Below, piece after piece: positions 1-64,000 of a stretch of DNA of 64,000 bases. The notes below the pieces were generated by a model. That model saw only the letters and a program-made list of their open reading frames with translations. It searched no databases and had not been told where the DNA came from. Source of the DNA: Janthinobacterium sp. 64 (GTDB taxonomy: Bacteria; Pseudomonadota; Gammaproteobacteria; Burkholderiales; Burkholderiaceae_D); contig NZ_PHUG01000001.1 in the NCBI RefSeq assembly GCF_002813325.1, forward strand, positions 62,001-126,000, in the 5' to 3' direction. Position numbers and translations under genes: made by a program. Positions within the stretch are counted from its first letter, which is position 1. Every line of letters begins with the position of its first letter.

Positions 1-44
1 TCCCTGAATGTGAGTGCATCCGCATGCGCGAAAGGCTTGCAAGC

Positions 45-64
45 GGCACGGCTGATGCCGTGCC
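45..64. terminator. GC-rich hairpin, possible terminator
   Basis: Perfect 8-bp stem (GGCACGGC / GCCGTGCC) with a TGAT loop, followed on the plus strand by an AT-rich stretch (ATATTTGCCTATTTT). It could end transcription of a gene entering from the left edge. The T tract is interrupted, so this is moderate evidence. No gene is seen in 1-130. Confidence 0.45.
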
Positions 65-130
65 ATATTTGCCTATTTTACAACATCCAGGGGAGGCTCG
101 GCGGATAAATAGAGCGTTCGTTCGGTTTTT

Positions 131-670
131 TCAGGCGTCAGCGTGTTCCTTGCGCCGTTCAAAGTACAGCAGATCCGACCAGGCATCCTGGAAGCGCATG
201 GCTTTTTCCGAGTGGCCATATTGGTGAAAGCCGTTGCGCTGCATGACGGCGATCGACCCCAGGTTTTGCGGCCGCGCTGTCGCTTCCACGCGCCACAGTT
301 CCAGTGTGCCGAACGCCTCTTCCAGCAACAGGGCGACCACGCGCGTGGCGTAGCCGCGTCCGCCGAACCGTTCGCCGATGCGATAACCGAGCGTCGCCTT
401 GTTGAAGTAGGGGCGCGTGACGGCCGTCAGGTTGACCCTGCCGATGATTTGTCCGTCCAGCTTGGCCAGGTACTGGTAAGCGAGGTCTTGCTGGCGCTCG
501 CGCTGCGCCTGCTCAATGGCGGCGGCGATGGCTTCCTGGTGGTAATAGGACGGTGCGCGCGCCGTGACCCAGCTTTCAAAATACGCCCGGTTGTCCAGTT
601 CGAAGGCCAGCAAGGCAGGAAGGTCGGCGCTGGAGGGTGGGAGCAACTGAAGGCGGTCGAGGTCTGGCAT
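131..670 (-). CDS. GNAT family N-acetyltransferase (RimJ/RimL-like)
   Basis: A 179-aa acetyl-CoA-dependent N-acyltransferase. The family's acetyl-CoA pyrophosphate-binding segment is visible as GYRIGERFGGRGYATR at about residues 95-110, followed by the C-terminal 'ELWRVEATARPQNLGS...RNGF' pattern typical of RimJ/RimL proteins that acetylate protein N-termini or small amines. The length fits the family (170-190 aa). The ATG at 670 gives a complete N-terminal strand. The gene is divergent from the VOC gene with 81 bp between them. The substrate cannot be told from sequence; a ribosomal-protein or antibiotic-type acceptor would be a guess. Confidence 0.85.
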   Translation of the reverse strand: MPDLDRLQLLPPSSADLPALLAFELDNRAYFESWVTARAPSYYHQEAIAAAIEQAQRERQQDLAYQYLAKLDGQIIGRVNLTAVTRPYFNKATLGYRIGERFGGRGYATRVVALLLEEAFGTLELWRVEATARPQNLGSIAVMQRNGFHQYGHSEKAMRFQDAWSDLLYFERRKEHADA

Positions 671-751
671 GGAATCGTGTCGGAAAGCGATACGCCATTA
701 TAATCAGCTGGCGCATTTCGCCGCACATGCTTGAATTCATGAAGGAGCAGC

Positions 752-1144
752 ATGCTGTCCCATCTCTGCCTCGGCACCAACGACTTTCCCCGCGCCTACG
801 CCTTCTACACGGCCCTGCTGGGAGAACTCGATTTGATCGAGAAATTTCATGATCCGGCCAAGCCCTGGGCGGGCTGGATGGCGCAGCAGGCGCCGCGCCC
901 CCTGTTCGTGCTGACGGCGCCCCACGACGGCTTGCCGGCGACGCCAGGCAATGGCCAGATGACGGCCTGGCTGGCAGCCAGCCGCGCCCAGGTGGACCGC
1001 AGCTACCAGGCCGCGCTGGCGCTGGGCGCCGTGTGCGAGGGGCCACCCGGCTTGCGGCCCCATTATCACGCCAGTTATTATGGCGCCTACTTCCGCGACC
1101 TCGACGGCAACAAGCTTTGCGTCTGCTGCCACGCCGAAGAATGA
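752..1144 (+). CDS. VOC (glyoxalase/bleomycin resistance-type) family protein
   Basis: A 130-aa vicinal oxygen chelate protein. It starts with the usual 'HLCLGTNDFPRAYAFY' beta-alpha unit and ends with 'YGAYFRDLDGNKLCVCCH', which carries the family's late Asp-Gly-Asn-Lys turn and metal-ligand Glu/His region. Small single-domain VOC proteins of this type are often annotated as glyoxalase-like or dioxygenase-like with unknown substrate. AAGGAG lies 6-7 nt before the ATG at 752, which supports the start. It converges with the DinB-like gene, one base apart. Confidence 0.85.
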   Translation: MLSHLCLGTNDFPRAYAFYTALLGELDLIEKFHDPAKPWAGWMAQQAPRPLFVLTAPHDGLPATPGNGQMTAWLAASRAQVDRSYQAALALGAVCEGPPGLRPHYHASYYGAYFRDLDGNKLCVCCHAEE

Positions 1145-1145
1145 T

Positions 1146-1730
1146 TCAGCGCGGGCCCCAGACGTCGTCTTCCGTCCAGCCCAGTTCCAGGAAATCCTGC
1201 GCCCGCTCGCCCGCTTCGCCAGCGCAATAGAATTCGTCGAGCTGGGGCGCTTCGATGCGCGTGCCCGCCAGCATGGCATGCACTTGCCCCCGGTGGTGGA
1301 TCTGGTGCTGGAACACATGCGCCAGCAGGCGCTGGCGCGTGTCGATTTGCGGATTGTCGCGCAGGATCGTCACGGGCCGCGCCAGGTCTGCATCGCACAG
1401 GCTGCGGCAATGGGCGATCAGGCGCAGGTCCGAGGCGCGCTGCGCCGCCTGCAGCGCGGCGCAGTCGGTAAATGGCTCGTCCTTTTCAAAGAAGACATAG
1501 CAGTCGGCGTGGGGCGCTGCGCCGCGCAGCTCGCGTTCGAGCGCGTCGAGATAAAACCAGTCGCATGTGAGGATGTGGTTCAGGGTAAACTGGATGGTGG
1601 GGAAAAAACTCACGCGCGTGGCCTGGAATTCGGCCTGGGTCAGTTGCCCGCAAGCCTTCAGCAGGCGGTGGTTGGCCCAGGCGTTGTTGTACGCCTGGCT
1701 GGTGATGTAGTGCGCAAGTGGATTGTTCAT
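1146..1730 (-). CDS. DinB family protein
   Basis: A 194-aa four-helix DinB/YfiT-type protein. The helix-bundle metal-site histidines are seen in 'TLNHILTCDWFYLDAL' (about residue 45) and 'LAHVFQHQIHHRGQVHAML' (about residue 140), the usual H...HxxxH pattern for a divalent metal. The family includes thiol transferases and damage-inducible proteins; the reaction here is unknown. The frame is open further upstream to 2012, but that would overlap the HDOD gene. The ATG at 1730 begins the conserved domain (MNNPLAHYI), so it is preferred. Confidence 0.8.
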   Translation of the reverse strand: MNNPLAHYITSQAYNNAWANHRLLKACGQLTQAEFQATRVSFFPTIQFTLNHILTCDWFYLDALERELRGAAPHADCYVFFEKDEPFTDCAALQAAQRASDLRLIAHCRSLCDADLARPVTILRDNPQIDTRQRLLAHVFQHQIHHRGQVHAMLAGTRIEAPQLDEFYCAGEAGERAQDFLELGWTEDDVWGPR

Positions 1731-1893
1731 GCTGGATCGCCTGTCGAGCAGGGCAGGGTTTATGTCGTGCCACTTTAGCATGTTGCGGCAGGTGGACAAA
1801 GCATTCACGCCAGCCGCACCAGTGCTGCTGTCATCAAGTAGAATCACGGAGCGAACTTCGCGATAATGATGCATACAGGGCTTGGATAGCAAA

Positions 1894-2895
1894 ATGGGCT
1901 GGATAGGAAAATTACTGAACGGCGGCGACGAAAAAGGCAAGCCTGCGCCAGCCACTGCGGCGGCTCCCGAGGCGACACGGCAGCCAGCCACCATCACCGA
2001 AATCGATGCCATGTACTACCGCTGGCTGGCGGCTGCGGCTGCGGGTTCTGCGCAGGCTCCGGCCGAGACCGAACAGCAGATTCTGGACGAATTGGCGCGC
2101 CTGGCCCGTGAACCGATCGCTGGCGCCGCGCTGGTGCCGCGCATTCCCGCCATCATTCCGCAGTTGATGCGTACCTTGCAAGATGAAAACATGAGCGCGG
2201 CCAAGCTGTCGACCCAGCTGGCCCAGGACGTGCTGCTGGTCGCCGAGGTCTACCGCGAAGCGAACCGGCCCTGCTACCAGTCGCGCTATAACGCCAGCCC
2301 GTCGATCAGCAACATGGAAGGCGCCATCATGCTGCTCGGGCAAAACGGCATGCGCATGCTGCTCGCCCGCGTCGCCTTCCGTCCCATCGTCAGCATGCAA
2401 AGCGGCGGGCTGACCGTGCGCACGGCGCCGCTGATCTGGCGCCAGTCCGAAAAATGTGCACTGGCGGCCAGCCTGGTCGCGCCAACGATGCATGCCAACG
2501 CCTTCGATGCCTATCTCGCGGGGCTGATGGCCAATGTCGGCCTGGTGGTGGCGTTCCGGCTGATCGACCAGATGCATGCGCCCGATGTCTTTCCGCAATC
2601 GGACGCTTTCATTGCGCAAGTGTTTGCGCAAGCGCGCATCTTGTCGGTACGGATTGCCGAATTATGGGAATTTCCCCAGTCCGTGACCCGCGCGATCGGG
2701 CAGGCGGGCGTCGATGCCGATGCCGATGCCGATGCCGATCCGCAGGCGCAGGCGCTGGCGCTGGGCGAGCGCTTGAGCAAGCTGCGCATGCTGGCCGATA
2801 GCGGCCGCTTTCCTGCCGACGATCCCTTCGTGACGACCGGACTGGGCAAGAGTGAGCTGCTGGCGTTCGGCAAACTGGCCGACGACGACGAGTGA
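1894..2895 (+). CDS. HDOD domain signalling protein
   Basis: A 333-aa protein with an HDOD domain over about residues 75-265 (helical, HD-fold related but without catalytic histidine-aspartate pairs). HDOD proteins relay signals in motility, c-di-GMP and stress pathways. The first 60 residues are low-complexity (Ala/Pro-rich). Near the C-terminus an Ala-Asp dipeptide repeat is encoded by four tandem GATGCC hexamers. The ATG at 1894 is preferred to the in-frame TTG at 1882; no Shine-Dalgarno decides it. It converges with the livF-type gene (26 bp apart). Confidence 0.8.
   Translation: MGWIGKLLNGGDEKGKPAPATAAAPEATRQPATITEIDAMYYRWLAAAAAGSAQAPAETEQQILDELARLAREPIAGAALVPRIPAIIPQLMRTLQDENMSAAKLSTQLAQDVLLVAEVYREANRPCYQSRYNASPSISNMEGAIMLLGQNGMRMLLARVAFRPIVSMQSGGLTVRTAPLIWRQSEKCALAASLVAPTMHANAFDAYLAGLMANVGLVVAFRLIDQMHAPDVFPQSDAFIAQVFAQARILSVRIAELWEFPQSVTRAIGQAGVDADADADADPQAQALALGERLSKLRMLADSGRFPADDPFVTTGLGKSELLAFGKLADDDE
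2713..2736 (+). repeat. GATGCC hexanucleotide tandem repeat inside the HDOD gene
   Basis: Four perfect copies of GATGCC in a row, encoding alternating Asp and Ala. Copy number changes would lengthen or shorten the linker without shifting the frame. Confidence 0.85.
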
Positions 2896-2921
2896 TGCCA
2901 GCCGCGTGCGGCGGATATCCC

Positions 2922-3623
2922 TCAGCGCGCAAAATACAGTTCATGCAGGTGATCGAGGTCGACGTCATCGGCTTTTTGCGACAGTGCCACTTTGCCGCTT
3001 TGCATCAGGTAGACGTGGTCGGCCACGCCCACGGCGCGCGCCGTATTCTGTTCCACGAGAATGATGGTGCGCCTGCCGTCGTTCAGGCGCGCGAGGATCT
3101 CGAACAGCTCGTTGACCACCAGCGGCGCCAGGCCCAGCGAAGGCTCGTCGATGATCAGCAGCGACGGGTCCGACATCAGGCCGCGCGCCATGGCCAGCAT
3201 CTGCGCCTCGCCACCCGAGAGTGACCCGGCCAGCTGGCGGCGCCGCTCGTGCAGGCGCGGGAACATGGCGTAGGCCTCGGCCAGGCGCGCCGGCATGTGG
3301 CGGCGGTGCTCTTTCGGAAACGCGCCCATGATCAGGTTTTCTTCCACGCTCATGTCGCGAAACGTCATGCGCCCCTCGGGGATCATCGTCACCCTCGCAT
3401 CGCTCATCTTCCACGTCGGCGTGCCGTTGATGGGAGTGCCATCGAGCGCGATGCTGCCCGCACCGACGGGCAGCAACCCCATGATGGCGCGCAGCAGCGT
3501 GGTCTTGCCGGCGCCGTTCGGGCCGATGATGGTGGTCAGCTTGCCCTTCTGGATGGACAGCGACACATCCCACAGCACATTGATGGCGCCATAGCCGGCG
3601 CGCAGGTTTTCTATCTCAAGCAT
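2922..3623 (-). CDS. livF: Branched-chain amino acid-type ABC transporter, ATPase LivF
   Basis: A 233-aa ABC ATPase, the usual LivF length. Walker A is GPNGAGKTT (about residues 34-42), the signature is LSGGEAQ (about 134), and Walker B is SLLIIDEPSLGL. LivF proteins pair with LivG under the LivH/LivM permeases to import hydrophobic amino acids, amides or aromatic and aliphatic acids. Its start overlaps the end of livG by 8 nt, so translation is probably coupled. It is the last gene of the operon that begins with the IclR regulator at 11087. The CoA ligase and dehydrogenase upstream suggest that the cargo is a carboxylate rather than an amino acid; this is inference. Confidence 0.92.
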   Translation of the reverse strand: MLEIENLRAGYGAINVLWDVSLSIQKGKLTTIIGPNGAGKTTLLRAIMGLLPVGAGSIALDGTPINGTPTWKMSDARVTMIPEGRMTFRDMSVEENLIMGAFPKEHRRHMPARLAEAYAMFPRLHERRRQLAGSLSGGEAQMLAMARGLMSDPSLLIIDEPSLGLAPLVVNELFEILARLNDGRRTIILVEQNTARAVGVADHVYLMQSGKVALSQKADDVDLDHLHELYFAR

Positions 3624-4329
3624 GGGCTGCTCCCGTATAACTTTCGATCACGGCCGGATCGCGGAAGACGGCATCGGGCGTGCCATCGGCGATCAGCTGG
3701 CCAAAATTGAGCACGGCCACGCGCTGGCACAGATTGCTGATGGTTTCGATGTCGTGCTCGATCATGACGATGCCCACGCCAAAGGCCGCGTGCAAGTCCT
3801 TCAGCATGCCCATGAAACGGCGCTTGCCGTTCGTTTCCAGGCCGGCCAGCACTTCATCGAGCAGCAGCAGTTTCGGGTTCGTCGCCAGCGCCTTGGCCAC
3901 TTCCAGCGCCTTCAATTCCGTCAGCGCCAGTTCGCTGGCCGCATCGCGCCCGGCCTTGTCAAGCAGGCTCGTAAAATCGAGGATTTCATCGATCTTGCGC
4001 ATGTCCACCTTGCCAGTGCCGAAGCGCTGTGCCACGATCAGATTTTCGCGCACCGTCAGTTCATGCATCGGTTGCGGAATCTGGAAGGTGCGGCCCAGCC
4101 CCAGGCGCGCGCGCTGGTACATGGGCGTGGCCATGATGTCGCGCCCTTCGAAGCGGATGCCGCCGCTGGTGGGGCGTACGAGCCCGGAAATGGCATTGAA
4201 CAGGGTGGTCTTGCCGGCGCCGTTCGCGCCCACGAGGCCGATCACGTCGTGGCTGCCCACGTTCAAGGTGACGGAATCGACGGCCGTCAGGCCGCCGAAG
4301 CGCACGGACACATTATCGAGTTCAAGCAT
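3616..4329 (-). CDS. livG: Branched-chain amino acid-type ABC transporter, ATPase LivG
   Basis: A 237-aa ABC ATPase with Walker A GANGAGKTT and Walker B LLLLDEVLAGL. In place of the canonical LSGGQ signature it reads 'ALTELKALEVAKAL', a variant seen in one LivG-like subfamily. The length is slightly short for LivG (about 255 aa) and matches that subfamily. It overlaps livM by 8 nt and livF by 8 nt. It acts at the cytoplasmic face with LivF to energise the LivH/LivM channel. Confidence 0.9.
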   Translation of the reverse strand: MLELDNVSVRFGGLTAVDSVTLNVGSHDVIGLVGANGAGKTTLFNAISGLVRPTSGGIRFEGRDIMATPMYQRARLGLGRTFQIPQPMHELTVRENLIVAQRFGTGKVDMRKIDEILDFTSLLDKAGRDAASELALTELKALEVAKALATNPKLLLLDEVLAGLETNGKRRFMGMLKDLHAAFGVGIVMIEHDIETISNLCQRVAVLNFGQLIADGTPDAVFRDPAVIESYTGAAHA

Positions 4330-5305
4330 GTGATTTCTCCTTCGCTTTCTCCTTGACCAGCGCTTTTTTCAGCCATTTTTGCAGCAGCGGCAGCAAGCCG
4401 TTCGGACTGAAGACGATCATCGCCACCAGCAGCACGCCCAGCACCAGCTGGTGGCCAGTGGGGATCAGCGACTTGAAAATCAGCTGGTCGACCAGGTAGA
4501 CCACCACGGCGCCCAGCACGGGGCCGAGTATCGTGCGGTAGCCGCCGAAGATGGCCGCCACGATGGGCAAGGTCACCCACAGACTATTGAAGGCGTAGTC
4601 GGGCTCCAGGAAGTTGATGTAATGGGCGTTGAATGCGCCGAACAGGCCCGCCATGAAGGCTGACACGAGCAGCATCGCGCCTTTGAGCAAGGTGCTGTTG
4701 ACGCCGACGACGCGCGTGGCGTCTTCGCTGTCGTGCATGGCGCGCAGGGCGATGCCGTAATGGCTGGCGCGGATGCGGCTGTAGGCCAAGGCGCATGCCA
4801 CCACCAGGGTCAGCACGACCAGGTAGGCGCCCGTCTTGCTGGCCAGATCAAAACCGAAGACGGTGGGCAGGGCGGGAATATTGTTGATGCCGCCGGCGCC
4901 GCCCGTCACCGAGCTCCATTCCGTGGCCAGGATGCGGAAGATGTGCGCATAGGCGAGGATGGCCAGCGCAAAATATGGCCCGCGCAGCCGCAGCACGGGC
5001 AGCATGATGACGGCGGCGATGGCCGCGCCCGCGCCACCGAGCAGCATGGCGGCAAACACGGGCAGGCCCAGTTTCACGGTGGCCAGCGCGGAGACATATG
5101 CGCCCACGCCGAAGAAGGCCGCATGGCCGAAGCTGACCATGCCGCCCAGGTTCCCCAGCAGGGCCCAGGACATGGCCACGCCGCCGATGATCAGGGCCGC
5201 CACCACCATGCTCATCACGTACTGGTTGGCGCCCAGGGCCAGCGGCACGGCGACGTAGGCGGCCAGCAGCATGCCCGCCGTGGAAAGGACAGTTGAGCGC
5301 TTCAT
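4322..5305 (-). CDS. livM: Branched-chain amino acid-type ABC transporter, permease LivM
   Basis: A 327-aa polytopic membrane protein with about nine to ten hydrophobic segments. It carries the LivM-type signatures 'GGMVSFGHAAFFGVGAY' and 'RIRASHYGIALRAMHDSEDATRVVGVN' (the cytoplasmic ATPase-contact loop). The ATG at 5305 was chosen because it overlaps the livH stop by 4 nt (ATGA) and begins the first hydrophobic helix. An open frame continues upstream only because it shadows livH. Confidence 0.92.
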   Translation of the reverse strand: MKRSTVLSTAGMLLAAYVAVPLALGANQYVMSMVVAALIIGGVAMSWALLGNLGGMVSFGHAAFFGVGAYVSALATVKLGLPVFAAMLLGGAGAAIAAVIMLPVLRLRGPYFALAILAYAHIFRILATEWSSVTGGAGGINNIPALPTVFGFDLASKTGAYLVVLTLVVACALAYSRIRASHYGIALRAMHDSEDATRVVGVNSTLLKGAMLLVSAFMAGLFGAFNAHYINFLEPDYAFNSLWVTLPIVAAIFGGYRTILGPVLGAVVVYLVDQLIFKSLIPTGHQLVLGVLLVAMIVFSPNGLLPLLQKWLKKALVKEKAKEKSHA

Positions 5306-6174
5306 CCGCGCCTCCGTTGTGCGCCGAACAAGCCGTTCGGCATGATGAACAGCACCAGCAGGAACAGCACCATGCCGGACAATTCCTGCAGCGCGGAGCT
5401 GGCCAGGGTGACGGTCAGCGCTTCGGCCACGCCCAGCAGCACGGCAGCCAGCAGCACGCCGGGAATCGAGCCGATGCCGGCCAATACCGTGATGATGAAG
5501 GCTTTCACCGTCAGCGCGCCGCCGTAGGCGGGCTGGATCACGCCATAGCTGAACAGGGCCACGCCGGCAAACGCAGCCAGGATGCCGGCGACCAGAAAGG
5601 ACACCAGTTCCGTGCGGCCCGGGTCGATGCCCATCAGCTTGGCCGCGTCGCGGTTGCTGGAGACGGCGCGCACGGCGCGGCCATACCAGCTCGTCGACAG
5701 CCAGCGCCACAGGGCCGCCATCAGCACCAGGCTGACGCCAAAGAAAATCACTTCGCTGCGCATGCTGAAAAATGGGCCGATTTCAAACCCTTCCTGCAGC
5801 CAGCTCGACGAGGTCGAGCGGATGTCCGCCTTCCATACCAGCAAAATGAAATTAGTGAGTATTACGCCGATGCCGTAGGTGAGGATCAGCGAATTGATTT
5901 CGCGGTCTTTCTTGATGCGGCTGACGATCAGGTACACGCCCACGGACGTGAGGCTGACGATCACCAGCGCGATGGGGATGGCGAACATGGGCCCCAGGCC
6001 CAGGCCAGATTCGACGCTGTAGGCGATGTAGGCGGCCAGCAGCACCAGTTCGCCGTGCGCCAGGTTGATCACTTTCATGGTGCCGAAGACCAGCGCCAGT
6101 CCCAGTGCGATCAGGGCGTAGGAGCCGCCCTGCAGCAAGCCTGAATACAGGGCTTGCAAGATTAATTCCGTCAT
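5302..6174 (-). CDS. livH: Branched-chain amino acid-type ABC transporter, permease LivH
   Basis: A 290-aa permease of the expected LivH length, with 'LQALYSGLLQGGSYALIALGL' at the N-terminus and 'RAVSSNRDAAKLMGIDP' as the EAA-like loop that contacts the ATPases. It forms the heterodimeric channel with LivM. It follows the binding-protein gene after about 105 nt that holds a stable hairpin. Confidence 0.92.
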   Translation of the reverse strand: MTELILQALYSGLLQGGSYALIALGLALVFGTMKVINLAHGELVLLAAYIAYSVESGLGLGPMFAIPIALVIVSLTSVGVYLIVSRIKKDREINSLILTYGIGVILTNFILLVWKADIRSTSSSWLQEGFEIGPFFSMRSEVIFFGVSLVLMAALWRWLSTSWYGRAVRAVSSNRDAAKLMGIDPGRTELVSFLVAGILAAFAGVALFSYGVIQPAYGGALTVKAFIITVLAGIGSIPGVLLAAVLLGVAEALTVTLASSALQELSGMVLFLLVLFIMPNGLFGAQRRRG

Positions 6175-6239
6175 GTCGTCATCCCGTCAGGCAGCCCTGG
6201 CGCATCGCCAAAGATGCACCAGGACTGCCGTTCATCGGT

Positions 6240-6258
6240 GCGCGCCCGGCAGGCGCGC
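6240..6258 (-). promoter_or_regulatory. Intercistronic hairpin between binding-protein and livH genes
   Basis: Perfect 7-bp inverted repeat GCGCGCC / GGCGCGC with a 5-nt loop and no T tract. Such hairpins after a binding-protein gene commonly stabilise the upstream mRNA or partly attenuate read-through, giving more binding protein than permease. That role is inferred from position. Confidence 0.45.
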
Positions 6259-6279
6259 GCGTGTGCAGCGGGAGGCTGC

Positions 6280-7446
6280 CTACCAGGGCAGGGCCGGATA
6301 GGCCAGCTTGCCCGTCGCGTGCTCCTTCGGCCAGACGATCACCACCTTCTTGTCCTGGTGCTGCGCCATGCGGTGCACGAAGTTCAGGTTGTCGCCATTG
6401 GCGGCAAACTGCACGCGGCCGATCAGGGTGTCGCGGTCCGTCTTGCGCATCTCGTCGGCCACGCCGCCTTTCTTGAGCGTGCCCTTGTCGGCCGCGCGCG
6501 CGATCGCTTCGAACAGCAGCATCGATTGCACATAGCCGAACTGGCCCAGGTAGTCGGGCTCCTTCTTGTACAGCTGCTTGTAGGCGTCGCTGAAAGCCTT
6601 GCCGTCGGCCGTCTTGAATTCCGTGGGGAAGGGCAGCAGGGCCGTGCCGAACACATTCGGCATCAGGTCGGGGAAGTCGGTTGCCATCTTCGGCGTGGCC
6701 AGCGACCACACGCCCACCATGGCCTTGATCTTCGGTTTCAGGACGCGCGCGGCGCGGATGATGCCCACGTAATCGTTTTCGTAGCCGACCATGGCCACGA
6801 CTTCCGATTTATCCTGCAGCTTGATCTTGTTGATGATGGGCTTGAAGTCCGTAATGGCCGGGTCGAACGAATGCGTCGTCACTTTCACGCCCTTGGCCGC
6901 CAGGGCCTTTTCCACGTCTTTCGCCAGGCCTGTGGTGGCGTCCTTGGTCGAATACACGATGGAGACGGACTTGGCGCCCACGTCCTGCAGCAATCCCAGC
7001 ATGGCTTTTTCGTAGCCGGCCGTGTTATTGATGCGGAAAAAATTCTTGCGTCCGCTGGCCACCAGGCTGTCGTCCACGCCGCCCGAGGTGATGTAGACGA
7101 GGCCCAGCTTATTGGCCGTGTCCGAGGCGGGCGAAATATTGTTCGAGCCATAGCCGCCCGTGATGGCCACCACGCCCTGGCTGGCCAGCTTTTCCACGGC
7201 GGCGATGGCCTTGGCGGGCGCCGATTCGTCGTCGACGGTGATGATCTTGATCGTGTGCTTGCCGTTGGTCTTGTTGAAGACTTCGGCCGCGACCATGATC
7301 CCTTCCTGCATGCCGGCGCCGACGCGCGCCAGGTTGCCCGTCAGCGGGATTTCCGCGCCGACCAGGAATTCGTCGGCGCTGGCCTGCGTCATCCAGGCGC
7401 TGGCAACCAGCGCTGCCATGGCGATGCGTGTGTAGGTGAGTTTCAT
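6280..7446 (-). CDS. ABC transporter substrate-binding protein (Leu/Ile/Val-binding family)
   Basis: A 388-aa periplasmic type-I binding protein. The Sec signal peptide is about residues 1-24 (cleavage after QASA). The mature start 'DEFLVGAEIPLTGNLARVGAGMQEG' is the family's ligand-binding entry. A strong GGAGGAG lies just before the ATG at 7446. It is the first transport gene after the CoA-ligase gene (60 bp away). Binding proteins of this group recognise amino acids, amides, short acids and aromatic acids; the ligand is not identifiable here. Confidence 0.9.
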   Translation of the reverse strand: MKLTYTRIAMAALVASAWMTQASADEFLVGAEIPLTGNLARVGAGMQEGIMVAAEVFNKTNGKHTIKIITVDDESAPAKAIAAVEKLASQGVVAITGGYGSNNISPASDTANKLGLVYITSGGVDDSLVASGRKNFFRINNTAGYEKAMLGLLQDVGAKSVSIVYSTKDATTGLAKDVEKALAAKGVKVTTHSFDPAITDFKPIINKIKLQDKSEVVAMVGYENDYVGIIRAARVLKPKIKAMVGVWSLATPKMATDFPDLMPNVFGTALLPFPTEFKTADGKAFSDAYKQLYKKEPDYLGQFGYVQSMLLFEAIARAADKGTLKKGGVADEMRKTDRDTLIGRVQFAANGDNLNFVHRMAQHQDKKVVIVWPKEHATGKLAYPALPW

Positions 7447-7506
7447 CGTGTCTCCTCCGGTGATGTGGCTTGGTGTTATTGTCGGGTCTGGTACTACATG
7501 GTTAAC

Positions 7507-9060
7507 TTACCGGGCATTCTGCGCCATTTGCCGCAGCTGCCCTTTTAAAATCTTGCCCGTGGCGGCGGCCGGCAGCGCTTCCATGACGATGATGGCGGAC
7601 GGGCATTTATAGGGCGACAGCGTTTGCGCCAGCCAGGCCTGCAATTGTGCCACGCTGGCGGGCTGGCGCGGGTCCAGCTCCACATAGGCGATGACATCCT
7701 CGTTGCCATCGGCCAGCGTTCGCCCGACCACTGCCGACTGCACCACGCAGGGATGGGCGTTGAGCGCCGTTTCCACTTCCAGCGGATATACATTGAAGCC
7801 GGAGCGGATGATCAATTCCTTGGTGCGGCCCACGATGAAGAGGGCGCCGTCCGGGTCCTGGCGCGCCATGTCGCCCGTGTTGAGCCAGCCGCCGTCGCGC
7901 ATGGTGGCCGCCGTCATGGCCGGTTCGCGGTAATAGCCAGCCATGATGTTCGGCCCGCGTATCCACAATTCTCCCGGCTCGCCCGCCGCCACGTCCAGGC
8001 CGGCCACGTCCACCACGCGCACTTCCACGCCCGGGATCGGCATGCCGACGGAATCGTCGCGGCGCGGCGCATCCAGGCGCGTCTGGCTGATGGTGGGCGC
8101 GCTTTCCGTCATGCCGTAGCCATTGTGCAGCGCGGTGCCCAGCAGCTTTTCCACCTCGTGCTTGAGCGACGGCGCCAGCGGCGAGCCGCCCGCATACGCA
8201 AAGCGCAGCCGCGTCGGCAGGGGAGTCTCCGCGCCGCCCAGGGTTTGCAGCAGCTTGGCGTACATGGCGGGCACGCCCTGCACGATGGTCAACTCATCGT
8301 CTTTCAATGCGGCCAGCAGGCCGTCGACGGTAAAGCGCGGCACCAGGTACAGCGCGGCGCCCGCATGCAGGCTGCCCAGGGCCACCGAGGCCAGGCCGTA
8401 CACGTGCGAAATCGGCAGCACGCCGTAGGCGCGGTCGCTGCGCGTCAAGCCACGCAGGGTGCTGGACACGGCGGCGATGAACAGCAGGTTGCGGTGCGTG
8501 AGCATCACGCCTTTCGATTGTCCCGTCGTGCCCGTCGTGTAGATCAGCGCGGCCACCTGTTCGTTGTCGGGCACGCAGGCTTCCGGAATGGACGCTGCAT
8601 TCAATGCTCCCGCCAGCAGCTCACCCATGCCGTCGACCGTGGCGCTGGCCGCGCCCAGACGTGCCGCATGCGCGGCCGCTTCCGGGGAGGCGCCGGCCAG
8701 GAACAGCACGCGCCGCGCCGAGCAGTGGCCTGCGATGCTGTCGATCTCGCGCGCCGACAGCCGCGCATTGACGTTGACGATCCACGCATCGATGCTGGCG
8801 CAGGCAAAGATCAGCGCCACCTGCAGTGCGCTGTTTTCGCCCACCACCATCAGGCGGTCGCCGGCGCGCACGTCGAGCTGGCGCAGCAGCTGCGCTGCAC
8901 TTTCCACACTGTGCTGCAGCTGGGCGTAGGTCCAGTGGCGGCCACCTTCATGCAGCGCCGGCGCGTCAGGCGCGCGCGCGGCCCAGTAGGCGGGGATGGC
9001 CGACAGGCGCGCCGGCAAGCCGGCCAGCAGGGCAGGGATGTCCATCGCGGTCGCCGTCAC
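7507..9060 (-). CDS. Class I AMP-forming acyl-CoA synthetase/ligase
   Basis: A 517-aa ANL-superfamily enzyme that activates a carboxylic acid to its CoA thioester using ATP. The P-loop-like motif 'ALIYTTGTTGQSKGVMLTH' is at about residues 165-180. 'NGYGMTES' (A5), 'LNTGDMARQDPDG' (A7) and 'GRTKELIIRSGFNVYPLEVE' (A8 hinge) are all intact, and the catalytic Lys is in 'TGKILKGQLR' near the C-terminus. The start overlaps the dehydrogenase stop (ATGA). Together with the importer it would trap and activate the imported acid. Medium-chain, branched or aromatic acids are possible. Confidence 0.92.
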   Translation of the reverse strand: MTATAMDIPALLAGLPARLSAIPAYWAARAPDAPALHEGGRHWTYAQLQHSVESAAQLLRQLDVRAGDRLMVVGENSALQVALIFACASIDAWIVNVNARLSAREIDSIAGHCSARRVLFLAGASPEAAAHAARLGAASATVDGMGELLAGALNAASIPEACVPDNEQVAALIYTTGTTGQSKGVMLTHRNLLFIAAVSSTLRGLTRSDRAYGVLPISHVYGLASVALGSLHAGAALYLVPRFTVDGLLAALKDDELTIVQGVPAMYAKLLQTLGGAETPLPTRLRFAYAGGSPLAPSLKHEVEKLLGTALHNGYGMTESAPTISQTRLDAPRRDDSVGMPIPGVEVRVVDVAGLDVAAGEPGELWIRGPNIMAGYYREPAMTAATMRDGGWLNTGDMARQDPDGALFIVGRTKELIIRSGFNVYPLEVETALNAHPCVVQSAVVGRTLADGNEDVIAYVELDPRQPASVAQLQAWLAQTLSPYKCPSAIIVMEALPAAATGKILKGQLRQMAQNAR

Positions 9061-10211
9061 TTTTGCGCTGCCTTGATCATGTTGCGGGCGATGACGATCT
9101 GCTGGATCTGCGTCGTGCCCTCATAGATGCGGAACAGGCGCACGTCGCGGTAGAAGCGCTCGGCCGCGTATTCGCTGATGTAGCCGGCGCCGCCGTGGAT
9201 TTGCACGGAGCGGTCGGCCACGCGGCCGCACATTTCGGAGGCGAACAGCTTGCAGCATGACGCTTCCGTCGAGATGTCTTCCTTGTTGTCGCGCCGGCGC
9301 GCCGCGTCGAGCACCATGCTGCGCGCCGCATAAATTTCCGCCTTGCTGTCGGCCAGCATGGCCTGGATCAGCTGGAATTCGGCGATCGGCTGGCCGAACT
9401 GCTGGCGCTCCATGGCGTAGGCCAGCGCGTCGGCCAGCATGCGTTCGGCTGCGCCCACGCAGACGGCGGCGATGTGCAGGCGTCCCTTGTCGAGCACTTT
9501 CATGGCGGTTTTAAACCCCACGCCTTCCTTGCCGCCGATGATGTTCGCGGCCGGTACGCGGCAATTTTCAAAGATGACGTCGCAGGTATGCGCGCCTTGC
9601 TGGCCCATTTTTTTATCGATCTTGCCCAGCGAGAGGCCCGGCGTATCCCTTTCCACGATGAAGGCTGAAATGGCCGAGGCACCGCGCTTGACGGGGTCCG
9701 TGCGGGCCATGACGGTGAAAATGCTCGCTTCGGGCGCGTTGGTGATATAGCGCTTGCTGCCGTTGAGGATATAAAAGTCGCCATCGCGCACGGCCGTCGT
9801 GCGCAGCGAGGCCGCATCGGAACCCGATCCCGCTTCCGTCAGGGCGAACGAGCCGATGATCTCGCCGGCGGCCAGCTTGGGCAGGTAGTATTGTTTTTGC
9901 GCTTCCGTACCGTCGATGACGATGCCTTGCGAGCCGATGCCATTGTTGGTGCCGATCAGCGAGCGGAAGGCGGGCGAGGTGCGGGCGATTTCAAACGCGA
10001 CGCGCACTTCCTCTTCCATGCTCAGTTCCAGCCCGCCGTACGCTTCCGGAATCGACAGGCCGAACAGGCCCAGTTCGCGCATCTGCGCCACGATGGCGGG
10101 CGGTATCGTGTCCGTTTCGGCCACCAGCGCCTCGTTCGGCACCAGCACTTCGCGCACGAAGCGGGCGATGCTGTCGAGCAGGATGTTGAGGGTTTCTTCG
10201 TCGCGTATCAT
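9057..10211 (-). CDS. Acyl-CoA dehydrogenase
   Basis: A 384-aa flavoenzyme that introduces an alpha,beta double bond into an acyl-CoA. The FAD/substrate motifs 'FALTEAGSGSDAASLRTTA' and 'YITNAPEASIF' are present, as are the C-terminal 'QIHGGAGYISEYAAERFYRDVR' and 'IYEGTTQIQ'. The catalytic base expected for short/branched-chain enzymes is compatible with the Glu of 'IYEGT'. Length is typical. It lies between the IclR gene (39 bp) and the CoA ligase (4-nt overlap), so it is the second step after CoA activation. Confidence 0.93.
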   Translation of the reverse strand: MIRDEETLNILLDSIARFVREVLVPNEALVAETDTIPPAIVAQMRELGLFGLSIPEAYGGLELSMEEEVRVAFEIARTSPAFRSLIGTNNGIGSQGIVIDGTEAQKQYYLPKLAAGEIIGSFALTEAGSGSDAASLRTTAVRDGDFYILNGSKRYITNAPEASIFTVMARTDPVKRGASAISAFIVERDTPGLSLGKIDKKMGQQGAHTCDVIFENCRVPAANIIGGKEGVGFKTAMKVLDKGRLHIAAVCVGAAERMLADALAYAMERQQFGQPIAEFQLIQAMLADSKAEIYAARSMVLDAARRRDNKEDISTEASCCKLFASEMCGRVADRSVQIHGGAGYISEYAAERFYRDVRLFRIYEGTTQIQQIVIARNMIKAAQK

Positions 10212-10250
10212 CAGGGTCCTCGTAGGCGATGTTGAGAGGGGGCGCGCAGT

Positions 10251-11087
10251 CTAACCGCGTCCCAGGTTTTTTTCCACTGTCTTGACGAGGGCGACCAGGC
10301 GCGGTCCCAGGTCGGACTCGAGTTTTTCGCGCGACAGCAAAAAGGCGGGACCGCCGCAATTGAATGCCATCACCTGCTCGCCATCCGCGCCCAGCATGGG
10401 CACGCCCACGGCGTGCACGTCGTTCTGCCACTCGCCGGCCGAGATGCAAAAGCCCCGGTCCTGGTAATCCTTGAAGCCTTGTTCGATGCCGGCCTTGATG
10501 CGCGGCCAGCGTTCCGTCTCGTGCACGCGCGCATGGTCCATCAGGTAGTCGCGTTCGGCCTGCGGCAGGATGCACAGCAGGGCCTTGCCCATGGCCGTCG
10601 TCATCAGGGGAATGCGCGAGCCGACGTCGAGGCGCAGGGTGACATTGGCGCTGCTGCGGCACGTTTCCACGTAGACCATGCTGAGGCGGTCGCGCGTGCC
10701 CAGCGACACGGACGCCTGCGCATGTTCGGCCAGTTCCTCCATCAGCGGGCGGGCCAACTTGCGCACGTCGAGGTTCGACAGCATGCGGTAACCGAGGGCC
10801 AGCACGCCGGCGCCCAGCTGGTACTTGCCCAGGCTGTCCGAGTAGTTCAGGTAGCCGAGTTTGGTGAGGGTATAGGTGAGGCGAGAGATCGTCGGTTTCG
10901 GGATGCCCGTGCGCTTGGCCATGTCCGCGTTCGACAGATAGATTTCGCCGGGACGGAAGCAGCGCAGCACTTCCAGCCCGCGCGCCAGCGCGTTGACGAA
11001 CTGGCGGTCCTTGCCTTCCTCGTCGTCGCTGAAGACGATGAGTTCCGGATCTGCTGCGGTCTGAATATTTGTCATATTTGCATTCAT
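10251..11087 (-). CDS. IclR family transcriptional regulator
   Basis: A 278-aa regulator. The N-terminal winged HTH is about residues 27-90 ('RGLEVLRCF...SNADMAKRTGIPKPTISRLTYTLTKLGYL'). The C-terminal IclR effector domain is about residues 105-275, with 'TAMGKALLC' and 'AVGVPML'. GGGAG lies 7 nt before the ATG at 11087. It heads the eight-gene catabolic operon, so it is likely autoregulated and senses the imported acid or its CoA ester. Its best match in tone is the PcaR/PobR branch controlling aromatic-acid catabolism, but no ring-cleavage gene is nearby. Confidence 0.9.
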   Translation of the reverse strand: MNANMTNIQTAADPELIVFSDDEEGKDRQFVNALARGLEVLRCFRPGEIYLSNADMAKRTGIPKPTISRLTYTLTKLGYLNYSDSLGKYQLGAGVLALGYRMLSNLDVRKLARPLMEELAEHAQASVSLGTRDRLSMVYVETCRSSANVTLRLDVGSRIPLMTTAMGKALLCILPQAERDYLMDHARVHETERWPRIKAGIEQGFKDYQDRGFCISAGEWQNDVHAVGVPMLGADGEQVMAFNCGGPAFLLSREKLESDLGPRLVALVKTVEKNLGRG

Positions 11088-11155
11088 TTTCAGGCTCCCT
11101 GGAAATCAGTTTGCCTAGCCAAATTGTACGTGTCAACCGTTTTGTGAAACATTCG

Positions 11156-11168
11156 TTCGCACAGCGAA
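11156..11168. promoter_or_regulatory. Candidate IclR operator (TTCGC-ACA-GCGAA)
   Basis: Perfect 5-bp inverted repeat with a 3-bp spacer, 69 bp upstream of the IclR gene start. IclR-family operators are short dyads of about 13-15 bp near their own promoter. Assignment is by position and symmetry only. Confidence 0.45.
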
Positions 11169-11237
11169 ATGCTGCGGTGCATGAAAAATACCTGGAAAAT
11201 TGACCTGCGCAGCGGTTTTCGGCCTTGCTGCTTGAAC

Positions 11238-11263
11238 ATCGCTATATACGTCTGTATATTGCG
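11238..11263 (+). promoter_or_regulatory. Candidate ModE (molybdate) box 1
   Basis: Reads ATCGCTATATA, six bases, TATATTGCG. The known ModE Mo-box is ATCGCTATATA-N6/7-TATATAACGAT, so the left half is exact and the right half differs at two positions. It lies 90 bp upstream of the TonB-receptor start. Confidence 0.65.
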
Positions 11264-11316
11264 CTGTTGATGGCGGCCGCTGCACGAGTGGCCGATTTTT
11301 GTATTTTTTTGTATAC

Positions 11317-11340
11317 CGCTATATAAAGCGATATATAACG
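11317..11340 (+). promoter_or_regulatory. Candidate ModE (molybdate) box 2
   Basis: Reads CGCTATATA, six bases, TATATAACG, an exact match to the core of the ModE Mo-box with the expected spacing. It ends 12 bp before the ATG of the TonB-dependent receptor. A repressor bound here would block transcription or its start, so the receptor is predicted to be made when molybdate is scarce. Confidence 0.75.
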
Positions 11341-11352
11341 AAAGAGAACAAG

Positions 11353-13341
11353 ATGACGATGGTGAAACAGGTAATGGCGGGCGCCGTGCTGCTGGCGCTG
11401 GCGCAGCAGGCCGCCGGCATGGAAGATGTCGATGCGGCGGCGCCGTTCGTGCTGGGCACGGTGACGGTGGTCGGCCAGCGCGAGCAGGCGGGGCAGATGG
11501 AACAGCAGGTGGGTTCGCAAGTGAGCCGTGCCGAGATGCGCCGCTTTAACCGCGACAACGTGGGCGACGCCCTCAATTTGCTGTCCGGCGTGTCGTTGTC
11601 GACCAATTCGCGCAACGAAAAAACCATCGCCATCCGCGGCTTCGATGCGCGCCAGGTGCCGCTGTACATCGACGGCATTCCCGTCTACGTGCCGTACGAC
11701 GGCTACGTCGATTTCAACCGCTTCACCACAAGCGACCTGGCCGCCATCCAGGTGGCCAAGGGCTACAGCTCCGTGGCCTACGGCGCCAACACCCTGGGCG
11801 GCGCCATCAACCTGGTGTCGCGCAAGCCGACCGCTTTGACGGAAGGCGATGTGTCCGTGGGATTCGGTTCGGGCAGCGAGCGCCAGGTATCGGCCAACGT
11901 GGGCACGAACCAGGGCCTGTGGTATCTGCAGGCGGGCGTGTCGTATATCGACAGCGACGGCTTTCCCATGTCGTCGGACTTCCGCCCGACTGCCACGGAA
12001 GACGGCGGCATGCGCAACAATGCGTATCGCAAGGACCACAAGCTGTCGCTCAAGGTGGGCTACACGCCCGATGGCGCGCATGCGGGCGACGAATATGCAC
12101 TCAGCTACTACAAGCAGCATGGCGAAAAGGGCCAGCCGCCATCGACGAATCCCGTCGGCGCGCGCTACTGGCAATGGCCGTACTGGAACAAGGAAAGCGT
12201 GTATTTCGTCTCGCAGACGCGCCTGGGCGAGGCCGAGCGTTTGAAACTGCGCCTGTACCACGACAGCTACGACAATGAAATCACGTCCTACACGAACGGC
12301 AGCTACACGACCCTGAAAACCAGCGGCCAGGGCAGCGTCAGCGGTGGGCGCAGCATCTATAACGACCGCACGAATGGCGGCGCGGTGGAACTTGAATCGT
12401 TCCGCCTGGCCGCGCACAGCCTGCGGTTCGTGGCCAGCTACAAGGCCGATGAACACCAGGAACGCGATGGCAAAGGCGTGCGCACCACCTGGTACAAGGA
12501 TGCCTTGTGGACCCTGGGCGCGGAAGACAGCATCGCCCTCGATGCAGCGACGCAACTGTCGCTGGGCGCCTCGCGCAATGCACTGCACCCCGACACCGTC
12601 TACAGCGCCGGCAATGCCTACACCTTGCCGGAGAATCAATCGGCCACCGATTTGCAGGCGGGCCTGTTCCATCAATTGCATCCCGAGGCGAAGGTGTATG
12701 CCACGGTGGCGCGCAAGTCGCGCCTGCCGACCCTGAAGGACCGCTACTCGCAGCGTCTGGGCACGTATATTGAAAACCCGGCCTTGCGCGCGGAGGAGGC
12801 GATGAACTATGAGCTGGGATATCAAGGGAACCTGCAGGGCACCAGCCTGGAAGCGGCGCTGTTCTACAGCGACGTGAAGGACAAGATCCAGAGCGTGGCG
12901 AACGTCTCGGGCGTGCGTTCGCAGATGCGCAACGCGGGCAGGGCGCATATCAGTGGCGTGGAACTGGGCTTGCGCGGCAGCGCCGGGGCCTGGCTGGACT
13001 GGGGCGGCAACTACACGTACACGGACATGAAGAACGTCAGCGATCGCGCCATCCGCCTGACGGACGTGCCGCGCCACAAGCTGACGGCGCATGCCGTGCT
13101 GCACGCGGCGCGCCAGGTCGACGTGGTGGCCATCGCGGAATCGAACAGCGGGCGCTGGGTCTCGAACACCCTGGAACTCGGTGGTTTTACCACGCTGAAC
13201 CTGAAGGCCGTCTACCGCCCCTTGCCGGCATTGACCCTGGAAGCGGGCGTGGCGAACCTGGGTGATCGCAATTATGCGCTGTCCGACGGCTTCCCCAGCG
13301 CGGGCCGCACGTGGCTGGCCAATGCGCAATACCAGTTCTGA
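11353..13341 (+). CDS. TonB-dependent outer-membrane receptor, predicted molybdate-regulated
   Basis: A 662-aa outer-membrane receptor. A signal peptide covers about residues 1-22. 'GTVTVVGQ' near residue 37 is the TonB-box-like segment. The plug domain follows ('RDNVGDALNLLSGVSL...IRGFDARQVPLYIDGIPV', 'YGANTLGGAINLVSRKP'), then a 22-strand barrel ending in 'NAQYQF' with the terminal Phe. AAAGAG precedes the ATG at 11353, so the longer upstream reading (from 11299) is not used. Two ModE-type operators lie just upstream, and a secreted cysteine-free sulfite-oxidase-fold protein follows 30 bp downstream. Proposed cargo: molybdate/tungstate or a chelate of them. The family alone would suggest siderophore or metal complexes. 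Confidence 0.9.
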   Translation: MTMVKQVMAGAVLLALAQQAAGMEDVDAAAPFVLGTVTVVGQREQAGQMEQQVGSQVSRAEMRRFNRDNVGDALNLLSGVSLSTNSRNEKTIAIRGFDARQVPLYIDGIPVYVPYDGYVDFNRFTTSDLAAIQVAKGYSSVAYGANTLGGAINLVSRKPTALTEGDVSVGFGSGSERQVSANVGTNQGLWYLQAGVSYIDSDGFPMSSDFRPTATEDGGMRNNAYRKDHKLSLKVGYTPDGAHAGDEYALSYYKQHGEKGQPPSTNPVGARYWQWPYWNKESVYFVSQTRLGEAERLKLRLYHDSYDNEITSYTNGSYTTLKTSGQGSVSGGRSIYNDRTNGGAVELESFRLAAHSLRFVASYKADEHQERDGKGVRTTWYKDALWTLGAEDSIALDAATQLSLGASRNALHPDTVYSAGNAYTLPENQSATDLQAGLFHQLHPEAKVYATVARKSRLPTLKDRYSQRLGTYIENPALRAEEAMNYELGYQGNLQGTSLEAALFYSDVKDKIQSVANVSGVRSQMRNAGRAHISGVELGLRGSAGAWLDWGGNYTYTDMKNVSDRAIRLTDVPRHKLTAHAVLHAARQVDVVAIAESNSGRWVSNTLELGGFTTLNLKAVYRPLPALTLEAGVANLGDRNYALSDGFPSAGRTWLANAQYQF

Positions 13342-13371
13342 TTTTTTGATTGTTCCATGAAAGGACACAGC

Positions 13372-13908
13372 ATGTTGAAGAAAATATTCCTTGGCCTGGC
13401 TTCGGCCGCACTGCTGGCAACGGCGCCCGCGTGGGCCGACCCGGCGCCGGCGCGCGACAACATGAGCCACGCGCTGACCGTCACGGGCATGGTGGAAACG
13501 CCGTTGACCCTGAAGGTGGCTGACCTGCGCCAGCTGCCGCCGGCCAATGGCGGAGAGATTGCCGTCACGCGCCATAACGGCGACAAGGCCGAGACCATCA
13601 CCAGTTACAAAGGCGTGCGCCTGCGCGACATCCTCGACAAGGCGGTGCTCGACGCACCTGGCCATAACGATGTCAAGAAGCTCGCCATCATCGCCACGGC
13701 TACCGATGGCTACGCGGTAGTGTTTTCCTGGGGCGAGCTGTATAACTCTCCGGCTGGCGAGGGCGTCATCGTCTACTACGAAAAAAATGGCAAGGCCCTC
13801 GACGACAACGATGGCGAGATCGCGCTGATCTCGGCCAAGGATATCCGTACGGGGCCGCGCCATGTGAAGTGGCTGAACGGCATCGAGGTGCGCAAGCTGG
13901 TGGAATAA
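13372..13908 (+). CDS. Secreted sulfite-oxidase-fold (Oxidored_molyb-like) protein lacking cysteine
   Basis: A 178-aa protein with a clear Sec signal peptide (about residues 1-22, cleavage after AWA). The remainder resembles the molybdopterin-binding fold of the sulfite oxidase/YedY family: 'LTVTGMVETPLTLKVADLRQLP', 'SYKGVRLRDILDKA', 'ATDGYAVVFSWGEL', 'RHVKWLNGIEVRKL'. The family's Mo-ligand cysteine is missing: the protein contains no cysteine. It is therefore probably not a Mo enzyme and may be a periplasmic binding or carrier protein. AAGGA sits 7-8 nt before the ATG at 13372. Co-transcription with the receptor and its ModE boxes suggests a molybdenum-related role. Confidence 0.8.
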   Translation: MLKKIFLGLASAALLATAPAWADPAPARDNMSHALTVTGMVETPLTLKVADLRQLPPANGGEIAVTRHNGDKAETITSYKGVRLRDILDKAVLDAPGHNDVKKLAIIATATDGYAVVFSWGELYNSPAGEGVIVYYEKNGKALDDNDGEIALISAKDIRTGPRHVKWLNGIEVRKLVE

Positions 13909-13910
13909 TG

Positions 13911-13948
13911 AAAAGCGCCGCCGTGGAGCCATCCCCGGCGGCTGATTT
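13911..13948. terminator. Bidirectional rho-independent terminator
   Basis: GCCGCCG (13917-13923) pairs with CGGCGGC (13936-13942) across a 12-nt loop. A T-rich run (TGATTTTCTT) follows on the plus strand and a T run (GCTTTTC) on the minus strand. It separates the receptor operon from the convergent hydrolase operon. Confidence 0.75.
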
Positions 13949-13950
13949 TC

Positions 13951-14880
13951 TTACATTGCCAGTGCTTTTTTCATCGCCTGGCCCGCCACGTCAAACAATC
14001 CCCGCGCCGCTGGCGTCAGGCCCAGCATGTGCATAGCCGCATGGATCATGCCGTCAAGCTGCACGCACTCGGCCGCCACTCCGGCATCGCGCAGCCGCTG
14101 TGCATACGTAATCCCCTCGTCATGCAGCGGGTCGTACTCGCATACCAGCACGGTCGCCGGTGGCAAGTCCTTCAGCGTACTTGCCCGAAGGGGCGCCGCG
14201 TAAGGCTGCATGCCGTCGGCCGGTTCATTCAGGTAGGCCGACCAGCAAAAACGCATGGCCTCGCGGGTCAGCGAAAAGCCTTCCGCATGGCGCTGGTAGG
14301 ACGGCGTATCGAAGGCAAAATCGAGCGCCGGGTACAGCAGCAGCTGGTGCGCCAGCGCGGGGCCGGCCTGGTCGCGCGCCATCAGGGCGGCGGCTGCCGC
14401 CAGGTTGCCACCCGCGCTGTCGCCGCCCACCGCCAGCCGCCGCGCATCGATGCCGAGCGCCGCCGCATGTTCGGCGACCCAGCACAAGGCCCGGTAAAAG
14501 TCGTTCAGTGGCACGGGGAACTTGTGCTCGGGCGCCAGCCGGTAGTCGACGGAAAAGATCACGCAGCCGGTGGCGTTGGCCAGCGCGCGGCACGGATTGT
14601 CGTACAGGTCCAGCGAGCACAGACACCATCCTCCCCCATGCGCAAAGACGATGGCCGGCAAGGGCTGGCCCGCCTGCGCGCCGGCCGGCACGTAGGCGCG
14701 CACGGCCAGCGCATGCTCGCCGGGCAGTACGTAATCCCTGATCGAGCTGACGTCTTCCAGTGGCCCGTGCAGCTGGCGCAAGCCCGTTTCCGTGGATGCG
14801 CGCAGGTCTGCCAGCGAGGCGGGCGGCGGCGCATCTTTTGTTTCTTCCAGCCAGGCGGCGATCAGCGGGTCGAGACTCAC
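13951..14880 (-). CDS. Alpha/beta hydrolase, hormone-sensitive-lipase-type esterase
   Basis: A 309-aa cytoplasmic esterase. The oxyanion motif is HGGGW (about residue 85), the nucleophile elbow is GDSAGG (about 158), and the acid/base residues are in 'CEYDPLHDEG' and 'GMIHAAM'. These are the hallmarks of HSL (family IV) carboxylesterases. The start is a GTG at 14880 that overlaps the upstream hydrolase stop (GTGA), so the longer open frame reaching 15426 is rejected. Last gene of a three-gene operon with a second hydrolase and an isomerase. Confidence 0.88.
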   Translation of the reverse strand: MSLDPLIAAWLEETKDAPPPASLADLRASTETGLRQLHGPLEDVSSIRDYVLPGEHALAVRAYVPAGAQAGQPLPAIVFAHGGGWCLCSLDLYDNPCRALANATGCVIFSVDYRLAPEHKFPVPLNDFYRALCWVAEHAAALGIDARRLAVGGDSAGGNLAAAAALMARDQAGPALAHQLLLYPALDFAFDTPSYQRHAEGFSLTREAMRFCWSAYLNEPADGMQPYAAPLRASTLKDLPPATVLVCEYDPLHDEGITYAQRLRDAGVAAECVQLDGMIHAAMHMLGLTPAARGLFDVAGQAMKKALAM

Positions 14881-15737
14881 GCTGGTTCTCCCGCCAGGAA
14901 GGGCAGCAGGTGGGCGATGAACGCTTCCGGCTGTTCTTCCATGATGAAGTGGCCGCATTCGGCGACGATGGCGCCTTGCAAATTGTCTGCCTTGCCCTGC
15001 ATGGTCAGCAGGGGCGCGTCGTTGGTCGCATGGTCGGCACCGATGGCCAGCACGGGCATGGCCAGGCTGCGCTTGGCCCGTTCCAGATTTTGCCGGATGG
15101 TTTCGGGGATGGCGCGGTAGTAGGCGAAACCGGCGCGCAGGGCGCCTGGCGTGGCGTAGGCGTCCGCATACACGTCGACGGCCACCTTGTCGCGGCGGTA
15201 CGACCAGCGGTCGAAGATGAAGCGGATGTACTCGCGCTCCTTGCCCGCCGTGAGCATCTCCGGCAAATCGAGCACCTGGTTGAACATGAAGTGCCACAGG
15301 AAGATATTGTCCGACGGCGCGACAAAAATCGGCGGCGCGGGAGCCAGGCCGGGAATCACGGCTTCCGTCAGCGCCAGTTTCGTCACGGCCTGCGGGAAAT
15401 CGCTGGCCAGCGCATAGCCGACCCACATGCCGATGTCGTGGCCGACCACGTCGTACTGCGCGTGGCCCAGGGCCAGCATGGCGCGGTGCAGGGTGGCCGC
15501 CACGGCGCCCGTGTCGTAGCCGCCGGCCGGGCGGCTGGAGTGGCCGCTGCCGGGCGGGTCAATGGCGATGGCCTGATAGCCATTCGCGGCCAGCGCCGCC
15601 ATCACGTGGCGCCACGCATACCAGGTTTGCGGCCAGCCGGGGATCAGCAGCACGGGTTTGCCGTTGCCGGTACCCGCGATGACGCAATGCAGGCGCTGGC
15701 CGTCGATGCGGACGTAATCATGTGTAAATTCGGTCAT
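14877..15737 (-). CDS. Alpha/beta hydrolase, epoxide hydrolase/haloalkane dehalogenase-like
   Basis: A 286-aa alpha/beta hydrolase. The oxyanion strand 'VLLIPGWPQTWYAWR' is near residue 30. The elbow is GHDIGMW, with Asp rather than Ser as nucleophile, as in epoxide hydrolases and dehalogenases. 'AECGHFIMEEQPEAF' supplies the C-terminal His. The ATG at 15737 begins 13 bp after the isomerase gene ends. Predicted to open an epoxide or displace a halide; the substrate is unknown. Confidence 0.87.
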   Translation of the reverse strand: MTEFTHDYVRIDGQRLHCVIAGTGNGKPVLLIPGWPQTWYAWRHVMAALAANGYQAIAIDPPGSGHSSRPAGGYDTGAVAATLHRAMLALGHAQYDVVGHDIGMWVGYALASDFPQAVTKLALTEAVIPGLAPAPPIFVAPSDNIFLWHFMFNQVLDLPEMLTAGKEREYIRFIFDRWSYRRDKVAVDVYADAYATPGALRAGFAYYRAIPETIRQNLERAKRSLAMPVLAIGADHATNDAPLLTMQGKADNLQGAIVAECGHFIMEEQPEAFIAHLLPFLAGEPA

Positions 15738-15750
15738 GGTGTTTCCTTGA

Positions 15751-16812
15751 TTAGTTGTGCTGGATGCCCAGCAATTGATGGATCTGCTGCGCGCTGACGG
15801 GGGCGCCGGCGAAGTCGTCGAAGATCTTGTCCGTGACGGCAATGATGTGGGCATTGATGAAGGCCACGCCTTCGCGCGCGCCCACTTCCTGGTCCTTCAG
15901 GCAGCACTCCCATTCCAGCGTGGCCCAGCCCGCGTAGTCGTTTTGCGCCATCTTGGAAAAAATCGCCTTGAAATCGACCTGGCCATCGCCGAGCGAACGG
16001 AAGCGCCCGGCGCGGTTTTCCCATGACTGGTAGCCGCCGTAAATGCCTTGCCGCCCCGTCGGATTGAACTCCGCATCCTTCACATGGAACATGCGGATAT
16101 GGTCCTTGTAGATGTCGATGAATTCCAGGTAGTTCAGCTGTTGCAGCACGAAGTGGCTGGGGTCGAACAGCATCTTGCAGCGCGGGTGGCGGCCTACGCG
16201 CTCGTAGAACATCTCGAAGCTGATGCCGTCATGCAGGTCTTCGCTGGGGTGGATTTCGTAGCACAGGTTGACGCCCTGTTCTTCGCACACGTCGAGGATG
16301 GGCAGCCAGCGGCGCGCCAGTTCATCGAAGGCCGTTTCGATCAGGCCGGGCGGGCGCTGCGGGAACGGGAATAAATATGGCCAGGCGAAGGACCCGGAAA
16401 ACGTGCCCATGTCGGTCAGGCCCAGGCGCTTCGAGGCCATGGCCGCCAGCTTGACTTGTTCGATGGCCCACTCGGTGCGCGCGGCCGGCTGGCCGTGCAG
16501 GTGTTCCGGCGCGAAGCTGTCGCACAGTGCGTCGTAGGCCGGGTGCACGGCTACCAGCTGGCCGAGGATGTGCGTCGTCAGTTCGCTGATGACGAGGCCA
16601 TGGCCGGCCAGCATGGCGACCAGGTCGTCGCAGTATTGCTGGCTGTGCGCGGCCTGTGCCACGTCGAACAGGCGCGCATCCCAGGCGGGAATCTGCAGGG
16701 CCTTGAAGCCCATGCCGGCCGCCCACTCGGCGATGGCGGGCAGGGTGTTGAAGGGCGCCGTGTCGGCGGCGAATTGGGCCAGGTGCAGGCTCGGTCCTTG
16801 GATGGTTTTCAT
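15751..16812 (-). CDS. Sugar phosphate isomerase/epimerase (AP-endonuclease-2 TIM barrel)
   Basis: A 353-aa xylose-isomerase-like TIM barrel. Metal-site residues are visible in 'CYEIHPSEDLHDG', 'LFDPSHFVLQ', 'HVKDAEF' and 'WATLEWECC'. Such proteins isomerise sugars, inositols or keto acids. AGGAG lies about 7 nt before the ATG at 16812. It is the promoter-proximal gene of the operon and is divergent from the TetR regulator, whose likely operator lies at its promoter. Confidence 0.88.
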   Translation of the reverse strand: MKTIQGPSLHLAQFAADTAPFNTLPAIAEWAAGMGFKALQIPAWDARLFDVAQAAHSQQYCDDLVAMLAGHGLVISELTTHILGQLVAVHPAYDALCDSFAPEHLHGQPAARTEWAIEQVKLAAMASKRLGLTDMGTFSGSFAWPYLFPFPQRPPGLIETAFDELARRWLPILDVCEEQGVNLCYEIHPSEDLHDGISFEMFYERVGRHPRCKMLFDPSHFVLQQLNYLEFIDIYKDHIRMFHVKDAEFNPTGRQGIYGGYQSWENRAGRFRSLGDGQVDFKAIFSKMAQNDYAGWATLEWECCLKDQEVGAREGVAFINAHIIAVTDKIFDDFAGAPVSAQQIHQLLGIQHN

Positions 16813-16826
16813 ATCGGCTCCTATTG

Positions 16827-16842
16827 TTTGTCGATCGACAAA
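16827..16842. promoter_or_regulatory. Perfect 16-bp palindrome, predicted TetR operator
   Basis: TTTGTCGA/TCGACAAA is fully symmetric. It sits immediately downstream of the -10 of the isomerase promoter and 110 bp before the TetR gene, an ideal site to block the isomerase-hydrolase operon. Confidence 0.75.
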
Positions 16843-16870
16843 GAATAGGCGAAATTTTCTGTTCGGTCAA
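16842..16870 (-). promoter_or_regulatory. Sigma70-type promoter of the isomerase-hydrolase operon
   Basis: On the minus strand: TTGACC, 17-bp spacer, TATTCT, then the operator palindrome and AGGAG before the ATG at 16812. Confidence 0.65.
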
Positions 16871-16952
16871 GGCGGTCATGCAAAATAAATCGCGAAGGCG
16901 GGTGGCACGCCAGGCGTTATACTGGCCGCCAGTTCGTAAGCAGAGGATGAAA

Positions 16953-17558
16953 ATGGCAGGAAGACCGAGGGAATTTGACCGCGCGCTGGCGCTGGAAAAA
17001 GCGCGCGACGCGTTCTGGACGCGCGGCTACGAAGGCGTGTCGATGGCCGACCTGGTGGCGGCGCTGGGCATCGCCTCGGCGCGCATCTATGCGGCGTTCG
17101 GCTCGAAGGAGCAGCTGTTCCGCGAAGCCGTGGAACTGTATGAGACGGGCGAGGGCGCATTTGCCGTGCACGCGCTGGCCGCCAGCCTGAATGTGCGCGA
17201 CGCGGTGGCGCGCATGCTGGAAGAAGCCGTGCGGCTGTACACGCGCAGCGGCCAGCCGCAAGGCTGCATGGTGGTCACGGCCGCCACGAACACGAGCGCG
17301 GACAACGCGGGCATCGCCGACTGGCTGGCGCAGCACCGCCGCGCGCGCACGCAGGCCGTCATCGAGCGCCTGCGCGCGGCGCAGCTGGCAGGGGAATTAA
17401 AGGGAGACGCGGACGTGCAGGCGCTGGGCGACTATTATGCGGCGCTGCTGCATGGCTTGTCGGTGCAGGCGCGCGACGGCATCCCGGCCGAACGGCTGCT
17501 GGCGTTGATTCAGCCGGCGATGGCGCCGCTGGCGCTGGCCTCCCAGGCTACCTTGTAG
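16953..17558 (+). CDS. TetR/AcrR family transcriptional regulator
   Basis: A 201-aa regulator. The N-terminal HTH is at about residues 10-55 ('EKARDAFWTRGYEGVSMADLVAALGIASARIYAAFGSKEQLF'), with a helical ligand domain behind it. AGAGG lies 6 nt before the ATG at 16953; another ATG lies two codons upstream at 16947. It is divergent from the isomerase/hydrolase operon and most likely represses it through the palindrome at 16827-16842. The inducer is unknown. Confidence 0.9.
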   Translation: MAGRPREFDRALALEKARDAFWTRGYEGVSMADLVAALGIASARIYAAFGSKEQLFREAVELYETGEGAFAVHALAASLNVRDAVARMLEEAVRLYTRSGQPQGCMVVTAATNTSADNAGIADWLAQHRRARTQAVIERLRAAQLAGELKGDADVQALGDYYAALLHGLSVQARDGIPAERLLALIQPAMAPLALASQATL

Positions 17559-17570
17559 ATAGTCGCAGGT

Positions 17571-17942
17571 TTATGTCTTGACGTCGATCAGGCTGCCCAG
17601 CGCCTGGTCGGCCGCCTTGACGACATTCGCCGACAAATTAAAACCGGCTTTGTAGACGAGGTTGTCCGTCAGTTCGGACGCCAGACCGACGCCGTTCGGC
17701 CGGCTTTCGGCTGCCTTGGCCGCATTCGCATTGGCGCCGCTGACGCTTTCGCTGGCGGCCAGCTTGCGCCCTTCGACGGAGAGCGTCACGCCTGTGCCGG
17801 CCGGGCTGGCTTCCTGGAACTGGGCTTGTTGCGGCTGGAAGCCCGGCGTATTTGCATTGGCGATATTGTTGGCGGACACATCCAGCGCGCGCTGGTTGGC
17901 GGTCAGCCCCGAGGTACCGGTGGTGAGGGCGGAGATGGACAT
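17571..17942 (-). CDS. Flagellar basal-body rod-like protein (FlgC/FlgB family), stand-alone
   Basis: A 123-aa protein that begins with the flagellar rod/hook N-terminal motif ('LTTGTSGLTANQRALDVSANNIANANTPGF'). It ends with the amphipathic C-terminal helix typical of the same axial proteins ('NLSANVVKAADQALGSLIDV'). FlgC is about 135 aa, so the length is close. No other flagellar gene is adjacent, so it is probably a paralogue rather than the rod gene of the main cluster. A small convergent gap separates it from the TetR gene. Confidence 0.7.
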   Translation of the reverse strand: MSISALTTGTSGLTANQRALDVSANNIANANTPGFQPQQAQFQEASPAGTGVTLSVEGRKLAASESVSGANANAAKAAESRPNGVGLASELTDNLVYKAGFNLSANVVKAADQALGSLIDVKT

Positions 17943-18003
17943 GGCGACTCCTTCAGAATACGCCCAGTTTACTCCTTTCAGCGGGAAAAGTGGCTGATGA
18001 TGC

Positions 18004-19263
18004 TTGCCTCAAAAAATATGTGCATCACGTAATTTTTTTATATTGTTCTGTGGCATTTCACTGTCTAGACTGGCAGGGAAGTCATCCACGGAGTCCGCCA
18101 TTTTCCACCTGCTTCGCCCCATTTGCCTGGGTTTGCTGCTCAGTCTGCCTTGCCTGCCCCTGAAAGCCCAGCTTGTTTCCTCGCGGTTGCCGCTCGATGC
18201 GCGCCTGAACGAGCAAGTCATCATGCTGCCGGCCGGCGACGGCTTGCGCGAAACGCTGGAAACGACGCTGTTCCGGCCCGCCGGCCCCGGCCCGTTTCCC
18301 TTGCTGCTGATGAATCATGGCAAGCAGGCCGGCCCGGCCCGGCTGCAGCAGCGCGAGCGCTTCATCTATATGGCCACGGAATTCGTGCGCCGCGGCTATG
18401 CCGTAATGCTGCCCATGCGCGCCGGCTTTGCCCGTTCCACGGGCGCCTACCGCGATGTCGGCTGCGACATGCTGGGCAACGCCCAAGGCCAGGCGCGCGA
18501 CATGCTGGCCGCGCTCGCATATGCGCGCCGCCAGAGCTGGGTCGACCCGCAACGCATCGTCGTCGCGGGCCAGTCGTATGGCGGCATGGCGGCGCTGGCG
18601 CTGGCCACGCGGGTGGTGCCCGGCGTGCGCGGTGTGCTCAATTTTTCCGGCGGCCTGCGCGTTGACATGCCCGGCTGCGACTGGCAAGCGGCGCTGGCCA
18701 AGTCCTTCGCCACGATGGGCGCCTACAATCACATTCCCAGTCTGTGGCTGTATGGCGCCAACGACTCGTATTTCGGGCCGGCGCTGGCGCGGCGCCTGTT
18801 TCGCTCTTTCACGGGTTCCGGCGGGCAGGCGGAACTGGTCGCGTATGGCCCGTTCAAGCGCGACGCCCACCTGACTCTGGGCAGCCGCGATGGGGTGGCC
18901 GTGTGGCTGCCCGCCACGGAGCGCTTCCTGCAGAAAATCGGCATGCCGGTGCGCCAGGTCTACCGCGTGTCTGATGCGCCGTCGCCGCCGGCCACGCATT
19001 TCGCGCCGCAGGACGATATCGCCGCCGTGCCGTATCTGGAAGAGCAGGGCCGCGCGGCCTACCGCGACTTCCTGGAGAAAACCGCGCCGCGCGCCTTTGC
19101 CCTGTCGGCCAGCGGCGCCTGGGGCTGGGCCGAGGAGGGCGAAAGCCCCGACGTGCGCGCGCTCGCTTCGTGCCAGCGGCGCAGCAGCCTGCCGTGCCAG
19201 TTGTATTCGGTCGATGAAAGCGTTGTTTGGCCGGGCGCGAGCGCCGCCGGCGGTGCGCAATAG
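18004..19263 (+). CDS. Secreted alpha/beta hydrolase (CocE/DLH-like)
   Basis: An alpha/beta hydrolase of about 390-420 aa. An export signal is visible ('LLRPICLGLLLSLPCLPLKAQ'). The domain has 'PLLLMNHGKQAG', the elbow GQSYGGM and 'LYGANDSYFGP' for the acid residue, as in dienelactone-hydrolase/prolyl-oligopeptidase-type enzymes. No ATG occurs in frame before the signal peptide. The first possible start is a TTG at 18004 without a ribosome site. An ATT at 18100, after GGAG with a 6-nt gap, would give a textbook signal peptide. The start is therefore uncertain; substrate unknown. Confidence 0.75.
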   Translation: MPQKICASRNFFILFCGISLSRLAGKSSTESAIFHLLRPICLGLLLSLPCLPLKAQLVSSRLPLDARLNEQVIMLPAGDGLRETLETTLFRPAGPGPFPLLLMNHGKQAGPARLQQRERFIYMATEFVRRGYAVMLPMRAGFARSTGAYRDVGCDMLGNAQGQARDMLAALAYARRQSWVDPQRIVVAGQSYGGMAALALATRVVPGVRGVLNFSGGLRVDMPGCDWQAALAKSFATMGAYNHIPSLWLYGANDSYFGPALARRLFRSFTGSGGQAELVAYGPFKRDAHLTLGSRDGVAVWLPATERFLQKIGMPVRQVYRVSDAPSPPATHFAPQDDIAAVPYLEEQGRAAYRDFLEKTAPRAFALSASGAWGWAEEGESPDVRALASCQRRSSLPCQLYSVDESVVWPGASAAGGAQ

Positions 19264-19374
19264 GCTGCCGCGCACGATAGTTGTCGCCGAAACGGGGGAT
19301 GGGCGAATATACTAGGGGAAAAGGGAGGCGTTGCGCTTCCCGTCCGCCCTTATCATCAGCGAGAATTCACCCTT

Positions 19375-20835
19375 ATGGCGTCATCCCCAGAAAACCTCAG
19401 CATGGCCGTGTTTTGCGACTTCGAGAACGTCGCGCTCGGCGTGCGAGATGCAAATTACGAAAAATTCGATATCAAGCCCATCCTCGAACGCTTGCTGCTC
19501 AAGGGCAGCATCGTTGTCAAGAAGGCATATTGCGACTGGGACCGTTATAAAAGTTTCAAGGGCACCATGCATGAGGCGAACTTCGAACTGATCGAAATTC
19601 CCCACGTGCGCCAGTCCGGCAAGAATTCGGCCGACATCCGCCTGGTGGTCGATGCACTGGACCTGTGCTACACCAAGGCCCACGTCAACACCTTCGTCAT
19701 CATCAGTGGCGATTCCGATTTTTCGCCTCTCGTGTCGAAACTGCGCGAAAACGCCAAGCAGGTGATCGGCGTGGGCGTGAAGCAGTCGACTTCCGACCTG
19801 CTGGTGGCGAACTGCGACGAATTCATTTTCTACGATGACCTGGTGCGCGAGAGCCGCCGCACGGCCGCCAAGCGCGACGCGCGCGAAACCCCGGCCGCCA
19901 AGCGTTCGCCCGACGAAGAAGTGCGCCGCAAGGAAAAATACGAGTCGCGCAAGACGGAAGCGATCGAGATGGCCGTTGCCACCTTCGATGCGCTGGTGTC
20001 CGAACGTGGCGACAGCGGCAAGATCTGGGCCTCGATGCTGAAAGAAGCGATCAAGCGCCGCAAGCCCGACTTCAGCGAGTCGTATTACGGTTTCCGCACC
20101 TTCGGCAACCTGCTGGAAGAAGCGCAGACGCGCGGCTTGCTGGAATTTGGCCGCGATGAAAAATCGGGCGCGTACGTCTATCGCAGCAGCGGCCTGGTGC
20201 CTGTCGCCGCGCCCGTGAACGGGGAAGTCGCCAGCGAAGCCATCGTCACCGGCGACACCGGCGCGACGGCGGAAGAGGGCAACGGCCGCGAAGGCGGCAG
20301 CCGCCGCGATTCGCGCCGCAATGGCCGTGGCGGCCGCAAGCAGAACGAGCAGCGCCGCAGCGAGTCCGCGCCACAGGCCTTCGTGCCCGTGGCCGAGGCC
20401 GAATCGGCTGTCATCGAGCAGTATGCGCCGGCGCCGCAGCCGGAAGTGCTGCACGAGGTGGCCGAAGCGGTAGCCGAGGAAGGCAACGCCAAGCGCGGTT
20501 CGCGCCGCAATGGCCGTGGCGGCCGCAAGAATGGCGATGGCGCCCGTGAAGCGCGCGCCGAAGTTGTCGAAGTCGAGGTAGCGCCGGTGGTGGAAGCCAT
20601 GCCTGAGCCTGTGCCTGAGCCGGTAGTGGAAGCCAAGCCGAAGGCCAAGCCGCGCACGCCGGCCCGCAAGGCGGCAGCGGCGAAGAAGCCGGCCAAGAAG
20701 GCGGCTGAGGCGGTAGTGGAAGTCATCGAGCCTGCGCCGGTGGAAGTCGCTCCTGTCGTTGAAGACAAGCCGGCCAAGGCGCCGCGCAAGACGCCTGCAC
20801 GCCGTCCTGCACGCAAGAAGGCGGAAGACGCTTGA
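19375..20835 (+). CDS. NYN-domain ribonuclease-like protein with LOTUS/OST-HTH domain
   Basis: A 486-aa protein. The N-terminal NYN (LabA/DUF88, PIN-like) domain covers about residues 10-160 with the acidic pattern 'CDFENV', 'KNSADIRLVVDALD' and 'ISGDSDFSPLV'. An OST-HTH/LOTUS-type RNA-binding domain follows at about residues 195-275 ('DSGKIWASMLKEAIKRRKPDFSESYYGFRTFGNLL'). The last 200 residues are low-complexity Ala/Lys/Arg/Pro-rich, with two 'RRNGRGGRK' blocks likely to bind RNA. NYN proteins are Mg-dependent RNases or RNA-binding proteins. A TATACT -10-like element lies at about 19308. A palindromic repeat follows the stop. Confidence 0.85.
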   Translation: MASSPENLSMAVFCDFENVALGVRDANYEKFDIKPILERLLLKGSIVVKKAYCDWDRYKSFKGTMHEANFELIEIPHVRQSGKNSADIRLVVDALDLCYTKAHVNTFVIISGDSDFSPLVSKLRENAKQVIGVGVKQSTSDLLVANCDEFIFYDDLVRESRRTAAKRDARETPAAKRSPDEEVRRKEKYESRKTEAIEMAVATFDALVSERGDSGKIWASMLKEAIKRRKPDFSESYYGFRTFGNLLEEAQTRGLLEFGRDEKSGAYVYRSSGLVPVAAPVNGEVASEAIVTGDTGATAEEGNGREGGSRRDSRRNGRGGRKQNEQRRSESAPQAFVPVAEAESAVIEQYAPAPQPEVLHEVAEAVAEEGNAKRGSRRNGRGGRKNGDGAREARAEVVEVEVAPVVEAMPEPVPEPVVEAKPKAKPRTPARKAAAAKKPAKKAAEAVVEVIEPAPVEVAPVVEDKPAKAPRKTPARRPARKKAEDA

Positions 20836-20857
20836 TTGAAACCCGCAGCGTAAGGCT

Positions 20858-20884
20858 GGGGTCAGACCCGACGGGTCTGACCCC
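20858..20884. repeat. REP-like palindrome (GGGGTCAGACCC / GGGTCTGACCCC)
   Basis: Two 12-bp perfect arms around a 3-bp centre, 22 bp after the NYN stop. The GGGGTCAGACCC element is scattered in intergenic regions of Oxalobacteraceae genomes (my recollection, not checked here). It could also terminate transcription, though no T tract follows. Confidence 0.65.
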
Positions 20885-20920
20885 GGGTGTCTGTTGCGTC
20901 TTGGCAAAGCGGTGTTAAGC

Positions 20921-21538
20921 ATGTACCACGGCGAACGCTTCAACAGCATTTCCCATGTGGTGGGCGCCGCGCTGGCGGCCATCGGTGGTGTCATCCTGAT
21001 CGTCGCGGCGGCCCGCACGGGCGACCCGTGGAAAATTGTCAGCTGCAGCGTGTATGCGGTCATGCTGCTGACCTTGTACCTCACGTCCACCCTGTACCAC
21101 AGCGTGCGCGGCAAGGCCAAGGCCGTGCTGCAGCGCCTCGACCACTGCGCCATCTATCTGCTCATCGCGGGAACCTATACACCGTTCATGCTGGTGACCC
21201 TGCGCGGGCCGTGGGGCTGGTCGCTGTTCGGCGTCGTCTGGAGCCTGGCCCTGTTTGGCATCGTGCAGGAATATGTGTACGCGAAAGGCGCGCGCATATT
21301 GTCGCTGGTGATATACGTGGCCATGGGCTGGCTGATCGTCATCGGCATCAAGCCGCTCTTGGCGGCGCTCGAGTGGAACGGTTTCCTGTGGCTGGTGGCG
21401 GGCGGGCTGTGCTACACGGGCGGCATCGCTTTCTACGCCACCGACCACAAGCTGCGCCATGGCCACGGCATCTGGCACCTGTTCGTGCTGGCCGGCAGTA
21501 GCTGTCATTTTATCGCCATTTTGTTCTACGTTGCCTGA
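20921..21538 (+). CDS. Hemolysin III family membrane protein (TrhA/YqfA-like)
   Basis: A 205-aa integral membrane protein of the PAQR/hemolysin III family with seven hydrophobic segments. It has the conserved 'SISHVVGAALA' in TM1, 'STLYHS', 'DHCAIYLLIAGTYTPF' and 'HLFVLAGSSCHFIAI'; the Ser/His/Asp/His residues form the family's metal site. In other bacteria such proteins affect membrane lipid homeostasis; the name does not imply a toxin. The ATG at 20921 is chosen over an upstream TTG. Confidence 0.9.
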   Translation: MYHGERFNSISHVVGAALAAIGGVILIVAAARTGDPWKIVSCSVYAVMLLTLYLTSTLYHSVRGKAKAVLQRLDHCAIYLLIAGTYTPFMLVTLRGPWGWSLFGVVWSLALFGIVQEYVYAKGARILSLVIYVAMGWLIVIGIKPLLAALEWNGFLWLVAGGLCYTGGIAFYATDHKLRHGHGIWHLFVLAGSSCHFIAILFYVA

Positions 21539-21607
21539 CGTAGCCGCTCGCCCTCACTGTTGCCGTGATTCCATTATAATGCCCCGATCTGTGAAACAAG
21601 GGCAAGA

Positions 21608-22489
21608 ATGGACATCAACTCGGACGACCTGAAAATCTTCGTCACCGTCATCGACAGCGGCACCCTGAGCGCGGCCGCCGTGCACCTGGGGCAAACCACC
21701 TCGGGCGTCAGCCGCGCCCTGTCGCGCCTGGAAGACAAGCTGGCCACCTCGCTGTTGACGCGCACCACGCGGCGCATGGAGCTGACGGAAGAGGGGCAGC
21801 TGTTCCTCGACAAGGCGCGCGCCATCCTCGCTTCGATGGAGGATGTGGAGGAATCGATCCGCATCCGCCGCCAGAAGCCGGCCGGGCGCCTGTCCGTCGA
21901 TGCCGCCTCGCCCTTCATGCTCCATTGCGTGGTGCCCCACGTGGCCGAGTTTCGCGCCATGTACCCGGACATCCGCCTGGAGCTGACCAGCAACGACCAG
22001 ATCGCCGACCTGCTCGAGCACCGCACCGACATCGCCATCCGCATCGGCGCTCTGGTCGACTCGACCCTGCATGCGCGCCCGCTCAGTGCCAGCCCGCTGC
22101 ACGTGCTGGCCACGCCCGCCTACCTGGCGCGCCACGGCACGCCCGCCACGCCGGAAGCGCTGTCCGGCCATGCGCTGCTGGGCTTTGCGCAATATGAACT
22201 GGGGAATAACTGGCCGCTGCGCCACGAAGCGGGCAACAGCCTGCAGATCGTGCCCGCGCTGGCCGCTTCCAGCGGCGAAACCCTGCGCCAGCTGGCCCTG
22301 CACGACCAGGGCATCGTCTGCCTGTCCGACTTCATGACAAAGGACGACATCGCGGCCGGCCGCCTGGTGCAGGTGCTGCAGCCGTTTTATACGGGCTACC
22401 GGCAGCAGATCCACGCCGTCTACTACCGCAATACGCAGCTGGCGCAGCGCATCAGCTGCTTCCTCGAATTCCTGCAGCAGAAGCTGTAA
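21608..22489 (+). CDS. LysR family transcriptional regulator
   Basis: A 293-aa LTTR. The N-terminal winged HTH is at about residues 5-65 ('DLKIFVTVIDSGTLSAAAVHLGQTTSGVSRALSRLEDKL'), then the linker helix and a periplasmic-binding-like effector domain. It is of the DhcR/YafC-like type ('RRQKPAGRLSVDAASPFML'). A TATAAT at 21575-21580 is a likely -10. No divergent target gene is adjacent, so the regulon is unknown. It converges with the GGDEF/EAL gene. Confidence 0.9.
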   Translation: MDINSDDLKIFVTVIDSGTLSAAAVHLGQTTSGVSRALSRLEDKLATSLLTRTTRRMELTEEGQLFLDKARAILASMEDVEESIRIRRQKPAGRLSVDAASPFMLHCVVPHVAEFRAMYPDIRLELTSNDQIADLLEHRTDIAIRIGALVDSTLHARPLSASPLHVLATPAYLARHGTPATPEALSGHALLGFAQYELGNNWPLRHEAGNSLQIVPALAASSGETLRQLALHDQGIVCLSDFMTKDDIAAGRLVQVLQPFYTGYRQQIHAVYYRNTQLAQRISCFLEFLQQKL

Positions 22490-22505
22490 GGCCCGCGCCG
22501 TACGC

Positions 22506-25391
22506 TCAGGCCAGGGCGCCGGTATCGTGGATGGCCGCCCGCAGCAGCGCTTCCACCTCGTGCGCCGGCAGCGGGTGGCTGAAGTAATAGCCTTGCGCTT
22601 CGTCGCAGCCGTGCTGGCGCAGGTAGTCCAGCTGTTCCGCCGTTTCCACGCCTTCGGCCACCACGCGCAGCTTCAGATTGTGCGCCAGGGCGATGATGGA
22701 GACGACGATGGCCGCGTCGTCCGCGTCGCGCGCCACGTCGCCGACGAAACTGCGGTCGATCTTCAGCACGTCGATGGGGAAGGTGCGCAGGTAGGCGAAG
22801 CTGGAATAGCCGGTGCCGAAGTCGTCGATCGACAGCTGTACCCCCAGCGCCTTCATGTCGTGCAACTGGCTGACGGCCAGCGCCACGTCGTGCATGAACA
22901 GGCTTTCCGTCAGTTCCAGTTCCAGGCAGGCGGGCGGCAGGCCCGTTTCCAGCAGCACTTCGGCGATCGAGGCGACCAGATTCGGCTCGTTGAACTGGCG
23001 CGCCGACAGGTTCACGGCCAGGCGCAAGGTGTCGAGTCCCGCCGCATGCCAGCGCTTCACCTGCGCGCACGCTTCGCGCATGACCCAGGCGCCGATCGGC
23101 ACGATCAGGCCCGTGTCTTCGGCCAGCGCGATGAAGCGCTGCGGCGCCACCATGCCCAGTTCCGGGTGCTGCCAGCGCAGCAGCGCTTCCACGCCGACGA
23201 TGCGTCCGCTGGCCAGGTCCACCTGCGGCTGGTAATGCAGCACGAACTGCTCGCGTTCGAGCGCGTTGCGCAGCGCCGTCTCGATGCGCAGGCGTTCCAG
23301 CGTGGCCTGGTTCATGGCCGTTGTGTAGAACTTGATGTTGTTGCGGCCCTGTTTCTTGGCGCAGTACATGGCGATGTCGGCCTGCTCGATCAGGTTCTGC
23401 GTCTCGCCATGCAAGGTCGCGTCGCCGGGGGCGTCGTAGCGCGACATGTCGTACACGGCCACGCCGATGCTGCAGGTGACGAAAAATTCCTTGCCGTCGA
23501 GTAGTACCGGCTGCGCCACGGCATCCATCACGCGCTGCACGATGGCGCCGCTGAGCACTTCGTCGGCCTGCTCGCACAGGATGGCGACGAATTCGTCGCC
23601 CGACAGGCGCGCCACCGTATCGCTTTCGCGCAGGCTGGCCTGCAGCCGCGTGGCGATGGTTTTCAGCAGCAGGTCGCCGGCCTTGTGGCCCAGGCTGTCG
23701 TTGACGAACTTGAAACGGTCGAGGTCGATCAACAGCACCCACAGGGCCCGGTTCTTGCGGCGCGACAGGGCCATGGCCTGCGCCAGGCGGTCGCGCAGCA
23801 GGGCGCGGTTGGGCAAGCCCGTCAGCACGTCGTGGTGGGCGATGTGCTGGATTTTCTGCTCGGCCAGCTTGCGTTCCGTGATTTCGGACCCTGTGCCCCG
23901 GTAGCCGTGAAATTCGCCCAGCTCGTTGAACAGCGGTTCGCCATTGATGCTGAACCAGCGCAGCTGGCCATCGCGGTCTTTCATCGCATATTCGAGGTTG
24001 GAAAAGGGCAGGTGCGCTTCCAGGTTGGCGATATGCTGCTTGCCCCAGCGCGAATTGCGCATCTCCGGGTTGTTGTCCCAGCGCGTCATGCCGATGAAGC
24101 GTTCCAGCGGCATGTTTGACTTGTCCGTAAAGCCGCCGGTGATGTGGGTGAAGCAGAAGTTGGCATCCTGCTCCCAGTACCAGTCCGAGGACAGGGCCAG
24201 CAGGCGGCGGAAGCGCTTTTCGCTTTCCTGCAGGGCGCGTTCCGTGCGCTGGCGCGCCCGCACGTCGGCGCTGAGCAGTTCATTGCTGCGCTTGAGGTCG
24301 GCCGTGCGCTGTTCCACCAGCAGCTGCACGCGGCGCGAGCGCTGCGTCAGCGATTGCACGAAGGCGGCCGTCAGCGCGCTGAACAGCAAACCCGTGATCA
24401 GGGTGAACAATGAGCCCAGGTGGTCGGCCAGGAAAGGGCGCGGATGGGCCACCACGCGCACATGCCAGGGCCGGCCGGCGGACGTGAAGGCCCGGTCATA
24501 ATGGCTGTGATAGGCAAATCGCAGCCAGCGTGGCAGCGACTCCCAGGCGTCGCCCGCTGCGGCGGCAGGCGCCTGGCCATGCCGGAAGATCAATTGGCGC
24601 GGGTCGGCTTCAGCGTCGGCGTAGACGCTCAGTTCAAGCTGCGGGTCGCCCAGCAGGTCGGCGCCGGCGAGGATTTTCTGCACCAGTTCCCCGGCGCGGA
24701 CGATGGCCGCCGTATCGCCGATCAGCGCCGCGCGCCGTTGCGCCACCGTTTGCAGGGGCGCGCCGTGGCGGTACACGGGATGCACGATGACGAAGCCCTG
24801 CTGTGGCCCCTGGGCCAGGGCCAGCAAGCCGGTGGCGGTGGTCTGGCCGCTGATGATCGCCTGTTCCAGCGCGCGCGCCAGCACGCCGTTCGGGCTGACG
24901 TTCAGGCCGAAGGCGGGGACGTTGCCCTGCAAGGGTTCGAGGTAATCGACCACCAGGTAGCTGGCGCGCGTTGTCGCGGGCACGACGACGCCGTCGTGCA
25001 TTTCGGTCATCGCGTAGTCGGGCACGATGCGCCGCAGCCCGGCCTCGAATGCCGCGCGCTGCGCATGCGGCACGATGCGGTGGAAATTGAAGGCCTGGAT
25101 GAACGGGTGGCGCTGCAGCAGCGGCGTGGTGAAGTCGTGGAACTGTTCGCGCGTGACCGGTACGACGGCGGCAAACAGCTGGTTGGTCGTGGTCAGCACC
25201 TCGACCGCGTCGTCGAGTCCCTGCTCGATGGCGGCCACGCGCGCGCCGGCGCGCTGCTGCAGACTCAGGCTCATTTTGTCGTATTCGAGCTGGCTGATGG
25301 CGGCGAACAGCACGCCGGTGATGCTGACGCCGCAGGCAAGGGTCAGCGCGGCCGCGGCAGAAATCGACAATGGCAGGCGGCCACGCAGCAT
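22506..25391 (-). CDS. CHASE-PAS-GGDEF-EAL c-di-GMP signalling protein
   Basis: A 961-aa membrane sensor. TM1 is near the N-terminus and a CHASE-type periplasmic domain covers about residues 40-300. TM2 is near 330, a coiled coil at 355-395, a PAS domain at 395-515, GGDEF at 525-690 and EAL at 710-950. The GGDEF signature is SGDEF, a variant still active in some proteins. The EAL domain keeps EALLRW, NLSARQF, ELTES, DDFGTGYSSF, KIDRSFV and EGVET, so phosphodiesterase activity is likely. It probably senses a small periplasmic ligand and adjusts c-di-GMP. Confidence 0.92.
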   Translation of the reverse strand: MLRGRLPLSISAAAALTLACGVSITGVLFAAISQLEYDKMSLSLQQRAGARVAAIEQGLDDAVEVLTTTNQLFAAVVPVTREQFHDFTTPLLQRHPFIQAFNFHRIVPHAQRAAFEAGLRRIVPDYAMTEMHDGVVVPATTRASYLVVDYLEPLQGNVPAFGLNVSPNGVLARALEQAIISGQTTATGLLALAQGPQQGFVIVHPVYRHGAPLQTVAQRRAALIGDTAAIVRAGELVQKILAGADLLGDPQLELSVYADAEADPRQLIFRHGQAPAAAAGDAWESLPRWLRFAYHSHYDRAFTSAGRPWHVRVVAHPRPFLADHLGSLFTLITGLLFSALTAAFVQSLTQRSRRVQLLVEQRTADLKRSNELLSADVRARQRTERALQESEKRFRRLLALSSDWYWEQDANFCFTHITGGFTDKSNMPLERFIGMTRWDNNPEMRNSRWGKQHIANLEAHLPFSNLEYAMKDRDGQLRWFSINGEPLFNELGEFHGYRGTGSEITERKLAEQKIQHIAHHDVLTGLPNRALLRDRLAQAMALSRRKNRALWVLLIDLDRFKFVNDSLGHKAGDLLLKTIATRLQASLRESDTVARLSGDEFVAILCEQADEVLSGAIVQRVMDAVAQPVLLDGKEFFVTCSIGVAVYDMSRYDAPGDATLHGETQNLIEQADIAMYCAKKQGRNNIKFYTTAMNQATLERLRIETALRNALEREQFVLHYQPQVDLASGRIVGVEALLRWQHPELGMVAPQRFIALAEDTGLIVPIGAWVMREACAQVKRWHAAGLDTLRLAVNLSARQFNEPNLVASIAEVLLETGLPPACLELELTESLFMHDVALAVSQLHDMKALGVQLSIDDFGTGYSSFAYLRTFPIDVLKIDRSFVGDVARDADDAAIVVSIIALAHNLKLRVVAEGVETAEQLDYLRQHGCDEAQGYYFSHPLPAHEVEALLRAAIHDTGALA

Positions 25392-25545
25392 GTTTTTTCC
25401 TATCTCACTTCATGGATACTTGGATTCGGCGGCGCCTGCCGGCCCCGCGCAGGCCATAGTTTGTCATAAACCACATCCATCATGCTGATTTTGCAGCAAA
25501 TTACTGCCAATAAGCAACAATATCTATGGCCGGGGAAGACGACTT

Positions 25546-26316
25546 TCAGTCGCTGCCCGCGCCTGACCGCCGGCGCAGGCGCCACAACTGCCATGCGGGC
25601 AGCCAGCGGTTCAGGAAACCCAGGCCGCACACGCGCCGCCAGCGCACCAGGCGCACGACACGCAGGGCACGGCCCGCCCCGAGCTTGTCTGGCCTGGCGG
25701 CGAAGACGATGCGGTTGTTGCCGGCAATGCCGGCGAAGTGGCAGACGGCGCCGCGGAAGGTGAGCATCAGGCGCGCCAGCATGGCAGGGTAGTGCTCGTC
25801 ATAACTGAACAGGTTGGCGACCAGCACGCCGCCGGGCAGCAGGGCGCGCAGGCAGTCCGCATAGAAGCGCGCGCTGCCCAGCGCGGGTGGCAGGCCCGTT
25901 TCGTCGTAGCCGTCGAGCAGCAGCACGTCGGCGCAGCCCGGATGCTGGCGGATATAGCTGACGGCGTCCGTTTCGATGATGCGCAGGCGCGCATCGTCGG
26001 GTGGCAGCATGAACTGCTCGCGCAGGGCGATCACGTCGGCGCGCAGTTCCAGCACCGTGATGCGCGCCTCGGGCAGGTGGCGGTGGCAGAATTTCAGCAG
26101 CGAGCCGCCGCCCAGTCCCACCATCAGGATGTGCCGGGGACGCGGTACGAACAGGGTGAAGCACATCATGGCGCGCGCATAGCGCAGCAGCAGATGGTCG
26201 GGGCGCGACAGCAGCATTTCGCTCTGGATCATGCCTGGCTGGAATTCCAGGCGGCGCCGGTCGCCACAGGTATGCACCTGGGGCGCGCACACGGCGGGTA
26301 ATTTGCTATCCGGCAT
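25546..26316 (-). CDS. Spermidine synthase-like protein
   Basis: A 256-aa Rossmann methyltransferase-fold protein of the spermine/spermidine synthase family: 'ILMVGLGGGSLLKFCHRHLPEARITVLELR' is the nucleotide-binding core and 'DVLLLDGYDETGLPPALGSARFYADC' the downstream catalytic-site region. The Asp pair of true SpeE is partly kept, and its N-terminal domain is shortened. Transfer of an aminopropyl group is possible but not certain. The ATG at 26316 is used because upstream sequence is not domain-like. Confidence 0.75.
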   Translation of the reverse strand: MPDSKLPAVCAPQVHTCGDRRRLEFQPGMIQSEMLLSRPDHLLLRYARAMMCFTLFVPRPRHILMVGLGGGSLLKFCHRHLPEARITVLELRADVIALREQFMLPPDDARLRIIETDAVSYIRQHPGCADVLLLDGYDETGLPPALGSARFYADCLRALLPGGVLVANLFSYDEHYPAMLARLMLTFRGAVCHFAGIAGNNRIVFAARPDKLGAGRALRVVRLVRWRRVCGLGFLNRWLPAWQLWRLRRRSGAGSD

Positions 26317-26482
26317 AGGACGACTTCGCTGAGTGGACTGGGGGAGATGCTTTGTTGCATTCAGAGAAATCTGATAAGCTGCCCGTGAGCATACCCGATT
26401 AATCCGCGCCGAGCATGCGTATATGCATATGTACATGACGCGCGGCGGCACGGCCGCGCAGTCGGGCACCATGGAGACAAGC

Positions 26483-26758
26483 ATGTTTTTGGATCACCCC
26501 ATCATTACCGCGACGAACAGTTTTACCGAGCCCGACCGCATCGAGCGGCTGACGCGCGTGTATGGTTATGCGGCGGCGCTGGCCGACGTGGCCGCCAACT
26601 TCGGATTCATTGAAAAAGTGGCGCAGATCCACGACCACAAGGGCACCCTCATCGTGTTCTGGCATGAGGCGCCCAGTGACGTGGAAAAACAGTATTTCGT
26701 GCAGGCGTGGGCCAGCAAGGTCGGCGACGGCAGCACGAATGTCGAACACGAAATCTGA
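26483..26758 (+). CDS. Conserved small protein of unknown function
   Basis: A 91-aa soluble, acidic protein. No known domain is recognised. It has a compact alpha/beta pattern with 'GFIEKVAQIHDHKGTLIVFWHEAP' in the middle. GGAGA lies 5 nt before the ATG at 26483; in-frame starts upstream at 26423 and 26471 are less well supported. It ends 37 bp before the GGDEF gene and may be co-transcribed with it. Confidence 0.65.
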   Translation: MFLDHPIITATNSFTEPDRIERLTRVYGYAAALADVAANFGFIEKVAQIHDHKGTLIVFWHEAPSDVEKQYFVQAWASKVGDGSTNVEHEI

Positions 26759-26795
26759 CCTGGCGCGCCGCGCCTGCGCGGCGACGGCGTAGCCC

Positions 26796-27947
26796 ATGGA
26801 TATCAAGACCCTGGTACTGGCCCTGGCGCTCGGCAACCTGAGCCTGTGCGCGGCCCTGTTCTTCTTCGAGTATGAGCGCAAGAAGTCGCTCAGCCTGTCT
26901 ACCTGGGCGGTGGCCAAGCAGTGCCAGGCCGTGGCCTGGTGTTTGCTGTATTTCCGCGGCGTGCTGCCCGATTTTCTCTCCATCTTGCTGGGCAACAGCT
27001 TGCTGTTTGCCGGCATGGCGCTGGACGCGGGCGCGCTGTGGCAGGCGGCCGGGCGCAGTGGTTGGCGCCGCAGCATGCTGCCGGCGCTGGGTTTGTCGGT
27101 GGCGCTGTTTGCCGCCTGCTATCTGTTTGACGTGGCGCCGCTGCTGCGCAGTGCCGGCGGTTCGCTGATCGTGGCCGGATTCTTCCTCGCCGGCGTGGCC
27201 GCGCTATGCCTCAAATGGCGCGAGGCGAGCATGCTGCGCCGCTTCCTCGTCGTCAGCATGGGCCTCCTGTCGCTGCTGATCGCCGCGCGCGGCGTGCTCG
27301 CTGCCGTCGTGCCCGATGTTGACGCGGAGCTGCTGCAGCTGGCCGGTTTTGGCGCCCTGTACCTGATGATGCTGACGAACGCCTTCGGCTATTTGCTGCT
27401 GTCGCGTGAAAAGCTGGGCGGTGAACTGGCGCGTCTGGAGGTGCTCGATGCGGCCACGGGCGTGCCGAACCGGCGCGGCTTTTACCAGGCGCTGGCGCCG
27501 TGGATGGCGCTGGCGCGCCGGCCCGGCTTGCCGACGGCGCTGGTGGTGCTCAATATCGACCACTTCAAAAGAGTCAACGACAGCTATGGCCATCCGGTCG
27601 GCGATGCGGTGCTGAAAACCATCGTCGACACGTGTCGCCAGCAACTGCGCGACAGCGACCTGATGGGCCGCCTGGGCGGCGCCGAGTTTGCCATCCAGCT
27701 GCCGCGCACGACCCTGGACGATGCGCTGATGGTGGCCGAGCGCATCCGCGCCGCCGTCGAAGCGCTGCCCGTCAAGACGGAGCGCGCCGTGCTGCAGCTG
27801 ACGGCCAGCCTGGGCGTGACCACCATCCGCGCCGAAGACAGCACCGTCAGCCTGTTTAAACGGGCGGACGAAGCGCTGCAATCGGCCAAGCAGGCGGGCC
27901 GCAACAGGGTAGTCGAGGCGCCGGGCGCCAGCACCATGGATATTTGA
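26796..27947 (+). CDS. Membrane GGDEF protein with GGAEF active site
   Basis: A 383-aa protein. About seven transmembrane helices fill residues 1-200, followed by a GGDEF domain (about 215-375) with 'DAATGVPNRRGF', 'LNIDHFKRVNDSYGHPVGDAVL' and 'ASLGVTTI'. The signature loop is GGAEF: the third position, normally Asp or Glu, is Ala. That residue helps bind metal/GTP, so the enzyme may be inactive and act as a GTP- or c-di-GMP-sensing receptor. The gene follows a 91-aa unknown gene. Confidence 0.88.
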   Translation: MDIKTLVLALALGNLSLCAALFFFEYERKKSLSLSTWAVAKQCQAVAWCLLYFRGVLPDFLSILLGNSLLFAGMALDAGALWQAAGRSGWRRSMLPALGLSVALFAACYLFDVAPLLRSAGGSLIVAGFFLAGVAALCLKWREASMLRRFLVVSMGLLSLLIAARGVLAAVVPDVDAELLQLAGFGALYLMMLTNAFGYLLLSREKLGGELARLEVLDAATGVPNRRGFYQALAPWMALARRPGLPTALVVLNIDHFKRVNDSYGHPVGDAVLKTIVDTCRQQLRDSDLMGRLGGAEFAIQLPRTTLDDALMVAERIRAAVEALPVKTERAVLQLTASLGVTTIRAEDSTVSLFKRADEALQSAKQAGRNRVVEAPGASTMDI

Positions 27948-27953
27948 ACCGGC

Positions 27954-28292
27954 TTACTTTTTGCGCGAGCCCAGCCAGCTCGGTTCCTTGCCGCATTCCT
28001 TGGGCAGGAACAGGGCATCGAGGCCGGGATCGCAGCGCCGGTCGGGCGCCTTCATCGGCTCGACGGTGAGCCATTCGCTCTTGGGCAGGATCTTTTCTTC
28101 GCGCGGCGACACCGGTGGCGCGGGCGGCAGGCTGTCTTGCCACTTTGACTCCACGGCAGGCGCAGGCGGGGTGGCCCAGTTCGCGTCCACCTGCGCTTCG
28201 CGCGCTGGCGGCGTGTCCGCATGTGCGGCGGCGCACAGCAGGCTGCCGGCGAAGAGGAAGGTGCGCATGGCCGTGTTGTTTATTGAAATCAT
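27954..28292 (-). CDS. Secreted proline-rich small protein of unknown function
   Basis: A 112-aa protein. A signal peptide ends at 'SLLCAAAHA'. The mature part is Pro-rich ('PPAPAVESKWQDSLPPAPPVSPREEK') with a C-terminal segment holding two cysteines ('RRCDPG', 'KECGKEP') that could form a disulfide. AGGGA lies about 7 nt before the ATG at 28292; an internal ATG at 28268 would also leave a signal peptide. No family recognised. Confidence 0.6.
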   Translation of the reverse strand: MISINNTAMRTFLFAGSLLCAAAHADTPPAREAQVDANWATPPAPAVESKWQDSLPPAPPVSPREEKILPKSEWLTVEPMKAPDRRCDPGLDALFLPKECGKEPSWLGSRKK

Positions 28293-28540
28293 GGTCTGTC
28301 CCTGGTCGGTGCCGGTAAGGCTTGCCCTGCAGTATGACGGCGGCGGCAAGCAAGAAGACAAGAAAATTGCAACGGCATGTTACCAGACAGGCCATGCTGG
28401 CCGCCGGCACGCCGAACATGTGCATACTCTAACTTTCATTTAAGCTAGGCAAGTTATGCTGTGGGGTGCACGCCAGGCTTCCTGGTTGTCCTTTGCTGTC
28501 CGCACCGCAGTTCCCCTTTTTTACTCTTGCCAGGCCCATA

Positions 28541-29623
28541 ATGAAAATGCTCAAATCCCTGCCTGTATGGCCGCTTGCCGCCCCGATTGCCGGTTGGCTG
28601 TTCCTGTTCGGTTCCACCTTCAATGTCGGCGGCGCCTACCAGATACTGCTGGTGGCTGGCCTGATCGGCAGCGTGCTGGCCGCCGTGTACCACGCGGAAG
28701 TGGTGGCGCACCGCATCGGCGAACCGTATGGCACCCTGGTGCTGGCGCTGGCCGTGACCCTGATCGAGGTGGCGCTGATCGTCTCGCTGATGCTGGCCGG
28801 CGGACCGGAAACGACGGGCCTGGCGCGCGACACCGTGTTTGCCGCCATCATGATCATTTTGAACGGCATCGTCGGCATCTGTCTGCTGCTGGGCGCCGGG
28901 CGCCACCGCGAGCAGACCTTCGGCCTGCTGGGTGTGAGCGCTTCGCTGGCCACCCTGGCGGCGATTGCCGTTCTGACCCTGGTGCTGCCGAACTACACCT
29001 CCAGCGCCGCCGGCCCGTACTACAACTCCAGCCAGCTCATTTTCATCGCCGTCATCTCGCTGGTCTTGTACGGCACGTTCGTGCTGGTGCAGACGGTGCG
29101 CCACCGCGATTACTTCCTGCCCAAGGAAGCCGTCGGCGACGAAGAGGTACATGCTGCGCCGCCCACGCCCACCGTCGCCTGGGTCAGCGCCGGCGCGCTG
29201 CTCGTGTGCCTGGGCGCCGTGGTGCTGCTGGCCAAGTCGCTGGCGCCCGCGCTGGAGACGGCGATTGCCGCCATGGGCGCGCCAAAGACACTGGTCGGCA
29301 TCGTCATCGCCGCCATCGTGCTGCTGCCCGAAGGCTTGGCCGCCGTGCGCGCCGCGCGCGCCAACCGCTTGCAAACGAGCCTGAACCTGGCGCTCGGTTC
29401 CGCGCTGGCCAGCATCGGCCTGACGATACCCGCCGTGGTGGTGGTGTCGCTGGCCACGGGCCTGACGATCACCCTGGGACTCGACATCAAGTCGACGGTG
29501 CTGTTGCTGCTGTCGCTGATGGTGGCCACCCTGTCGCTGGGCACGGGCCGCACTACAGTCATGCAGGGCACGGTGCACCTGGTGATTTTCGCTGTCTATC
29601 TGTTCACCACCATCGTGCCGTAA
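28541..29623 (+). CDS. chaA: Calcium/proton antiporter (ChaA-like, CaCA family)
   Basis: A 360-aa inner-membrane antiporter with about 10-11 transmembrane helices in two homologous halves. The alpha-repeats are 'GEPYGTLVLALAVTLIEVALI' and 'NLALGSALASIGLTIPAVV', each with the acidic or polar residue that carries the cation. 'LPEGLAAVRAARANRLQ' is typical of ChaA. Expected to export Ca2+ (or Na+/K+) for H+ and protect against salt and alkaline stress. Start at 28541 preferred to an upstream reading. Confidence 0.88.
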   Translation: MKMLKSLPVWPLAAPIAGWLFLFGSTFNVGGAYQILLVAGLIGSVLAAVYHAEVVAHRIGEPYGTLVLALAVTLIEVALIVSLMLAGGPETTGLARDTVFAAIMIILNGIVGICLLLGAGRHREQTFGLLGVSASLATLAAIAVLTLVLPNYTSSAAGPYYNSSQLIFIAVISLVLYGTFVLVQTVRHRDYFLPKEAVGDEEVHAAPPTPTVAWVSAGALLVCLGAVVLLAKSLAPALETAIAAMGAPKTLVGIVIAAIVLLPEGLAAVRAARANRLQTSLNLALGSALASIGLTIPAVVVVSLATGLTITLGLDIKSTVLLLLSLMVATLSLGTGRTTVMQGTVHLVIFAVYLFTTIVP

Positions 29624-29644
29624 ACGTCGCCGCTGCGCGACTTC

Positions 29645-29673
29645 TTGTCACAATCCTGTCACGCCGCTGTCAT
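29645..29673 (+). promoter_or_regulatory. Pho box (three 11-bp-spaced repeats) upstream of ppx
   Basis: TTGTCAC (29645), CTGTCAC (29656) and CTGTCAT (29667) are spaced exactly 11 bp apart, as in PhoB sites (CTGTCAT repeats with 4-bp gaps). A possible -10 (TAGTGT, 29684-29689) lies 10 bp further on, the usual PhoB-promoter geometry. Confidence 0.8.
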
Positions 29674-29787
29674 ACGATGGGGGTAGTGTGGTAGGATTTT
29701 TAAATCGTTTAAATGATTTATATAGTTTAGCAACTCAGTTTGCCAACTTTTTCAGTTGGCATTGCAATGACAAGACAAGAGGCCAGT

Positions 29788-31245
29788 ATGTATGCAGCGG
29801 TGGACCTGGGGTCCAACAGTTTTCGTTTACACGTCGGCAAGCATGATGGCGACACGATCCGCGTGGTCAAGAGCGTGCGCGACCCGATACGCCTGGCCGC
29901 CGGCCTGGATGCCAATGGCGACCTGACCGAGGCGGCCATGCAGGGCGCGCTGGCTTGTTTGCAGCGCTTTCGCGCCATCCTCGCCGGCTTCGAACTCGAG
30001 GCCGTGCGCGTGGTGGCCACGTCGGCCATGCGCGTGGCGCGCAACGGCGCCGTCTTCCTGCCGCTGGCCGAGCAAGCCATCGGCCATCCGATCGAGATCA
30101 TCTCGGGCGAGGAAGAGGGGCGTTTGATCTACATGGGCGTGGCCAACGCGCTGGCCATACCCGGCGAACGCCGGCTGGTGATGGACATCGGCGGCGGCTC
30201 GACGGAATTGATACTGGGGCGCGGCAACGATATCGAGCGGGTCGAGTCGTTCAGCCTGGGCACGGTCAAGCAAAGCCTGTCGTTCTTCATCGGCGGGCGC
30301 ATCGACGCGCCGTCGTTCGAGGCGGCCATCCTGTCGGCGCGCAGCCATTTCGAGGATGCGGCGCCGCCGTATCATCCGCAGCACTGGAAGACGGCCTACG
30401 GCTCTTCCGGCACCATCCGCACCATCGCCGACATCATCGCCCGCAACAAACTGGGCGACGGCTTGCTCACGAGCGTCAGCCTCGATGCGCTGGCGCGCCG
30501 CTTCATCGAACTCGGCCACACCAGCCGCATCGACATGCCCGGCTTGCGCCCCGACCGCGCCAGCACCATCGTCGGCGGCCTGGCCATCTTGATCGGCCTG
30601 TTCCGCGAACTGGCCATTCCTGCCATGACGCCGATCGAGGCGGGCTTGCGCATGGGCGTGATGTGGGATTTGTACCTGCGCTCGACCAAGCGCGACCGCC
30701 GCGAACAATCGGTGCAGGGCTGCATGGAGAAATTCCATATCGACCAGCAGCGCGCCGGCCGGGTGGCCGAGCAGGCGCTGGCCATGTATGCGCAGCTCAA
30801 GCCCACCTCCGACGCGCTGGTGAAATGCCTGCGCTGGAGCAGCCTGCTGCACGAAGTGGGCCTGGCCGTGTCGCAGACGGGCTACCACAAGCATGCATCC
30901 TACATCGTGGAAAACGCCGACTTGCCCGGTTTTACCACGCGCGAACAGAAGACCATGAGCCGCTTGATCCTGGCGCAGAAGGGCAACTTGCGCAAGATCG
31001 GCGAAGTGCTGTCCGACCCCGATTTCGCCAAGGCCGTGCTGGCGCTGCGCCTGTCGATTCTGCTCATGCATGCGCGCATCGAAGCCGATTTCAGCGAACT
31101 GCGCCTGCGCATGAAGAGCCGCATCGAACTCGACATCAAGCGCGGCTGGGTGGCGCACCATCCCACCGTGTCGTTCTGGATCGAGAAGGAGCAGGAATTC
31201 TGGGACGAGGTGGGCGTCGATTTCACCATCCGCGCCAGCGCATAG
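29788..31245 (+). CDS. ppx: Exopolyphosphatase (Ppx/GppA family)
   Basis: A 485-aa Ppx/GppA phosphatase that removes terminal phosphate from polyphosphate, or the 5' phosphate of pppGpp. The ASKHA fold motifs are 'AAVDLGSNSFRLHV' (phosphate-1, residues 3-16), 'MDIGGGSTELILG' (phosphate-2, about 134) and the C-terminal HD-like helical domain ('WSSLLHEVGLAVSQTGYHKHASYI'). AAGAGG lies 5 nt before the ATG at 29788, which is therefore preferred to 29767 or 29740. The upstream Pho box suggests induction by phosphate starvation. No ppk is adjacent. Confidence 0.92.
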   Translation: MYAAVDLGSNSFRLHVGKHDGDTIRVVKSVRDPIRLAAGLDANGDLTEAAMQGALACLQRFRAILAGFELEAVRVVATSAMRVARNGAVFLPLAEQAIGHPIEIISGEEEGRLIYMGVANALAIPGERRLVMDIGGGSTELILGRGNDIERVESFSLGTVKQSLSFFIGGRIDAPSFEAAILSARSHFEDAAPPYHPQHWKTAYGSSGTIRTIADIIARNKLGDGLLTSVSLDALARRFIELGHTSRIDMPGLRPDRASTIVGGLAILIGLFRELAIPAMTPIEAGLRMGVMWDLYLRSTKRDRREQSVQGCMEKFHIDQQRAGRVAEQALAMYAQLKPTSDALVKCLRWSSLLHEVGLAVSQTGYHKHASYIVENADLPGFTTREQKTMSRLILAQKGNLRKIGEVLSDPDFAKAVLALRLSILLMHARIEADFSELRLRMKSRIELDIKRGWVAHHPTVSFWIEKEQEFWDEVGVDFTIRASA

Positions 31246-31346
31246 TGGGTCATTGCGCCATGCCGTGCGCATGGCTTGATGTGCAGCAAGCAAGATTTCA
31301 AAAAAGAGTATATATTGTTTATATTATTTATTAGATTGGAAAATCC

Positions 31347-32036
31347 ATGACCAAAACCGCCCCAGTGAAAAAAGCCGACAACGCGCCCGTATCGATGTTC
31401 CCCACCAGCGCCTCGATCAATGCGGCAGCGGCCAAGGCCGCCCCGGCCGCCAAGCCGGTGGCTACTAAGCCGGCCGCCAAGCCAGCCGCCAAGCCGGTGG
31501 CCAAGGCCGCCGCCAAGCCAGTGGCCGCCAAAGCCGCCGCTGCGAAGCCAGCGGCAGTCAAGCCCGTTGCCGCCAAGCCTGCGGTAGCCAAGGCACCCGT
31601 CGCCAAACCGGCGGCCAAGGCCGTCGTGGCCAAACCAGCTGCGGCCAAGCCAGTTGCCAAAGCAGCTGCCAAGCCGGCCGCCAAGGTTGCTGCGAAACCA
31701 GCCGCCAAGGCCGTCGCCAGGCCGGTAGCGAAAGCCGCCGTCAAGCCAGCCGCCAAGCCAGCCGCCGCGAAAAAAGCGCCGCTCGCCAAGGTCGCCGCCG
31801 TCAAGGAAAAAGCCCGCAAGCCGAAACTGGTGCGCGACAGCTTCACCATGCCCGAAGCGGAATATGAAGTCCTCGGTCAGGTAAAAAAAGCCTGCCTGAA
31901 AGCCGGTTTCGAGATCAAGAAAAGCGAACTGCTGCGCATCGGCGTGGCGCTGATCAGCCAGATCGACCTGGCGACCCTGCAAAACGTGCTGGCCGGCTTG
32001 CCGCAGCTGAAAACGGGCCGTCCGAAGAAGGATTGA
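31347..32036 (+). CDS. Ala/Lys/Pro-rich histone-H1-like protein with ribbon-helix-helix-like C-terminus
   Basis: A 229-aa protein. Residues 20-155 are irregular repeats of AAKPAAKPV type, extremely basic and disordered, as in bacterial histone-H1-like or PhaF-like proteins. The C-terminal 70 residues form a strand-helix-helix ('RDSFTMPEAEYEVLGQVKKACLKAGF...KKSELLRIGVALIS') that resembles a ribbon-helix-helix DNA-binding fold. It probably coats DNA, or bridges DNA to another particle. The upstream region is very AT-rich (31290-31340). The repetitive DNA may vary in copy number. Confidence 0.75.
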   Translation: MTKTAPVKKADNAPVSMFPTSASINAAAAKAAPAAKPVATKPAAKPAAKPVAKAAAKPVAAKAAAAKPAAVKPVAAKPAVAKAPVAKPAAKAVVAKPAAAKPVAKAAAKPAAKVAAKPAAKAVARPVAKAAVKPAAKPAAAKKAPLAKVAAVKEKARKPKLVRDSFTMPEAEYEVLGQVKKACLKAGFEIKKSELLRIGVALISQIDLATLQNVLAGLPQLKTGRPKKD

Positions 32037-32104
32037 TGGCGCCAGCGGAGGGGCAGCCCCCGCTTGCCCATTCTGGTTTACCATGGGGCCTGTGATAGTT
32101 CCCC

Positions 32105-32932
32105 ATGGTTGCCATGTCAGAAGAAATCAGTATTGAACGCGCCGGCTTCGTCGAGCGCGCCATCGTCCGCCACCAGGCGGGCATCGCTACCCCCGCCATC
32201 GACCGCGTCGCCGAGGAAATCCCCGTGGCGCTGGTCTTCAACGGCATTTCCCACGTCGTCATGATGGCCACCCCGCGCGATCTGGAAGCGTTCGCGTATG
32301 GCTTCGCGCTGACGGAAGGCGTGGTCGCTTCGGCCGGCGCCATCTTCGACTGCGAAGTGGTCCTGCGCGCAGATTCGGCCGAAGTGGCGTTGAGCATCGC
32401 GCAGGAAGATTTCGTGCGCCTGAAGGACCGGCGCCGCCAGCTGACGGGCCGCACGGGCTGCGGCGTGTGCGGCATCGACAGCATCGACATGCTCGACTTG
32501 CAGCCGCAAGCGCTGCCGCCGTCCCTGATCCACGTCGACCTGCCCACCGCGCTGGCGCGTGCCTCCGCGGGCTTGCGCGAACACCAGGCGCTGATGCGGG
32601 AAACGGGCGGCGTGCATGCGGCCGCCTGGTGCTCGCCCGACGGCGACATCGTGCATGTATTCGAGGATGTCGGCCGACACAATGGTCTCGACAAGCTGAT
32701 TGGCCACCTCGCGCTGCACGATGTCGACATGCGGCGCGGCTTCGTCTTCCTGTCCAGCCGCGGCAGCTACGAGCTGGCGCGCAAGGCGGCGCGCATGCAG
32801 ATTCCCCTGCTGGCGACGATTTCCGCCCCCAGTTCGCTGGCCATTGCCATCGCCACGCAGGCGCGCATGAAACTGGTGGGTTTCTGCCGCCAGGATGCGT
32901 ACGTCGACTACACGCCCGGCATCATGCTGTAA
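32105..32932 (+). CDS. fdhD: Formate dehydrogenase accessory sulfurtransferase FdhD
   Basis: A 275-aa FdhD. It passes sulfur from the IscS persulfide to the molybdenum cofactor of formate dehydrogenase. The catalytic 'RTGCGVCGID' motif has Cys at about 119 and 122, and 'FEDVGRHNGLDKLIG' and 'SSRGSYELARKAA' are the cofactor-binding segments. The ATG at 32105 or 32114 could be used; no ribosome site decides. No formate dehydrogenase subunit gene is nearby. Confidence 0.93.
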   Translation: MVAMSEEISIERAGFVERAIVRHQAGIATPAIDRVAEEIPVALVFNGISHVVMMATPRDLEAFAYGFALTEGVVASAGAIFDCEVVLRADSAEVALSIAQEDFVRLKDRRRQLTGRTGCGVCGIDSIDMLDLQPQALPPSLIHVDLPTALARASAGLREHQALMRETGGVHAAAWCSPDGDIVHVFEDVGRHNGLDKLIGHLALHDVDMRRGFVFLSSRGSYELARKAARMQIPLLATISAPSSLAIAIATQARMKLVGFCRQDAYVDYTPGIML

Positions 32933-33048
32933 GTTCACCGCCGCAGGGCGCGCTGCGCGCTGCTTTCCGGTCTTTCATCCTGTCTTCCGGCGGTGCGAGT
33001 GTGGTAATTATGCACTCTCCCCGAAGGACATTGACTTGCGTCACGGAA

Positions 33049-33077
33049 ATGACATTCGGCTGTCATTTTCCTGACAT
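33049..33077 (+). promoter_or_regulatory. Pho box (three 11-bp-spaced repeats) upstream of olsB
   Basis: ATGACAT (33049), CTGTCAT (33060) and CTGACAT (33071) are exactly 11 bp apart; a weaker fourth repeat GCGTCAC begins at 33038. A -10-like TACGCT at 33088-33093 lies 10 bp after the last repeat. The box ends 46 bp before the ATG. Confidence 0.8.
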
Positions 33078-33122
33078 ATTAGGCAAGTACGCTGGAGTCG
33101 TCTTGATCACAGGGATGAAACC

Positions 33123-33884
33123 ATGCAGAACATAATCGCATCAAACGAAGCCAAGGCCCGTCCGGTCCAACTGGTGCTGAGCCAGGCCACGACCGCGGCG
33201 GAAGTGCGCGAAGTGCAGCGTTTGCGCTACAAGGTGTTTATCGAGACCATGGGATTGACGTCGCTGGCCAATGCCGATGGCCTCGACAGCGATGAATTCG
33301 ACGCGCATTGCGATCACCTGATCGTGCGCGACGCCGATACCCTGAAAGTGGTGGGCACCTACCGCGTGCTGAGCGCGGCCAAGGCGGCCAAGATCGGCCG
33401 GCTGTATGCGGAAAACGAGTTCGACCTGAGCCGCCTGAAGAACCTGCGCGGCCGCATGGTCGAAGCGGGCCGCGCCTGCATCCACCCGAAATACCGCGGT
33501 GGCAGCGTGATCATGCTGCTGTGGTCTGGCCTGGCCGAGTACATGCGCCGCGAGCGCTGCGACTACCTGGTCGGCTGCGCCAGCATCAGCCTGGCCGATG
33601 GCGGGCATAACGCCGTTGCCGTGTACCAGGCGCTGGCGGAAAAGCACATGGCCCCAAGCGAATACCGCGTCACGCCGCACCTGCCTTTCCCCATTCACCA
33701 GGTGGAAGCGGCGCACAAGCCGCAGGTGCCGCCGCTGATCAAGGGCTATCTGCGTTCGGGCGCCTGGATTTGCGGCGAACCGGCGTGGGACCCTGATTTC
33801 GAAAGCGCCGACATGTTTATGATGATGCCGCTGGCGAATCTGGACGAGCGCTATGCGCGCCATTATGGCGTGGTGCCTGGCTAA
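33123..33884 (+). CDS. olsB: L-ornithine N-alpha-acyltransferase OlsB
   Basis: A 253-aa GNAT-fold acyl-ACP-dependent acyltransferase (Acetyltransf_5 type). It adds a 3-hydroxyacyl chain to ornithine, the first step of ornithine lipid synthesis. Key segments are 'EVQRLRYKVFIETMG', 'CDHLIVRDADTLKVVGTYRVL', 'GRMVEAGRACIHPKYRGG' and 'CDYLVGCASISL'. Length matches OlsB (about 250-290 aa). The partner acyltransferase OlsA is not adjacent. The upstream Pho box fits the known role of ornithine lipids as phosphorus-free replacements under phosphate limitation. Its last 68 bp overlap the 3' end of the CHAT gene on the other strand. Confidence 0.88.
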   Translation: MQNIIASNEAKARPVQLVLSQATTAAEVREVQRLRYKVFIETMGLTSLANADGLDSDEFDAHCDHLIVRDADTLKVVGTYRVLSAAKAAKIGRLYAENEFDLSRLKNLRGRMVEAGRACIHPKYRGGSVIMLLWSGLAEYMRRERCDYLVGCASISLADGGHNAVAVYQALAEKHMAPSEYRVTPHLPFPIHQVEAAHKPQVPPLIKGYLRSGAWICGEPAWDPDFESADMFMMMPLANLDERYARHYGVVPG

Positions 33885-36800
33885 GGCTAGTGCCGGGAAG
33901 TGACGCCTGCAGCTGGCTGGCCAGCGCCTGCACGGCGCTGCGCAAGCCGCTGCGCAAGCCGGTCTGCGCGCTGTCGGGCGGCAGCAGTTCGAGCAGGAAG
34001 CGCAGCGGCACGGTGACCGCTTCGGGTTCGCCGATGCTGCCGTGGCGCCGCACGGCGTCGTGGTACAGGGCCAGGAATACGGCGCGCGCGGGCGCGTCGA
34101 AGGGCTGGCCGTCCAGCACTTGCCACAGGGCCGCCAGCAGGGCGGCGCGCACGGGGGCGCCGGCGTCGATGGCGCGGTGTTCGTCCGCGTGGCGCTGGCG
34201 CGCATAGGCGATGGCGTCGTGCAGCAAGTCGCCCAGTTGCGCATCGAGCGCGCGCCACGCGCTGCCGTCGCCATGGGCTTGCAACAGCAAGGCACCCGTC
34301 AGTGCCTGGAAAATCAGGTCGCAATCGGCCACGCCGCTGCGCAGCCGCGCTTCTTCGAGCGCGGCCAGGCAGGCTTCGGTCATGGCGCGCAGCGCCGGCG
34401 CGCCGGAGCTTCCTTCGGCGCAGGCCAGGCGCGCCTGCAAGGCCCAGTAGCGTCCCAGCAGTGCCAGGCGCTGCGCCGTGGGCGCCAGCGCCACCAGCAG
34501 GTCGATATGCTGTTTTCCATCCTGCAGCAACTGCCGCCCCTGCGCCATATCGGGCACGGCAGGCACCTCGATGCCGGCGCCCGCATCGATGCCGCACAGG
34601 GCCGCGCCCTGGCGTATCTCCAGTTCCGCCCAGTGCGCCAGCGCGCGCAAGCCCACCTTGCCGTCGGCCGCGCTGTGCGCCGCCCGGTAGTGTTCGATGG
34701 CGCGCAGGGTGTTTTCCAGTCCCCCCAGGCCGGCGCGCGTGGCGGCCATGTTTTCGCGGATGTCGGCGCAGCCGAAGAAGCGCGTGCGCACGGCTTCCTC
34801 GATGCTGCCCAGCTTTTCCTCGATGGCCGCGCGGCGCGCCGGATCGGCGCCCGCCAGGCGCGCATGCAGGGTTTCCAGGTCGGCCAGCAGGTGGCCGTGG
34901 TAGTGGTAATCGGGCGCCTGCCAGGGCCGGCTCTGGGTATTCGGAAAGCGGTAGCGGTCGTCGCCATACGCCTGGTAGGCGCCCCAGGTGTTCGAGGCGG
35001 GAAATTGGACATACGCCGCCTCGCGCGCCAGGCGCACGGCGTCGCCGAAGTGTTCGCCGTTCAGCATGGCGTGATAAAAGCTGTGCGCAAAGATGCTGGC
35101 CGCCTGGTCGTCGATGCGCCAGCCGGCCGCGATGACCGCCTGCGAGCCCATTTCAATAAAGGCCGTGGCCAGGCTGGCAGCCAGTTTCGACCATGGCGCG
35201 ATCGCGTCCGGGCGCATGTCGCCCAGGTGGCAGCAATTGATGAAGACGAATTGCGGCACGCGCTTCAATTTACCCACCTGCGCCGCCGTCAGCCGCGTCT
35301 TCTGTCCCAGCACCAGACCCGTATGGGCGATGCCGGGGCCGGCCACTTCGCCATGGCCGGCCAGATGGATGGCGAAATAGCGCTCGTCGAACAGGTGTAC
35401 CAGCACGCGCTGCGCCTGCGGGCGCAGCAGCTCGCGCACCTGGTAGCCGTACGCGTGGAACATGCGCGCCACGTCCTGCGCCTCGGCTTGCGCGGCGGGC
35501 AGCTCGGGCAGGCCGGAATCGGTGTCGCCGATCACCAGCACGCTGTTGCTGGGCGGGCTGGTGGCGGGCGGCTGCTCGCGCAGGCTGGCCAGCTGGCGCA
35601 CCATGCCGATGCGCGTCGACAGCGGGCTTTCCTCGCTGCCCGCCTCGTCGCGCATCAGCTCCCATGGATAGATGGCGGCGCTCTGGTCGACGGCCAGGAT
35701 CAGGCCGCGCATCTCGGGGATGGCCGCCTTCAGGCCATTGGGCAGCATCAGTTCGTACAGCGCGCGCGACAGGCCCGGCTGGTCGGTGGTGTTGTCGGTG
35801 GCGTCCATGATCAGGCCATCGACGGCTTGCCGCTGGTTCGGCTCCTCGTCGACGCTGTTGTGGGCGCGGTCCGTCAGCACGGTGAAGCGCAGGGCGCCGG
35901 AGAGATCCGCGGCGACGATCTGCACGCGGCGCCAGCCATTGTCGCCGCTCAGGCTGGGCAGGATGCGCCGGTAGCCTCCGGGGCTGTGGCGGATGCGCCG
36001 CTCGAACGTGAAGCCGCCCTGGTAGCGCGCCTCGGCCATGATCTGCTCGATGGCCACGGCGGCGGCGATGGCGCGCGCCTCGGATTGTTCATAGATGGCG
36101 ATGTGGCCGATGCGGCACGCCATGCCCGCGTCTTCCAGGCGCCGGTTGGCGCTGCGCACGCCATCGATCAGGGCCCGCGCGCACAGGGCGATGCTCAAGC
36201 CGCCATAGCCGGAACCGGACAACAGGCTGGCCACGCGCAAGCCGTGTGCGCCCATCGGCGGCACAACCGCATGGCCGGCGGCGCGCACCTGCAGGCAGAC
36301 GCACGCGTATTCGAGCAAGCCGCCGGCAAAGGCGCGCGCCAGTTCGCCCGGCGTCAGTTCGCCCAGCGCACCGAGGCCGATGACGATGGCGCCGCCGGGC
36401 CGGCGCGCCGCATCGGGCTGCAGCACCACCAGGGCAGAGTCGGGGCGCTGCGGGAAGCGTCCCAGCGCGTGGATTTCCTGCAGCTTGCCCGCCAGCAGGC
36501 GGTCGAGAAAACTCATGCTGCCGCGCAGCGACTCGTAGGCGTAGCAGCCGCTCATGACGGGCGCGTCGGCCGAGGCCATGCTGCCGTGGATGACGGATAG
36601 GCTCAGCTGCGGCGCGCGGCTCTCGGCAGCGCTGACGGGGCCGGCGGCGCCGAGGGCGGCGTCGAGCAGTTCCGGCGGCTGCGGGTACAGCGGCCGCGCA
36701 TCGGGAGCGTGCGCACGGAAGCGGGGCGGGGCGCAGCCTGGCGCGTGCGGCGGGTGCCGGGACAGGCCCGCGCCCTGGCCGCTGTCGAGCAGTTGCGCGA

Positions 36801-39297
36801 TGGCCGGGTAGGTTTCTTTTTGCAGCAGCAGGTCGCCATGCGCCACCGGCAGGTAGCACGCTTCCACGCCGTCCGGCACCGCGCCTTGCCAGGCCGTGCG
36901 GCCATCGCCGTCCGGCGACCAGGCCGTCTCGATGCCGCCGTCGCGCAGGCGCAGCGCCACCGGCGTGTCGGCGCAGCCGGCCAGGTAGCTGCAAAGGCGG
37001 GCGTCGAGCGGGGCGGCCTCCAGCAAGGCGACGGTGGCGCGCGCCGCCGCCAGCGCCTGGGCCTCGGGCGCCTGCCAGCCGTCGGGCTGGCCCGCTTGCG
37101 CGTCGCCGGCGGCCAGCTGCGCCCACGCCTCGGCGTCGAAATAATCGATGCCGCCCGCCTGCGGCCACGGCAGCATGTCCAGCACGCCGGGAAAGGCGCG
37201 CACGAAGCCGAGAAACTGGCGCCGCGTGTGCTTCCAGCCGATCCAGCAGGCCAGCATCTGCACCAGCCGGTCGCGTCCCAGCAGCACTTGCACCATCGCC
37301 TGCGTGCCCCGGTTGGCCGTGCCCACCTGCAGCAGGCGGCTGCCGGGCAGGGCGCCGAAGCGCTGCCAGCGCTCTTTCAATGCCAGGCGCGCCACCAGCC
37401 CGCCCGTGCCGTGCGCAACGATGCGCAATGGTTGTCCGCGCTGTTCGGCGTCGCGCATGGCCTCGTCGAGCACGGGCAGGAAGGCATTGCCGGAGTGCTG
37501 CAGCGACAAACGCCAGTCATACGTAAAGGGCCGCACTTCCTGGCTTTGCGCGAGAAAGCGGGCAAACGGCTCATAGCACGATTCGACCCAGCCGGCGCTG
37601 ACGATGTGCGGCTGGCCCACGGCCAGGCGCTCGATGCGCCCTTCGACCAGGTTGACTGGGTCGAACCAGATGCGGTTGCTGCCCACTTGCAGATGGCTGC
37701 CCATGATATCGGGCAGCAGCAGCACGATGGGGGCGTGCGCGCGCCGCTTCGGCACTTCGCCGCCGCGTCCCAGCGCGCCGTGCTCGATGCCGGCCAGCGG
37801 CTGGTAGGCGCTGTCGTCGCCCGTGAGCGCCTGCACTGCCGCCAGGCCGGACGGTGCGCGCTCGAAGTAGTTCAGGTGGTGCGTCTGCGGCCCGCGCAGC
37901 AGCAGTTGCCGCACCGGCGTGCTGCGCGTGGCGCCGCCGGCCATCGAGGCGCAATTGACCACCAGGTCGTTCTGGCCGCCGTACAGCTGGTCGCCGAGGC
38001 AGTCGCCCAGCCAGCCCAGCAAGCCATCGCCGCTGCACGCGCCGGCCAGCACGTGCAGCGGACTGGCCACGCGCACGTCGGGCGCGTTGAGCAGCGCCAC
38101 CAGGGGCGAGTCGGGCATCATCGCTTCCAGGCCCGGCAGGATGCGCGCGTCGCAGCGCTGCTGTACCACGGCCAGCAGGAAGGCCATGCCACCATCGGGC
38201 AGATCGTCCTGCGGCAGCAGGTTGCACATCACGCTGGCCCAGCGGTCGAGCCGGCCCGACATCAAGGTGGTGCCGCGTGCCGGGCAGGCCACGCGCACGA
38301 AGCGGGCGATGCGGATGGCGCGCGTCTTCAACTCCTCGCCCAGTTCGCGCAGGCGCGCCGCATCGGCGTCGTGGCCGCCGCGTCCACCCAGCCGTGCCTG
38401 CGCCGTGAAGTGGTCGATATCATGGCTGTTGAACGCTTCGCCGCCCACCGTGTTTTCGCTCAGCCGCTCCAGGCCGTCGCCGGCCAGGTCGACGGCGCCG
38501 CGGCTGTCGATGCGCTGCGCGCGCGCCAGCAATTCGCCCACCAGGCCGCCGCGCGAATGGGCCAGCAGGTGCAGCACGGTGCCGTGCGGCAGCTGGCGCA
38601 CGAGCGCCAGCGCGTTCTCGATGGGGCTGTCGCTGAGGCTGCGGTGCTCGTAGCCGTAGATGCGGTTGCCGTACTGCGCCGCCAGCTGCGGCGCCAGGCC
38701 ATTGCGCCACAGGCCGCCAAAGCTGCGCTGGGTCGACGAGGCCGTGCCGTGCAACAGCAGCAGCACCGGTTCCGGCCCGGCGGGCACGCTGGTGACGGAC
38801 GTCATGCTGCCCGCTTCGATGCCGCAGCGGTACAGGCCCAGGCGCTGTTCCAGCTGGCGGTCCTGGAAGGCGCCCGCTGCCGCCAGCGCCGTCATGGCGG
38901 CGGCGCCGCAGCGGTACACGCGCACGGCCCGCAGCATCCAGGCGCCCAGGCCGTCGCGGCTGGCGCCGGGCGGCAGGCGCGCCGCCTGCGGGCGCAAGGC
39001 CAGCCCCACTTCGATGCTGGCGGGCGCGCCGTCGCGTGCCGCCATGGCCGGCCCCAGGTAGCGTGGTAGGTCCAGGCTGCTCGCCAGCAGCGAACTGCCG
39101 TCGCACAGCAGCAGCTGCACCACGTCGGCCGGGCCGATATCGAGGGCGATGCGGCAGCTGCCGATGCCGCGCGCGCCCGACAGCACGTGGGTTTCGGCAT
39201 GCCAGCCGGGCGCGGCGGGGCAGTCGCCGGCGTCGGCGAGGGGATCGCGCGTGAGCGTCAGGCGCAGCACGGGCGGCGCAGAAGGGATGCTGGACAT
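33817..39297 (-). CDS. Giant CHAT protease fused to two alpha/beta-hydrolase domains
   Basis: An 1826-aa protein without a signal peptide. A first alpha/beta hydrolase (about residues 170-460) has 'LLLLHGTASST' and the elbow AHSRGG with Ser248. A second, LCAT/PGAP1-like domain (about 520-720) has 'IVLLLPDIMGSHL' but the elbow AHGTGG, with Thr631 at the nucleophile position. An unassigned alpha/beta region (about 890-1100) follows. The CHAT caspase-like domain (about 1110-1440) has His1315 in 'HLAGHGE' and Cys1355/1356 in 'FINCCHLGD'. The C-terminal 380 residues are helical and TPR-like. CHAT proteases act in cell-death and antiphage systems; a cytoplasmic protease-lipase for self/non-self conflict is inference. 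The nearest upstream gene is an XRE-like regulator. Confidence 0.88.
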   Translation of the reverse strand: MSSIPSAPPVLRLTLTRDPLADAGDCPAAPGWHAETHVLSGARGIGSCRIALDIGPADVVQLLLCDGSSLLASSLDLPRYLGPAMAARDGAPASIEVGLALRPQAARLPPGASRDGLGAWMLRAVRVYRCGAAAMTALAAAGAFQDRQLEQRLGLYRCGIEAGSMTSVTSVPAGPEPVLLLLHGTASSTQRSFGGLWRNGLAPQLAAQYGNRIYGYEHRSLSDSPIENALALVRQLPHGTVLHLLAHSRGGLVGELLARAQRIDSRGAVDLAGDGLERLSENTVGGEAFNSHDIDHFTAQARLGGRGGHDADAARLRELGEELKTRAIRIARFVRVACPARGTTLMSGRLDRWASVMCNLLPQDDLPDGGMAFLLAVVQQRCDARILPGLEAMMPDSPLVALLNAPDVRVASPLHVLAGACSGDGLLGWLGDCLGDQLYGGQNDLVVNCASMAGGATRSTPVRQLLLRGPQTHHLNYFERAPSGLAAVQALTGDDSAYQPLAGIEHGALGRGGEVPKRRAHAPIVLLLPDIMGSHLQVGSNRIWFDPVNLVEGRIERLAVGQPHIVSAGWVESCYEPFARFLAQSQEVRPFTYDWRLSLQHSGNAFLPVLDEAMRDAEQRGQPLRIVAHGTGGLVARLALKERWQRFGALPGSRLLQVGTANRGTQAMVQVLLGRDRLVQMLACWIGWKHTRRQFLGFVRAFPGVLDMLPWPQAGGIDYFDAEAWAQLAAGDAQAGQPDGWQAPEAQALAAARATVALLEAAPLDARLCSYLAGCADTPVALRLRDGGIETAWSPDGDGRTAWQGAVPDGVEACYLPVAHGDLLLQKETYPAIAQLLDSGQGAGLSRHPPHAPGCAPPRFRAHAPDARPLYPQPPELLDAALGAAGPVSAAESRAPQLSLSVIHGSMASADAPVMSGCYAYESLRGSMSFLDRLLAGKLQEIHALGRFPQRPDSALVVLQPDAARRPGGAIVIGLGALGELTPGELARAFAGGLLEYACVCLQVRAAGHAVVPPMGAHGLRVASLLSGSGYGGLSIALCARALIDGVRSANRRLEDAGMACRIGHIAIYEQSEARAIAAAVAIEQIMAEARYQGGFTFERRIRHSPGGYRRILPSLSGDNGWRRVQIVAADLSGALRFTVLTDRAHNSVDEEPNQRQAVDGLIMDATDNTTDQPGLSRALYELMLPNGLKAAIPEMRGLILAVDQSAAIYPWELMRDEAGSEESPLSTRIGMVRQLASLREQPPATSPPSNSVLVIGDTDSGLPELPAAQAEAQDVARMFHAYGYQVRELLRPQAQRVLVHLFDERYFAIHLAGHGEVAGPGIAHTGLVLGQKTRLTAAQVGKLKRVPQFVFINCCHLGDMRPDAIAPWSKLAASLATAFIEMGSQAVIAAGWRIDDQAASIFAHSFYHAMLNGEHFGDAVRLAREAAYVQFPASNTWGAYQAYGDDRYRFPNTQSRPWQAPDYHYHGHLLADLETLHARLAGADPARRAAIEEKLGSIEEAVRTRFFGCADIRENMAATRAGLGGLENTLRAIEHYRAAHSAADGKVGLRALAHWAELEIRQGAALCGIDAGAGIEVPAVPDMAQGRQLLQDGKQHIDLLVALAPTAQRLALLGRYWALQARLACAEGSSGAPALRAMTEACLAALEEARLRSGVADCDLIFQALTGALLLQAHGDGSAWRALDAQLGDLLHDAIAYARQRHADEHRAIDAGAPVRAALLAALWQVLDGQPFDAPARAVFLALYHDAVRRHGSIGEPEAVTVPLRFLLELLPPDSAQTGLRSGLRSAVQALASQLQASLPGTSLSQAPRHNGAHSARPDSPAASS

Positions 39298-39566
39298 GCG
39301 GGTGGGATCACTGGTTAAAAGCTGACCTTGATACCTGCGGAGACTATGCGTGTTGTGTCAGATCAAGTTTGAGTGGAAATGCAGGGGAGAAGCTGGAGGG
39401 GCGTGCTGGAGCGGGAGGGCAGAGAAACGGTCAGCATGGTTTGGGCTGGGTCTCTTCGCTATCGTGCGCGGATCTGGTGCGCTGAGCGAACTGCGCGAAT
39501 TGCATGGCAAAAGTTCATGGCGCCGGGGACCTGGGTGCCTGGCATGGCAAGACAACAGCGTGTGGT

Positions 39567-39854
39567 TCAGTGGACTGGCGTGGCGGACAGTTCCTTCAGT
39601 TCGCGGATGGTGATGTCCGATTTTTCATGCATGCGCAATAAAATCGTTGCACCGACCGACAGTTTGCCGTGACGAATCTTGCTGATGATGGGGGGCTGGA
39701 CTTCCAGAACACGGCACAGTTCCGCATCATTTTTCAGGCTCATCTTCTCGATCAGGGTATCGAGCAGCTTGTTGGGCACAAAACTCGATGGTTCGAGCGC
39801 ACGCGCCCGGTTCATCGCTTCAATCATTTCCAGCTTCTTTTGCCGAACGTTCAT
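39567..39854 (-). CDS. Small XRE-type helix-turn-helix protein
   Basis: A 95-aa protein. Residues 30-85 form a helix-turn-helix of Cro/C1 type ('LCRVLEVQPPIISKIRHGKLSVGATILLRMHE'). A very strong AAGGAGGAG lies just before the ATG at 39854. It lies upstream of the CHAT giant on the same strand with 269 bp between, so it may regulate it or its own promoter. Confidence 0.75.
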   Translation of the reverse strand: MNVRQKKLEMIEAMNRARALEPSSFVPNKLLDTLIEKMSLKNDAELCRVLEVQPPIISKIRHGKLSVGATILLRMHEKSDITIRELKELSATPVH

Positions 39855-40034
39855 ATACTCCTCCTTCAGGTTATGCAAGGGACGAGACCACTGTATGTGG
39901 TCCCGGCTAAAGTTCGTCATCGCAGTACGGCTGTCTGAGGTGACGTGACAACATGCGCGTTACAACATTAATAACCAGGCAAGTGTTTTCAATAATACTA
40001 CGATAACAAAACTTGTGACAGATGGTCAGTTAAA

Positions 40035-40727
40035 TTAACTGATTGTTTGATCAATTTGGTTGACCGTTGTTGTATTTTGTAAGCCGCTTTTTGTCAGGAT
40101 CATGGTTCTGTCCGCCATTTCGGCGGCGGCCAGCGAATGCGTGACCATGATCGCGCAACTGCCGTTGGCCTTGATTTCGGCGCGCAGCAATTGCAGGATG
40201 CTGTGCGCCGTATCGGGATCAAGGTTGCCGGTCGGCTCGTCGGCCAGCACCAGGGCCGGCTTGTGCACGAGCGCGCGGGCGATGGCCACGCGCTGCATTT
40301 CGCCGCCCGACAATTGTTGCGGAAAGTCGCCGCCGCGTCCGCCCAGGCCGACCGCTTCGAGCATGCTGGCGGCACGCTCCTGGGGCAATCCGTTGAGCAG
40401 CAGCGGCAGGGCCACGTTTTGCAGCAGGGTCAGGTGCGGCAAGACGTGGAAGGCCTGGAAGATAAATCCCATGCGGGCGCGACGCAGCCGGGTCGCGGCG
40501 GCGTCATCGAGGCTGGACATGGCAATGCCGTCCACCAGGATAGGGTGCGCTTCGGCACCCGCATCGGGCGTATCGAGGCCGGCGATCAGGTTCAGCAAGG
40601 TCGACTTGCCCACGCCCGAGTCACCCATGATGGCGATGAATTCCCCGGCCTTGAAGCGGCAGGAAATGTTGGCCAGCACGGGACGCGCATGGGCATAGGA
40701 CTTCGACAGATGGCGCAATTCGAGCAT
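40035..40727 (-). CDS. ABC transporter ATPase, LolD/MacB type, without adjacent permease
   Basis: A 230-aa ATPase of the LolD/FtsE/MacB group. Walker A is GDSGVGKST (about 35), the signature is LSGGEMQRVAIARAL, Walker B is ALVLADEP, and the family's 'GFIFQAFHVLPHLTLLQNV' Q-loop region is present. Such ATPases energise lipoprotein release or peptide/antibiotic export with a FtsX-like permease. No permease gene lies on either side; the partner must be elsewhere. Confidence 0.88.
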   Translation of the reverse strand: MLELRHLSKSYAHARPVLANISCRFKAGEFIAIMGDSGVGKSTLLNLIAGLDTPDAGAEAHPILVDGIAMSSLDDAAATRLRRARMGFIFQAFHVLPHLTLLQNVALPLLLNGLPQERAASMLEAVGLGGRGGDFPQQLSGGEMQRVAIARALVHKPALVLADEPTGNLDPDTAHSILQLLRAEIKANGSCAIMVTHSLAAAEMADRTMILTKSGLQNTTTVNQIDQTIS

Positions 40728-41046
40728 GGTGATCTTGATTAATAACGGCTATCGTAAGGGGAGGCACGCGGGGGAGAGGGGGCCTGGGAACTGCAAAGGG
40801 GCGCGGATTGTTTGGCCGGCAATGTGTAGTATACGACAGGCTTATCATTTTTGCTGGGCAATACCAATTTTGTGTGCACACTGCTCGTTTGATCTTACGT
40901 TATCTGTCGCACGGCTGGCTTGTGCGGATTCCGCTATGATGGAAAAAAGTCATCGGAAAAGGCGCCTGCACACCACTATGGCAGGGGCGGCGCCCGGTGG
41001 CTGACCGTGCAAGCCCTTCGTGAACCTTGATAGACGACGCCAGCCC
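40728..41046. other. Intergenic region between orphan ABC ATPase and egtD
   Basis: 319 bp between divergent genes. It must hold promoters for both. A TATACT on the minus strand (40828-40833) and a TATGAT on the plus strand (40935-40940) are possible -10 elements without convincing -35 partners. No gene or repeat was seen. Confidence 0.5.
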
Positions 41047-42039
41047 ATGACCATGCCACTCGCGCAACAGCAGTCAGATTTGTCTCCCGCCAGCAACGCC
41101 GAAGTGGCCAGCGCCACTCCTGCCACGATAGTCGAGATCAGCAGCGGCCTGCTGGCGCGCGATGCCTGGACCTCGCCCAAGTACCTGTACGACGCTTTGG
41201 GCTCGAAACTGTTCGAAGCCATCTGCGCCTTGCCCGAGTACTATCCGACGCGCACGGAGGCGGCCATCTTCGCCCGTTACGGCGCCGAGATCGCACACGC
41301 CGTGGGGCCGGGCAGCACCCTGATCGACCTCGGTGCGGGCAATTGCGCCAAGGCCGCCAGCCTGTTCCCCCTGCTGCACCCGGCCCAGTATGTGGCTGTG
41401 GATATTTCCTATGAGTTCCTCAGTGAATCGCTGAGCCGGCTGCAGCAGCGCTTTCCGCACATCGAGATGACGGGCCTGGGCCTGGATTTCTCCAGCCGCC
41501 TGGACTTGCCCGACAGCGTGCGCGAGGCGCGGCGCTTGTTCTTCTATCCCGGCTCATCGATCGGCAACTTTGCGCCTGAACAGGCGACCGCCTTTTTGCG
41601 CCGCCTGCGCGCGAATGCGGACGGCGATGGCGGCTTGCTGATCGGCGTCGACCTGATCAAGGACGATGCCATCCTCGACGCCGCCTATGACGATGCGCTG
41701 GGCGTCACGGCCGCCTTCAACCTGAACATGCTGCGCCATGTGAACGGCTTGATCGGCGCGGACTTCGACGTGCGCGCCTGGCAGCACCACGGTTTTTTCA
41801 ATGCCGACGAGCGCCGCGTCGAAATGCACCTGGAAGCGCGCAGCGAACAAGTTGTCCATTGGAAAGGTGGCCAGCGCCGCTTCGCGAAAGGCGAACGCAT
41901 CCATACAGAAGACAGCTACAAATACACCCGTGCAAGCTTCGTCGGCTTGCTGGAGCAGGCGGGGTTTTCCACTGTGCAAGTCTGGACGGACCCGCAGCAG
42001 TGGTTTGCCGTCATCTATGCGCGCGTCATCAGGGACTAA
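41047..42039 (+). CDS. egtD: L-histidine N-alpha-methyltransferase EgtD (ergothioneine biosynthesis)
   Basis: A 330-aa SAM-dependent enzyme that trimethylates histidine to hercynine, the first ergothioneine step. The DUF2260-type fold has the SAM motif 'LIDLGAGNCAKA' (about 90), 'VAVDISYEFL', 'FFYPGSSIGNF' and the substrate loop near 'GADFDVRAWQHHGFFNADERRVEMHL'. 'ERIHTEDSYKYT' is the C-terminal conserved piece. The ATG at 41047 is preferred to a GTG at 41020. It is followed by egtB after a repeat element. Confidence 0.92.
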   Translation: MTMPLAQQQSDLSPASNAEVASATPATIVEISSGLLARDAWTSPKYLYDALGSKLFEAICALPEYYPTRTEAAIFARYGAEIAHAVGPGSTLIDLGAGNCAKAASLFPLLHPAQYVAVDISYEFLSESLSRLQQRFPHIEMTGLGLDFSSRLDLPDSVREARRLFFYPGSSIGNFAPEQATAFLRRLRANADGDGGLLIGVDLIKDDAILDAAYDDALGVTAAFNLNMLRHVNGLIGADFDVRAWQHHGFFNADERRVEMHLEARSEQVVHWKGGQRRFAKGERIHTEDSYKYTRASFVGLLEQAGFSTVQVWTDPQQWFAVIYARVIRD

Positions 42040-42040
42040 C

Positions 42041-42160
42041 AACGCCTGACCAAACCTACTGCGCGTCGCGCTTTGCGGCCTGCGATGCTCACCGTACTAA
42101 AGTACGGTTGCGCTTCTTAGCCACAAATCACTGCCGCTCGCTACGGTTTTGTCAGGCGTT
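42041..42160. repeat. Palindromic repeat element between egtD and egtB
   Basis: About 120 bp bounded by an imperfect inverted repeat (AACGCCTGAC at 42041 and its complement ending at 42160; 15 of the outer 16 bp match). Inside is a perfect CCGTACT-AA-AGTACGG hairpin (42092-42107). It resembles a non-coding MITE or REP-type element. Confidence 0.6.
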
Positions 42161-42190
42161 CAAGATGCCAACACAAGACAAAAAACTACC

Positions 42191-43423
42191 ATGCTGATCG
42201 ATTATTACAATACAGTGCGCCAGCACTCGCTGCGCCTGGCCGAACCGCTGTCCGACGAGGATTGCGGCGCCCAGTCGATGCCGGACGCCAGTCCCGTGAA
42301 ATGGCATCTGGCGCATACCACCTGGTTTTTCGAAACGTTTATTCTGGAAAGCATGGAAGCGGCGTTCGCGCCGTTCCACCCGGCCTTCCGCGTGCTGTTC
42401 AATTCCTACTACAACGGCGTGGGCGAAAAACACCCGCGCGCCCAGCGGGGCTTGCTGACGCGGCCGGGCATGGCGCAGGTGCGCGCCTACCGGGCCAACG
42501 TCGATGCGCGCATCGCCCGCTTGCTGGCGGGCGAGCTGGCGCGGCCCGAGCGCGAACGCCTGAGCATGCTGCTGGCGCTGGGCCTCGAACACGAGCAGCA
42601 GCACCAGGAGTTGCTGTTGACGGACGTGAAACACCTGCTGGCGCAGAGCGCGCTGTTTCCGGCTTATCTCGACAACGCCGCGCCGCCAGCGCCGCAAGCT
42701 GCGCAGCCCGCGGCCTGGCTCGCGTTTGACGGCGGCCTGGCGCAGATCGGGCATGCGGGCGATGGTTTTTGCTTCGACAATGAATTGCCGCGCCATCCGC
42801 AATATGTGGCGCCGTTCGAGCTGGCCACTGCGCTGGTGACGAATGGCGAATTTCTCGCCTTCATCGAGGCGGGCGGCTACCGCACGGCGCATTGGTGGCT
42901 GGCCGAAGGCTGGGACTGGGTGCGCAGTCAACAACTGGCATGTCCGCTGTACTGGCAGCGCGATGACGCCGGGCGCTGGCAGGAATTCACCTTATTTGGC
43001 TTGCGTCCGCTGGACTGGCAGGCGCCGGCAGTGCACCTGTCGCTGTTCGAAGCGGACGCTTATGCGCACTGGGCTGGCGCGCGCCTGCCGACGGAAGCCG
43101 AATGGGAAGTGGCGGCGCAAGGCGTCGCCGTGCAAGTGGGGCAGCTGCATCCGGCCGCCGGTGCGCCGGCAGCGGGACTGCGGCAAATGTTCGGCCACTG
43201 CTGGCAGTGGACCAGCAGCAGCTATGCGCCGTATCCGGGCTACCGCACGGCACCCGGGGCGCTCGGTGAATACAACGGCAAGTTCATGCTGAACCAGTAT
43301 GTGCTGCGCGGCTCGTCCTGCGCCACGCCGGCCGGCCATGCGCGCGCCAGCTACCGCAATTTCTTCCCGGCCGGCGCGCGCTGGCAATTTTCCGGCATCC
43401 GCCTGGCGCGCCAAGTGGAGTAG
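42191..43423 (+). CDS. egtB: Ergothioneine biosynthesis protein EgtB
   Basis: A 410-aa non-heme iron sulfoxide synthase that joins hercynine to a thiol substrate (gamma-Glu-Cys or Cys). The N-terminal DinB-like domain bears iron ligands 'WHLAHTTWFFE' and 'LEHEQQHQELLLTD'; the C-terminal FGE-sulfatase domain is about residues 175-405 ('LPTEAEWEVAAQG', 'GEYNGKFMLNQYVLRGSSCATP'). Length fits the family. egtD and egtB would be one operon were the palindromic element not between them. The egtC and egtE steps are not in this window. Confidence 0.92.
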   Translation: MLIDYYNTVRQHSLRLAEPLSDEDCGAQSMPDASPVKWHLAHTTWFFETFILESMEAAFAPFHPAFRVLFNSYYNGVGEKHPRAQRGLLTRPGMAQVRAYRANVDARIARLLAGELARPERERLSMLLALGLEHEQQHQELLLTDVKHLLAQSALFPAYLDNAAPPAPQAAQPAAWLAFDGGLAQIGHAGDGFCFDNELPRHPQYVAPFELATALVTNGEFLAFIEAGGYRTAHWWLAEGWDWVRSQQLACPLYWQRDDAGRWQEFTLFGLRPLDWQAPAVHLSLFEADAYAHWAGARLPTEAEWEVAAQGVAVQVGQLHPAAGAPAAGLRQMFGHCWQWTSSSYAPYPGYRTAPGALGEYNGKFMLNQYVLRGSSCATPAGHARASYRNFFPAGARWQFSGIRLARQVE

Positions 43424-43428
43424 TTTGC

Positions 43429-45030
43429 TTAGTTCAAGCGCGGAACGGACGGGGCAGGGCGGGCTGGCGCCTTGGCGCCGGCGTTGTGCTCCAGCTTGAA
43501 CTGGCTGACGAGAGTTTCCAGCTCGCCCGCCTGTTCATGCATGGCTGCCGCCGCTGCGGCTGCCTCCTCGACCAGGGCCGCATTTTGCTGCGTCGTCTGG
43601 TCCATCTGCATGATGGCGGCATTGATTTGCTCGATGCCTTCGCTTTGCTCGTGGTTGGCGACGCTGATTTCACCGACGATGGCGCTGACCCGGCCCACGC
43701 TGGCCACCACTTCATCCATCGTGGCGCCCGCCTGGCTGACCAGCTGCGCGCCCTGTCCCACCCTGTTGACGGAGTCGGCAATAAGTTCCTTGATTTCCTT
43801 GGCGGCCGCCGCCGAGCGTTGCGCCAGGTTGCGCACTTCGGTGGCCACCACGGCAAAGCCCCGTCCCTGTTCGCCGGCGCGCGCCGCTTCCACGGCCGCG
43901 TTCAGGGCCAGGATATTCGTCTGGAAGGCGATGCCGTCGATGACGGCGATGATGTCGACGATCTTGCGCGAAGAGGCATTGATGGCATCCATGGTGCCGA
44001 TCACTTCCGCCATGGCCGTGCCGCCGCGCTGGGCGATGGTGGATGCCGAGCGGGCCAGGCTGTCCGCCTGGCGCGCATTGTCGCTGTTGCTGCGCACGGT
44101 GCTCGTCAGTTCGATCATCGACGAGGCCGTTTCTTCCAAGGCGCTGGCTTGCGCTTCCGTGCGGGCCGACAGGTCGGCATTGCCGCTGGCAATCTGGCTC
44201 GACGCCACGGCGATGGTGCCCGTGCCGCCACGCACTTGCCCCACGATGGTGGCCAGGCTGGTATTCATGTCGCGCAGCGCCTGCAGCAGCTGGCCCGTTT
44301 CATCCTTGCCGTCGGCCACGATTTTACTGCTCAGGTCGCCTGCGGCCACGGCTTGCGCCACGCGCAGCGCATACGCGATCGGCGTGGTGATCGAGCGCGT
44401 GACACGCCATGCAAAGAGCACGCCCAGCAGCAGGGCGGCCGTGCCCAGGCTGGCCATCAGCATATTCGCTGCGGAAATATTCTGCTGGATTTGCTGGCCG
44501 CCATGCACGACCACTTCGCGCTGGAGCTCATTGAGGCGGTTCACGGATTTTTGTAATTGGTTCAGGGCAGGCAGCGTATCGTCGCGCACGTGTTTGGCCG
44601 CTTCCGCGCGCTGTCCCGCCACCAGCAGCTTGTCGGCCTGGCTGAACGAGACGACATAGGCTTTGCGCTGCTGCTTCAGGGTGGCCAGCAGTTCCTTGCC
44701 TTCAGGCAGCACGATCAGGCGGTCGAGGATGACTAGCGCATCGCTGATGGTAGCCTTGTTGGCGTCGATTTCGCCGTGGATGGCGTTGGCGCGGGCCGGA
44801 TCTTCATGGATGAACAGTTCCAGCACCAGCGCCGCGTTCGAACGCGTGGTGCTGCGGATGGTGGCGATGGCATCGGCCTTGGCCCAATCTTTCTCGATGA
44901 TGGACTCACTGAGCCCACCGATTTTGTCCAGGCGCAACAATCCCGTGCCTACGAGCACTGCCATCAGCAGCAACACCACGCCAAAACCGGCGCCCAGGCG
45001 CACGCCTATCTTCATATCCGTCAATTTCAT
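43429..45030 (-). CDS. Methyl-accepting chemotaxis protein
   Basis: A 533-aa Tsr-like receptor. TM1 is near residues 10-32, a four-helix-bundle ligand domain covers about 35-190, TM2 about 192-212, HAMP 213-265, and the signalling domain 270-515 with the hairpin tip '[44 protein letters not shown]'. The ATG at 45030 has GAGGGA 6 nt upstream and is preferred to 45036. The ligand is unknown. The tail lacks a recognisable CheR-binding pentapeptide. Confidence 0.93.
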
Positions 45031-45135
45031 ACTCATTCCCTCGGTAGCTAAAATCTTGTCCCCGGTGGTCTTATTATGAGTCGATTATACGGCGCGTGAT
45101 ACTTCTTTTGCAGCAACAATTGCCTTGGAGAAATG

Positions 45136-45171
45136 AAAAAGCGGCACGGCGATCAAGCCGTACCGCTTTTT
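45136..45171. terminator. Terminator after leuA (bidirectional)
   Basis: AAAAAGCGGCACGGC / GCCGTACCGCTTTTT form a 15-bp stem with one mismatch and a GATCAA loop. T runs flank both sides, so it can end leuA on the minus strand and block read-through either way. Confidence 0.85.
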
Positions 45172-45199
45172 CTCCCTATGAGGGATGCCCGAGCCGTGC

Positions 45200-46906
45200 T
45201 CAGGCGGTGCTGGCCGCCACGTCGGCCGCTGTTGTTTTTTCGGCTTCCGTCTGTCCGATGCGGCGGTTCACTGCCGACAGCACGGCCTTGAACGAGGCGG
45301 TGACGATATTGCTGTCGATGGCGGCGCCGAACAGGGTCGGGCCATTATCGAGGCGCAATTCGACGTAGCACGCCGCTTGCGCGTTGGCGCCCGAGCCGAT
45401 CGAGTGCTCATGGTAATCCATCAATTTGATGTCCAGGCCCAGCGCATTGACGAAGGCGTCGATGGGGCCGTTGCCGCCGCCTTGCAGGGCCAATGGCGTC
45501 TGGCGGTGCGACAGGCTGATGTCGATCTGCACGGATTCGTCGCTGCTGGTGTCTTCCACCATGCGGTGCGCGGCGTAGGCGTACGGCGCCGTCTGCTGCA
45601 GGTATTCCTTCTGGAAGATGTCATGGATATCGTGCGCGGCGATTTCGCGGCCCGTGGCGTCGGCCACGGCTTGCACAGCGCGCGAGAATTCGATCTGCAG
45701 GCGGCGCGGCAAGACCAGGCCGTATTCCTGTTCCAGCAAATACGCCATGCCGCCCTTGCCAGACTGGCTGTTGACGCGGATCACGGCGTCGTAGCTGCGG
45801 CCCAGGTCGGCCGGGTCGATCGGCAAGTACGGCACTTCCCAGATGCTGTCCGGTTGTTGCTTGGCGAAACCCTTCTTGATGGCATCCTGGTGCGAACCGG
45901 AAAACGCGGTAAACACCAGGTCGCCCGCATACGGGTGGCGCGGGTGGACGGGCAACTGGTTGCACTCTTCCACGCACTTGCGCACGGTATCGATGTCGGA
46001 GAAATCGAGGCCCGGGTGCACGCCTTGTGTGTACAAATTCATCGCCAACGTCACCAGGTCGACGTTGCCGGTGCGCTCGCCATTGCCGAACAAACAGCCT
46101 TCCACGCGGTCGGCGCCCGCCATCACGGCCAGCTCGGCCGACGCGACGGCCGTGCCGCGGTCGTTATGCGGGTGCACGCTGATGATGATGGAATCGCGGC
46201 GCGCCAGCTTGCGCGACATCCATTCGATCTGGTCCGCATACACGTTGGGCGTGCTGCATTCCACGGTCGACGGCAGGTTGATGATCATCTTGTTGGCGGG
46301 CGTCGGCTTCCAGATGGCGCTGACGGCGTCGCAGATGTGCTTGGAGAAATCGAGTTCCGTGGTGGAAAACGATTCCGGCGTGTATTCGAAGCCCCATTCC
46401 GTTTGCGGATGCTGCGCCACCAGCTGTTTGACGAGGGTGGTGCCGGTGGTGGCGATGTTCGTGATTTCTTCGCGCGACATGCCGAACACGACCTTGCGGA
46501 ACACGGGCGCCACGGAGTTGTACAGGTGCACGATGGCGCGCTTGGCGCCGACCACCGATTCCACCGTGCGGCGGATCAGCTCTTCACGCGACTGCGTCAG
46601 CACGATGATGGTGACGTCGTCCGGGATGCGGCCTTCATCGACGAGTTTGCGCACGAAGTCGAAATCCGTCTGCGATGCCGATGGGAAACCCACTTCGATT
46701 TCCTTCAGGCCGATGGCGATCAGCATGTCGAAGAAGCGCAGCTTCTTTTCCGCGCTCATCGGCTCGATCAAGGACTGGTTGCCGTCGCGCAAGTCGGTGC
46801 TCATCCAGATAGGCGGTTTGCTGATGATCTGGTTCGGCCATTGACGGTCGGTCAATTTAACGGGAGGAAAGGCGCGGTATTTGGAAGCTGGGTTTTGCAA
46901 CATCAT
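45200..46906 (-). CDS. leuA: 2-Isopropylmalate synthase LeuA
   Basis: A 568-aa LeuA that condenses 2-oxoisovalerate with acetyl-CoA, the first leucine-specific step. It has the long form typical of LeuA2. The TIM barrel has '[15 protein letters not shown]' (catalytic Arg/Asp and metal region) and '[14 protein letters not shown]' (HxN metal ligands). The C-terminal regulatory domain (about 430-560) mediates leucine feedback. AGGAGT lies upstream of tandem ATGs at 46906 and 46903. A promoter and a leucine-rich leader peptide lie 240 bp upstream. Confidence 0.93.
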
Positions 46907-46953
46907 GATCGGGTACTCCTGAAGATAGGGGGAAATCAATGGTTGTGGCGCAA

Positions 46954-46991
46954 GCTTGCCGGGCGGCCACGCAACACTAGGCCAGGCAAGC
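46954..46991 (-). promoter_or_regulatory. Stem-loop in the leuA leader
   Basis: On the minus strand GCTTGCCTGG pairs with CCCGGCAAGC (9 of 10 bp) across an 18-nt loop, between the leader peptide and leuA. It may be the attenuator or a structure hiding the leuA ribosome site. No T tract follows, so termination is uncertain. Confidence 0.4.
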
Positions 46992-47146
46992 GATCGGTAG
47001 TTTTAGCAGGCAAAGCAGGGCAACGGCGCCGGTGGCGGTCGCGTCAGAAGTTACGGGTGTAGCGGGGGATGGTGCAAACATCATCAAACCTTCCAGGGTT
47101 TTTTGAAACACGCCGGCGTGTGGCCAGGCGAAGCAATGCGGCAAAC

Positions 47147-47215
47147 TTATGCGCGTGCTAGCAGTAGTCGCGATAGCGACAGCAGGGAAGGGGAGGAATG
47201 TTTGAAGGAGGACAT
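47147..47215 (-). CDS. leuL: Leucine leader peptide of leuA
   Basis: A 22-aa ORF whose second half is SLLSLSRLLLARA: six leucines, three of them CTA, a codon that is rare in this GC-rich DNA. It ends 240 bp before leuA on the same strand. Ribosome stalling at these codons under leucine shortage would switch the downstream RNA, as in classical leu attenuators. The ATG at 47215 lies about 7 nt after the -10, so the mRNA may be leaderless. Confidence 0.75.
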   Translation of the reverse strand: MSSFKHSSPSLLSLSRLLLARA

Positions 47216-47221
47216 GCACTT

Positions 47222-47251
47222 AATGTAAGGGAAGTGGGGCGGGGCTGTCAA
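47222..47251 (-). promoter_or_regulatory. leuA promoter
   Basis: On the minus strand: TTGACA (exact -35), 18-bp spacer, TACATT (-10). Predicted start of transcription is at or near the leader-peptide ATG. Confidence 0.75.
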
Positions 47252-47393
47252 GCATATTTCGGCAGGGAACGATGCTGCTGCCATGCCGCGGCTCGGCTTA
47301 TTGTTCCTGCGCAACTTACTTTTCCAGCGATATTGAATAATGCAGATTCCGTCTGGCGACCTGTGTCGCCCGCCCTGCTTTGGAGCTGCCAGC

Positions 47394-49235
47394 ATGGAAT
47401 CGTTGCTGAAGTACTATGAGCTGGAACTGGATATGTTGCGTACGCATCAGCAGGAGTTCGCTGCGCGCTATCCCGGCGTCGCCGGTGCACTGGGTCTGAC
47501 TGGCAACAGTTGCCAAGACCCGCATATCGAGCGCCTGATCGAGGCCTATGCCTTGTGCAATGCCCGCACGGCCAAGAAAATTGATGATGCACGCCATGTT
47601 TTTACCGAGTCCATGCTGGAAGTGAATTTTCCACACTACCTGAGGCCATTTCCCGCGTGTTCGATTGCCCGCGTGGACGCCAGCGGCGTGCCGGGCCAGG
47701 CGCGCGACGGCATCGATATCTTGCCACGCGGTACCTTGATGCATGCACCGCCATATCAGGGCGTCGTCTGCAAGTTTCGCACCGCCTATGACGTGGTGCT
47801 GGCGCCGCTCAGCCTTGCCGGCGCGCGCTTCGTCCCCGTGATGGATGTTGCTGCGGCGGTCAGCTTACCGTCCGACATAGCGACTGCGATCGCCATCGAT
47901 ATCGTGTCCACGTCGGCCACCGGTACGCTGGAGCAATTGATGCTGCCTGCCGTACGCGTCTTCATCGACGGCACGCCATCGCTCACGGCCACCTTGCGCG
48001 ATGCCCTGTTTTTGCATGCCGCGCATGCGTGGATCGAGGCCGGCGGCGTGCAGTTGCCACTGGCGCAAGTGCCGCTGCGTGCCGTCGGTTTTTTGCCGGA
48101 GGAGGCGCTGTTGCCGCGCAAGCCCGGTTCCCATCGTGCCTACTGCCTGCTGACAGAATACTTTGCTTTTCCTGAAAAATTCCAGTTCTTCGATATCGAC
48201 CTTGGCCAGATCACACCGCTGTTGCCGCCTGGATGTCAGCGCTGGACCTTGCATCTGGGTCTGCGGAACATCGCTGCCAGCAGCGCTGGCGCACGCCTGC
48301 TGCGGTCTGTATCGGCAAGCAATTTGTTGCTTGCCTGCACGCCGGTGATTAATTTGTTCCAGCAAGCTGCAGCGCCGATCCGGTTGACGCAAATGCACAG
48401 CGAGTATCCGTTGCTGGCCGAACATAAATATGCGCACGCGTATGACATTCATAGTGTCGACGCGGTGCGCCTGGTGCGCCAGGGCGCCCATGCCGGCACG
48501 GTGACGCACTGCCAGCCGTTTTATGCCATACGCCATGGGCAGGCTGGCGGCGCGAAGAGCCGTTACTGGGTGGCGCGGCGCGATGAGGCGCGGGCGCTCA
48601 GCCATCCCGGTTACGAAAGCAGCCTGGCGTTTGTCGAGGGCGACGAGGACGATACCTATGCCGGGATCACGACGGTATCGGTCGATCTGACTTGCAGCAA
48701 TCGCAACTTGCCGAGTGCATTGCCAGTCGGTGCGCCAGATGGCGATCTGCGGCATGAGGGGACGGCTGGCGCGCTGCCGGTGCGCCTGTTGCGCCAGCCC
48801 ACTCCGGCGTATCGCTTTAAAGCCGACTTGCCTGCGCAAGCCCGTTTGCTGGCATTGCTGTCGTTGAATCATCAGTCTTTGCTGGAGGATGGTCTGGCGT
48901 TGTTTCAGGAAATGCTGGCGCTCCATGATTTGCCTGCTTCACTCATGTCACAACGGCAAATTCAAGGCATCCAGGCCTTGACGCAGCGCGCCAGCAGCAC
49001 CTGGATGCCCGACGCCAGTGGCGGCGTGCTGGTATTTGGCATCGACGTCTTGCTGACGGTGGATGAAGAGGCCTACGTCGGCAGCGGCCTGCATGCCTTC
49101 GCGCAAGTAATCGAGCATGTGCTGGGCATGTATGTGCATGTCAACAGCTATTGCCGTTTGCTCGTCATTTCGCACAAGAGTGGGAAGGAGTTGCTGCGAT
49201 GCCCGCCCCGCAATGGCCAGCAAGCACTGGCGTAA
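47394..49235 (+). CDS. tssF: Type VI secretion system baseplate subunit TssF
   Basis: A 613-aa TssF/VasA-type baseplate wedge protein: 'SLLKYYELELDMLRTHQQEFAARYPGVAGAL' at the N-terminus and 'DPHIERLIEAYALCNARTAKKIDD', the usual entry, with a C-terminal 'NSYCRLLVISHKSGKEL'. TssF dimerises and binds TssG at the tube base. GGAG lies 9 nt before the ATG at 47394. The usual neighbours tssE, tssB/C and tssH are absent, so this is a separate cargo island. tssG begins 37 bp before tssF ends. Confidence 0.9.
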   Translation: MESLLKYYELELDMLRTHQQEFAARYPGVAGALGLTGNSCQDPHIERLIEAYALCNARTAKKIDDARHVFTESMLEVNFPHYLRPFPACSIARVDASGVPGQARDGIDILPRGTLMHAPPYQGVVCKFRTAYDVVLAPLSLAGARFVPVMDVAAAVSLPSDIATAIAIDIVSTSATGTLEQLMLPAVRVFIDGTPSLTATLRDALFLHAAHAWIEAGGVQLPLAQVPLRAVGFLPEEALLPRKPGSHRAYCLLTEYFAFPEKFQFFDIDLGQITPLLPPGCQRWTLHLGLRNIAASSAGARLLRSVSASNLLLACTPVINLFQQAAAPIRLTQMHSEYPLLAEHKYAHAYDIHSVDAVRLVRQGAHAGTVTHCQPFYAIRHGQAGGAKSRYWVARRDEARALSHPGYESSLAFVEGDEDDTYAGITTVSVDLTCSNRNLPSALPVGAPDGDLRHEGTAGALPVRLLRQPTPAYRFKADLPAQARLLALLSLNHQSLLEDGLALFQEMLALHDLPASLMSQRQIQGIQALTQRASSTWMPDASGGVLVFGIDVLLTVDEEAYVGSGLHAFAQVIEHVLGMYVHVNSYCRLLVISHKSGKELLRCPPRNGQQALA

Positions 49236-50230
49236 TCGCGCTGCTGTCCCAGGCGCCATACCGTTTTGGTTTCTTTCAGACCGTGCGCCTGCTCGAACGC
49301 TGGCTATGCCGGCAGGGCGCGTGCGCCGAGTCCGCACTGCACGAGGGCTTGCGTTTCCATCAGAGCGTTGCGCTGGCCTTTCCTGCCTGCGAGATAGAGG
49401 CGGTGTGGCATGACGGCGAGCATGGCCGCCTGCACCTGCGGCCCAGTTTCATGGGCTTGCTGGGTGTGAATGGCACCTTGCCCCTGCACTATACGGAGCG
49501 GCTGGTGCGCAAGGAGCGGGCCACGGGCAATGCCGGCGCGCGTGCTTTTCTCGACGCCTTGTCGCAACGCGCGCCCGTGCTGTTTTATCAGGCCTGGGCC
49601 GGCAGCCGGATCGAGTGCCAGGCCGACGCAAGCGGCCGCCCCGGGTTTTTGTCGTTGCAACTGGCGCTGGCTGGCGCCTGGCCGTCGCGCCTGGCAAGTA
49701 CCGGCGCGCTGCCGCCGGAAGCGCTTGCTTACTACGCTGCTGCACTGCGGCAGCGGCCCGTCAGCGCCGAGTTGATGGCCGATGTGCTGGCGGATTATTT
49801 CAGCGTGCCCTTGCGTATCGAGTCCTTCGTCAGCACTTGGCACGTGCGCCCAAGCAATGAGCATTCCCTGCTCAACCGTAGCAACGCGAGCCTGGGGCAG
49901 GGCGCCATGCTGGGCGCGCGTTGCCGGCGCCGGGATTTGCGCCTGCGCCTGTACCTGGGGCCTTTGACTCGGGCACAGTTCGACGATTTTCTCCCCGGAC
50001 ATTCCGCTGCGCTGGCCTTGAAAAGCATGTTGAGCCTGTTTGGCTTGCCATGCATGCAATACGAAATCCGTCTGATCCTGCGCGCTGCCGACGTGCATGG
50101 CAGCAGCCTGACGGCCAGGGTGGAGCAGGGCGCAGCTGGCTTGGGGCAGGGCGCGCGCTTGCTGACCGGGGACGCCCGCCGCGACTGTGACGCCATGTGC
50201 TATGACATCCGATTTCCCGGTGCCGCTTGA
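49199..50230 (+). CDS. tssG: Type VI secretion system baseplate subunit TssG
   Basis: A 343-aa TssG, starting inside the tssF 3' end (37-bp overlap), with AAGGAG before the ATG at 49199. Typical family text is 'YRFGFFQTVRLLERWL', 'LHLRPSFMGLLGVNGTLPLHYTERL', 'LADYFSVPLRIESFVSTWHV' and 'LRLYLGPLTRAQFDDFLPG'. It completes the TssF-TssG wedge under the tail tube. Next comes vgrG, 78 bp downstream. Confidence 0.9.
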   Translation: MPAPQWPASTGVIALLSQAPYRFGFFQTVRLLERWLCRQGACAESALHEGLRFHQSVALAFPACEIEAVWHDGEHGRLHLRPSFMGLLGVNGTLPLHYTERLVRKERATGNAGARAFLDALSQRAPVLFYQAWAGSRIECQADASGRPGFLSLQLALAGAWPSRLASTGALPPEALAYYAAALRQRPVSAELMADVLADYFSVPLRIESFVSTWHVRPSNEHSLLNRSNASLGQGAMLGARCRRRDLRLRLYLGPLTRAQFDDFLPGHSAALALKSMLSLFGLPCMQYEIRLILRAADVHGSSLTARVEQGAAGLGQGARLLTGDARRDCDAMCYDIRFPGAA

Positions 50231-50308
50231 TGCGCCGCAATTGGCCGCCGGCAAATGTATGAATACTGATGAGCTGGGAACGAGGCGTATCGGCACTGGG
50301 GAGATGGA

Positions 50309-53062
50309 ATGGAGAACGCGGACGAATTCATGCAGTTCATGCTGGCGGCGAAGGAGTTGAACTCCGGTAACCGTCCGTTGCGCCTGCGCCTGGCGTATGC
50401 GGACGGAATCAACGACGATGTGCTGTTGCCGCAGCAGGTCGAGGGTCGCGAAGCCATTTGCGCCGGCCTCGAGTACCGCATCCGTTGCGTTTCGCTCGAT
50501 GCGCACTTGCCGCTCAAGCAGTTCATCGGTGTCCCGTCCGAGTTGCAGATCGTTACCGACGCTGGGCAGTTGCGCAAGGTGTGCGGCATCGTCGCGCAGG
50601 CATCCGCCGGATTGAGCGATGGCGGCCTCGCCACTTATCAGCTGGTGCTGCACGATGCGCTGACCTTGATGGAAAAACGCCGCAATACGCGTGTGTTCCG
50701 CGGCAAGACGGAGTTGGAGATCGTCGAACTGCTGATTGCCGAATGGCGGCTGGGCAACACCATCATCGGCGCCACGTTTGCTTGCGAAATCGATCAGGCC
50801 TTGGCCGGTCGCCACTTTCCGGCGCGCGAACTGACCATGCAGCACAATGAATCCGATGCCGCATTCATCCGGCGCCTGCTGCGGCGGCGCGGCATTTCCT
50901 GGGTCATCCAGCCTGGCGCCGCACGGCATGGGACATCCGACGCCATGCCGTCGCACGTCTTGTTGCTGTTCGATGATGCCAGCCGCCTGCCGGAGCATGT
51001 GGCGCCTGTCATCCGCTACCACCGGGCGGACGCCACCGAAGAGAGCGATACCATCACGGCCTGGGGCGCCGTGCGCACCCTGCAGGCAGGCAGCATGGGG
51101 CGCCATAGCTGGGATTATGCGGCGCCGCGCAACCGCCAGTTCATGCAGACGGATGCGGGCGGCATGGCAGATCAGGGTGCCAGCGGCAATTGCCTTGCAG
51201 CCAAGCTCGACGACTATTTTGTGGCGACGCCGCACATGGGCAATGACGCAGAAGATTTCCGTCAGCTGGGCTTGCTGGCGATGGCGCGCCATGACGTGGA
51301 AACCAAGTGTTTTCATGGCGAGGGCGTGGTGCGCTCGCTGGGTGCCGGCCAGCAGTTCAGCCTGGAAGGTCATCCGGAAATCGACCAGCATCGGCCAGAT
51401 GCCCGGCGTTTCCTTGTCACCGCATTGGAAGTGCATGCCAGTAACAACCTGCCGCGCGCCCTGGATGCGCGCATCGCGCGTCTGTTTGCCGCCAGTGACT
51501 GGCTGGCGCAAGGCGCAACCTGGGTGGCAGGGGAAACGGGGCCGCAAACGCCGCGTTATCGCATGCGCTTCAGTTGCGTGCGCGCCAGCGTGGTCCTGGT
51601 CCCCGCATTCGATCCGCAGCGCGATGTGCCCCAGCCGCAACTGCAAAGCGCCATCGTCGTCGGGCCCAGCGGCGAAGAAGTGCATTGCGACGAGCAAGGG
51701 CGCATCAAGGTGCGCTTTCCCGCCACGCGCGCCGCCGACCATGCACATGCGCAAGGTTCGGGCGCCTCGGATACGGAGCGCGACACGGCCTGGCTGCGCG
51801 TCGTCAGCAACTGGGCTGGCGATGGACAGGGCAGCGCGCACCAGTGCGGCACCTTGGCCTTGCCGAGAGTCGGGTCGGAAGTGCTGATCGGATTTTTGGC
51901 GGGCGACCCGGACCGGCCGATTGTGCTGGGACAATTGTTCAACGCCGTGGCGCCGCCACCGGCGCTCAGCAAGCGCGGCGCGCTGCCTGGCAACCGCTAC
52001 CTGGCTGGCATGCGCAGCCGCGAAGTGCGCGGCCAGGGCGGCAATCAGCTGCGTTTTGACGATACGCCCCGGCAAATCAGTGCCCAGCTGGCCAGCGATC
52101 ACGCCACCACTGAGCTCAACCTTGGGTTCCTGGTCGAGCCGCGCGCCGGCGGCGCTGGCCAGCAGCGTGGCGACGGATTCGAGTTGCGCAGCGATCACGG
52201 CGGCGCGATCCGCAGCGGCAAGGCGCTGCTGCTGTCGGCCTGGCAGCGGCTCGACGCGACGGGTGGCCAGTTATCGGCCGAGGAACATCTGGCGTTGATG
52301 CAAGAATGCCTGGACCTGTTCAAAGCGCTGGGCGAATACGCTGGCGCGCACCAGGCGCTGCCGGTCGACGTGGCGCCCGCCGCTGCTTTGAAAGAGGCGG
52401 TGGCTGCTGCCGTGGCGCCCACGGCCAGCCTGACGGCGCCCGCGGGGCTGGCGCTGAGCAGTCCGAAGACCATCGTCAGCTACGCCGGCGTGAATGCCGA
52501 CACGGTGGCGCAGCAGCATGTACACGTGATCGCGGGCCAGCGCTGCAGCATGCAGGCTGGCGCTGGCGTTTCCGTGTTTGCCCACAAGGGCGGCATCACC
52601 CAGATCGCGCACCATGGCAAATTTCTCATGCAGAGCCAGTTTGACGAGATGCAGCTGAACGCCGCCAAGGCCCTGAAATTGACGGCCAATACCCGCCTGA
52701 TCGGCATGGCGCAGGATGAAATCACGTTCATGACGGCCGGTGGCGCCTATCTGAAACTGGCGGGCGGCAACGTGGAACTCGGTGGTCCGGGTGCGCTGAC
52801 CATCAAGACCGACGGCCATCACTGGAATGGTCCGGCCAGCAGCAAGGCTGAATTGCCGAGCTTTGACGAGGGCGACCTGGGCCGCATGCCACAGGTGCTT
52901 TCCGGCCTCGATGGCAGTCCCGTCAGTGGCGTCAAGATCGTTGTCGAGCGCGAGGATGGTTCGCAGCAAGTGGTCGATGCCGACAGCGAAGGCAAGGGTG
53001 CCGCCATCGTGGGCGACAGCCTGGAAAAACTCAAGGTGCGTATTTTCAGGCCGCGCGACTGA
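50309..53062 (+). CDS. vgrG: Type VI secretion spike protein VgrG (TssI)
   Basis: A 917-aa VgrG. The N-terminal gp27-like domain covers about residues 15-400, the gp5 OB-fold is near 449-500 ('GEEVHCDEQGRIKVRFPATR', then 'LPRVGSEVLIGFLAGDPDRPIVLGQLFN'), and a DUF2345 C-terminal extension covers about 650-840. A tail of about 60 residues follows ('LSGLDGSPVSGVKIVVEREDGS'), which may receive an effector adaptor. GGGGAGA precedes the ATG at 50309. It carries no obvious toxic domain; cargo is probably the Tle3-like protein encoded next. Confidence 0.93.
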   Translation: MENADEFMQFMLAAKELNSGNRPLRLRLAYADGINDDVLLPQQVEGREAICAGLEYRIRCVSLDAHLPLKQFIGVPSELQIVTDAGQLRKVCGIVAQASAGLSDGGLATYQLVLHDALTLMEKRRNTRVFRGKTELEIVELLIAEWRLGNTIIGATFACEIDQALAGRHFPARELTMQHNESDAAFIRRLLRRRGISWVIQPGAARHGTSDAMPSHVLLLFDDASRLPEHVAPVIRYHRADATEESDTITAWGAVRTLQAGSMGRHSWDYAAPRNRQFMQTDAGGMADQGASGNCLAAKLDDYFVATPHMGNDAEDFRQLGLLAMARHDVETKCFHGEGVVRSLGAGQQFSLEGHPEIDQHRPDARRFLVTALEVHASNNLPRALDARIARLFAASDWLAQGATWVAGETGPQTPRYRMRFSCVRASVVLVPAFDPQRDVPQPQLQSAIVVGPSGEEVHCDEQGRIKVRFPATRAADHAHAQGSGASDTERDTAWLRVVSNWAGDGQGSAHQCGTLALPRVGSEVLIGFLAGDPDRPIVLGQLFNAVAPPPALSKRGALPGNRYLAGMRSREVRGQGGNQLRFDDTPRQISAQLASDHATTELNLGFLVEPRAGGAGQQRGDGFELRSDHGGAIRSGKALLLSAWQRLDATGGQLSAEEHLALMQECLDLFKALGEYAGAHQALPVDVAPAAALKEAVAAAVAPTASLTAPAGLALSSPKTIVSYAGVNADTVAQQHVHVIAGQRCSMQAGAGVSVFAHKGGITQIAHHGKFLMQSQFDEMQLNAAKALKLTANTRLIGMAQDEITFMTAGGAYLKLAGGNVELGGPGALTIKTDGHHWNGPASSKAELPSFDEGDLGRMPQVLSGLDGSPVSGVKIVVEREDGSQQVVDADSEGKGAAIVGDSLEKLKVRIFRPRD

Positions 53063-53102
53063 GCGTGGATAGTGCGTTGTCCATCATTCACGGGAGTCAG
53101 GC

Positions 53103-55325
53103 ATGAGCGTACACAGACCCAAGGCGGGTTCCTTGCCCTTCGATGAAAGCAAATACCTGCAGATAGGCGAAAAAAACGGCTTGCTGCGCTTCGACCATGA
53201 CACGCTGCCGATTACCACGCGCTTGCCCTTGCCGGGCATCATGATCTTCGTGCATGGCGTCAATTCCGACGGCGAATGGTATGACGAGGCGGAAACCGGT
53301 TTGTGCGCGGGATTGAACGCGCGCTTGCACCGGCGCCAGCATGATCCTGATCGCGGCCCGCAAGAGGGCATCGCCATGACGCCTGCCCGCTATTTGAAGC
53401 AGCTGACGCGCGACGGTTTCATTAACCCGCTGATGAAGCCGAGAACCTTCATGGAAGGCGATGGCTATTCGCCCGTGATCCGCTTTCGCTGGGGTTATGC
53501 GGCCAATGATATCGAGTTGCAGACGTATGGAAACGGCATATTTCTGAACGAGCAGAATTACTGGGGCGGGGGACCGTTCGCCAATGGCTGCAGTTCCCTG
53601 CCGGACTTGTGGGGTGAAGGCTTGTCGGACCAGCTGTTTTTGTGGATGCAGATCCAGCACATGAACCCCACCAATGACCGGCAGGTGTACGCCTGCCCGC
53701 CAAGGCCGTATTTCGTGCTGGCCGCCTACCGCCTGGCGCGGCTGATCGAGGCCATACGCCAAAAGCAGGCCGATGTGCCGATCACCATCGTGTGCCACAG
53801 CCAGGGCAATATGGTCAGCATGGCAGCGGCCTTTCTGGGCGAGCGGCTGCCCAAGGTGGCGGACTCCCAAGGCAGGATGTGGCCTTGCATTGCCGACAAT
53901 TATGTCCTGTGCAATCCGCCGTACAGCGTGGTGGAAGACAACATGGCGGAGAACTGGACGTCGTCGAATCTGAAGGCAGCCGACGGCAGTACGGGCCGCC
54001 AGACGGCCGCGGCGCGCTTCGAGACGCTGGCGGCCTTCTTCGCCCTCATCGGCGAGCGGCGCGCCGCACAATGGCCGGCCGGGAAAATCGACCAGGCCAT
54101 GAGCAGTGCGCACCACCCGTTCAAGGCGCAGCACGATATTGACAGTTATGGCGTGCGGGGCGCCACCGTGGGACGCGTGACCTTGTATTGCAATCCGCAC
54201 GACCAGGTGATTTCGTCCTTGACGGTGCAAGGCATCGGCTGGCGCGGCCTGGCCGGCCCTGTGCTGGACAAGAATGGCCTGCCAAAGAAAGACCGCCATG
54301 GCAAGCCCGATCCCGGTGAAATCGCCAGGGCAGGCGGTGAGGGAATATTGACCCAGCGCGTGTTTGCCGAGCGTTTTCCCGTCGGCGTAAAAGGCGCGTA
54401 CGACTACTGGGGCGATCATCGTCCTGCCATCGACTTTGGCAGCGACCATTTCTGGAATCCGCCTTCCATGATTTCCACGTATAGCGTGGAAAAGGGCCTG
54501 GAAGCGCAAGAGAACTGGCTGTTCCAGATACTCACCGTGGCGTTTGCGCCCATCGCCATCGTGGCCACCGCATTGATGCGCAAGCGTATCAATGCCTCGC
54601 CCGACAAGTACTGGAAAATCCCGCTGGAAGCGCCCGACCTGCCGGAGACCTTCTTTCCGCAGGCGAAGTTGTTTGGCGAGATCTGCCCCAGCTTTGACAT
54701 GGGACTGCATCCGCATGGCTGGAATCGCAACAAGGATGCCGCCCATCCGGCCGGCGACCCGTTCCATGGCGAGCGCGAGCTGTCGATACCGCGTGGCGGC
54801 CTGCATGGCGAAAAACAACGCACCGATGCGGCGCGCGGCAACGAGGAGAGCGAAGCGGCCCTGCAATACGAGTACCACGCCTCCCTGCGCATGATGGCCA
54901 AGCGCGAAGGCAAGGTAGAGAAAGGCAAACAAGTCACGGAAGAAGACCATCCCGAGACGGCGAGCGCGCAATACACGGCTTGGCGCCAGCGGAAAATCCA
55001 GGCGGGACTCGCTGGCAATGTCGGCACCTATGCCACCGATCACTCCACCATTTTGACCAATAGCGAGCATTCCAGAAAGGCACTGGCGTATGACGTGGCC
55101 GTGGGCTGTTGTCATTTGCTGGAAACGGATTTGCGGGAGTTGCGGACGATGGCGGATTGGCGGTTTCTTGACGATCTTGCAGGCTCTGAACATATGAATA
55201 TGTCTATTGAATATTTTTACGAAGGAAAAGTGAATGGAGTCGCGCCTTCGAAGTGGGTAAGAAAATCCGTAGATGGAGTAATGCCTAAAAAAATAAGAGA
55301 TTCGCGTGAAAATATTGTGCCTTAA
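53103..55325 (+). CDS. tle3: Tle3-like type VI secretion phospholipase effector
   Basis: A 740-aa alpha/beta hydrolase of the Tle3/DUF3274 type. The oxyanion region is 'GIMIFVHGVNSDGEWY' (about 45-60), and the nucleophile elbow is VCHSQGN with Ser233. Large insertions follow, as in Tle3, and a highly charged C-terminal 150 residues. It lacks a signal peptide, as expected for secretion through VgrG. GGGAG precedes the ATG at 53103, 40 bp after vgrG. Base composition turns AT-rich from about 55180 to the end, hinting at a recombined 3' end. Expected target: periplasmic-side phospholipids of competitor cells. Confidence 0.82.
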   Translation: MSVHRPKAGSLPFDESKYLQIGEKNGLLRFDHDTLPITTRLPLPGIMIFVHGVNSDGEWYDEAETGLCAGLNARLHRRQHDPDRGPQEGIAMTPARYLKQLTRDGFINPLMKPRTFMEGDGYSPVIRFRWGYAANDIELQTYGNGIFLNEQNYWGGGPFANGCSSLPDLWGEGLSDQLFLWMQIQHMNPTNDRQVYACPPRPYFVLAAYRLARLIEAIRQKQADVPITIVCHSQGNMVSMAAAFLGERLPKVADSQGRMWPCIADNYVLCNPPYSVVEDNMAENWTSSNLKAADGSTGRQTAAARFETLAAFFALIGERRAAQWPAGKIDQAMSSAHHPFKAQHDIDSYGVRGATVGRVTLYCNPHDQVISSLTVQGIGWRGLAGPVLDKNGLPKKDRHGKPDPGEIARAGGEGILTQRVFAERFPVGVKGAYDYWGDHRPAIDFGSDHFWNPPSMISTYSVEKGLEAQENWLFQILTVAFAPIAIVATALMRKRINASPDKYWKIPLEAPDLPETFFPQAKLFGEICPSFDMGLHPHGWNRNKDAAHPAGDPFHGERELSIPRGGLHGEKQRTDAARGNEESEAALQYEYHASLRMMAKREGKVEKGKQVTEEDHPETASAQYTAWRQRKIQAGLAGNVGTYATDHSTILTNSEHSRKALAYDVAVGCCHLLETDLRELRTMADWRFLDDLAGSEHMNMSIEYFYEGKVNGVAPSKWVRKSVDGVMPKKIRDSRENIVP

Positions 55326-55358
55326 TTTGTATTTAAAAGTATTTGTATAGGAGGGAGA

Positions 55359-56711
55359 ATGGCTAAGAATTTCATATTTACTTCTGTCGCGGCGATCATG
55401 GCGACGCTAGGGTTATCGTCATGCGCACTCAAATCGGAACCAATGATCGATAAAAGCAAAGCTGGTACTGCTGGTATCGGCATGCCGTTTACTGCCCAAG
55501 TAGTTGGGGTGCAATGGCTGAATCCACTTCATAGGCAAGATTATCCTACGGAGTGGCAGTTATTGTGGACTCTGGGAAAAGTGCGTCCAAATAAAAAAGA
55601 CGACATGGTGGAGTTGTACCCGACTATATTTTCGAATGTCAGATCAGTTGCAGGAATAGTATCTTCGAATGAAGGAAAAATTACTTTTAGTAATTTTCAT
55701 ATTAAGTACGTCAGGCAAATAATAACAAAATTTCATGGTATGTATTTTTCCAATCCCACCTATTTTTATAACGCCCACGACTTCAAACACAAAAAAGGCT
55801 GGAATGAACTGGCCGGTATTCATGTTGAGTACGCTTTGCCTGCAGAACGGTTTGATCCCCTTCTCGCCGGGGAAGACTTGCGCAAGCAAATTACGAGTAC
55901 TTTTTCCATCGGGAATCCGGACTTCCCCAACTCCTGGACCAAATCCACCCCGCCCGACGTGCGCGTGACGGCCGGTGGCGCGAATGCCGGATTCATTTCC
56001 CTGGCCGCCGCCCTCGATTACTTGCAGGCGCATCCGAAGGAAACGGTGTGGGTGATGAGCTGGGATGCGCCCAGTTTTCCGAAAGATGAGCAGATCAATG
56101 AAAACATGGTGTTGCTGGTGCTGGCCGGTCCCCATTACAAGACGGAGCGCGATGCGCTGGCGTGGATAGGCTATCCGGCCACGCAGCAGGTGAGCGCCTT
56201 TACGGCGCAGAAGGGCTTGCCGCCGCCGACGGTGCAGGCCTGGCAGGCGACCTTGGCGCAGGCGGCAGGCAATGGGCGCAAGAGCGAGGTGGATATCGGC
56301 TATGTGATCCACGACGCGCACAACACGCATCCGGCGTCATCGGACCGCATCGCCCACCTGGCGCAAACCTTGACGATGGAATTGCCGGCCTTCGATTTCC
56401 TCCGGCAGACCTTCAACACCCCGGCGCTGCTGGGTGAAATGGGCGCCGCCACGGCCTTGACGAATGTAGCACTGGGTATCGCGCAGGCAAATCACTTTGG
56501 CCAGAACGTGCTGGTGGCGGGCACCAGCGACGCCGGCCAGACGAGCGGCGTGCTGATTTTGCCGCCGGCCAAGGTGCGCCCCATCGACCCCGTGAAACCG
56601 TGGTTCCGCGCGCGCGGCGGCGGCAATGCCTATCTGATGTGGTGGGGCATACAGCATGCCTGGGCCACGCTGGACGCGGGACAGTTCAATGAGCAGGGGT
56701 ATTCGAAGTAG
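55359..56711 (+). CDS. DUF2875 (Tla3-like) lipoprotein, copy 1
   Basis: A 450-aa protein. The lipoprotein signal peptide ends at lipobox LSSC (Cys about 22). The domain is DUF2875-like: 'AQVVGVQWLNPLHRQDYPTEWQLLWTLGK', 'GWNELAGIHVEYALPAERFDP' and a long C-terminal half. In Pseudomonas, DUF2875 protein Tla3 is the adaptor of the Tle3 effector (established knowledge, from memory). The lipobox here is odd for a cytoplasmic adaptor and would suit an immunity role. It begins 34 bp after tle3. Its last 970 bp are repeated 1401 bp downstream. GC content is low at 55320-55740. Confidence 0.82.
   Translation: MAKNFIFTSVAAIMATLGLSSCALKSEPMIDKSKAGTAGIGMPFTAQVVGVQWLNPLHRQDYPTEWQLLWTLGKVRPNKKDDMVELYPTIFSNVRSVAGIVSSNEGKITFSNFHIKYVRQIITKFHGMYFSNPTYFYNAHDFKHKKGWNELAGIHVEYALPAERFDPLLAGEDLRKQITSTFSIGNPDFPNSWTKSTPPDVRVTAGGANAGFISLAAALDYLQAHPKETVWVMSWDAPSFPKDEQINENMVLLVLAGPHYKTERDALAWIGYPATQQVSAFTAQKGLPPPTVQAWQATLAQAAGNGRKSEVDIGYVIHDAHNTHPASSDRIAHLAQTLTMELPAFDFLRQTFNTPALLGEMGAATALTNVALGIAQANHFGQNVLVAGTSDAGQTSGVLILPPAKVRPIDPVKPWFRARGGGNAYLMWWGIQHAWATLDAGQFNEQGYSK
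55740..56711 (+). repeat. Direct repeat, copy A
   Basis: This segment is repeated with 1401-bp offset at 57141-58112. Identity is moderate for the first 180 bp and nearly complete afterwards (for example, 56310-56640 appears identical). Confidence 0.85.
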
Positions 56712-56765
56712 GTGATGGGAATGGCGCGCAAGATGGCGTTTTCGATGAACTGACCAGGGTGAAAA

Positions 56766-58112
56766 ATGAACCTTCTCTTTTCCTTTCGCAACTTGGCTGT
56801 ACTGCTGGCGGGCCTGGCTTTATCGGCATGCGTGACGCATCCGGCGAGCAAAGACGACCGTGAGAATGAAAAAGTAATTGCCCAGCCCTTCATGGCGCAA
56901 GTGGTGGGAGTGAAATGGTTGAACCCGCTTCAACGCCAGGATTATCCGACTGAGTGGCAATTGCTATGGACCCTCGGGAAAGTTAATCCGAATAAGAAGG
57001 ATGATATGTTGGAGTTATATCCGGAGATTTTTTCAAAAATCAGGTTTGTTTCAGAAATTTCGCAGATAGAAAAAAGTAAGAGCAATTTTAGGAATTTTCA
57101 TAAATCATATGTTTCAAATATGATTTAGATATTTCACGGTATGTATTTTTCCAATCCCACCTATTTTTATAACGCCCACGATTTCAAACGCCAAAAAGGC
57201 TGGAATGAACTGGCGGGTATTCATGTTGAATATGCCTTGCCTGCAACGCGCTTTGATCCCGTCCAGGCAGGTGAGGCCCTGCGCGAGGAAATCATCGATA
57301 CTTTTTCGATCGGCAATCCAAGTTTCCCCAACTCCTGGACCAAATCCACCCCGCCCGACGTGCGCGTGACGGCCGGCGGCGCGAATGCAGGCTTTGTGTC
57401 TCTGGCGGCCGCCCTCGATTATTTGCAGGCGCATCCGAAGGAAACGGTGTGGGTGATGAGCTGGGATGCGCCCAGTTTTCCGAAAGATGAGCAGATCAAT
57501 GAAAACATGGTCTTGTTGGTGCTGGCCGGTCCCCATTACAAGACGGAGCGCGATGCGCTGGCGTGGATAGGCTATCCGGCCACGCAGCAGGTCAGTGCAT
57601 TTACGGCGCAGAAGGGCTTGCCGCCGCCGACGGTGCAGGCCTGGCAGGCGACCTTGGCGCAGGCGGCAGGCAATGGACGCAAGAGCGAGGTGGATATCGG
57701 CTATGTGATCCACGACGCGCACAATGCGCATCCGGCGTCATCGGACCGCATCGCCCACCTGGCGCAAACCTTGACGATGGAATTGCCGGCCTTCGATTTC
57801 CTCCGGCAGACCTTCAACACCCCGGCGCTGCTGGGTGAAATGGGCGCCGCCACGGCCTTGACGAATGTAGCACTGGGTATCGCGCAGGCAAATCACTTTG
57901 GCCAGAACGTGCTGGTGGCGGGCACCAGCGACGCCGGCCAGACGAGCGGCGTGCTGATTTTGCCGCCGGCCAAGGTGCGCCCCATCGACCCCGTGAAACC
58001 GTGGTTCCGCGCGCGCGGCGGCGGCAATGCCTATCTGATGTGGTGGGGCATCCGGCATGCCTGGGCGACGCTGGATGCTGGGCAATTCAATGAGCAGGGG
58101 TATTCGAAATAG
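56766..58112 (+). pseudogene. DUF2875 (Tla3-like) lipoprotein, copy 2, interrupted by amber codon
   Basis: A second copy with its own lipoprotein signal (lipobox LSAC) and a diverged N-terminal half. An in-frame TAG at 57126-57128, in the region matching 'IITKFHGMYF' of copy 1, divides it into 120 aa and a 323-aa open continuation. The frame downstream is intact with no other stop, and nearly identical to copy 1. So the break is one codon: a recent pseudogene, an amber suppression site or a sequencing error. An internal ATG at 57141 lacks a ribosome site. Confidence 0.75.
57141..58112 (+). repeat. Direct repeat, copy B
   Basis: Counterpart of 55740-56711 (offset 1401 bp). Few differences at the ends and almost none in the middle suggest gene conversion after duplication. 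Confidence 0.85.
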
Positions 58113-58126
58113 ACAATGTCGCAGGC

Positions 58127-58414
58127 TCAGGCATAGCGCACTTGCGCCGCCTGGGCCGGCATGTCCTGCGCCAGGCGCGCCAGGATGCGCTGCAGGGTGG
58201 CCGCCTCGGCGGGCAGGCGCGCCGCGAAGGCTGGCCAGCCGCGCAGTTCCAGCTGTTGCGGCATGTCCACCAGACCCGTGATGGCATCGTGGAAGGCATC
58301 CCAGTTCATGCCGTAGAAGGAAGGGAAGCCCAGCGCGGCGGCCAGTGCCGCATGCAACTGGCGCGGCGAGTTGATATCGCTCAAGTCGATTGTCACGAGG
58401 GCTTGGCGATTCAT
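58127..58414 (-). CDS. Barstar-like protein
   Basis: A 95-aa member of the barstar family: 'LVTIDLSDINSPRQLHAALAAALGFPSFYGMNWDAFHDAI' is the helix-loop-helix that plugs the ribonuclease active site, including the conserved Asp/Trp region. Barstar inhibits barnase-like RNases. No barnase-type gene is found; the upstream 39-aa ORF is too short. ATG at 58414 overlaps the stop of that ORF (ATGA). Confidence 0.78.
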   Translation of the reverse strand: MNRQALVTIDLSDINSPRQLHAALAAALGFPSFYGMNWDAFHDAITGLVDMPQQLELRGWPAFAARLPAEAATLQRILARLAQDMPAQAAQVRYA

Positions 58415-58530
58415 ATTGCTCCCTTGAGCAAAAGGGCGTTCGACGAGCACAGCGCGGGCGCCTGGGCGGCCAGCCGTTGCGCAAGCGGGTCGCTCAGTGT
58501 GCGGCTGTCGGCAAATGGATGTTCTGACAT
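58411..58530 (-). CDS. Possible 39-aa ORF coupled to the barstar-like gene
   Basis: A short ORF (starts MSEHPFADSRTLSD) whose TGA overlaps the barstar ATG by 4 nt. It has no ribosome site. It could be a relic of a partner gene, a leader for translational coupling, or chance. No family recognised. Confidence 0.3.
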   Translation of the reverse strand: MSEHPFADSRTLSDPLAQRLAAQAPALCSSNALLLKGAI

Positions 58531-58706
58531 AGTGGGAGCAAGTGACAAACCAGGCGTCAGTCTAGCAGCCGTGTGGTGGCAGAGTCGGCCTGCACGAACC
58601 TTGTCACCATAAACATTTAAGACTGCCTTCAGTGCGGACGGCCCCGCTTGCGCTACAATCGGTTCTCCTTTATTGCCACTGCCGCGCGCGGTTTCCCCTC
58701 TCCACC

Positions 58707-59618
58707 ATGTTCCCTAAACGCCTGACCCTGCTTGCCCTGGCCGCCTTTGCGCTGGCCGGTTGCGATACCACCGCCCCGAAACCGATACAAGTATTGACGC
58801 CACCGGAACCCATCGTCGTCACGCCGCGCAAGATCAAGATCGGCCTGGCGCTCGGTGGCGGCGCGGCGCGCGGCTTCGCGCATATCGGCGTGATCAAGGC
58901 GCTCGAATCGCAGGGCATCCACGCCGACATCGTCACCGGCACCAGTGCCGGCAGCGTAGTGGGCGCGATGTATGCGGCGGGCAACTCCGGCTTCGCCCTG
59001 CAAAAGATGGCGTTCGACATGGACGAGGCGGCCATTTCCGACTGGGCCTTGCCCCTGTTCGGCAAGTCGTCCGGCGTGCTCAAGGGGGAGGCGCTGCAAA
59101 GCTATGTCAACAAGGCTGTCGGCGGCGTGCCGCTGGAAAAGCTCAAGATTCCGTTTGGCGTGGTGGCGACCGATTTGAAAAATGGCCAGCCGATCCTGTT
59201 CCAGCGCGGCAACACCGGCATGGCCGTGCGCGCCTCGTCGGCCGTGCCCGGCGTGTTCCAGCCCGTGACGATCGCCGGCCACACCTATGTCGATGGCGGC
59301 CTGGTCGCTCCCGTGCCCGTGCGCTTTGCGCGCGACATGGGGGCCGATTTCATCATCGCCGTGAATATTTCGTCGCAAACGGATACGCAAAAGGCCATCA
59401 GTTCGATGGAAGTGCTGATGCAGACGTTCGCCATCATGGGTCAGCGCATCAACCAGTTCGAATTGAAAGATGCGGACGTGGTGATCCAGCCCAGCCTGGG
59501 CACCATGAAGGGCAACGATTTCAACAGCCGCAACCAGGCCATCCTGGCGGGCGAGCAGGCGACTTTTGCCGTGATGGCGCAGCTCAAGCAAAAACTGAAA
59601 GCCAAACGCGAGCAGTGA
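58707..59618 (+). CDS. Patatin-like phospholipase lipoprotein (RssA/NTE family)
   Basis: A 303-aa patatin-fold hydrolase. A lipoprotein signal precedes the lipobox LAGC (Cys about 19). The oxyanion motif is 'LALGGGAARGFAHIGV' (about 47-62), the nucleophile GTSAG has Ser80, and the catalytic Asp is in 'VDGGLVAPVP'. It is expected to cleave acyl esters at the envelope. The ATG at 58707 starts exactly at the signal peptide. Not linked by sequence to the T6SS genes. Confidence 0.9.
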   Translation: MFPKRLTLLALAAFALAGCDTTAPKPIQVLTPPEPIVVTPRKIKIGLALGGGAARGFAHIGVIKALESQGIHADIVTGTSAGSVVGAMYAAGNSGFALQKMAFDMDEAAISDWALPLFGKSSGVLKGEALQSYVNKAVGGVPLEKLKIPFGVVATDLKNGQPILFQRGNTGMAVRASSAVPGVFQPVTIAGHTYVDGGLVAPVPVRFARDMGADFIIAVNISSQTDTQKAISSMEVLMQTFAIMGQRINQFELKDADVVIQPSLGTMKGNDFNSRNQAILAGEQATFAVMAQLKQKLKAKREQ

Positions 59619-59677
59619 TGGATAGCGCCGCCGCGCATTTCGTATACAATTTTGTTTCAACATAACAAGGATGCACC

Positions 59678-60082
59678 ATGCAATCGAAACCGATTTTGAC
59701 CCTGGACGACGTAAAGAAAATCGCTGCCGCCGCCGAAGCGGAAGCGGTCAAGAATAACTGGGCGGTCGCGATCGCCATCGTCGATGATGGCGGCCACCTG
59801 CTGTGGCTGCAGCGCATGGACGGCGTGGCGCCGATCTCGTCGCACATTGCGCCATCGAAAGCCAAGACGGCCGCACTGGGCCGCCGTGAATCGCGCATCT
59901 ATGAAGAGATGATCAATGGCGGCCGCGTATCGTTCCTGAGCGCGCCGGAAATCGACGGCTTGCTCGAAGGCGGCGTGCCCATCGTGTTTGATGGTCACTA
60001 CGTGGGCGCCGTCGGCGTCTCGGGCGTGAAATCCGCCGAGGATGCGCAAATCGCCAAGGCCGGCATTGCGGCGCTAGTGTAA
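59678..60082 (+). CDS. GlcG/HbpS family (heme-binding-like) protein
   Basis: A 134-aa protein of the GlcG/HbpS/CobAD-like fold: 'LDDVKKIAAAAEAEAVKNNWAVAIAIVDDGGHLLWLQRMDG', 'APSKAKTAALGRRES' and 'GVPIVFDGHYVGAVGVSGVKSAEDAQIAKAG'. Family members bind heme, cobalamin or small organic ligands; the exact role is unknown. A terminator follows 22 bp after the stop. Confidence 0.85.
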   Translation: MQSKPILTLDDVKKIAAAAEAEAVKNNWAVAIAIVDDGGHLLWLQRMDGVAPISSHIAPSKAKTAALGRRESRIYEEMINGGRVSFLSAPEIDGLLEGGVPIVFDGHYVGAVGVSGVKSAEDAQIAKAGIAALV

Positions 60083-60104
60083 GTAGTAACCGGTATTGCT
60101 TTGC

Positions 60105-60136
60105 AAGCCGCCCCGCGCAAGCCGGGCGGCTTTTTT
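60105..60136 (+). terminator. Rho-independent terminator after the GlcG/HbpS gene
   Basis: AAGCCGCCC (60105-60113) pairs with GGGCGGCTT (60124-60132) around a 10-nt loop, then six Ts to 60136. Confidence 0.9.
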
Positions 60137-60197
60137 CATGGGGTGCAGGATTTATGCTGCTGCGCAAAAAAATGCCGGGCCTTCTGTATTTTCTTCC

Positions 60198-60226
60198 TTG
60201 TGAAAAAGCTTCCTTTTGGTTATAAT
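60198..60226 (+). promoter_or_regulatory. carAB promoter
   Basis: TTGTGA (-35, 60198-60203), 17-bp spacer, TATAAT (-10, 60221-60226), an excellent sigma70 match ahead of a 145-nt leader. Confidence 0.8.
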
Positions 60227-60252
60227 TCAAAGGTTTAGCCAATCACACATAT

Positions 60253-60357
60253 ACCGTAGCGACTACCCATCCCCTCATTCAAAATGACCGTTGAAACACC
60301 CTGAGTGCATCTGGCTCGGGTAACTAGGCGGTCGGTCTGACGTGGCGCAGCTACGGT
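60253..60357 (+). ncRNA. Structured 5' leader of carA, riboswitch-like
   Basis: ACCGTAGC (60253-60260) pairs perfectly with GCTACGGT (60350-60357), closing a domain 10 nt before the carA ribosome site. Nested inside: GACCG (60286-60290) with CGGTC (60329-60333), and a CCC-GAG / CTC-GGG hairpin (60299-60320, one bulge). The repeat GGTAACT occurs at 60319-60325 and 60356-60362. The arrangement suggests control by ligand or translation, not yet identified. Confidence 0.55.
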
Positions 60358-60377
60358 AACTTTATCAGGAGTTGCCC

Positions 60378-61556
60378 TTGCCGCCATTTTTTTCTGGCCC
60401 TGCCGTTCCAGCCATATTAGCGCTTGCTGATGGAACGATCTTTAAAGGTTTTTCGATCGGTGCCGCCGGTCATACCACGGGCGAGGTTGTTTTCAACACC
60501 TCGATGACCGGGTATCAGGAAATCCTTACCGACCCAAGCTATTGCCGCCAGATGGTCACCCTGACCTATCCGCATATCGGCAATACGGGCGTCAACCCGG
60601 AAGACGTCGAGTCTTCCAAGGTTCACGCCGCTGGCCTCATCATCCGCGATCTGCCCTTGCTGGCATCCAATTTCCGTTCCACGCTCTCCCTGTCCGATTA
60701 CCTGAAAGCTGAAAATATCGTCGCCATCGCCGGCATCGATACACGCAAGCTCACGCGCATCCTGCGTGAAAAAGGTGCGCAGGGCGGCGCCATCCTGGTC
60801 GGCACGCAAGGCAATGAGCCATCCGCCGCGCAAGCGCTGGAACTGGCCCGCTCCTTCCCCGGCCTGGCCGGCATGGACCTGGCCAAGGTAGTGTCAAGCA
60901 AGGCCGCCTACGAATACCGCGAAACGGAATGGACCTTGGGCGAAGGCTACGGCCAGCTGGCGGACGCGGACGCGAAATACCACGTGGTCGCCTTCGACTA
61001 CGGCGTCAAGCGCAACATCTTGCGCATGCTGACGGCACGCGGCTGCAAAGTCACCGTGCTGCCGGCGCAAGCGACGGCTGCCGACGCCCTGGCGCTGAAC
61101 CCGGACGGCATCTTCCTGTCGAACGGCCCCGGCGATCCGGAGCCGTGCGACTACGCCATCGCTGCTACCCGCGAACTGATCGAGAAGGGTATTCCAACCT
61201 TCGGCATCTGCCTCGGCCACCAGATCATGGCGATCGCTTCGGGCGCAAAAACCTTGAAGATGAAGTTCGGCCACCACGGCGCCAACCACCCGGTGCAAGA
61301 CCTGGAAACGAAGCAGGTCTTGATTACCTCGCAAAACCACGGTTTCGCAGTCGACGCGGCAACTCTGCCCGCGAATTGCCGCGTGACCCATGAATCGCTG
61401 TTCGACGGTTCCCTGCAGGGCTTTGCCCGCACGGACAAGCCGGCCTTCTGCTTCCAGGGCCACCCTGAAGCGTCGCCGGGCCCGATGGATGTTGCTTACC
61501 TGTTTGACCGCTTCATCAACTTGATGGCTGCGGAGGAGAAAAAGAAAAATGCCTAA
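60378..61556 (+). CDS. carA: Carbamoyl phosphate synthase small subunit CarA
   Basis: A 392-aa glutamine amidotransferase subunit that feeds ammonia to CarB for arginine and pyrimidine synthesis. The nucleophile Cys is in '[11 protein letters not shown]' and the His/Glu pair in 'GHPEASPGP'. N-terminal '[41 protein letters not shown]' is the family entry. The start is TTG at 60378, six bases after AGGAG; the TTG at 60372 directly abuts the ribosome site. Non-ATG starts for carA are common. Expression is likely set by the leader upstream. Confidence 0.95.
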
Positions 61557-64000
61557 ACGTTTAGATATCAAAAGTATTCTGATTATTGGCGCTGGCCCGA
61601 TCGTGATCGGCCAGGCCTGCGAATTCGATTATTCCGGCGCGCAAGCGTGCAAGGCCCTGCGCGAAGAGGGCTACAAAGTCATCCTGGTCAACAGCAATCC
61701 TGCGACCATCATGACGGACCCGGAAATGGCCGACGTCACCTACATCGAACCGATCACCTGGTCGGTCGTCGAGCGCATCATCGCCAAGGAGCGTCCTGAC
61801 GCCATCCTGCCGACGATGGGCGGCCAGACGGCGCTGAACTGCGCGCTGGATCTGTTCAACAATGGCGTGCTGGAAAAATACAACGTCGAACTGATCGGCG
61901 CCTCGCCGGAAGCCATCGACAAGGCGGAAGACCGTTCGAAATTCAAGGACGCGATGACCAAGATCGGCCTCGGTTCGGCACGTTCCGGCGTGGCGCACTC
62001 GATGGAAGAATCGTGGGCCGTGCAGCGCACGCTGGGCTTCCCGACCATCATCCGCCCATCGTTCACCATGGGCGGCTCCGGCGGCGGCATCGCCTACAAC
62101 GAAGAAGAATTCGAAACCATCTGCAAACGCGGCCTGGAAGCGTCGCCGACGAAAGAGTTGCTGATCGAAGAATCGTTGCTGGGCTGGAAAGAGTACGAGA
62201 TGGAAGTGGTGCGCGACAAGGCGGACAACTGCATCATCATCTGCTCGATCGAAAACCTCGACCCGATGGGCGTGCACACGGGCGACTCCATCACGGTGGC
62301 GCCTGCGCAAACCCTGACGGACAAGGAATACCAGATCATGCGCAATGCCAGTCTGGCAGTGCTGCGCGAGATCGGCGTCGACACCGGTGGTTCGAACGTG
62401 CAATTCTCGATCAACCCTGTCGATGGCCGCATGATCGTCATCGAGATGAATCCGCGCGTATCGCGTTCGTCGGCGCTGGCATCGAAAGCGACGGGCTTCC
62501 CGATCGCGAAAATTGCCGCCAAGCTGGCCGTCGGTTTCACCCTGGACGAGCTGCGCAATGAAATCACGGGCGGCGCCACGCCGGCATCGTTCGAGCCGTC
62601 GATCGATTACGTCGTCACGAAGATCCCCCGTTTCACGTTCGAGAAATTCCCGACCGCCGATCACCACCTGACGACGCAGATGAAATCCGTCGGCGAAGTG
62701 ATGGCCATTGGCCGTACCTTCCAGGAATCGTTCCAGAAAGCCTTGCGCGGCCTGGAAGTGGGCGTGGACGGCATGAACGAAAAGACCAAGGACCGCGAAA
62801 AGATCGAAGAAGAACTGGGTGAGCCTGGTCCTGAGCGCATCTGGTACGTGGGCGACGCGTTTGCCCAGGGTTTCACTCTGGAAGAAGTGCATCAGCTGAC
62901 CAAGATCGACCCATGGTTCCTGATCCAGATCAAGGAAATCGTCGACCTGGAACTGTGGCTCGATACGCAGAAGCTGGAAAACCTGGACAAGAACACCCTG
63001 TACAAGTTGAAACAGAAGGGCTTCTCGGACCGCCGCCTGGGCTTTTTGCTGCAGACATCGGACTCTGCCATCCGCGCCAAGCGGCATGAACTGAATATCC
63101 GTCCCGTCTACAAGCGCGTCGATACTTGCGCGGCCGAGTTTTCGACCGACACGGCGTACATGTATTCCACGTACGACGAAGAGTGCGAATCGAATCCGAC
63201 CGACAAGAAAAAGATCATGGTGCTGGGCGGTGGCCCGAACCGTATCGGCCAGGGTATCGAATTTGACTATTGCTGCGTCCACGCTGCCCTCGCCATGCGC
63301 GAAGACGGCTACGAAACCATCATGGTCAACTGCAACCCGGAAACCGTGTCGACCGACTATGACACTTCCGACCGTCTGTATTTTGAATCGCTGACCCTGG
63401 AAGACGTGCTGGAAATCGTCGCCATCGAAAAACCGGTCGGCGTGATCGTGCAGTACGGCGGCCAGACGCCTTTGAAACTGGCGCTGGACCTGGAAGCGAA
63501 TGGCGTGCCGATCATCGGCACCTCGCCCGACATGATCGATGCGGCCGAAGACCGCGAGCGTTTCCAGCAAATGCTGCACAAGCTGGAACTGCGCCAGCCG
63601 CCTAACCGCACCGCGCGCACGGAAGCCGACGCTCTGGCGCTGGCGCAGGAAATCGGCTACCCGCTGGTCGTGCGTCCATCGTACGTGCTGGGCGGGCGCG
63701 CCATGGAAATCGTCCATGAGCAACGCGACCTCGAGCGCTACATGCGCGAAGCCGTCAAGGTTTCGCACGATTCGCCAGTGCTGCTGGACCGCTTCCTGAA
63801 CGACGCCATCGAGTGCGACGTCGATTGCATCTCCGACGGCGAAACGACGTTCATCGGCGGCGTGATGGAACACATCGAACAGGCTGGGGTCCACTCGGGC
63901 GACTCGGCTTGCTCGCTGCCACCATACTCGCTGTCGCAAGAAACCATTGATGAACTGAAACGCCAGACGGCGCTGATGGCCAAGGGTTTGAATGTGGTCG
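61549..64000 (+). CDS. carB: Carbamoyl phosphate synthase large subunit CarB (5' part)
   Basis: The window ends inside carB: 817 of roughly 1075 codons are present. The ATG overlaps the carA stop by 8 nt, with GGAGG upstream, so translation is coupled. The first ATP-grasp half holds '[27 protein letters not shown]', '[15 protein letters not shown]' and '[34 protein letters not shown]'. The second half begins at '[25 protein letters not shown]'. The gene looks intact as far as it goes. Confidence 0.95.

Follow-up and report, generated by a model that had tools for sequence, protein, structure and literature searches.

What task do a TonB-dependent outer-membrane receptor (TBDR) and a small exported protein of the sulfite oxidase (SUOX) fold share when their genes stand together behind two sites of the type bound by the molybdate regulator ModE? 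This arrangement occurs in Janthinobacterium sp. 64, whose 6.3-Mb genome consists of two contigs; the window analyzed here is a stretch of 64,000 nucleotides, covering positions 62,001–126,000 of contig 1. An earlier note, made from the sequence alone, had proposed that the two proteins take up a molybdenum or tungsten species across the outer membrane, the second acting as a periplasmic binder or carrier. The features of the locus are collected in Table 1.

Table 1. Features of the receptor/SUOX locus, in window coordinates
Feature	Position	Strand	Basis
Promoter-like TTGAAC-17-TATATT, second hexamer within box 1	11232..11260	+	Consensus match only, weak
ModE-type Mo box 1	11238..11263	+	Pattern scan; 0–1 mismatches in 10/10 other genus carriers scanned
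ModE-type Mo box 2	11317..11340	+	Pattern scan; 0–1 mismatches in 10/10 other genus carriers scanned
TonB-dependent outer-membrane receptor, 662 aa	11353..13341	+	Pfam Plug and barrel, AlphaFold2, fold matches
Exported SUOX-fold protein, 183 aa, cysteine-free	13357..13908	+	PF00174, AlphaFold2, fold matches
Signal-peptide-like stretch, 27 codons, ending in APAWA	13357..13437	+	Read by eye

The two genes are separated by a gap of 15 bases. Both neighbors of the pair are on the opposite strand, an IclR-type regulator gene on the left and an alpha/beta hydrolase (Abhydrolase_3) gene on the right. An alternative start of the SUOX-fold gene, an ATG at 13372, gives a protein of 178 aa, which is the length of many database homologs.

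Box 1 reads CGCTATATACGTCTGTATATTGCG (11240–11263, with AT in front at 11238), box 2 reads CGCTATATAAAGCGATATATAACG, and the ATG of the receptor gene starts 12 nt past the end of box 2. The Mo-box pattern used for scanning was derived from the ModE consensus quoted in the earlier note, which agrees with the consensus for Escherichia coli ModE. The two boxes that the note had placed before the receptor gene are present at both positions with zero mismatches, and nowhere else does the window match the pattern within three mismatches (shuffle mean, 0.04 matches). A scan of the whole genome allowing up to two mismatches returned three places, namely both boxes and a site ahead of modA with one mismatch. 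At one mismatch or fewer, the 6.3 Mb contain these three sites and no others, and 12.6 Mb of sequence generated from the dinucleotides of the window contained no site with zero or one mismatch and one site with two. A control in which the pattern was run backwards gave three forward and four reverse matches at up to two mismatches in the same genome, and in related genomes it was about as frequent at this setting as the real pattern. Sites with two mismatches therefore mean little on their own, and our conclusions rest on sites within one mismatch and on where these are located. A promoter search of 11100–14000 gave two overlapping matches against a shuffle mean of 0.9; the placement of this weak sigma-70-like candidate, overlapping box 1, would suit repression.

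The third site belongs to a mod operon. The genes modA, modB, modC, and modE follow one another on one strand at approximately 3.74 Mb of contig 1, with modE last, and the box (3743937–3743960) lies 36 nt ahead of modA. The modE product has a helix-turn-helix (HTH) and two TOBE domains, and it scores above the cut-offs of ModE_repress (104.9 bits) and Mop (147.4 bits); against the full-length equivalog model it reaches 185 of 369 bits, which is below the cut-off. The NCBIfam models for modA and modB are matched above cut-off, and modC is short, with an NCBIfam score below its cut-off. The modE gene on which the earlier proposal depended is thus found, in a modABCE operon with the same box ahead of modA. 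As sites with at most one mismatch occur at two loci only, the ModE regulon predicted at this stringency comprises two operons, that of the inner-membrane importer and its regulator and that of the receptor/SUOX pair. The genome has seven matches to PF00384, most of which are presumably molybdoenzymes that need molybdenum; NuoG also matches this family. A search of the genome for NifQ gave no match, and the control genomes likewise gave none.

A homolog of the SUOX-fold protein (E ≤ 0.001) was found in 23 of 195 genomes of the family, including 11 of the 13 genomes of the same genus, with that of strain 64 counted. In each of the 10 other carriers of the genus, three sites fall within one mismatch: two precede the pair, and the third is about 2.1 kb away from modE, as far as the modA box is from it in strain 64. 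Across the 12 other genus genomes scanned, all 32 such sites lie either at the pair (20) or about 2.1 kb from modE (12); adding the three sites of the window genome, 35 of 35 lie at the pair or the mod locus. The pair is absent from two genomes (G048 and G072), in which modE is present and the sole site with at most one mismatch is the one 2.1 kb from modE. Hence, the pair is not essential, being missing from 2 of 13 genus genomes despite modE and its site. Of 25 genomes searched for the receptor, 13 gave a match at E ≤ 1e-80, always immediately next to the SUOX gene, and no second copy was seen among the scored candidates, which numbered 48 or fewer per genome. In some relatives, modE contains stops, which precede a conserved start; the frames are open thereafter in the four loci examined.

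A profile scan of genome contigs identified 137 relatives of the SUOX-fold protein, and the analysis covered the best 80. These split into 16 core Janthinobacterium members (75–95% identical), whose loci are in part those of strains in the genus scan, and 64 distant ones, of which three are also named Janthinobacterium; the locus counts that follow refer to the best 80 of 137. Within a stretch of 400 bp upstream of the pair's first gene plus 40 bp of that gene, a box with at most one mismatch occurs at 16 of 16 core and 32 of 64 distant loci (0.00 expected from shuffles), and a box with at most two mismatches occurs at 41 of the 64 (0.02 expected). No such box lies within 400 bp at the other 23, among which some (L166 and L154) have a box further up, ahead of modA; in the others none was seen. 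The receptor gene is directly upstream of the SUOX gene at 14 of 16 core and 42 of 64 distant loci. Matches resembling ModA, ModB, or ModE (tblastn, E ≤ 1e-8, TOBE proteins counted, within the available flanking stretch) are found near 36 of the 64 distant loci and near none of the 16 core loci, as expected because the mod operon lies elsewhere in Janthinobacterium genomes. The 28 distant loci with no mod-like match include seven that also have no receptor match, two of which have a one-mismatch box. The SUOX gene occurs without the receptor at several loci (L166, L172, L124, and L125), so that the pairing is not obligatory.

The fullest cluster among these 80 loci is in Herminiimonas (L138), with the order box–modABC–box (two mismatches)–TBDR–SUOX–nifQ–modE. 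Two further loci (L130 and L154) have this order minus nifQ, and an Undibacterium locus (L166) reads box–modABC–SUOX–nifQ–modE, with no receptor. The nifQ gene is found at 20 of the 64 distant loci, with PF04891 in the three proteins scanned. At a Chryseobacterium locus (L187), moeA comes after the SUOX gene, and then, in order, a short ORF, a mobA-like gene, a receptor gene whose product is 31% identical to the window receptor, a ThiF/MoeB-like gene, moaE, an unscanned ORF, and modA. This stretch has no box at up to two mismatches, and its link to molybdenum is therefore independent of the boxes. Two Flavobacterium loci have a receptor gene directly before the SUOX gene: the receptor of one (L190) is a relative of the window receptor, and that of the other (L188) is missed by tblastn with the window receptor and has a lone ModE-like HTH gene ahead of it. 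Over the best 80 of 137, the ModE-linked receptor is spread through many Betaproteobacteria and some Gammaproteobacteria, and relatives of it occur in Bacteroidota.

The proposed link of this locus to ModE and molybdenum is well supported by the modE gene, the box before modA, the conserved boxes, and the occurrence of the pair within mod clusters of other genera. Conservation of the boxes, on which the earlier note had also counted, is seen in 10 of 10 other genus carriers, where both are kept at one mismatch or fewer. The link of the receptor/SUOX pair to molybdenum is strong.

The receptor matches the Plug (PF07715, 74 bits) and barrel (PF00593, 116 bits) families above cut-off, contains no cysteine, and gave an AlphaFold2 model with a pLDDT of 87.0 and a pTM of 0.86. 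Its nearest solved folds are BtuB, PirA, Cir, and OprC, with PhuR, PqqU, and others also found, and its identity to the solved receptors listed is 15 to 18%. These fold neighbors provide no lead to the ligand, as receptors for cobalamin, copper, catecholates, haem, and PQQ appear alike, and the NCBIfam siderophore and haemin models score well under their cut-offs. As a possible TonB box near the N terminus, an LGTVTV-type stretch was noted by eye at residues 34–39, in a region with pLDDT below 50; L34 and G35 of this stretch are invariant in 35 sequences.

The SUOX-fold protein scores 46.7 bits against Oxidored_molyb (PF00174; cut-off, 24), and a fold search with its AlphaFold2 model (pLDDT, 86.7; pTM, 0.77) gave SUOX-type matches. 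There are no cysteines in the whole sequence. The N terminus resembles a Sec signal and ends in APAWA-DP, as read by eye, and on this basis we infer export. The protein thus agrees with the earlier description of the second gene product as exported, SUOX-folded, and free of cysteine, the signal being judged by eye. It is probably a non-catalytic periplasmic binder, and the role of binder or carrier suggested for it appears plausible.

A receptor/SUOX pair under a predicted molybdate switch, with relatives encoded inside molybdate clusters, points to a probable, previously uncharacterized outer-membrane step in the uptake of molybdenum (or tungsten); the outer membrane is suggested by the TBDR family and by the boxes shared with modA. 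Molybdate is usually held to cross the outer membrane via porins. The species imported would probably be chelated, since free molybdate should pass these. We consider it likely, with some room for doubt, that the pair forms the outer-membrane branch of a molybdenum (or tungsten) regulon, which would work as follows. ModE with bound molybdate would repress both operons. When molybdate is scarce, ModE would leave the two boxes of the pair, which would be transcribed together with modABCE. The receptor would then bring molybdenum or tungsten into the periplasm, most likely in the form of molybdate on an organic ligand, and there the SUOX-fold protein would bind the imported species or its ligand and make the metal available to ModA/ModBC.

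The SUOX-fold protein could instead act in redox chemistry or ligand exchange and so release molybdenum from the complex brought in. Many family members would then be real or former redox proteins, and the cysteine-free Janthinobacterium form would be derived, with part of the activity kept. Among the 64 distant relatives (best 80 of 137), 36 keep the putative Mo-ligand cysteine, and a weak alignment (8.5 bits) places this residue opposite the cysteine of an MsrP-like protein with PF00174 from strain 64. Members from Sulfuricella and Sterolibacterium have the SUOX domain fused to a CXXCH cytochrome c domain, and a di-haem oxidoreductase gene adjoins the SUOX-fold gene at one distant locus. The cysteine in 36 of 64 and the cytochrome c fusions make a redox role possible. 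However, the cysteine is lacking in the window protein, which has Arg72 in this alignment column, and in the other 28 of the 64 distant relatives, 22 of which nevertheless retain either a mod-like gene or a box within one mismatch. Glycine occupies the cysteine column in one member (P0096) whose N-terminal domain contains CXXCH, and the SUOX-fold domain, at about 150 aa, is smaller than the SUOX enzymes listed as fold matches (at least 261 residues). In a tree of the SUOX domain, at least three changes of cysteine state are forced by starred branches, in an alignment of 125 columns only that leaves 44 of 75 inner branches open and the direction of change unsettled; loss would most simply account for these changes. 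Given these changes and the cysteine in 36 of 64, absence of the residue alone cannot define the function of the family. On balance, we regard the redox or release role as unlikely.

A pterin ligand has also to be weighed, since the nearest characterized cysteine-free, single-domain counterpart in fold, absent from the earlier note, is the pterin-binding protein PruR. PruR is described as a small exported SUOX-fold periplasmic protein that is without the Mo-ligand cysteine, has a "mostly conserved" tryptophan in its place, is co-transcribed with the gene of the DcpA/DTB regulator, and is probably unable to hold molybdenum cofactor (Moco) (PMC13259868). That last property argues against a PruR-like protein serving a system that scavenges pterin-bound molybdenum, as Moco or its breakdown products. 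Furthermore, the window protein has no tryptophan in residues 63–92, with Arg72 at the cysteine column; no PruR chain was among the 16 matches at E ≤ 10 in a profile search with it; and no DcpA-type gene lies beside its gene, the neighbors, by Pfam and locus, being the receptor gene upstream and the Abhydrolase_3 gene downstream. Pterin binding in the manner of PruR is thus rather improbable. We find it just as doubtful that the receptor imports a ready-made Mo-pterin (Moco or a piece of it), with the SUOX-fold protein as a periplasmic cofactor carrier that in some lineages retains the fold without the metal ligand; such import would amount to salvage of molybdenum cofactor from the environment, and we know of no precedent for Moco uptake across the outer membrane. 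Molybdate-catecholate siderophores do exist, catecholate receptors are among the fold neighbors, and the best NCBIfam model for the receptor is TonB-siderophore, below cut-off (137 of 223.5 bits). The receptor might accordingly serve the uptake of a common iron siderophore with a ligand that can bind molybdate as well, ModE only tuning this cross-talk, but in many genera the receptor gene is associated with mod genes or ModE boxes, and no siderophore synthesis genes were seen among the scanned neighbors, which are a minority of all neighbors; this we think very unlikely. That the boxes arose by chance and the receptor has nothing to do with molybdenum is barely credible: it draws only on the backwards-pattern control, as frequent as the pattern at up to two mismatches, and it is contradicted by conservation, gene linkage, and simulation. 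A chance origin of the boxes was likewise rejected on the window shuffles, the genome scan, and the distant loci, in addition to the simulation and the conservation in the genus.

We found no description of a ModE-linked TonB-dependent receptor with a SUOX-fold partner in the open-license literature, among the matches listed. If the proposed role of the receptor in molybdenum or tungsten uptake holds, the bacteria that have it would actively pump such species across the outer membrane, a matter of relevance to nitrate reduction and nitrogen fixation under molybdenum scarcity. A candidate function also emerges for a group of proteins that currently bear the name "molybdopterin-dependent oxidoreductase," which, in its usual sense, must be wrong for the cysteine-free members, and the pair becomes a new candidate target of ModE.

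The PF00174 fold relates the SUOX-fold protein to sulfite oxidase, MsrP (YedY), and SorA, from which it differs by its single small domain and by the lack of the cysteine that holds molybdenum. The classical ModE regulon consists of the inner-membrane transporter and molybdoenzyme genes. The same box, a regulator in the same genome, and, in some relatives, the same cluster connect the present locus to ModE and ModABC, whereas the set predicted here extends to an outer-membrane receptor and a SUOX-fold protein. PruR resembles the window protein in being small (about 170 versus 183 aa), exported, SUOX-folded, and without the Mo-ligand cysteine (PMC13259868). The window protein differs from that description in having Arg72 at the cysteine column with no tryptophan nearby, and in being tied to mod genes and a receptor rather than to an adjoining DcpA gene. 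An outer-membrane step in molybdate acquisition has been proposed before, in the form of the secreted ModA-IcmP route of Pseudomonas aeruginosa; the part of that account considered here mentions neither a ModE box nor a SUOX-fold partner (PMC8602904). According to the same part, metal-specific TonB-dependent transporters under the metal's own regulator are already known, OprC (copper) being under CueR and MnoT (manganese) being induced by low manganese, and HmuR/BhuR serve zinc (PMC8602904). The window receptor shares with these transporters the plug and barrel and, like OprC under CueR, would be under the regulator of one metal; it differs in its link to ModE boxes and mod genes and in its putative cargo, an oxyanion metal.

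At L124 and L125 (approximately 7947–8546), from two Janthinobacterium strains, one ModE-type box, with one mismatch to the pattern used, lies directly 5' of the sulfite-oxidase-fold (SUOX) gene, and no receptor match was found within either locus. The receptor gene of Janthinobacterium lividum HSC-65S10 (L114; G179:C77:61206-63182) contains one in-frame TAA, which reflects either a pseudogene or a sequencing error. In a Rhodocyclaceae MAG (L143 5158–7877), two genes, one for a solute-binding protein and one for a di-haem oxidoreductase, separate the SUOX gene from a receptor that is 42% identical to that of the window, and modABC-like genes come after the SUOX gene. In the window itself, the minus strand holds an open frame of 896 residues (11242–13932), antisense across the receptor and SUOX genes; it is presumably a shadow ORF due to the high GC content of the DNA.

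MAGs of Sulfuricella and Sterolibacterium encode proteins in which a cytochrome c-like domain with a CXXCH motif precedes the SUOX domain at the N-terminus (see the table); PF00034 also occurs in the precomputed domains of the database homologues P0108 and P0120. L131 additionally has another SUOX gene, with a single domain, immediately before the fusion gene. The mod clusters of L138 (Herminiimonas), L166 (Undibacterium), and L129 contain a NifQ gene (98–123 bits), and a NifQ match is present at 20 of the 64 loci outside the core Janthinobacterium set.

Coordinates of features at SUOX-relative loci and at L018 of the strain's own genome
Feature	Locus	Position	Remark
Mop-like TOBE gene	L018	4302-4646	same strand as the binding-protein-like gene
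Periplasmic binding-protein-like gene	L018	5924-6979	name assigned by eye
NifQ gene	L138	8516-9151	between SUOX gene and modE
NifQ gene	L166	8477-9064	between SUOX gene and modE
NifQ gene	L129	8483-9082	between SUOX gene and modE
Cytochrome c-like/SUOX fusion	L129	7635-8468	
Cytochrome c-like/SUOX fusion	L131	4294-5166	PF00034 confirmed
Cytochrome c-like/SUOX fusion	L133	7551-8459	
Cytochrome c-like/SUOX fusion	L135	7395-8447	
Molybdenum-related cluster	L187	3050-16134	molybdopterin oxidoreductase, SUOX-fold gene, moeA, mobA-like, receptor, ThiF/MoeB-like, moaE, modA

The strain's own genome (L018; C1, at approximately 259 kb) encodes a lone Mop-like TOBE protein of 114 residues, whose gene is approximately 1.3 kb from that of the periplasmic binding-protein-like product; the own-genome scan found no Mo-box at this TOBE locus. 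In Chryseobacterium (L187), the SUOX-fold and receptor genes belong to a molybdenum-related cluster encoded on one strand.
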